Positions 1 through 24,790 of a stretch of 24,790 nt of DNA are shown here, piece by piece. The position numbers and the translations under genes were made by a program. Source of the stretch: a virus; the IMG/VR virus record IMGVR_UViG_3300038436_000150, positions 1 through 24,790 of that record. The stretch is one strand, 5' to 3'. How positions within the stretch are numbered: position 1 is the first letter of the stretch; each line of letters starts with the position of its first letter. Under the pieces are notes generated by a model. That model ran no database searches and was not told the DNA's origin. It saw only the letters and a list, made by a program, of their open reading frames with translations.

Positions 1-206
1 AGGCCAGGGAGCGGGAGCAGAAACTGAAACTACGGATCGAGGGGAACTGCACCGCGATCCGGACGGGCCTCAACACGGCGCTGACCCCGGTGCATGAGTT
101 GGCCGTGCCACAGCTCGCCGAGCAGATGGATGAACTGGTGAGCGCCTGGGCGGAATTGCAGGCGACCATGAGCGAGATCGCAAGGCTTACGCGGGAGCTG
201 GCCTGA
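1..206 (+). CDS. Partial phage protein of unknown function, 3' end only
   Basis: An open frame enters from the left edge (codons start at base 3) and ends at TGA 204-206, giving about 67 residues. The visible part is helical and charged, with a start such as ARERE and an end at TRELA, and has heptad-like leucines suggesting a coiled coil. Its TGA overlaps the ATG of the small terminase gene (TGATG), so the two are probably translationally coupled. Mu and its relatives carry several small proteins just before the terminase genes, and this could be one of them. I do not recognise the family, and the N-terminus is missing. Confidence 0.6.
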   Translation, partial: AREREQKLKLRIEGNCTAIRTGLNTALTPVHELAVPQLAEQMDELVSAWAELQATMSEIARLTRELA

Positions 207-721
207 TGGCTGCCAAGGGCGACAAGGCGCGGCTCTACGACGTGGCCTTCCGCATGTACACGGCGGACGGCAAGAGCCTCACCGAGATCGAGGCCGCCCT
301 GGGGGTGAGCCGCCAGACCCTCTCCGCCTGGAAGGCGGATACCCTTCGGCCGGACCAGGACATGGACGATTGGGATCTGGCCCGCCGTCAGAAGCGGAGC
401 AACGTGGCCCGGCTGCGGGCCTTGTTCGACCGGGAGCTGACCGCCCTGGAGGAAGCCCAACCCGGCACCCTGGCCGGCGGCAGCCTGGACGGGATCACTA
501 AGCTGGGCACCCTGGTCCAGCGTTGGGAGGCGGCCGAGGTCGCCGGCGCCGGCATCGACCGCCCGGCCCTGTTCCTGGAAAATCTGCAATGGCTGGCCGC
601 CTGGCTGCGGGAGCACGATCCCGAGGGCCTCAAGGTGCTGGCCAACAACTTCGACGCCCTGACCCTGGCCTTCAAGATGGAGTGCCTCAACACCGGAGCG
701 GCCAATGGCGGCAATGCGTAA
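206..721 (+). CDS. Putative phage terminase small subunit (HTH DNA-binding)
   Basis: This is a 171-residue protein. Residues about 25-45 form a helix-turn-helix (SLTEIEAALGVSRQTLSAWK) of the kind that begins many small terminases of Mu-like phages (DUF1804/DUF3486-type). It is followed by a DDWDLARR segment and a helical C-terminal region. The expected role is recognition of phage DNA and loading of the large terminase for headful packaging. The ATG at 206 overlaps the previous stop and has GGAG upstream. Its 3' end overlaps the large terminase start at 705. The assignment rests on the HTH and on position directly before the large subunit; the exact Pfam family is not certain. Confidence 0.7.
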   Translation: MAAKGDKARLYDVAFRMYTADGKSLTEIEAALGVSRQTLSAWKADTLRPDQDMDDWDLARRQKRSNVARLRALFDRELTALEEAQPGTLAGGSLDGITKLGTLVQRWEAAEVAGAGIDRPALFLENLQWLAAWLREHDPEGLKVLANNFDALTLAFKMECLNTGAANGGNA

Positions 722-2285
722 AAAGCCGGTCCTCAGCGAGGGCCAATACGACAAGCAGGTTGCCGAGCTGCGCCGCTGGGTGGCTGAGTCGGTATCGCCC
801 TTTGCCGACGACACCCCGGAGCGGAAGCGGGAGCGCATCGAGCGCAGCCGCCGTGACAAGCTCTTCTTCATGGCCACCTACCTTCCCCACTACTTCACCA
901 CGGCCTTCGGCGATTTCCACCGGGAGTGGGCACGGATCGCCGACCTTAAAGACTGCTTCGCCCTAGTGGGCGCGCCGCGCGAGCATGCCAAGTCCACCTT
1001 CTTCACCTTCGGCGATCCGTTGCACGTGATCTGCCATGGCCTGATCAAATTCGGCTTGATCGTCTCGGGCACTCACGAGCAGGCCCAGGGCTTCACGGTA
1101 GCGATCAAGGTGGAACTGGAAGAGAACCCCCGGCTGCGCCACGACTTCGGCGATCTCAGAACTAAGAGCTGGAGCGACGACGACTTCCGGACCAAGAACG
1201 GCATCTGGCTGCTGGCGCGTGGCCGCAAGGACAAGGTGCGCGGCCTCAAGAACGGCCCGCACCGGCCGGACTACGTGCGCTTCGACGACATGGAAAACGA
1301 CGAGAACGTCGAGAACCCGCGCCTGGTCAAACGGCTGATCTCCTGGATTCGCGGCACAGTGCTCGGCTCCATGGGCAAGGGCTACAAGGCCCTGATGGTG
1401 GGCAACCTCTTCCATCCGCGCTCGGCCATCTCGCAGTTGATCGCGATCACCGACGAGGAGAGCGGTGCACCGCTCTACTTCTCCAAGGTCTACGACGCCA
1501 TCCTGGACGAAGGCACTCCCAACGAGCGGCCTCTCTGGCCTGCCAACTGGCCCATGGAACGGCTGCTGGCCAAGAAGCGCGACATGGGCAGCTTCGACTT
1601 CAACCGCGAGATGCGCAACAAGGTGGCGGTGGAGGACAGCCCCTTCCCGGAGGAACAGGCCAGGAGCTACGAACGCATCCACCTGGTCGAGCGCAAGCTG
1701 CTGGTGGCCACGGCGGTCGATCCCTCGGCCAAGGCCGGCGAGAACAACGATTTCCGGGCCGTGGTCACCTTCGGCCTCGATCTCGGCGAGATGGTTTTCT
1801 ACTGCCTTCATGCCTGGATCAAGAAGCGGAGCGTCGGCGAGATGTTCGCCGCTGCCTATGCCCAGCACGACCAGTACGGCAGCGCGCAGGCCTTTATCGA
1901 AGAGAACATGCTCAAGGACTTCTTGCACGAGGCGATCCAGAATTACGCCAAACAGGCGGGCCGTTACCTGCCCTGGGCACCGGTGCAGCACAACACCAAC
2001 AAGGAAGGCCGCATCGTCGGCACCTGCGCCTATCTGTGGGAATACGGCAAGATTAGCTTCGAGCGCGGCCACTCCGACCAGGACCGCCTGCGGGAGCAGT
2101 TCATCTACCTCCTCACCCCCTCGGTCAACGACGACGGCCCGGACGCGGCCGAGATGGCGATCAGCGGCTTGCAGGCCGGGGGGTTCGTGCCGCGGATACA
2201 GTCCGCCGGCCAAGCACGGCGTGCGAGCGGGTTTGGTGATTTCTCTGGCATTGCCGGCCGGCGTGACACTGCGGGGTACATGTAA
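705..2285 (+). CDS. Phage terminase large subunit (Mu gp28-like packaging ATPase/nuclease)
   Basis: A 526-residue packaging motor protein. The ATPase half shows a deviant Walker A (GAPREHAKST, residues 89-98; the usual GK is AK, as in other Mu gp28-like proteins) and a Walker B (RFDDME, 192-197). The nuclease half shows an early Asp in VATAVDPS (D339), acidic residues in FIEENM (399-400) and a late DDGPDAAEMA motif (476-485) typical of the RNase H-like terminase nuclease. It cuts concatemeric or integrated phage DNA and drives it into the prohead through the portal. The start at 705 has GGAG seven bases upstream; ATG 714 is an alternative. It overlaps the small subunit gene by 17 bases, and the portal gene starts directly after its stop. 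Confidence 0.93.
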   Translation: MAAMRKKPVLSEGQYDKQVAELRRWVAESVSPFADDTPERKRERIERSRRDKLFFMATYLPHYFTTAFGDFHREWARIADLKDCFALVGAPREHAKSTFFTFGDPLHVICHGLIKFGLIVSGTHEQAQGFTVAIKVELEENPRLRHDFGDLRTKSWSDDDFRTKNGIWLLARGRKDKVRGLKNGPHRPDYVRFDDMENDENVENPRLVKRLISWIRGTVLGSMGKGYKALMVGNLFHPRSAISQLIAITDEESGAPLYFSKVYDAILDEGTPNERPLWPANWPMERLLAKKRDMGSFDFNREMRNKVAVEDSPFPEEQARSYERIHLVERKLLVATAVDPSAKAGENNDFRAVVTFGLDLGEMVFYCLHAWIKKRSVGEMFAAAYAQHDQYGSAQAFIEENMLKDFLHEAIQNYAKQAGRYLPWAPVQHNTNKEGRIVGTCAYLWEYGKISFERGHSDQDRLREQFIYLLTPSVNDDGPDAAEMAISGLQAGGFVPRIQSAGQARRASGFGDFSGIAGRRDTAGYM

Positions 2286-3755
2286 ATGGCATCCGAAGAT
2301 CTGCGCAAAGAGATCGCCACCATTGGCAAAGACCCGTGGGTCATCACCTTTGGCGGCGTGCTGCGCAACCAGGACGATACCCTGCTCACCAGGGGCGGCG
2401 GCAAGGGGCTCAAGATCTACGACGAGATCGAGCGGGACTGCCACGCCTTTGCGGTGCTGCAAAAACGCAAACTGGCGGTGATCGCCCGCGAATGGCAGGT
2501 TGTGCCCGCCTCTGACAGCACCCTGGATAAGCAGGCCGCCGATTTGGTCAAGCGGCAGCTCGGCAACCTCAAGTTCGACCAGGTCTGCCTGAAGCTGCTG
2601 GACGCCACCCTCAAGGGCTACAGCGTGGGCGAGGTCATCTGGGAGACCGATGGCTCGGAGATCGTGGCCAGCCGGGTCAAGGTGAAGCCGCAGCGCCGCT
2701 TTGTCTTCGACGAGAATCAGGAGCCCCGCCTGTTGACCCAGGCCGATCTGATTACCGGCGAGCCGCTGCCGCCGCGCAAGTTCATCGTCCACCGCTACGG
2801 CGAGAAGGATGATGACAACCCCTACGGCCTGGGCCTCGGCCACAAGCTCTTCTGGCCTGTCCTGTTCAAACGCCAGGACATCACCTTCTGGCTCACCTTC
2901 GTGGATAAATTCGCCTCGCCCACGGCCGTGGGCGAATACCCTGCCGGCACCAGCGACGCGGACCAGAAGAAGCTGCTGGCCGCGCTCTCGTCCATTGCCT
3001 CCGAGGCGGGGATTGCCATACCCCAAGGGATGCTGGTCCGCTTCCTGGAGGCGGCCAGGTCCGGTTCCATCGACACCTACGAACGGCTTGCCCGCTACAT
3101 GGACGAACAGATCAGCGAATGCGTGCTGGGCGAAACCCTCTCCACCAACGTCGGCACCGTGGGCAGCAAGGCCGCCTCCCAGACCCACAACGAGGTGCGC
3201 ACGGAGCTGAGCAAGGCTGACGGGGATCTGCTCTCCGATACCCTCAACGAGACCCTGGTCCGCTGGATCGTGGAGCTGAACCTGCCGGGCGCCGGCCTGC
3301 CCAAGGTGTGGCGCGACTTTACCGAGGCCGACGATCTCAAGCTCCGCTCCGAGCGGGATAAAAACCTGACCGAGATGGGCTTTGAACCGGATGAGCAGTA
3401 CATCAGCGACACCTACGGCGGCAAGTGGGTGAAAAAACAGGCCGCGTCCCCGTCTTTATCGCCAGTGGCGGCGGCGCAGTTCGCCGAGCCCGGCCGGCCT
3501 GGTTTTACCAGCGACCAGCAGGCTATCGAGGGGCTGGCGGATGCCGCTCTGGTCGAGGCCGATCTCTCCGGCAACGAGGCGAAACTGCTGGCCGCCATCC
3601 AGGGCGCGACCAGCTACGAGGATGCCATGGAGAAACTGCTGGCCCTCTGGCCGGAACTGACCATGGACGATATGGCGGCGGCGTTGGAGCCGGCCCTGCT
3701 CAGCGCCGGGCTGTTCGGACAATACCGGGCCGGCAAGGACACGGGTAATGACTGA
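2286..3755 (+). CDS. Phage portal protein (DUF935, Mu gp29-like)
   Basis: A 489-residue portal subunit of the DUF935 family. Characteristic pieces are GYSVGEVIWE (111-120), the RQDITFWLTFVDKFASP stretch (196-212) and LGETLSTNVGTVGSKAA (281-297), which resembles the conserved LGQTLT...GSxA region of Mu gp29. It should form the dodecameric ring at the head vertex through which DNA enters and leaves. The ATG follows the terminase TAA with no gap, so translation is likely coupled. The C-terminal 80 residues are Ala-rich and acidic and may hold the site for terminase or head-completion proteins. The end overlaps the MuF gene by 8 bases. Confidence 0.93.
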   Translation: MASEDLRKEIATIGKDPWVITFGGVLRNQDDTLLTRGGGKGLKIYDEIERDCHAFAVLQKRKLAVIAREWQVVPASDSTLDKQAADLVKRQLGNLKFDQVCLKLLDATLKGYSVGEVIWETDGSEIVASRVKVKPQRRFVFDENQEPRLLTQADLITGEPLPPRKFIVHRYGEKDDDNPYGLGLGHKLFWPVLFKRQDITFWLTFVDKFASPTAVGEYPAGTSDADQKKLLAALSSIASEAGIAIPQGMLVRFLEAARSGSIDTYERLARYMDEQISECVLGETLSTNVGTVGSKAASQTHNEVRTELSKADGDLLSDTLNETLVRWIVELNLPGAGLPKVWRDFTEADDLKLRSERDKNLTEMGFEPDEQYISDTYGGKWVKKQAASPSLSPVAAAQFAEPGRPGFTSDQQAIEGLADAALVEADLSGNEAKLLAAIQGATSYEDAMEKLLALWPELTMDDMAAALEPALLSAGLFGQYRAGKDTGND

Positions 3756-4998
3756 ACTTGAACTCAAACCGTTGCCCATGGCCGAAGCGCAAACCTTCTG
3801 GCGCGACAAGGTGCTGCTCGGCCCCGGCCAGTTCAATCGCCTGGCCGCCGAGGCCAAGCTCAAGGCATTCGCCATCTCGGGCATTGCCAAGGGTGACGAG
3901 CTGACCACGGTGTACAACGCCATCGGCAAGGCCATCGACCAGGGCATCACCTTCGAGCAGTTCAAGGCCGAGTGCGGCGACATCTTCGAGCGCCGTGGCT
4001 GGACCGGCAAGCGGGCCTGGCGGGTGGACAACATCTTTCGCACCAACATTCAGACCGCTTACAACGTGGGCCGCTACCAGCAGCTCGCCGGCATGACCGA
4101 TGCCTTTCCCTTCTGGAAGTACAGCGCGGTCAATGATTCCCGCACCAGGCCCACTCACCTGGCCATGAACGGCAAGGTCTATCCGGCCGGCCACCCTTTC
4201 TGGGATACCTGGTATCCGCCCAACGGGTACCGCTGCCGCTGCTCGGTGATCCCGCTTACCGCCAGCCAGGTGAAGAGCCGTGGTCTCACGGTGGAGACCG
4301 ACATCCCGGAGCTGATCGAGCCCATTGATCCGCTCACCGGCAACAAGATGCCGGCCATGCAGCTCATGCCCGATCCAGGCTTTGCCTACCATCCTGGGAA
4401 GACGGCATGGGGCGGAATGATGGAGGCGAGCACCCGCGGCGTGTTCCGTGACCTGCCTCATCTCCATGGCCCGGCCGACTTCCGGCGCCGGGCGCTTGAG
4501 AACGTGCGGCCGGCCGACCTCCCGGATTTGACCGAGGAGATGCTTTTGCCGGCCGGCCAAGGCGCTGCTTTCTATCAGGCTGAGTTCCTGCGGCGCTATG
4601 GCGAGGAGCAGGTGCTGCGCGACGCGGCCGGCGAACCGGTGATCCTCTCCTTGCGGTCATTTTTGGCGGACAAGACACCGGGCGCGGAGCCGGCCTGGAA
4701 ATTCGAGAAGCCGGGCCACGGCGAGACGATACCGCTGCTGGCTGATCTGATCGACCAACCGTTCGAGATATGGCTCACGCCACAGCGGGATGAGCAGACC
4801 GGCCGGGTGCGGTTGGCCAAACGTTATGTCGGGCTCTGGAAGACGGAAGACAAAGCGCGGGTCGGCGGGCTCGCGGTTTTCGAGGTGGCTGACGGAGTGT
4901 TCCAGGGGGTGACGGCCTTTGCGCCGCTGAGAAAAGGAAAGCCCGACCTCCGCTACCTGGAGCAGCAGCGGCGCGGGCTTCTGTTGTTCGGACGGTGA
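3748..4998 (+). CDS. Minor head protein MuF (SPP1 gp7 family) with C-terminal PBECR2-like toxin domain
   Basis: A 416-residue protein with two parts. Residues about 60-175 carry the MuF/SPP1 gp7 signature: FRTNIQTAYNVGRY (97-110), WKYSAVNDSRTRPTH (123-137), NGKVYPAGHPFWD (141-153) and PPNGYRCRCSV (157-167). This domain sits near the portal in the head. Residues about 275-416 resemble the phage barnase/EndoU/ColicinE5-D/RelE-like nuclease fold PBECR2, with IPLLADLIDQPFEIWL (328-343), RLAKRYVGLW (355-364), a FEV...GVTAF strand pair and a final RRGLLLFGR. Such fusions are known in Mu-like phages and suggest a nuclease ejected with the DNA. The domain call is from pattern recognition only, and catalytic residues are not identified. 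AAGGA lies before the ATG. Confidence 0.88.
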   Translation: MTELELKPLPMAEAQTFWRDKVLLGPGQFNRLAAEAKLKAFAISGIAKGDELTTVYNAIGKAIDQGITFEQFKAECGDIFERRGWTGKRAWRVDNIFRTNIQTAYNVGRYQQLAGMTDAFPFWKYSAVNDSRTRPTHLAMNGKVYPAGHPFWDTWYPPNGYRCRCSVIPLTASQVKSRGLTVETDIPELIEPIDPLTGNKMPAMQLMPDPGFAYHPGKTAWGGMMEASTRGVFRDLPHLHGPADFRRRALENVRPADLPDLTEEMLLPAGQGAAFYQAEFLRRYGEEQVLRDAAGEPVILSLRSFLADKTPGAEPAWKFEKPGHGETIPLLADLIDQPFEIWLTPQRDEQTGRVRLAKRYVGLWKTEDKARVGGLAVFEVADGVFQGVTAFAPLRKGKPDLRYLEQQRRGLLLFGR

Positions 4999-5087
4999 CC
5001 TGGCTGGCTCACGGCCAGGCTCACAGACGCCCGTTTGGCGGGGTGGCCCCCCTTGGCGCCCATGATCCGAACATGAGGGAATTTACC
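4999..5087 (+). other. Non-coding spacer with small hairpins between MuF and gpG genes
   Basis: This is the longest gap in the head operon. It contains CCTGGC (4999-5004) pairing with GCCAGG (5014-5019), a direct duplication of GGCTCAC around the same place, and a G/C-run hairpin (GGGG-TGG-CCCC, 5040-5050). There is no T-run, so it does not look like a normal intrinsic terminator. It may be a remnant of a lost gene or an RNA processing/attenuation site. Everything said about its role is inference. Confidence 0.4.
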
Positions 5088-5228
5088 ATGACGGCGGGGC
5101 GAAAGTCAAATCGAGGCGGAAACGGCCCTAGGATTGAAAAACGGCACTATGGCGACCCGAGGCATGACGAGGGGGGCAATCGTCAAGTCTGGGCAGTTAT
5201 AAACGGTTTATGGGCGGGGTTTCACTGA
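5088..5228 (+). CDS. Possible small basic protein, 46 aa, function unknown
   Basis: An ATG at 5088 has GAGGGA eight bases upstream, and the frame runs 46 codons to TGA 5226-5228. That stop overlaps the ATG of the gpG gene (TGATG), as seen at several real junctions in this phage. The product is basic and Gly/Arg/Asn-rich in its first half (MTAGRKSNRGGNGPRIEKRH) with a hydrophobic tail ending WAGFH. The frame stays open upstream to a GTG at 4995, but that start has no better ribosome binding site. I recognise no family. It could be a genuine accessory gene or a fortuitous ORF filling an otherwise empty spacer. Confidence 0.35.
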   Translation: MTAGRKSNRGGNGPRIEKRHYGDPRHDEGGNRQVWAVINGLWAGFH

Positions 5229-5749
5229 TGAGCGGTATCAGCATCGTCACCATCGATAAAGGGGCGGCATCCTTCGTGGCCGGTTTCGTTGCCCGAGCCG
5301 GCGATCTGAAACCGCTGCATGGCCGCATTGCCATGCTGATGGAAGCGAGCATCCGCGAGAACTTCGAGGCCGGCGGCCGGCCCACCAAGTGGAAGGTGAG
5401 CCGGCGGGCCAGGGCGCAGCGCGGCCAGACTTTGCGGGACACCAACCGGCTGATGAACTCCATCAACGGCAGGGGGGATGCGGATAAGGCCGTGGCGGGT
5501 ACCAGCGATATCCGTGCTCGGGTTCTCCATTTCGGTGCCCGGCGCGGCCAGTTCGGCACGGTCCAGGCAGCGGTGAAGGCCCATATCCGAACCATGCGGG
5601 GCAAGGAACAGAAGGTGCGGGCACACACCAGGGCGCAGCCGTTGCCCTGGGGCAATATCCCGGCCCGCGAGTTCGTGCTGTTGCAGCGGGACGATCTGAC
5701 AGAAATCAAGAACATGGTGGGGGCCTACCTCACCGGGAGGAGCGCATGA
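5228..5749 (+). CDS. Virion morphogenesis / tail completion protein (Mu gpG-like)
   Basis: A 173-residue protein from the ATG at 5228; a start at 5210 would add MGGVSL, but the TGATG overlap favours 5228. It has the features of the phage virion morphogenesis family (Mu gpG, phage_tail_S): an N-terminal helical part with SIRENFEAGGRP and a WKVSRRARAQRGQTLRDTNRLMNSIN core, where the 'L.dtGrL..Si' pattern is conserved in the family. A later PAREFVLL segment matches the family's 'PaRpFLg' motif. In Mu-like phages the protein sits between MuF and the protease and helps to join heads and tails. Its end overlaps the protease ATG by four bases. Confidence 0.85.
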   Translation: MSGISIVTIDKGAASFVAGFVARAGDLKPLHGRIAMLMEASIRENFEAGGRPTKWKVSRRARAQRGQTLRDTNRLMNSINGRGDADKAVAGTSDIRARVLHFGARRGQFGTVQAAVKAHIRTMRGKEQKVRAHTRAQPLPWGNIPAREFVLLQRDDLTEIKNMVGAYLTGRSA

Positions 5750-6873
5750 GCACGAAGATGGAGATATTCAAACCCGGAAAACACACGGCTATGAACGGCC
5801 GGACCCTGGACTTCACCGAGGCGGATATGAAGGCCACGGTGGCGGCCTATGACCCGGCGAAATTCCAGGCGCCGCTGGTCATCGGTCACCCGACCATGGA
5901 TGCCCCGGCATACGGCTGGGTCGATTCCCTGTCGTATGCGGAGCAGACCATGCTCGCCGATCCCATCGACGTGGATGCGGCCTTCGCCGAGATGGTCAAC
6001 TCCGGCCGCTTCAAGAAAGTGAGCGCCAGCTTCTATCTGCCGGACGCTCCCAATAACCCGGTGCCGGGCGTGTACTACCTGCGGCACGTCGGTTTCCTCG
6101 GCGCTCAGGCCCCGGCGGTGAAGGGGTTGAGGCCGGTCTCGTTCGCCGCCTCCGAGGAAGGGGTGGTCGAGTTCGGCGATTGGGCCGACCGGGTCGAGGC
6201 CGGGCTTTTCCGTAAACTGCGCGAATGGATCATTAGCAAATTCGGCGTGGAAGAGGCCGACAAGGCGCTTCCGGGCTGGGACGTTGACGTTGTCCAGACC
6301 GAGGCGGCAAAGCCCGATCCGGACACCGAGGCAGGCGTCGCGCCAGCGTACGCCGAAGGGCAACACCATAACAAGGAGGATCGGAACATGCCGACACAGG
6401 AAGAGCTGGCCGCCAAGGAAGCGGCGCTGAAACAGCAGGAAGCCTCGTTCGCCGAGCGCGAGACGAAACTGCGGGAGGGGGAAAGAAAGGCTTTGCATCA
6501 GGAGCACCTGGTCTTTGCCGAGGGCTTGGTGAAGGAAGGCAAGCTGCTGCCGGCCAAGAAGGAACAGGCAGTGGCGCTGCTCGATTTCGCCGCCGGCATC
6601 GAAGGCGGGCAGGTGATCGAGTTCGGCGAGGGGGACGGTAAGAAGAGCCTGCCCGTCGCCGAGTTGTTCAAGGATTTTTTGACCGACCAGCCCAAGATCG
6701 TGGAGTTCGGCGAGGTGGCGAAGCCGGGAGGTGAAGGCGCCACCGCCGAGTTCGCCGCGGCCCCCGGCTTTGCCGTCGATGCGGCCGGGCTGGAACTGCA
6801 CAACAAGGCTCTCGCCTATCAGGCAGGCCATCCCGGCGTTGAGTACCTGGCCGCGGTGAAGGCCGTATCGTAA
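5746..6873 (+). CDS. Prohead protease (Mu gpI-like) with fused scaffold region
   Basis: A 375-residue protein of the Mu gpI family. The N-terminal protease domain (about 1-130) has VIGHP (45-49), KKVSASFYL (90-98, with candidate catalytic Ser93 or Ser95), LRHVGFLGAQAPAVKGL (112-128, candidate His114) and the family-typical 'GAxxPAVKGL' end. Residues about 215-245 are strongly coiled-coil (AAKEAALKQQEASFAERETK), as expected of a scaffold. The C-terminal region is acidic/Ala-rich. The protein would direct prohead assembly and then cleave scaffold. A nested in-frame start at 6388 probably makes scaffold alone, as gene Z does within gene I of Mu. The start overlaps gpG (ATGA). The next gene follows after 31 bases. 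Confidence 0.9.
   Translation: MSTKMEIFKPGKHTAMNGRTLDFTEADMKATVAAYDPAKFQAPLVIGHPTMDAPAYGWVDSLSYAEQTMLADPIDVDAAFAEMVNSGRFKKVSASFYLPDAPNNPVPGVYYLRHVGFLGAQAPAVKGLRPVSFAASEEGVVEFGDWADRVEAGLFRKLREWIISKFGVEEADKALPGWDVDVVQTEAAKPDPDTEAGVAPAYAEGQHHNKEDRNMPTQEELAAKEAALKQQEASFAERETKLREGERKALHQEHLVFAEGLVKEGKLLPAKKEQAVALLDFAAGIEGGQVIEFGEGDGKKSLPVAELFKDFLTDQPKIVEFGEVAKPGGEGATAEFAAAPGFAVDAAGLELHNKALAYQAGHPGVEYLAAVKAVS
6373..6387 (+). promoter_or_regulatory. Internal ribosome binding site for nested scaffold gene
   Basis: AAGGAGGA at 6373-6380 is a full-strength Shine-Dalgarno sequence, seven bases before an in-frame ATG at 6388. It is as strong as the sites before the independent capsid genes nearby, although it lies inside the protease reading frame. 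This is direct sequence evidence for a second translation start. Confidence 0.8.
6388..6873 (+). CDS. Nested head scaffolding protein (in-frame start in protease gene)
   Basis: From the internal ATG the same reading frame gives 161 residues, beginning MPTQEELAAKEAALKQQEAS. It consists of a long charged coiled coil and an acidic/Ala-rich C-terminal part that likely binds capsid. In Mu (I/Z) and lambda (C/Nu3) scaffold is made the same way, from an internal start in the protease gene, so the arrangement fits established biology. It lacks the protease residues Ser93/95 and His114. The product is expected to fill the prohead and be removed by the longer protein. Expression of the short form is inferred from the ribosome binding site only. 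Confidence 0.75.
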   Translation: MPTQEELAAKEAALKQQEASFAERETKLREGERKALHQEHLVFAEGLVKEGKLLPAKKEQAVALLDFAAGIEGGQVIEFGEGDGKKSLPVAELFKDFLTDQPKIVEFGEVAKPGGEGATAEFAAAPGFAVDAAGLELHNKALAYQAGHPGVEYLAAVKAVS

Positions 6874-6904
6874 CACCATCAATCAACCGTAAGGAGTAAC
6901 CATC

Positions 6905-7249
6905 ATGAGCAAACAGTCATTGTCCCTTTACTCGCTGGCGCTGGCCGCCAGCGGTGCCATTGCCGAGGCGCGGTTCGTCACGCCTGCCGGCGCCCAGGCC
7001 GGAGCCGGCGTCAACACCCTGGGGGTCAGCCAGTTCGAAGCGGCCGACACCGAGACGGTAACGGTGAGCGTGATTGGCACCGCCATCGTCGAGACCGGCG
7101 GCGCCGTAGCTGCCGGTGGGTTGGTCGAATCCGACGCCAGCGGTCGGGCGATTGCCAAGGCGACCGGTGTCGCCGCTGCCCGTGCATTGCCGGGCCAGTC
7201 CTCGGCCGGCGCCGGCGAGTTCATCGAAGTGCTGTTGATCGCCAACTGA
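6905..7249 (+). CDS. Capsid decorator/cement protein (DUF2190-like)
   Basis: A 114-residue protein rich in Ala, Gly, Val and Thr, with a beta-rich pattern. The opening segment about GAIAEARFVTPAGAQAGAG, repeated VT...V strands and VAAGGLVESDASGRAIAKATG resemble DUF2190/cement proteins that are encoded directly before the major capsid gene in many phages. It likely trimerises on the capsid surface and stabilises the shell. The ATG at 6905 has AAGGAG nine bases upstream. The next gene, major capsid, follows after 39 bases, which agrees with the usual decorator-capsid order. Confidence 0.8.
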   Translation: MSKQSLSLYSLALAASGAIAEARFVTPAGAQAGAGVNTLGVSQFEAADTETVTVSVIGTAIVETGGAVAAGGLVESDASGRAIAKATGVAAARALPGQSSAGAGEFIEVLLIAN

Positions 7250-7288
7250 ATATGAACCTGATCATCTGATCACAATGGAGGAATGACC

Positions 7289-8209
7289 ATGAAACCATCC
7301 GCTGCACGGGTAATCAACCCGATCCTTACCACCCACGTCCAGGGATACCGCCAGCCCGATCTGGTGGGCGATGCCCTGTTTCCGACCGTGCCGGTAGAGG
7401 TCTCCGGCGGCCAGGTGCTGGAGTTCGGCAAGGAGGCGTTCATGAAGTACGCCACCCGCCGCGCGCCTGGCTCCGGCACCAAGCGCATTGCCTTCGGCTA
7501 CCTGGGCAAGCCCTACGCATTGCTCAACGAGGCACTGGAGGCCCCGGTGCCGCGCGAGTACCTGCGCGACGCCAATCTGGTGCCCGGCATCGATCTGGCC
7601 ACCCGCGCCACCAACCTGGTGATGAAGGTGCTGCTCCGCGCCAAGGAGGAGGAACAGGCGGCGCTGGCCCTGAATGCGGCCAACTATGACGCCAACCACA
7701 AGATCGCCCTGGCCGGTACCGACAAGTGGAGCGACCCTGCCTCGGACCCGATCTCTCAGGTCGAGGACTACAAGGAGGCGGTGCGCGCCTCGACCGGCGT
7801 CTACCCCAACACCTTGCTGCTTTCGGCCCAGGCCTTCCGCGCTATGAAGACCAACCCGAAGATCAAGGAGCAGTTCAAGTACACCACCCCGGACGCGATC
7901 ACCGCCGATATGCTCAAGGCCCTGTTCGAGCTGGATCGGGTTGCGGTCGGCAAGGGGGTCAACGCCACCGATGCCGGCGTCTTCTCCGACATCTGGGGCA
8001 ACAACGCCGTGCTGGCCTACGTGCCGCTCACGCCGTCCGGTCTTGAGGAGCCCTCCTTCGGTTATACCTACACCATGACCGGGCACCCCCTGGTGGAGGA
8101 GCCCTACTACGACAACAACGCCAAGAGCTGGGTCTACGGCGTGGGCTATGAGCGGGTGCCGGTGCTCACCGGTATCACCGCCGGCTTCCTGATCCAGACC
8201 CCGAAGTAA
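7289..8209 (+). CDS. Major capsid protein
   Basis: A 306-residue protein. It starts ATG 7289 (MKPSAARVINPILT), which places TGGAGGA six bases upstream; an ATG at 7283 would touch the ribosome site. Segments typical of major capsid proteins of Mu-like siphoviruses include GDALFPTVPV near the N-terminus, KRIAFGYL, REYLRDANLVPGIDLATRAT in the long helix, and a C-terminal SWVYGVGYERVPVLTG that resembles the end of a HK97-fold subunit. It lies after the decorator and before the DUF1320 gene, where Mu encodes gpT. It is not obviously a gpT homologue; the sequence is closer in style to capsid proteins of B3-type phages, an impression that needs a search. Confidence 0.85.
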   Translation: MKPSAARVINPILTTHVQGYRQPDLVGDALFPTVPVEVSGGQVLEFGKEAFMKYATRRAPGSGTKRIAFGYLGKPYALLNEALEAPVPREYLRDANLVPGIDLATRATNLVMKVLLRAKEEEQAALALNAANYDANHKIALAGTDKWSDPASDPISQVEDYKEAVRASTGVYPNTLLLSAQAFRAMKTNPKIKEQFKYTTPDAITADMLKALFELDRVAVGKGVNATDAGVFSDIWGNNAVLAYVPLTPSGLEEPSFGYTYTMTGHPLVEEPYYDNNAKSWVYGVGYERVPVLTGITAGFLIQTPK

Positions 8210-8246
8210 TCGCCGGCCTCGGTCGGTAGAACGCAAGGAGAACGCT

Positions 8247-8540
8247 ATGCCGAAATACACAGTGAAGGAACCGTTGCGGTTCAACGGGGAACCCTATGCC
8301 CCCGGCGCTACCGTGGAGATGGCCGCCAAACAGGCGGAGGAACTGATCGCCATCGGGGCGCTTGGGGCCGGGGTTGCGGCCGAGGAGCCGAAGCCCGCCA
8401 CCAAGCCCAACGCTGCCGACTCGATCACCCTGGCAAAGGCCGCCGAGACGACTGAGGCCCTGGATGAGCTGGCCAAGGATGAACAGCGCACAACCGTGCT
8501 CGCTGCCATCGAGGCCCGGCGCAAGGAGTTGGAGGCATAA
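8247..8540 (+). CDS. Small head-associated protein (FluMu-type N-terminal fold), function unknown
   Basis: A 97-residue protein. The first 40 residues (YTVKEPLRFNGEPYAPGATVEM then KQAEELIAIGAL) match the pattern of small phage proteins with a 'lrf.G..Y.pGd.vel...eA..Ll..GAi' motif, found between capsid and head-completion genes. The middle is Ala/Pro/Lys-rich linker and the end is a charged helix (LAAIEARRKELEA). Its precise job is unknown; a role as minor head or head-joining accessory protein is inferred from position. It has an AAGGAG ribosome site and is followed closely by the DUF1320 gene. Confidence 0.7.
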   Translation: MPKYTVKEPLRFNGEPYAPGATVEMAAKQAEELIAIGALGAGVAAEEPKPATKPNAADSITLAKAAETTEALDELAKDEQRTTVLAAIEARRKELEA

Positions 8541-8543
8541 GCC

Positions 8544-8969
8544 ATGTACGCCACCAAGGCGGACATCATGGAGCAGTTGCCCGAGGCGGAGCTGATTGGG
8601 CTCACCGACGATGCCGGCGTCGGCGCGGTGGATGATGCGATAGTTGACCGCAGCATTGCCGACGCCGACGCCACCGTCGATGCCTATTGTCAGGACCGCT
8701 ACCCGGTGCCGTTTGCATCGGTGCCGGCCATCATCCGTAGCATCTCCGTGGACCTGGCCATCTACAACCTGTACAGCAGGCGGGCGGTGGCCGAGGTTCC
8801 GGAGGTTCGCAAGGACCGGCGCAAGGATGCCCTTCGTTTTCTGGAGAAGGTGGCCGAGGGCAAAATCAAGCTCGGGGCAACTGACCAGACGCCTGTCGCC
8901 AGCGGTAACTCGGTTGCGGTCGTGGCGCCGGACCGCGTTTTCACCCGCGAGTCCCTGGAGGATTACTAG
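8544..8969 (+). CDS. Head completion/connector protein (DUF1320, Mu gp36-like)
   Basis: A 141-residue protein. It begins MYATKADIMEQLPEAELIGLTD and continues with DDAIVDRSIADADATVDAYCQDRYPVP, a close fit to the DUF1320 family (Mu gp36), which forms a head-tail connector ring similar to adaptor proteins of HK97-like phages. The helical DLAIYNLYSRR and RRKDALRFLEKVAEGKI segments are also family-typical. GGAGG precedes the start. The DUF1834 gene follows after three bases. The pair is a standard head-completion module. Confidence 0.88.
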   Translation: MYATKADIMEQLPEAELIGLTDDAGVGAVDDAIVDRSIADADATVDAYCQDRYPVPFASVPAIIRSISVDLAIYNLYSRRAVAEVPEVRKDRRKDALRFLEKVAEGKIKLGATDQTPVASGNSVAVVAPDRVFTRESLEDY

Positions 8970-8972
8970 CCC

Positions 8973-9437
8973 ATGGCCAACTACCTCATCGAGCAGATCG
9001 AGGATGCCATCATTGCCACCCTGGAGCCGCTCAAGGCGTCCCTCGGGGTGCGGGAGATCAAGAGCTACCAAGGCGAGCTGGAGGAAGACGACCTCAAAAA
9101 GATGGCCGGCAAGTTCCCTGCCATCTATGTGGTTTACGGTGGCTCGGGCTACACGGCCCACGGAGCAAGGAAGCTGGAAAAGCCGGGCTTCGAACTCTTC
9201 GTCTGCGACAAGAGTCTGCGTGGTGAGGAGGAGGCCCGGCGCGGTGGCGCTGGCAACCCCGGCACCTATCGAATGCTCCGGGAGTGCCGTGATCTGCTCG
9301 CCGGCAAGAATCTCGGCCTGGACGATCTGACCCCGTTCGAGATCAAACACGACACCCCGGTCTGGTTCGGCGGCGGAATATCGATCTACGCCCAGGGGTA
9401 TGAGGTGGGCCAAGCCCACCTTTATCCATCCTTATAA
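8973..9437 (+). CDS. Tail terminator/neck protein (DUF1834, Mu gp37-like)
   Basis: A 154-residue protein. Its N-terminus (LIEQIEDAIIATLEPLK), the KKMAGKFPAIYVVYGGSGY strand pair and the RMLRECRDLLAGKNLGLDDLTPFEI helix-turn region match DUF1834 (Mu gp37). In many phages a protein at this place caps the tail tube and connects tail to head. GGAGG lies before the stop of the previous gene, 13 bases before this ATG. It is followed by a 12-base gap and a small unknown gene. Confidence 0.85.
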   Translation: MANYLIEQIEDAIIATLEPLKASLGVREIKSYQGELEEDDLKKMAGKFPAIYVVYGGSGYTAHGARKLEKPGFELFVCDKSLRGEEEARRGGAGNPGTYRMLRECRDLLAGKNLGLDDLTPFEIKHDTPVWFGGGISIYAQGYEVGQAHLYPSL

Positions 9438-9449
9438 AGGAGACGCATT

Positions 9450-9701
9450 ATGCCAACAGCGACCTACACCGGCGGCGAGGACTTTTCCGAACCAATCGAT
9501 CTCGGCCAGGCCCGCAGCCTGGTCTTCCCGCGCGGCCAGGCGGTGCCGGTTCCCGACGAGGTGGCCCAGGTGCTCGTTAAAAAACATGCCGCCGCCTTCG
9601 CCGTGCTTGATGATGCCGGCCAGCCGGTCGAACCATCCGTCCCAGTTGAGGCGGGAGAGGGCGCGGTGGCGGCGAAAAAGGGCAAGACCGGCAGCAAGTA
9701 A
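9450..9701 (+). CDS. Small phage protein of unknown function, 83 aa
   Basis: The gene has a strong AAAGGAG site and codes 83 residues. The core SLVFPRGQAVPVPDEVAQVLVKKH resembles the small fold seen at 8247-8540 (a 'GQ.v.v...A..Ll' pattern), followed by a Lys/Gly/Ala-rich tail ending KKGKTGSK. It lies between the neck protein and the tail tube, so it could be a tail-tube accessory or joining protein. I do not recognise a family and assign no function. Confidence 0.6.
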   Translation: MPTATYTGGEDFSEPIDLGQARSLVFPRGQAVPVPDEVAQVLVKKHAAAFAVLDDAGQPVEPSVPVEAGEGAVAAKKGKTGSK

Positions 9702-9743
9702 CCATAACGGACAGGCGAGAGCCGTCCACGGAGGAACACGCCC

Positions 9744-10667
9744 ATGTTACGCACAAGAAACACCCAGGTGGCGCTCAAGGTCGAGGCGGTGGAGGGCACC
9801 AAGGAAGCCTTGGCAGCAGCCGATGCCATCCTGGCCGCGAATGCCAAGTTCTCGCCGGCTGTGGGAATGCACAAGCGCGACAACTATACCGGCAGTTTGT
9901 CGCCAGGCCCGAATCAGCCCGGAGCAAGAAACGCCACCATCTCCTTCGACGTGGAGCTGCGCGGCGCCGCTGCCGCCGGCACCGCGCCGGACTATTCCGC
10001 CGCCCTGCGTGCCTGCGGGATCGCGGAAACCATCGTGGCATTGACCTCGGTAACCTACAAGCCCACCTCGGCCACGATTCCCAGCGCCACGGTGGCCATC
10101 TACGAGGATGGCAAGGTCAAGCGGATATGGGGAGCGCGCGGCACCGCCACCATCAAGTATCAGGTGGGCGCGCCGGCCGTTATCAGCTTTACCTTCACTG
10201 GCGCGGATTGGGAGGTGGTGGATGGCGCCCTGCTCGCCGGAGTCGCCTACCCGTCCATCGTGCCGCCGGTCTTCATGGGGGTGGTGTTTTCCATCGGCGG
10301 CTATTCCGCGGTGATCAACGCCATGGACCATGATTTCGGCAATACCGTGGCCCTGCGCAAGTCCGCCGCGGCAGACAGCGGCCACCTCAGCGCCATGATT
10401 ACCGGCCGCGCATCGACACTCAAGATCGACCCGGAGGAGGTTTTGAACGCCACCCAGGATTTCTTCGGTATCTGGCGTGGCGGCACGCTGGTGGCTTTGT
10501 CCGCCAGCATGGGGAGCGCGGCCGGCAACCGTATCGCCGTTTCCGCTCCCAAGGTGCAGTACCAGTCCGTCGAGCCCGGCGACCGGGACGGCCTCTCCAC
10601 CCTGAATATCAACGCTCTCTTGAGTCGGGATGCCGGGGATGACGAGTGGCAGATACAAATCACCTGA
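9744..10667 (+). CDS. Major tail tube protein
   Basis: A 307-residue protein placed between the neck genes and the chaperone/tape-measure genes, where long-tailed phages encode the tube subunit. It starts LRTRNTQVALKVEAVEGTKEA, a pattern common to tail tube proteins ('...al.ve...gt...'), then has repeated beta strands such as GARNATISFDVELRG and TATIKYQVGAPAVISFTFTGAD, and ends with RDAGDDEWQIQIT. It should polymerise around the tape measure to form the tail. The length is somewhat above the 150-250 residues of many tubes, so an extra surface domain is possible. GGAGGA precedes the start. Confidence 0.8.
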   Translation: MLRTRNTQVALKVEAVEGTKEALAAADAILAANAKFSPAVGMHKRDNYTGSLSPGPNQPGARNATISFDVELRGAAAAGTAPDYSAALRACGIAETIVALTSVTYKPTSATIPSATVAIYEDGKVKRIWGARGTATIKYQVGAPAVISFTFTGADWEVVDGALLAGVAYPSIVPPVFMGVVFSIGGYSAVINAMDHDFGNTVALRKSAAADSGHLSAMITGRASTLKIDPEEVLNATQDFFGIWRGGTLVALSASMGSAAGNRIAVSAPKVQYQSVEPGDRDGLSTLNINALLSRDAGDDEWQIQIT

Positions 10668-10729
10668 TGACGGGATCGCGGCCGGGAAATCGTTGCACGT
10701 AAACTCAGAAAATCGTGAGGAGAATAACC

Positions 10730-11185
10730 ATGTTGGTGTTTGACCGGAAACGGCAGGAAGAGATCAAGGACGGCGTCTGGCGCGATTACGAGGGTGGGGT
10801 CGCATCCAAGATCAGGCCGATGAATCAGGAGGTCGCGCGTCGTATTCGCAAGGAGGCGCAGAAGAATGGCCGGTTCGATCAGGAGCTGCATGATCGGCTA
10901 TTCTGGGATTACCTCATCGCCGACTGGAATGTCCAGGAAGCGGTAAAGGAAAACGGGGAGGTGGTGGGCACCAAGCCCATGCCCTGCACCGCGGAGAACA
11001 AGTTGCTGGTGGTGCGGGCATGGCAGGGATACCGCCTGTGGGTCGCCTCGTCCGCCGATTCCCTCGGCGAGGAGGCGGCTCAGGTCGCCGAGGCCGCACT
11101 GGGAAACTCAGGCGGTTCGCCCGCTGGCAGGCGAACCGACCACGAAGAGGAGACCAGTATCTCTCCTGCACCGGCTGCCGGGTAA
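10730..11185 (+). CDS. Tail assembly chaperone, short form (lambda gpG-like)
   Basis: A 151-residue protein starting at ATG 10730 behind GAGGAG. The segment LVFDRKRQEEIKDGVWRDYEGGV resembles the first chaperone of long-tailed phages, and its place between tail tube and tape measure is where all such phages keep a two-frame chaperone gene. After Asn126 the zero frame adds a low-complexity tail (SGGSPAGRRTDHEEE...) and stops at 11185. The protein likely coats the tape measure before tube polymerisation. Most ribosomes are expected to make this form, and a minority to shift at 11101-11107 and make the long form. Confidence 0.8.
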   Translation: MLVFDRKRQEEIKDGVWRDYEGGVASKIRPMNQEVARRIRKEAQKNGRFDQELHDRLFWDYLIADWNVQEAVKENGEVVGTKPMPCTAENKLLVVRAWQGYRLWVASSADSLGEEAAQVAEAALGNSGGSPAGRRTDHEEETSISPAPAAG

Positions 11186-11445
11186 TCCGGGAGCTAGCGC
11201 CGGAGCGGGTGCCAACCTCTTGCGAGGCCTGCGGCCAGGTTGAGTTGCTGCCGGAGAATTACGAGGTATGGGGGTTGTACGCCACCTACCCCGGCCTCAT
11301 CAGGCAGGGCCTGGACGGCACCTGGGTGGATTATCCCTCTGCCCTGCGGATCATAGACGAAGAAGCGTACCAGGAGCCGCTGACGATGCTCCGTAAACTG
11401 GAAGCGATACGCCAAGGACTATGCCAGAGAACAAGGTCCAGATAG
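10730..11445 (+). CDS. Tail assembly chaperone, -1 frameshift fusion (lambda gpGT-like)
   Basis: Shifting -1 at the GGGAAAC heptamer joins residues 1-126 of the short form to 112 residues in the -1 frame, giving about 238 residues. The extension continues LRRFARWQ, then has a four-cysteine zinc-ribbon-like pair (CTGC ... CEAC) and a helical part (ELLPENYEVWGLYATYPGL, WVDYPSALRII) resembling the DUF1799-type second chaperone of Mu-like siphophages. The -1 frame has no good independent start after the slip site, which supports expression as a fusion. In lambda gpG is 140 and gpGT 279 residues, a similar ratio. Its 3' end overlaps the tape measure start by 25 bases. Confidence 0.78.
11101..11138 (+). 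promoter_or_regulatory. Programmed -1 ribosomal frameshift signal
   Basis: The heptamer G GGA AAC (11101-11107) lies in the correct register of the upstream frame (GGA 11102-11104, AAC 11105-11107), fitting the X XXY YYZ rule. After a 5-base spacer (TCAGG), CGGTTCGCC (11113-11121) pairs perfectly with GGCGAACCG (11130-11138) across an 8-base loop, giving a 9-bp GC-rich stem. Lambda uses the near-identical G GGA AAG in its G/GT gene. A purine-rich GAGG (11090-11093) upstream might act as a weak internal Shine-Dalgarno. Slip site, spacer and stem are all visible directly; efficiency is not known. Confidence 0.85.
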
Positions 11446-13832
11446 TCGTCGAGGTTGACGCCAAAACCGGCCAGGCTGTTATCCGTCAGCTCGGTCAGGA
11501 GATGGACAACGCCGGCCACAAGGGCGCGGCCGGCTTCGGCCGGGCCTCGGCGGGCGCGGATCGTCTCCGCCAGAGCATGGCCCCGGTGGTGGGTTTGGCA
11601 ACTCAACTGGTTGGTGGGCTGACCGCGGTCGGTGCGCTGATGATTGCGAAAGATGCCGCCTTGGCCGCTGCCCGGTACGAAACTCTGGGCGTGGCCATGA
11701 AAGTGGTGGGCAACAACGCCGGGTACACCGGCGCCGAGATGGCTGGCTTTGCCGCTGCATTGCAGCAAAACGGCATCGCCATGACCGAATCGCGGGAGAC
11801 TTTGACCCGCATGGCACAGGCCCATATCGACCTCACCAAAGCATCTCAGCTTGCCCGTATTGCCCAGGATGCCGCGGTGATCGGCAACATCAACTCATCC
11901 GAGGCGTTCGAGCGGATGATCCATGGCGTCCAATCGGGCCAGATCGAAGTCCTGCGGACGATCGGCATCAATGTCAACTTCGAAAATTCGTATAAAAAGC
12001 TGGCCGCCCAGCTCGGCAAGACCAGCGAGGAGCTGACAGAGACCGAAAAGATGACCGCCCGCGTCAACGTGGTCATGGAGGCCGGCGCTGGTATTGCCGG
12101 CACTTACGAAGCGGCCATGACCACCGCCGGCAAACAGCTTCTTTCCGTGCAGCGGTACATCGATAACCTGGGGGTGACTGCCGGCTCAGTGTTTAACGAT
12201 GTGCTGATCGTCGGCGTGGCAGGCTTTACTGCCGGCCTCAAGGAGGCCAATAGTGAGGCCTCGGCGTTGGCGGCGAACGGCACCCTGGCGGCCTGGGGAA
12301 AGGGGCTCACTTACACCTTCGCCATTCTGGCAGATACGGTGGCCATCCCGTTCAAGACGATCGCTTCCGGCGTGAATTATATCATGGCCGCCGGATTCGC
12401 CGTCGTAAAGTTCTCCGAGATGTACGGGAATGCTGCTGCACGCAATTTTGCCGCCGCCAAGCGGAACTGGCAAGAACTGAAAGGGATTGGTGCCACCCTG
12501 GTCGAGACAGAACAAGAGCGTTGGAAGAATGCCGGCGGCGATTTTACCACCTCCGCCAGCCAGATGTACGCCTCCCGAGTTGCCAACGCCGAGAAAGATG
12601 CGGCCGCCGCGGCCGCCGCCGAAAAAAAGAGGATGGCTGCCGGTGCGGCAGCCAGAGCCCAAGCCGAGGCGGACGAACGGGCCGCTGGCGCACTCAAAAA
12701 ACAGCAAGGCGAAGCCAAAAAGGCAGCGGCCCAGGCTGCGAGTCTGGCCAAAGAGTGGGAAAAAGTAAAGCTGGAGTTGACCGACGAAACAGGTGCGGTG
12801 GCCCTCACCGGCCTCGATCACGCCTTGGCCGAGATCGACAAGAAGGCGGATCAGTTGCGCCGGAAATTCGGTAATCGGCCGGAGATCGACGAGTGGCAGG
12901 CCGCGGCCGAAAACGCAAAAATCCAGGCCAAGGTCCAGGAGGACTTGACCAAGGCCACCGAGGATTACCGCGAGGTGGCGCTGGCCTCCCTCTCCGAGCA
13001 GGATCGGGCGGTCGCCAAGGTAGTCTCCGAATACGACCACTACCGGCAGGTGGTGGTGGACTGGGGTGCCGCCGCGATTGCCGCCGGCAAGGATCAGGCC
13101 ACCACCATGGATGAGGTGTACAACCGCCTCGATGCCCTCGACCGCGCCCAGGGCGAGGAGGTGCAGCATGCCAAGGACCAGGCCGGCGAGCTGACCGAGT
13201 TCCAGAAGCAGGCGTATCGCAACATGGAATCGGCTGGCGCCGATTTCTTCCACTCTCTCCGCACGGACTCTGACGATTGGCTGGACAACTGGGTGGATAT
13301 GCTCGGCCGCATGGTGGACGAGTGGGCCTCGGCGCAGATGATGATGGGCCTCTTCGGCCAGGACTTCGGCAAGGGCGGTGCGCTTGGCGGCGTGGTCGGT
13401 GGACTGGTGAATGACTGGAATACCGCTGGCACCTGGCTTGGTGACCTACATATCGCCGCCGTTGCCCACTCGGGCTGGAATGTAGGGACAGAATCGGCGC
13501 CGGCCTATCGGGCCGTGAGCCCATCCCTCTTCGCCAACGCCCCTCGCTTCCACAACGGGCTGGCTCCGGACGAGTTCCCGGCAATTTTACAGGAGGGCGA
13601 GCGAGTATGGTCTGTTGACCAAGTTCGCCAAGCAAAAACGGCGGCATCATCTTCCACTTCCACTACCCCCGCCGCCAGCCCAGGGCCAATCAACGTCACC
13701 ATCATCGCGGCGGATGCCCAGTCGATCACCGAGATGATGCGCCGCAATCCCCAGGCCGTGCTCGGCCCGCTCCGCGAGGCCCTGCGCGGCGGCGACCGGG
13801 GCCTGCGGGCTGACCTGCAACGGGTGATGTGA
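11421..13832 (+). CDS. Phage tail tape measure protein
   Basis: An 803-residue protein, the longest in the tail region apart from the tip protein. It begins MPENKVQIVVEVDAKTGQAV, typical for tape measures (N-terminal 'v.vd...a...l'). It contains hydrophobic segments (VGLATQLVGGLTAVGALMIA, FNDVLIVGVAGFTAGL) and a long Ala/Lys/Glu coiled coil (roughly residues 385-450, AEKDAAAAAAAEKKRM...). The C-terminal part has Gly-rich and FHNGLAPDEFPAILQEGE-type sequence common at the ends of tape measures. It sets tail length; at about 0.15 nm per residue this predicts a tail near 120 nm. The start overlaps the chaperone fusion, with AAGGA upstream. Its stop overlaps the next start (TGATG). Confidence 0.9.
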   Translation: MPENKVQIVVEVDAKTGQAVIRQLGQEMDNAGHKGAAGFGRASAGADRLRQSMAPVVGLATQLVGGLTAVGALMIAKDAALAAARYETLGVAMKVVGNNAGYTGAEMAGFAAALQQNGIAMTESRETLTRMAQAHIDLTKASQLARIAQDAAVIGNINSSEAFERMIHGVQSGQIEVLRTIGINVNFENSYKKLAAQLGKTSEELTETEKMTARVNVVMEAGAGIAGTYEAAMTTAGKQLLSVQRYIDNLGVTAGSVFNDVLIVGVAGFTAGLKEANSEASALAANGTLAAWGKGLTYTFAILADTVAIPFKTIASGVNYIMAAGFAVVKFSEMYGNAAARNFAAAKRNWQELKGIGATLVETEQERWKNAGGDFTTSASQMYASRVANAEKDAAAAAAAEKKRMAAGAAARAQAEADERAAGALKKQQGEAKKAAAQAASLAKEWEKVKLELTDETGAVALTGLDHALAEIDKKADQLRRKFGNRPEIDEWQAAAENAKIQAKVQEDLTKATEDYREVALASLSEQDRAVAKVVSEYDHYRQVVVDWGAAAIAAGKDQATTMDEVYNRLDALDRAQGEEVQHAKDQAGELTEFQKQAYRNMESAGADFFHSLRTDSDDWLDNWVDMLGRMVDEWASAQMMMGLFGQDFGKGGALGGVVGGLVNDWNTAGTWLGDLHIAAVAHSGWNVGTESAPAYRAVSPSLFANAPRFHNGLAPDEFPAILQEGERVWSVDQVRQAKTAASSSTSTTPAASPGPINVTIIAADAQSITEMMRRNPQAVLGPLREALRGGDRGLRADLQRVM

Positions 13833-14419
13833 TGACCGCCTTTCCTGATCTGCTCACCGGCGTCAGCCCCGTCAACCCGCTGGCCGAGTCCATCGTATTC
13901 CGCACCCTCTCTGCGGAATACGAGAACGGCGACATGGCCACCAAGCAGAAGTGGCTCTTCCCTCGCCGCGCGTTCGAGCTGAAATACAACTACATCGAGG
14001 TGGCCGAGGCCCGCTCTCTCTGGCAATTCTTCATGGGCCGCAAGGGCCGCCACCTGCCCTTCAACCTCTTTCTGCCTTTTGCCTCCAGCTATGTCGGCGA
14101 GTACATCGGCACCACCGATGGCACCACCACCATCTACAACCTGCCGAGCAAGCTGGCCAGCGGTTACACCATCTACCGGGCCCGGGTGGCGCTCACCGGC
14201 GGTGGGGTAGACTATACCTTCACCGCCACCGGCGGCGAGGATGGCGCCGACAAGATCACCCTCGCCGCTGCCGGGGCGGCAGGCCAACACCTCACCATGG
14301 ATTTCTCGGGCCAGCTCAAGGTGCGCTGCAAGTTCGGCGAGGATACGATGAGCTTCGAGACCTTCTACAACCGGCTGGTCACCACCGGCCTCACCCTCAA
14401 GGGCCTGCTCAATGCTTAA
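13832..14419 (+). CDS. Distal tail protein (DUF2460-like)
   Basis: A 195-residue protein from ATG 13832, overlapping the tape measure stop; a GTG at 13829 is a poorer alternative. The sequence (FRTLSAEYENGDMATKQKW, then FELKYNYIEVAEARSLWQFFMGRKGRHLPF) fits DUF2460 family proteins, which in gene transfer agents (ORFG12) and Mu-like siphophages form the distal tail ring between tube and hub. The middle repeats GTTDGTTTIYNLPSKL and GEDGADKITLAAA are beta-rich. Its end overlaps the DUF2163 gene by eight bases. The gene order tape measure, DUF2460, DUF2163, NlpC/P60, J matches that of gene transfer agents. Confidence 0.83.
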   Translation: MTAFPDLLTGVSPVNPLAESIVFRTLSAEYENGDMATKQKWLFPRRAFELKYNYIEVAEARSLWQFFMGRKGRHLPFNLFLPFASSYVGEYIGTTDGTTTIYNLPSKLASGYTIYRARVALTGGGVDYTFTATGGEDGADKITLAAAGAAGQHLTMDFSGQLKVRCKFGEDTMSFETFYNRLVTTGLTLKGLLNA

Positions 14420-15056
14420 CTTTGACCCGGCCATCCAGGCGCAGTTCGCCTCCGGCGAGATCAGGGGCTTTACCCTGCTCCACCTGGTCATCGACGGCGT
14501 GGTCTTCGCCTTCACCGATTGCGATGTGCCGATTGCCTGGAACGGCAACCTCTACACCCCGCGCGGCTACAAGCTGGGCACGGTAAGCAGCTCCTCGGCC
14601 AGGATCGTCGATGCCGCCCCGCTCGCCATCGACAATCTGGACAATCTCCTGACCCAGCCCTTTGTCGGCGGCAACCCCCAGGGTTCGCCGGCCACCATCT
14701 ACCAGGTGGCCATGGATGCCGACTACCAGCTCATCGGCACCTACCCCGACGACCACCTGGTGCTTTTCGACGGCGAGATCGACGACTGGCGGGCGCCCGA
14801 GGGCAATATCGAGATCACCATCACCAGCGACCTGGCGCAGTGGCACCAGCGCACCGCCAGGATGCAGTCCTCCTCCTGCTCCTGGCGGCAGTTCAAGGGG
14901 CCGGAGTGCACCTACAACGGCGCCGAAACTTGGTGCGACCGCTCCTATGCCCGCTGCGAGGCGCTGGGCAATGCCGCCAACTTCGGCGGCGAGCGGTGGC
15001 TGCCCTCCATCGAGGACGCCAACATCTGGTGGGGCCAGGCCCCGGAGGTGAGCTGA
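14412..15056 (+). CDS. Tail tip hub protein with four-cysteine site (DUF2163-like)
   Basis: A 214-residue protein of the DUF2163/phage BR0599 family. The N-terminal half (FTLLHLVIDGVVFAFTDCDV, WNGNLYTPRGY) and the LVLFDGEIDDWRAPEGNIEI part are beta-rich hub modules. The C-terminal part has cysteines 156, 166, 175 and 182 in a C-x9-C-x8-C-x6-C spacing, in the place where lambda gpL and related hub proteins bind a 4Fe-4S cluster. It should form part of the tail tip ring with the distal tail and J-like proteins. A metal or Fe-S site is inferred from the cysteines. The stop overlaps the next ATG (TGATG). Confidence 0.85.
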   Translation: MLNFDPAIQAQFASGEIRGFTLLHLVIDGVVFAFTDCDVPIAWNGNLYTPRGYKLGTVSSSSARIVDAAPLAIDNLDNLLTQPFVGGNPQGSPATIYQVAMDADYQLIGTYPDDHLVLFDGEIDDWRAPEGNIEITITSDLAQWHQRTARMQSSSCSWRQFKGPECTYNGAETWCDRSYARCEALGNAANFGGERWLPSIEDANIWWGQAPEVS

Positions 15057-15466
15057 TGAGCCTGGCGCGGATCACTGCCCGCTTCATCGGCCAGCCCTAT
15101 CAGCTCGGGTTGGTGGACTGTTTCAGCGCGGTGCTCAACTATATCGAGGAGATGGGCTACACCATCCCGCCCGACTTCGAGGGGCAGACCAGGACAAGCT
15201 ACGCCGCCCTGTTCGCCGACCACCCGGCCGAGGCCAAGGCGCTCATGGTCCGCTTCATCGACTCCCTGCTGCCGGAGGTGCAGCCGGCCTTTGCCTTTGC
15301 CGGCGACATCCTGCTGCTCCGCCTGGGCGACTCCCTGCCCTTTCTGGCCATCGACGGCGGCAACGGCACCATCATCGCCGCCTCGGAGTCCCGCGGTGTG
15401 GGGCTTTCTTCCCTCCGCAAATATACAGTCATGAGGGCGTGGCGATGCCGCAGGCAATCCCTTTAG
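15056..15466 (+). CDS. NlpC/P60-like tail tip protein, catalytic His apparently missing
   Basis: A 136-residue protein starting at ATG 15056 inside a longer open frame; the overlap with the DUF2163 stop fixes this start. It has the plan of tail-associated NlpC/P60 peptidases: GLVDCFSAVLNYIEE (18-32) with Cys22 in the nucleophile position, and AGDILLLRLG (82-91) equal to the usual 'GDLllf'. The strand that should carry the catalytic His ('HvgIy') reads SLPFLAIDGG (93-102), with no His. The only His in the protein is at residue 56 (ADHPAE). It may therefore be structural, or use another residue. The family usually cuts peptidoglycan during DNA entry. The next gene overlaps its end. Confidence 0.75.
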   Translation: MSLARITARFIGQPYQLGLVDCFSAVLNYIEEMGYTIPPDFEGQTRTSYAALFADHPAEAKALMVRFIDSLLPEVQPAFAFAGDILLLRLGDSLPFLAIDGGNGTIIAASESRGVGLSSLRKYTVMRAWRCRRQSL

Positions 15467-17910
15467 CCGCGGCCATAGCCCTGGCCGCCGCCGAGACCAC
15501 CGCGATGACCACCGCCCTGTGGATGGCTGGGGCCACCATCGTTTCCGGCCTGCTCCAGCAATCCATGGCGAAAAAGCCCTCCTCGGCGGGCAGCACCGTG
15601 GAGCAGGGCGGCTACAAGGTGGCCACCCGCTCCTCCCAGGAAGCGCACCGGATCGTCTACGGCACCTACAAGCTGGCCGGCAACGAGGTCTTTATCGAGG
15701 CCACCGGCAGCGACAACAAGGATTTGTGGCTGGTGCAGAACTTCGCCGAGGGCGAGGTCGAGGGCATCGTTTCCGTGGGCGGCGTGCCCCAGGTCTTTCT
15801 CGACGACCGGCTCTACGACACCTACGGCGGCAACGCCGCCGTCTGGTTCCACAACGGCAGCGCCACCCAGACCTACGACACCAGCCTCCACGCGGCCGTG
15901 CCGAAGTGGGACGACAACAAGCGCTACTGCGCCTACGGGGTCTTCAAGCTCACCTACAACCGGGACTACTTTTCGAGCAAGCCGCTCATCACCCTGCTGC
16001 TCAAGGGCCGCAAGCTCTACGATTTCCGCACCGGCCTCACCGCCTGGAGCGACAACCCGGTATTGGCCGCCTACGACTGGTTCACCAACACCCGCTACGG
16101 CCTGGGGGTGAATCCGGTCAAGATCGACCTCGCCTCCTGGACCAGCGCGGCGAACTATTGCGATGCCAAGGGGTGGCACCTCAACATGGTGATCGCCGAC
16201 CGCTCCAACTCCTACGACACCATGGAGGACATCCTCCGCCACTTCCGGGGCGAGATTGTCTGGAGCGGCCGGGAATATGCCCTGCGGTATGCCGACCTCA
16301 ACTACGAGTCGGTGGCCATGTCGCTCGGGGATGAGCACATCGTGCAAAACAGCGACGGCAAGGCCTCGCTGACCATCTCGCAGCCCTCCCGGTTCGGCAA
16401 GGCGGATGGCCTGCTGGTCAAGTTCGTGGACGTGGCCAAAGGCTACTCCCTGGACGATCTGCCGGTGGGTGACCAGGCCGGGGTGATCAACGACCTTTCC
16501 CTGCTCGGCTCGACCGACAAGGCCCACGTGGTGGAGATCGCCAGCTACTTCCTGGAACGGGCCAATCTCGACCGAACCATCAGCGGCGTGTTCCGCGACG
16601 ATTGCGTTGCCCTGGAACCCCACGACCTGGTGGACCTCTCCTGCTCCGCCTTCGCCATCGCCAACCAGCTCATGCGGGTGCAGCAGCGCGACCGCCAGGA
16701 GGATGGCCAGGTGACCCTGGTGCTCTCATACGAGTCCGAAGACCTTTACAACCAGGTCATCGACATCACCCCCGAAAACGTCTACACCTGCACCCTGCCG
16801 GACCGCAACATCGAGCCGCCCGGCGTCGGCAACGTGCAGATCAGCGAGGAGAACTACGCTGTCCGCCTGCGCACCTTTACCCGGCTCAATGTCTCCTACC
16901 AGCTCCCGGCCGGCTACCCGTGGTTCGACCATGTGGAGGTGTGGCAGTCGCTCGATGGCGGCGCCACCTACACGCACCAGTTCAACGTCGCCGCCCCCGG
17001 CACCGGCTTCACCATCGACTCGGTGGAAGAGGGGAAGACCTACTATTTCCGGCTGATCACCGTCAGCATCCACGGCAAGCGCACGCCGGACCTCCAGGCC
17101 CCGGTGGCAAGCTATGCCGTGCAGGGCCGCGACGATGCGCCACAGTCGCTCGGTAGCCTGGAGGTGGCGGTTGGCGATACCTCGTCCGTCCGCTCCTATT
17201 CCGCGCCGGTGACCGACCCGGATGTGGACATCTACGAGTTCCGCCTCGGGGCAACGTGGAGCGGTGGGGTTTTTCTCGCGAGCATGAAGATGCCCAACCT
17301 GCCGCTGCCCGGCGTCAAGCCCGGCAACTTCACCATCTTCGCCAACACCAGGGCCAGCAACGGGCTCTATGGCGCGGTGCCGCGCTCGGTTTCCCTCTCC
17401 ATCTCCGACCCGCCCGACCACTGGTCCGTGCTCGCCACCTCGTCCGGCGACTATGCCTCCGGCACCTTCGACAACGCCGAGCAGGTCTCCTATGCCGCCG
17501 AGAACTATCTCAAGTGTTCCCACACCGGCGGCGTGCTCACCGGCAGCTACAGATCGGCGGTGATCGACCGCGGGGCATCCGGCCGCTATCTCGCCTATGT
17601 CCTGGCAGAGGTGGCGGTGGCCGGCGAGGGCACCCAGTGGGATGATCTGTTGTCGGCCGGCGAGACCTGGGCCGCGGCCCTGGCGCCTGGGCAGAAATGG
17701 CGCGAGGTGTGGATGCTGGACGAGGCGCCCACGGTGAAGATGCGGTTGTGGTACGGCGACACCAACCCACCCACCAACGTGGTGGAGCGCATGGAAATCC
17801 TCTCCGCCATCGTGGAAGGGCAATACTACCAGGTGGAGATCGACATCACCGACCCGCTGGCCACCACCAATGCCCTGGTGGGTCCGTACACCCTGAAACT
17901 CTGCCAGTAG
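15445..17910 (+). CDS. Tail tip attachment protein (lambda J-like / GTA-type hub, FN3 domain)
   Basis: An 821-residue protein from ATG 15445, with GAGGG seven bases upstream (GTG 15439 is too close to it). The N-terminus is hydrophobic (AIPLAAAIALAAAETT ... LWMAGATIVSGLL), as in other tip proteins of this class. The region about 35-330 holds segments such as AHRIVYGTYKLAGNEVFIE and RTGLTAWSDNPVLAAYDWFTNTRYGLG that are characteristic of phage tip/J proteins. Residues about 455-560 look like a fibronectin type III module (VEVWQSLDGGATYTHQF ... GKTYYFRLITVS). The C-terminal 250 residues are beta-rich. It should form the central spike and possibly contact the receptor. It follows the NlpC/P60-like gene with an overlap of 22 bases. 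Confidence 0.88.
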   Translation: MPQAIPLAAAIALAAAETTAMTTALWMAGATIVSGLLQQSMAKKPSSAGSTVEQGGYKVATRSSQEAHRIVYGTYKLAGNEVFIEATGSDNKDLWLVQNFAEGEVEGIVSVGGVPQVFLDDRLYDTYGGNAAVWFHNGSATQTYDTSLHAAVPKWDDNKRYCAYGVFKLTYNRDYFSSKPLITLLLKGRKLYDFRTGLTAWSDNPVLAAYDWFTNTRYGLGVNPVKIDLASWTSAANYCDAKGWHLNMVIADRSNSYDTMEDILRHFRGEIVWSGREYALRYADLNYESVAMSLGDEHIVQNSDGKASLTISQPSRFGKADGLLVKFVDVAKGYSLDDLPVGDQAGVINDLSLLGSTDKAHVVEIASYFLERANLDRTISGVFRDDCVALEPHDLVDLSCSAFAIANQLMRVQQRDRQEDGQVTLVLSYESEDLYNQVIDITPENVYTCTLPDRNIEPPGVGNVQISEENYAVRLRTFTRLNVSYQLPAGYPWFDHVEVWQSLDGGATYTHQFNVAAPGTGFTIDSVEEGKTYYFRLITVSIHGKRTPDLQAPVASYAVQGRDDAPQSLGSLEVAVGDTSSVRSYSAPVTDPDVDIYEFRLGATWSGGVFLASMKMPNLPLPGVKPGNFTIFANTRASNGLYGAVPRSVSLSISDPPDHWSVLATSSGDYASGTFDNAEQVSYAAENYLKCSHTGGVLTGSYRSAVIDRGASGRYLAYVLAEVAVAGEGTQWDDLLSAGETWAAALAPGQKWREVWMLDEAPTVKMRLWYGDTNPPTNVVERMEILSAIVEGQYYQVEIDITDPLATTNALVGPYTLKLCQ

Positions 17911-17919
17911 GAGACTGCC

Positions 17920-18561
17920 ATGGCACAAGACTTTACCGATAACATCCCGGCCGCTGCCAACGATGGGCTGGATGACCTCGGCAAGATGCAGAAGAACTTC
18001 GCGGCGCTCAAGTCGCAGTTCTCCGGTGCCGGTGCCCCGCCCAACCCGGTGGCTGGCATGCCGTGGGTGGACCAGACCCGGCACATGTTCTGCGTCCGCA
18101 ACGAGGCGAACACCGCGTGGCAAGATATTTTCGACATGGCCAACGGCATCCCGGCCGGCCAGCAGCCCGCCTTCCCCTCCGGCACCCGCCTGGCCTTTCA
18201 GCAGACCACCGCGCCGACCGGGTGGACCAAGGATACCGCGGCGGCCATCAACGACAGCATCCTCCGGCTGGTGACCGGTACCGTGGGTTCCGGCGGCTCC
18301 ACCGCGTTTTCCAGCTTCAACGGCCAGAGCGCCACCGGGGCGACCACGTTGAGCACGGCGCAGATGCCGAGCCACAATCATCTGCACATGATCAATGGGG
18401 AAGTTGGTGGCTCTACCGCCGGATGGAGTCTGGCCCCCCGGTATGATTTAGTGTATCCGACTGCTATATCTACGAGTTCAGCCGGCGGCGGTGGCTCCCA
18501 CACCCACCCGCTGACCCACTCCATCAAGTACTACGACTTCGTCATTGCGAGCAAAGACTGA
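17920..18561 (+). CDS. Tail fibre / receptor-binding protein (collar-type, HxH motifs)
   Basis: A 213-residue protein with an AGGAG site. The N-terminal 80 residues (helical, then AGMPWVDQTRHMFCVRNE) likely attach it to the tail tip. GTRLAFQQTTAPTGWTKDT (88-106) is a hallmark of tail collar/fibre proteins, and the C-terminal domain has the histidine pairs SHNH (151-154) and SHTHPLTH (193-200) followed by YYDFVIASK, as in fibres that bind metal ions between trimer chains. It probably recognises the host surface. Codons for about residues 157-188 (18390-18482) are less GC-rich than their surroundings, hinting at exchange of the receptor-binding tip. The stop overlaps the next ATG. Confidence 0.88.
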   Translation: MAQDFTDNIPAAANDGLDDLGKMQKNFAALKSQFSGAGAPPNPVAGMPWVDQTRHMFCVRNEANTAWQDIFDMANGIPAGQQPAFPSGTRLAFQQTTAPTGWTKDTAAAINDSILRLVTGTVGSGGSTAFSSFNGQSATGATTLSTAQMPSHNHLHMINGEVGGSTAGWSLAPRYDLVYPTAISTSSAGGGGSHTHPLTHSIKYYDFVIASKD

Positions 18562-18917
18562 TGGCAAACACCAAGATCATCTGCCCCATGATGGGCACCG
18601 AGTGCGTGGAGGGCGGCGCGATCCGCAACAACGAGCTGGTGGCCTGCCGCTACTGGATATGCGTGCAGGGCAAGCACCCGCAAACCGGCGAGGTGGTGAA
18701 CAACCACGACTGCGCCATTGCTTGGCTGCCGGTGCTGCTCATCGAGAACAGCAAGGTCAACCGGGAGACCGGCGCTGCGGTGGAGAGCCTGCGGAATGAG
18801 GAAGTCAAGATGGGCGGCAGCGTGATCGGCGCGCTGCTGGCGGTGGCGCAGGCCCAGCCGCAACTCGGCCGGCACGGCGCCGCGCTTCCGGCCATCGACA
18901 TTACCAAGGAGGATTGA
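18561..18917 (+). CDS. Cysteine-rich small phage protein, function unknown
   Basis: A 118-residue protein with five cysteines in its first half (residues 8, 15, 29, 34 and 51): ICPMMGTEC, ACRYWICVQGKHP and NNHDCA. The pattern suggests a zinc or iron-sulfur site. The second half is helical and ends with an acidic tail. It starts in a TGATG overlap with the tail fibre gene, so it may be a fibre chaperone or an accessory tail protein, but the cysteine pattern does not resemble any fibre chaperone I know. I do not recognise a family. The next gene starts one base after its stop, with AAGGAGG placed inside this gene's end. Confidence 0.6.
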   Translation: MANTKIICPMMGTECVEGGAIRNNELVACRYWICVQGKHPQTGEVVNNHDCAIAWLPVLLIENSKVNRETGAAVESLRNEEVKMGGSVIGALLAVAQAQPQLGRHGAALPAIDITKED

Positions 18918-18918
18918 T

Positions 18919-19149
18919 ATGCGAATCACCATTATCCACGACGACGGCGTGGTGGGCGTGGACGGAGTATTCCGGCCCGTTGACCTCGCCACCCTGCCCG
19001 ACAACATCCACGCGGTGCAGTTCGACACCGCCACCACCAGCGGGCACGTCGAGCACCGCAACCCGCAACGCAACCGGGCCATCGACCAGGCGGCGTGGGA
19101 TATGGAGTTTGCCTGGTTTGTCGAGCTGTGGGAGCAGGCGGGGGCGTAG
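18919..19149 (+). CDS. Small phage protein of unknown function, 76 aa
   Basis: A 76-residue acidic protein (MRITIIHDDGVVGVDGVFRP ... WDMEFAWFVELWEQAGA) with a perfect AAGGAGG eight bases before ATG 18919 (GATTGAT spacer). The N-terminal half is beta-like ('itiihdDgvv.vdg....vdl..lp..ihavqfd'), a pattern I associate with small conserved proteins next to tail fibre genes, and the C-terminal half is helical with many aromatic residues. Its role is not known; fibre assembly is a guess from position. The following gene begins directly after its TAG. Confidence 0.6.
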   Translation: MRITIIHDDGVVGVDGVFRPVDLATLPDNIHAVQFDTATTSGHVEHRNPQRNRAIDQAAWDMEFAWFVELWEQAGA

Positions 19150-19722
19150 ATGAAGGCCACTCTGCGGGAGGACATTGTCGTGAGCGTGGGCCGGGGCGAG
19201 GTGGAGATCGGCCCCTTGCCAGCCGGGGTGGGGGTGGAGCGGCTGCGCTGGGATGGTGGCCAGCTCGTGGACCTGGCCACCGTGGAGCTGATCCACGTCC
19301 GCCACCTGGGCGGCACCCACTTTGAGCTGCACGCGGTAGCGGTTGCCGGCTCCCAGCCGGTGGCCATGAGCTATCTCAACCGCCGCCACCTCACCGTGGC
19401 CGAGGGCATTATCCGCCTCAAGACCCAGGCGGAGATCGATGCCGAACAGGTGGCCGAGCACAACGGCCTGCTCAAGGCCAACCTCCGGCAGGCGTTGTGC
19501 CGCGGCATCGGCGACAGCGGCGACCAGGTGGCGGACATCAACAAGATGCTCTACCTGCTCGCCGAGGCCATCTGCGGCGACGCCACCGCCCTGGCCGCCC
19601 TGAACGAACTGCTCCCCGCCATGCGCGGCACCTACAGCATCTACATCAGCAAGGCCAAACTCGCCACCAACGCCACCGTGCTCAAGACCCTGGTGCCACC
19701 CTATTACGAGGCGAAGTTGTAG
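19150..19722 (+). CDS. Phage protein of unknown function, 190 aa (tail fibre region)
   Basis: A 190-residue protein starting at ATG 19150, next to the previous stop. The N-terminal 80 residues read as short beta strands (LREDIVVSVGRGEVEIGPLP, LVDLATVELIHVRHLGGTHFELHAV). The second half is helical, with the segment IRLKTQAEIDAEQVAEHN and a LLPAMRGTYSIYISKAKLATNATVLKTLVPPYYEAKL end. It completes the rightward tail block; no further tail gene follows. I do not recognise the family. Its position after the fibre suggests an accessory or host-range function, which is inference only. Confidence 0.6.
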   Translation: MKATLREDIVVSVGRGEVEIGPLPAGVGVERLRWDGGQLVDLATVELIHVRHLGGTHFELHAVAVAGSQPVAMSYLNRRHLTVAEGIIRLKTQAEIDAEQVAEHNGLLKANLRQALCRGIGDSGDQVADINKMLYLLAEAICGDATALAALNELLPAMRGTYSIYISKAKLATNATVLKTLVPPYYEAKL

Positions 19723-19953
19723 ATGGAGGAACCAGATGGAATGGCCAGATAAGTGAGGTCGGGACGGGGGGGATAGCCCCTTCCCCGACCAGGAGGAATA
19801 AAAGGAGCGGCTGGAGTGGTGCGGTAACACCACCCCAGCCACCGAACCCACAGAGGCAGCCTGTGAGCCCAGCCAAGGCTCCTCACCGCGACGTCACGGC
19901 GGGGTGGAGCTTATCACATCAAACATGGTTTGAAAAGTGGAGGCTCACGTATC
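19723..19953 (+). promoter_or_regulatory. Structured leader: run of stem-loops before the methyltransferase gene
   Basis: This 231-base gap holds no convincing gene but several consecutive inverted repeats. (1) GGTCGGG (19757-19763) pairs with CCCGACC (19784-19790), enclosing GGGG-ATAG-CCCC. (2) GGCTGG-A-GTGGTG (19809-19821) pairs with CACCAC-C-CCAGCC (19828-19840) around the loop CGGTAA, with one A/C mismatch in a 13-position stem. (3) CACAG (19849-19853) pairs with CTGTG (19861-19865). (4) GAGCC (19865-19869) can pair with GGCTC (19877-19881). (5) CAAAC-ATG-GTTTG lies at 19920-19932. GTGGAGG (19937-19943) is the likely ribosome site for the gene that follows. No T-run follows any hairpin, so simple termination is unlikely. 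A role in controlling the methyltransferase is inference. Confidence 0.6.
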
Positions 19954-20784
19954 ATGCCCAAACCCATAATCCCCTGGATCGGCGGCAAGCGAAAGCTGGC
20001 GTCGGCCATATTTCCGCTTTTCCCGGATCACCAGTGTTATGTGGAGCCGTTCTGCGGGGCGGCTGCCCTGTTTTTTCTCAAGCAACCGTCGCCGGTGGAA
20101 GTGCTGAACGATATCAACGGCGAGTTGGTCAACCTATACCGGGTGGTCAAGCACCATCTGGAGGAGCTGTATAAGCAGTTCAAGTGGACCCTGGCGAGTC
20201 GCAGTAACTGGGAGTGGCTCCAAGTCACCCCTGCCAAGACGCTCACGGATGTCCAGCGGGCGGCCCGTTTCCTGTACCTCCAAAAGCTCGCCTTTGGCGG
20301 TAAGGTGGACGGCCAGTGTTTCGGTACCGCCACGACCAGCCGGCCGAGATTCAACATCTTCACCCTGGAGGAAGACCTTCAGGAGGCCCACTTTCGCTTG
20401 GCTCGCACGACCATCGAGCATCTGCCCTGGCAAGAGGCGGTCTGCCGCTACGACCGGCCGCACACCCTCTTTTACTGCGATCCGCCTTATTGGCAGGTGG
20501 AGGGCTATGGTGTAGATTTCCCATGGGAAGAGTACGAGGCCCTGGCCAGGATGGCCAAGGAGATCGAGGGGCAGATGATCATCTCGATCAACGATCACCC
20601 CGACATTCGCGAGTTATTCAAGGGCTTGCCGGTGGTAGAGATCGACCACAAGTACACCGTGGCCGGCGGCGACTCGGCAACGAGCTGCGTTGAACTGGTA
20701 TATGGGACGTGGCCAGGTGGTGTGCCAAGGCCAAGGGTTGTTCAGCAAGGTTTGTTTGACGGCACAGGCTCAAATGTGTTTTGA
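19954..20784 (+). CDS. Phage DNA N6-adenine methyltransferase (D12/Dam class)
   Basis: A 276-residue enzyme from ATG 19954, with GTGGAGG ten bases upstream; the frame is open to a TTG at 19930, which lacks such a site. Motifs of the D12 class are clear: PWIGGKRKL (7-15, motif X), YVEPFCGAAALFF (29-41, SAM-binding motif I), VLNDINGELVNLYR (50-63) and the catalytic DPPY (176-179). It transfers a methyl group from S-adenosylmethionine to adenine, as Dam does on GATC, although the target here cannot be read from sequence. As the last gene before the phage right end it holds the place of mom in Mu, so protection of phage DNA from restriction is the likely job. The stop is 68 bases from the phage end. 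Confidence 0.92.
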   Translation: MPKPIIPWIGGKRKLASAIFPLFPDHQCYVEPFCGAAALFFLKQPSPVEVLNDINGELVNLYRVVKHHLEELYKQFKWTLASRSNWEWLQVTPAKTLTDVQRAARFLYLQKLAFGGKVDGQCFGTATTSRPRFNIFTLEEDLQEAHFRLARTTIEHLPWQEAVCRYDRPHTLFYCDPPYWQVEGYGVDFPWEEYEALARMAKEIEGQMIISINDHPDIRELFKGLPVVEIDHKYTVAGGDSATSCVELVYGTWPGGVPRPRVVQQGLFDGTGSNVF

Positions 20785-20797
20785 TCTGGTCAAGACG

Positions 20798-20852
20798 ATT
20801 TCGGCGACGAGTTTTCGCAATTTTCGCGCTCGGGTTTTCGCGCGCCGCTTCA
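20798..20852 (+). repeat. Right end of the transposable phage (Mu attR-like transposase sites)
   Basis: Three TTTTCGC heptamers (20812-20818, 20821-20827, 20835-20841) and a degenerate fourth (near 20798) precede the terminal GCGCCGCTTCA at 20842-20852. From memory of the published Mu end, Mu finishes TTTTTCGTGCGCCGCTTCA, so the last 18 bases here differ at one position. MuA-binding sites of Mu contain CGAAA-type cores, which read TTTCG on this strand. The element ends with CA, as Mu-family ends do. The base after it begins a sequence shared with host repeats at 22828 and elsewhere. A 5-base target duplication would be AGAAA (20853-20857), but the left end is outside the window. Confidence 0.75.
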
Positions 20853-20938
20853 AGAAAAGAACGCAGAGGCGCAAGGGCGCGGAGAATTTCCCGGCAAAAA
20901 ACTTTGCGTCCTTGCGCCTTGGCGTTGTGCTTTTGTCT
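20853..20938. repeat. Host intergenic repeat, type B, copy 1 (phage insertion site)
   Basis: Left arm AAGAACGCAGAGGCGCAAGG and right arm CTTGCGCCTTGGCGTTGTGC form a long imperfect inverted repeat. Related copies lie near 21745-21785 (right arm only), 22582-22690 and 22825-22920. The left arm begins directly at the phage end, so the phage has inserted in or next to this copy and presumably removed or displaced its start to the far side of the prophage. The copies fit the class of dispersed 'GCAAAGGCGC' repeats found between genes of many bacteria. They have no coding capacity and may act as bidirectional transcription terminators. Confidence 0.7.
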
Positions 20939-20953
20939 TTGGCTGACAGCTAT

Positions 20954-21026
20954 CCCGTAGGAGCCGCTTCAGCGGCGATCGAAACGAGGCAGGATCGCGG
21001 CTCAAGCCGCTTCTGCTGGGGTGCGA
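20954..21026. repeat. REP-like palindromic element, type A, copy 1
   Basis: GTAGGAGCCGCTTCAGCGGC followed, after about 20 bases, by GCGGCTCAAGCCGCTTCTGC. Each arm contains its own small palindrome (CCGCTTCAGCGG), and the two arms are also roughly inverted to each other. The sequence is very similar to REP elements of the GTAGGAGCGGCTTCAGCCGCGA type known from other proteobacteria. Three more copies follow in this window. No REP-associated transposase (RAYT) gene is seen here. Confidence 0.75.
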
Positions 21027-21048
21027 GATGATCGCTGACGGCTGATTG

Positions 21049-21345
21049 CTACTCGCTATTTTTCCGCCGCATCAACTCGGAGAACAGCTCATACACCTCC
21101 CGGCGATGGCCCACGGCGTGAACTCGGATAGTCTCGCGTGGTGGCGGGTCAACCGTATAGATGATCCGATACCGTTTTGTTTTGAAGGCAAGAAAACCGG
21201 TCAGTTCTTCTTGGAGTTCCTTGCCGGCCGACGGTCTCCGCGCGATCTCGTTGAGGGCGGCCCGGATGAGTTTTTTGATGTCGGGAGAAAGGTGGGTCAC
21301 CGCTTCCGCCACTGCCGGCGTCAGTAAGATACGGTGTCCTTTCAT
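21049..21345 (-). CDS. RelE/ParE-family toxin
   Basis: A 98-residue basic protein with the plan of RelE/ParE toxins: N-terminal helices (SPDIKKLIRAALNEIARRP, residues 20-38), then GKELQEELTGFLAFKTKRYRIIYTVD (beta strands with the family-typical 'YRIIY') and a VHAVGHRREVYELF end that resembles the 'I..IghR.dvY' motif. RelE members cut mRNA on the ribosome and ParE members poison gyrase; which applies is not decided by sequence alone, although the HRREVY ending is common in the RelE-like branch. Its ATG overlaps the antitoxin stop (ATGA), so the two are translated together from the minus strand. Confidence 0.88.
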   Translation of the reverse strand: MKGHRILLTPAVAEAVTHLSPDIKKLIRAALNEIARRPSAGKELQEELTGFLAFKTKRYRIIYTVDPPPRETIRVHAVGHRREVYELFSELMRRKNSE

Positions 21346-21611
21346 TCCGGCAGCACCGAGTCAACGTCCAGCCAGCGGCCATGGCGCGCGTCCTCGCGGG
21401 ATTTGTTGAGTTGCGCCATGATCTCCGGGTCGGCCAGTATTTCGATGGTTTCGAGCAACCCCTCGAAGCGGGCCAGGCTGATGAGCACCGCCTCGGGCAC
21501 GCCATTTTTGGTGATAGCGTACGTGTCATCCCGGTCATGGATGGCGCGGACCATATCCAGTAATTTGCTCTTGGCCTGGGTGATCGGGACAAAATGTTCG
21601 ATGGTGGTCAT
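21342..21611 (-). CDS. Phd/YefM-family antitoxin
   Basis: An 89-residue protein. The start at 21611 (MTTIEHFVPITQAKSKLLDMV) is chosen because GAGGAG lies six bases upstream and the Phd/YefM fold begins here; an ATG at 21707 would add a segment unlike the family and cross the promoter. The DNA-binding N-terminal domain shows ITQAKSKLLDMVRAI and the DTYAITKNGVPEAVLIS strand pair, the classic 'y.It.nG.p.aVl.s' signature. The acidic C-terminus (LNKSREDARHGRWLDVDSVLPE) should wrap and neutralise the toxin. It is the first gene of the operon and probably represses it together with the toxin. Confidence 0.9.
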   Translation of the reverse strand: MTTIEHFVPITQAKSKLLDMVRAIHDRDDTYAITKNGVPEAVLISLARFEGLLETIEILADPEIMAQLNKSREDARHGRWLDVDSVLPE

Positions 21612-21623
21612 GATGCGCTCCTC

Positions 21624-21670
21624 GTGGTTGTTGATATGGTCACAATAACAACCACTCCGGAAAAGGTCAA
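21624..21670 (-). promoter_or_regulatory. Promoter and operator of the Phd/RelE operon
   Basis: On the minus strand TTGACC (21665-21670) and TATTGT (21642-21647) are separated by 17 bases, a good sigma70 arrangement. A perfect 9-base inverted repeat, GTGGTTGTT (21624-21632) and AACAACCAC (21647-21655) with 14 bases between, overlaps the -10 box. A dimeric antitoxin bound there would block RNA polymerase, as in other Phd/YefM systems. Transcription would start near 21635, giving a leader of about 24 bases with GAGGAG. Sequence is direct; function is inferred. Confidence 0.7.
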
Positions 21671-21734
21671 GAGACAGGGACAAGGTGAGCATGCGGTGAT
21701 AAGCCATCAGCTTTCAGTTTCAGCGGACCCGCCG

Positions 21735-21890
21735 ACCACTCTCTCTGTTCCCCTTCGCGTCTTTGCGCCTCTGCGTTCTTCTTTAGCTGATAGCTGTTAG
21801 CTGACCGCTGATAACCGTCTCGTAGGAGTCGCTTCAGCGGCGACCGAACCGAAGCAGGATCGCGGCTCAAGCCGCTCCTGCTGGGGTGCG
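21735..21890. repeat. Composite host repeat, copy 2 (type B right arm, C repeats and type A)
   Basis: This holds the right arm of type B (CGTCTTTGCGCCTCTGCGTTC, split here as about 21755-21779), then the short AGCTGATAGCTGTTAGCTGA repeats (21784-21803), then the REP-like element GTAGGAGTCGCTTCAGCGGC with its partner GCGGCTCAAGCCGCTCCTGC (21822-21882). The part from 21773 is nearly identical to 22676-22795 with the first 56 bases the same. The left arm of type B is missing, so the copy is truncated. Together with the promoter region it fills the gene-free stretch 21612-21916. Confidence 0.8.
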
Positions 21891-21916
21891 TCCGAAGGCT
21901 GACAGCTATCTGCTCT

Positions 21917-22207
21917 CTACGCCGCGTGGCGGAAGTCCTTCACCTTGAGTTCCGCTGCTTTCTGTTGAGCATGCCAGAGGTCGTACTGCAACTGATGGTT
22001 GAGCCAGCTTTCCGGGCTGCCGCCAAAGGCTTTGGCCAAGCGGATGGCCATGACCGGGGTGACATTGGCGCGGCCGTTCAGCACGGCGGAGAGAGTTTTT
22101 CTGGTCACCCCAAGCCCCTTGGCTGCCTCGGTCACGGTCAATCCCAGCGGTTCGAGGCATGCCTCACGAATCAATTCGCCCGGATGTGGTGGGTCATGCA
22201 TCAGCAT
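21917..22207 (-). CDS. higA: HigA-family antitoxin (XRE helix-turn-helix)
   Basis: A 96-residue protein. It begins [20 protein letters not shown], the 'PphPGeiLre.fL.plglt' start shared by HigA/VapI antitoxins, then has a helix-turn-helix ([20 protein letters not shown] and [19 protein letters not shown]) and the typical [20 protein letters not shown] end. It should bind HigB and repress the operon. ATG 22207 has AAAGGAG eight bases upstream; the ATG two codons later is an alternative. As in other higBA loci the toxin gene comes first, 18 bases upstream on the minus strand. Confidence 0.93.
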
Positions 22208-22225
22208 AGTGTCTTCTCCTTTGGG

Positions 22226-22504
22226 TTAATGATAATCAAGGTAGTCAACATCAACCGCCTCGGTTCCTTGGAAGCGGAAAACAAGGCGCCAGTTGCCGGA
22301 AACGGCCACGCTGTAATAGCCCTCTCGGTCGCCCCTCAGCGCATGGAGCTTGAAGCCGGGCAGGTCCATGTCATCCGCCGAGGTGCTGGTGTGCAGGCGG
22401 ACCAGGAGGAGCCGCAGCCGTTTGGCGTGGTCGGCATTGATCCCTTTTTTGCTGCCGGCAAGGAAGAAATCGCGCAACCCCTTGTGGCTGAAATTCTTGA
22501 TCAT
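22226..22504 (-). CDS. higB: HigB-family toxin (RelE superfamily mRNA interferase)
   Basis: A 92-residue protein with the HigB signature: GLRDFFLAGSKKGINADHAKRLRLLLVRL in two N-terminal helices, then DMDLPGFKLHALRGDREGYYSVAVSGNWRLVFRF and a DVDYLDYH end. The family's 'LPG..LH.L.G.r.g.ysv.v.gNwRl.F.f.....vdv.yeDYH' pattern is complete, so the toxin is probably active. HigB cuts mRNA on translating ribosomes. It precedes higA on the minus strand. No Shine-Dalgarno is obvious before its ATG, and the predicted transcription start is at about the ATG itself, suggesting leaderless or very weak translation of the toxin. Confidence 0.94.
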   Translation of the reverse strand: MIKNFSHKGLRDFFLAGSKKGINADHAKRLRLLLVRLHTSTSADDMDLPGFKLHALRGDREGYYSVAVSGNWRLVFRFQGTEAVDVDYLDYH

Positions 22505-22508
22505 GAAG

Positions 22509-22539
22509 AACGTATAACCCGTAACGTTCCAGGTGTCAA
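22509..22539 (-). promoter_or_regulatory. Promoter and candidate operator of higBA
   Basis: On the minus strand a perfect -35 box TTGACA (22534-22539) is followed after 16 bases by TTATAC (22512-22517). The predicted transcription start is within one or two bases of the HigB ATG at 22504. An inverted repeat AACGT/ACGTT with 10 bases between covers 22509-22528 and overlaps the -10 box, fitting a HigA operator. Binding by HigA is inferred. Confidence 0.65.
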
Positions 22540-22581
22540 TTCTTCGCGTCCTTGCATTTTGCCTTTGAGCTTTCAGCCGTC

Positions 22582-22795
22582 AGCAGGAACAGAAAACCCA
22601 GAGGCGCAAAGGCGCGGAACGTGCTACTCATCGCCGCTAAGCCTCTCATCCTGCCCCTTGCGTCTCTGCGCCTTGGCGTTCTTCTTTAGCTGATAGCTGT
22701 TAGCTGACCGCTGATAACCGTCTCGTAGGAGCCGCTTCAGCGGCGACCGAACCGAAGCAGGGTCGCGGCTCAGCCGCTCCTGCAGCGGGTTGCGT
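22582..22795. repeat. Composite host repeat, copy 3 (types B, C and A)
   Basis: Type B left arm (AGAGGCGCAAAGGCGCGGAA, about 22596-22621), a unique centre, type B right arm (GCGTCTCTGCGCCTTGGCGT, 22660-22679), then AGCTGATAGCTGTTAGCTGA (22689-22708), then the REP-like GTAGGAGCCGCTTCAGCGGC and its partner GCGGCTCAGCCGCTCCTGCA (22725-22784). The section 22676-22795 is almost a copy of 21773-21890. No gene is seen in it. Confidence 0.8.
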
Positions 22796-22800
22796 TTGGG

Positions 22801-23032
22801 ACGTCAGCTTTTAGCTGTCAGCGGTCAGCAAGAACAGAAGAACGCCAAGGCGCAAAGGCGCGGAGGGTTGCCCTCTACTCCTTATCGCTAGCGCCTTTGC
22901 ACCTCTGCGTTGTTCTTTTGCTTTTAGCTTGATCGCTGATGGCTAAAAGCTGATAGCTGTCTCGTAGGAGCCGCTTCAGCGGCGACCGAACCGAAGCGGG
23001 GTCGCGGCTGAAGCCGCTCCTGCAGGGATGCA
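22801..23032. repeat. Composite host repeat, copy 4 (types C, B and A)
   Basis: Here AGCTTTTAGCTGTCAGCGGTCAGC precedes type B (left arm AAGAACGCCAAGGCGCAAAGG, about 22834-22854; right arm CGCCTTTGCACCTCTGCGTT, 22891-22910), then TAGCTTGATCGCTGATGGC and AGCTGATAGCTGT (22949-22961), then the REP-like pair GTAGGAGCCGCTTCAGCGGC (22964-22983) and GCGGCTGAAGCCGCTCCTGC (23004-23023). It is the cleanest example of the A element, with both arms intact. Copies 3 and 4 lie head to tail, upstream of the porin gene. Confidence 0.8.
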
Positions 23033-23059
23033 TCTGAAAGCGGATGGCTGATTGCTGAC

Positions 23060-23308
23060 CGCCCTTGGCCGCATGGTAAAAAAAATTGTATTTTTTCTGA
23101 GATTTGGTTCAGTTTTTTGTAGACAGGCCGAAATGAGTGCGGTATCACAGGATAACTTCCTGAATTTGCTTGTAATTAATTAAGTAAATTCTTAAGTGCG
23201 GCTCGGGGGATGGGCCGCGAGGGGAGGATGGCACGAAACCCGTGCCGTGGCAGGGGGTTGCAGAGGCAACTCCAAATGAAACACCTTTACGCATAAGGAG
23301 AAAGAGGG
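23060..23308 (+). promoter_or_regulatory. AT-rich upstream region and hairpin leader of the porin gene
   Basis: After the repeats the sequence turns AT-rich (23075-23200, with A- and T-runs and TTGCTTGTAATTAATTAAG), a likely promoter zone, though I cannot choose one -35/-10 pair with confidence. The following GC-rich leader holds a hairpin GGCACG-AAACC-CGTGCC (about 23230-23246) and a second GTTGC-AGAG-GCAAC (about 23258-23271). AAGGAG lies eight bases before ATG 23309. The leader does not contain the GACGCAAAGCC core of c-di-GMP/cGAMP (GEMM) riboswitches, so I leave its type open. Confidence 0.5.
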
Positions 23309-24790
23309 ATGCTGAAAAAAATTTCCGTACTGGCGTTCGCCGGCATGCTTGCGCTGCCTGCGGTCGCTGCCGCCGGAGCCGGCGGCGCTGCTTCCAGCCT
23401 CGACGCGCAGATCGCCGACCTGACCAAGCAGCTTGAGGCCCTGAAAGCCCAGATGAAAGACATGAAGGCCGATCAGGACGCCAAACTGAGCAAGATCGAC
23501 ACGTTTGAAGAGCGGGCAGAGGCATGGGATGCAGCCTCCCGCTTCCAGTGGTCCGGCGACTTCCGTTCACGCTATGATTGGTATGAGCGTGATCGCAAGA
23601 CCTCGGCAACCACATCGGTTACCGACAAGAACGAAAGTCTCTTCACGAATCGCCTCCGCCTGAACATGCGCGCCAAGGCCACCGAGAACGTCGAGTTCAA
23701 GGGCCGCCTCGCCATGTACAAGGCATGGGGCATGTCGGGAACGCCAAGCACTCCTGGTGATGCATGGGGCGCTTTCCCGGCCTTTGACGGAACCTCGGCC
23801 CGTCAGGTCGGCGACAACACCCTGCTGGTTGACCGCGCCTTTGTAAACTGGAACAACATCGGCGGCCAGCCGATCTGGTTCTCCATCGGTCGTCGTCCCA
23901 CCACCGATGGCCCCTCTGCCCAGTTGCGCATGGGCAACGATGAGCGCATGGCCACCCCGACGGCCTTTATGGACTGGCCCTTCGATGGTATTTCGGTAGG
24001 ATATGCCTATAACAGCCTCTTTGGGCTCACCGACGCCCCGGGCCGTATCCGCGTCTGCTATGGTCGCGGTTTTGAGGGCGGCCTGGAAGCGGATGCTACC
24101 GGCACCAACGATACCGACTTCGCCGGTGTGAGCTGGGATGTTTACAAAAAGGGGAGCCGGTTTGTTTATCTCCAATCATTTGTCGCCATGAATGTCTTCA
24201 ATTACCCTGACTTCAGCGATAACACGATGGATACGGCATACGCTACCTCGATGGGTGGCCGGAAAAACCTTGGCAATATCATCCATTCTTCGGCGGTGTA
24301 CGAGGACAAGTTCCAGAACCTGAACTACTTCGTCACCGGTGGCTGGAGCCGTACCGATCCGAACTCGAATGGCATGCTGGGGGTGGGTAATACCCATTCG
24401 GATAATGGGTATGCCCTGCATCTCGGCGGCCGTTACGATATCCCCAATCAGCCGTTCAAAGTTGGTCTTGAGTACAACCACGGCTCGAAGTACTGGATTG
24501 GCATGACCCCCGGTCACGATGACATGTATGCTGCCAAGCTGGCCACCCGTGGCGATGTGTACGAGGTGTACGGCATCTACGACATCCCCGGCGGCGAGGC
24601 GATCTCCAAGTTCGGTAAGGCCTTCATCCGTTTGGGCTACCAGCACTACGAGTACGACTACACCGGCTCGATGGACTGGAATATGGCCCCCAAAGATGTT
24701 GACAGCGAGTATGCTGCTGCTGCCGCCCAAGGACAGACTGTTGTTACGGATGCCGACCAGATCTACGCCACCTTCGAGGTGTATTTCTAA
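23309..24790 (+). CDS. Outer-membrane porin, DUF3373-like
   Basis: A complete 493-residue outer-membrane protein. It has a Sec signal peptide (MLKKISVLAFAGMLALPAVAAAG, cut near residues 20-23), a periplasmic coiled coil (SLDAQIADLTKQLEALKAQM, about 30-65), then a beta barrel with many alternating strands, for example FQWSGDFRSRYDWYERD, NRLRLNMRAKATENVEFKGRL and FIRLGYQHYEYDY. The last residues DQIYATFEVYF end with Phe, the usual signal for insertion by BAM. The overall plan matches the DUF3373 family common in Geobacter-like and Desulfobulbus-like bacteria. Substrate is unknown. Codon use and amino-acid composition differ from the phage block. It is preceded by a leader with hairpins and its stop is the last codon of the window. 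Confidence 0.85.
   Translation: MLKKISVLAFAGMLALPAVAAAGAGGAASSLDAQIADLTKQLEALKAQMKDMKADQDAKLSKIDTFEERAEAWDAASRFQWSGDFRSRYDWYERDRKTSATTSVTDKNESLFTNRLRLNMRAKATENVEFKGRLAMYKAWGMSGTPSTPGDAWGAFPAFDGTSARQVGDNTLLVDRAFVNWNNIGGQPIWFSIGRRPTTDGPSAQLRMGNDERMATPTAFMDWPFDGISVGYAYNSLFGLTDAPGRIRVCYGRGFEGGLEADATGTNDTDFAGVSWDVYKKGSRFVYLQSFVAMNVFNYPDFSDNTMDTAYATSMGGRKNLGNIIHSSAVYEDKFQNLNYFVTGGWSRTDPNSNGMLGVGNTHSDNGYALHLGGRYDIPNQPFKVGLEYNHGSKYWIGMTPGHDDMYAAKLATRGDVYEVYGIYDIPGGEAISKFGKAFIRLGYQHYEYDYTGSMDWNMAPKDVDSEYAAAAAQGQTVVTDADQIYATFEVYF

Follow-up and report, generated by a model that had tools for sequence, protein, structure and literature searches.

The window, by which we mean the whole 24,790-base stretch of DNA that makes up this virus record, carries a Mu-like head module (portal, a gpF-like protein and gp36) and a siphovirus tail module that includes DUF2460 and J-like proteins. 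At positions 3748-4998, a Mu gpF-like head protein is joined to a PBECR2 nuclease-like domain (Pfam E=2.6e-21). The right end of the window (19930-24790) encodes a D12 adenine methyltransferase, followed on the minus strand by ParE/Phd and HigB/HTH toxin-antitoxin pairs and then by a DUF3373 protein; this segment is probably a prophage end together with host DNA. Within the tail module, the interval that separates the tail-tube gene from the tape-measure gene is filled by two overlapping reading frames, a G-type tail assembly chaperone ORF and a T-type extension in the -1 frame (Table 1). PHROG 313, the tail assembly chaperone family, is matched by the G ORF of the window and by those of two relatives described below (L002 and L015).

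Table 1. Coordinates of the G/T locus and its flanking genes in the window.
Feature	Position	Strand	Evidence
Tail-tube gene (context)	9744..10667	+	Pfam Phage_tube_2, E=1.3e-11
G-type tail assembly chaperone ORF, 0 frame, 151 aa	10730..11185	+	PHROG 313 'Tail assembly chaperone', E=7.5e-10; tail-tube gene upstream, tape-measure gene downstream
Slippery heptamer G_GGA_AAC, in register	11101..11107	+	Direct reading; in-register scan
T-type extension, predicted to be reached by -1 shift, 112 codons	11107..11445	+	T frame conserved past slip site; no start codon before it in L002, L015; weak DUF1799 match, E=0.062
Spacer, 5 nt	11108..11112	+	Direct reading
Dual-coded overlap of G tail (0 frame) and T start (-1 frame)	11108..11185	+	6 of 78 positions free to change
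Predicted stimulatory hairpin, 5' arm CGGTTCGCC; holds T-frame Phe-Ala codons	11113..11121	+	MFE fold; arm-swap covariation test
Hairpin loop, 8 nt	11122..11129	+	MFE fold
Predicted stimulatory hairpin, 3' arm GGCGAACCG	11130..11138	+	MFE fold; arm-swap test
CxxC...CxxC of T extension (putative zinc ribbon)	11167..11232	+	All four cysteines kept in window, L002, L015, L031
Tape-measure gene (context), 25 nt overlap with T end	11421..13832	+	PHROG tape-measure families, best E=1.5e-9

Read from ATG 10730, the G frame crosses the slip site as ...CTG GGA AAC TCA..., and an in-register scan of the gene for X_XXY_YYZ returns a single match, G_GGA_AAC. The original prediction had placed this heptamer in exact register with the upstream frame, followed five bases on by a perfect 9-bp hairpin and by a 112-codon -1 extension that would give a 238-residue fusion. 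Each of these elements proved correct: the perfect stem is the minimum free energy (MFE) fold of the region (z about -3 against dinucleotide shuffles), and the -1 frame is open from 11107 to a stop at 11445, which sets the length of the fusion at 126 + 112 = 238 aa. A position in the overlap was counted as free when it could be changed without altering either of the two proteins.

The frequency with which such signals arise in this DNA was estimated from the window's own genes, where 11 in-register heptamers occur in 6,376 codon positions and a stem of at least 9 bp follows 0.25% of codon positions; about 0.03 cases of a heptamer with such a stem are expected, and two were found. The second is an in-register A_AAA_AAG in the tape-measure gene (12623-12629), with a 9-bp stem 4 nt later and a -1 frame open for 81 codons. 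This heptamer is absent from L002 and L015, and the combination was set aside as a second site because it is not conserved in either. Since a second heptamer and stem also occur in the window, the single-sequence statistic is suggestive rather than decisive, and it is the comparative evidence that decides.

Searches with the G protein returned no close relatives in viral contigs, genomes or phages, and the T protein found no match among phages. Matches to the T protein came from L002 (74% identity), which together with L003 represents one sequence in two IMG/VR metagenome records, and from L015 (79%), which belongs to a Deltaproteobacteria metagenome-assembled genome. When 395 genomes of the phylum of L015's genome were searched, only L015's own genome matched, along with a weak hit (L019) that we judged to be due to chance, its ORF layout not fitting the locus. 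L015 keeps GGGAAAC, and L002 has GGAAAAC at the same place.

These relatives bear directly on whether T might be a separate gene that overlaps G and has its own start, the heptamer being incidental. The window by itself would accommodate such an arrangement, as its -1 frame is open back to 10891 and contains ATG 11020 and GTG 11038 ahead of the heptamer. In L002 and L015, however, a stop closes the -1 frame 39-48 nt ahead of T. The stretch from the upstream stop to the heptamer contains no ATG, GTG or TTG in L002, L015 or two more loci described below (L039 and L045), nor any CTG in L002 and L015. The first usable start codon of L002 and L015 comes 35 or 69 residues inside T, so that the first CxxC pair of L002 and both pairs of L015 lie before it; with no start codon before the slip site, the conserved N-terminus of T can be reached in these two loci only by frameshifting. 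Over the 40 codons that precede the slip site, L002 and L015 differ by 10 synonymous and 10 nonsynonymous changes when read in the 0 frame, but by 2 and 20 when read in the -1 frame; over the first 12 codons that follow it, the -1 frame has 4 synonymous changes and no nonsynonymous ones and the 0 frame has 1 and 3. These substitutions indicate that the slip site marks the point where selection leaves the 0 frame and takes up the -1 frame. The poor conservation of the -1 codons ahead of the site and the recurrence of the heptamer in nearly all relatives (see below) likewise argue against an independently started T, which we regard as very improbable.

The same comparison constrains where the frame changes. 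A genuine shift could in principle arise by transcriptional slippage or elsewhere in the overlap. In some bacteria, frames are shifted by slippage of the polymerase on long runs of A, but the window site contains no homopolymer longer than 3. With respect to another ribosomal site, L002 carries an extra in-register C_CCA_AAA (L002:2217-2223), 39 nt after its GGAAAAC, where a shift would likewise enter T. Conservation of the T frame ahead of C_CCA_AAA argues that the upstream GGAAAAC is the site used in L002; T-frame conservation in fact begins with the first codon after the heptamer, and the G gene of the window has no further in-register heptamer. Slippage by the polymerase, or at another point in the overlap, is accordingly judged unlikely to a high degree, and a ribosomal shift at the heptamer remains the preferred reading.

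To look beyond close kin, the tail-tube protein was used as a query that is blind to the heptamer, yielding 28 phage records, of which 17 were read, chosen without duplicates and near-duplicates. In all 17 phages, the gene that occupies the chaperone position ahead of the tape measure carries an in-register heptamer close to its end, and a -1 shift there would enter a second ORF. The heptamer is GGGAAAC in 6, AAAAAAC in 10 and AAAAAAG in one (RcDurkin), the A site thus being AAC in 16 phages and AAG in one. The -1 ORFs span 101-142 codons, except in RHph_Y1_11 (10 codons), whose record ends soon after the site, and the codon right after the heptamer is a stop in 11 of the 17. The RcapMu record has a note, 'potential -1 frameshift', at this place; in the parts read of the other records, the proteins are listed separately. 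One paper reports no clear frameshift evidence for RcZahn (PMC8601537), yet gp27 of this phage (L047:3437-3940) has A_AAA_AAC four codons before the stop and a 137-codon -1 ORF with a cysteine cluster.

Other loci were reached through T. A DNA pattern that joined the heptamer to the FA(R)W motif of T picked up 15 contigs, which were left out of the conservation count because the heptamer was part of the query; 12 of them have G and T in the full layout, and a thirteenth (L031, complete in L036) is cut upstream, L031/L036 carrying G_GGA_AAC. Profiles of the T protein, which included some of these pattern-found members, led to two more loci, L039 (AAAAAAC) and L045 (GGAAAAC directly before TGA). 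The relatives fetched without the heptamer as a filter therefore number 21 (the 17 annotated phages, L002, L015, L039 and L045). Homologues lacking the heptamer, or a second frame that starts independently, had been named as evidence that would speak against the original prediction; what we found was a canonical in-register heptamer in 19 of the 21 and GGAAAAC at the same place in the other two, with AAC in the A site of 20. The replacement of the canonical heptamer by GGAAAAC (G_GAA_AAC) occurs in two unrelated relatives (L002:2178-2184 and L045:1495-1501), and GGAAAAC may be a recurrent non-canonical slip site.

This breadth of occurrence also speaks to a more trivial origin of the two ORFs, namely a single gene broken by a sequencing or assembly error. 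A one-base indel could give two adjacent overlapping frames, but the same -1 layout appears in L015, in the two independent metagenome records of L002 and in 17 annotated phages with unrelated DNA, and the 78-nt overlap remains dual-coded past the break. We consider the probability of such an error to be negligible. What the sequences show, then, is the signals, their register and conservation, and the change of selected frame at the heptamer.

Establishing the hairpin as part of the signal requires more care. Stem conservation in the closest kin proves nothing in this regard, because both frames are coding and dual coding fixes the stem: the overlap is allowed 48 variants, and every sampled one keeps at least 7 of the 9 stem pairs. 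Moreover, the predicted fold of L015 differs from that of the window. Conservation of GGGAAA together with the stem had been suggested as a check on the original prediction; a canonical heptamer is kept in 19 of the 21 relatives, while the perfect 9-bp stem is found in the window only, and it is the position and presence of a hairpin that are conserved. When the 42 nt that start at the fourth base after the heptamer were compared with codon-registered segments of the same loci, the post-heptamer region was found to be more stable than most (Fisher p = 1.4e-9 without the window; 8e-8 when adjusted for GC), with P24, S-CBS3, ThpS-P1 and JP1 showing no such signal individually.

An arm-swap permutation, in which each of 22 lineages had its 5' arm matched with its own 3' region or with that of another lineage and the energies were centred, shows that own arms pair better than swapped ones by -3.77 kcal/mol (p = 5e-5), with the same result when the window is omitted and p = 0.0015 for loci with FARW-type T only; the lineages are not all independent, and these p-values are approximate. 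At 50 other offsets, the effect reaches at best -1.54 kcal/mol, the peak falling exactly at the hairpin position. Compensating arms are exemplified by TTCGCC/GGCGAA in the window, which becomes TACGCC/GGCGTA in L039. A covariation peak this sharp, and at the right place, is hard to explain other than by a hairpin. An internal Shine-Dalgarno stimulator 5' of the heptamer was also considered. In the window it is unremarkable (16% of background positions are equally good), and it was dropped as a general part of the signal, being strong only in L015, RC1 and RcapMu/RcWaterboi.

The T extension itself has a CxxC-14-CxxC spacing of its cysteines. The original prediction had described this region as a zinc ribbon; the two CxxC pairs stand up to comparison (Table 1), and the ribbon is a putative assignment drawn from the cysteine pattern. 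An AlphaFold model of T had a pLDDT of 44 and was discarded. DUF1799 (Pfam PF08809), the common T domain of the group, matches 7 of 11 phage T domains at an E of 0.01 or better; the window T scores 14 bits against it, below the gathering cut-off of 26, and a profile comparison (hhalign) of window-type T with the phage T set gave a probability of 5%, which is not significant. A cysteine cluster, often of the form CxxC ... C ... CPR, is present in the T domains of L047, L048, L049, L050, L052, L004 and L014, and T domains that bind metal may thus be common across this tail type.

Taken together, we interpret the locus as a programmed -1 ribosomal frameshift like that of lambda G/GT, an already known type, and place the probability of this reading at roughly 95%. 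In the standard slippage model, tRNAs re-pair in the -1 frame while a hairpin holds the ribosome (PMC4066793, PMC10885494). Applied to the window, most ribosomes would read G to the stop at 11185 and produce the 151-aa chaperone, whereas a minority would be held up by the hairpin while tRNA-Gly and tRNA-Asn sit on GGA AAC; these tRNAs would re-pair on GGG AAA, and reading would resume from 11107 in the -1 frame to generate the 238-aa G-T fusion, with the cysteine cluster in its second domain. The lambda G protein binds the tape measure protein, and G-T contacts the tube subunit through its T part (PMC5009743); by analogy G would here coat the tape measure protein while the rarer G-T would recruit tail-tube subunits. 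Use of the signal in the cell, its shift rate and the roles of both products are inferred.

The likeness to lambda drawn in the original prediction holds for the type of shift, which the comparative data support, and breaks down at the A site. As in lambda gpG/gpGT (G_GGA_AAG), the gene lies before the tape measure, and towards the 3' end of G comes a -1 heptamer in register (PMC5009743). Lambda makes both G and the fused G-T product (PMC5009743), as is predicted for the window. In this comparison of layouts, the window differs in its A-site codon, which is AAC rather than AAG, in the strong hairpin immediately downstream and in the cysteine cluster of T. Rhodobacter phage RcapMu (gp49/gp50) shares the Mu-like head genes, a tube homologue, GGGAAAC and a strong hairpin, but has a TGA right after the heptamer and hence no dual-coded overlap, and its T is a DUF1799 protein without CxxC pairs. 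Burkholderia phage KL1 (gp18/gp19), compared by its description, has a predicted GGGAAAC adjoining the TGA of gp18 and a predicted stem-loop (PMC3483164), and unlike the window has an extra tail gene between T and the tape measure. The g-t genes of the haloarchaeal virus HCTV-1, also likened by description, use G_GGA_AAC for the shift (PMC5009743) in an archaeal host.

The steady use of AAC bears on decoding rules established in E. coli, where the best motifs are those that let the A-site tRNA re-pair cognately, AAC to AAA is less readily tolerated, and an A-site AAC is a weaker shifter than AAG (PMC4066793). This counts against the preferred reading, as do the non-canonical heptamer and the extra C_CCA_AAA of L002. 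Given that the two lambda products occur at a ratio of about 30:1 (PMC5009743), infrequent shifting may be desirable here as well. A tentative proposal, and one that we would not yet favor, is that the lineage has become fixed on an Asn-AAC A site (X_XXA_AAC nearly throughout, G_GAA_AAC twice), offset by the nearby hairpin and an often adjacent stop. Were this so, the AAC lineage would constitute a natural exception to the bacterial rule of cognate A-site tRNA re-pairing.

For annotation, the gene can be described as a single frameshifted G-T gene, here and in many related phages whose records mostly list two unconnected proteins. The matching hairpin arms provide comparative evidence that, in this tail type, an RNA hairpin downstream of the heptamer is under selection as part of the signal, and the constancy of AAC at the slip site poses a testable question about the rules of bacterial frameshifting.
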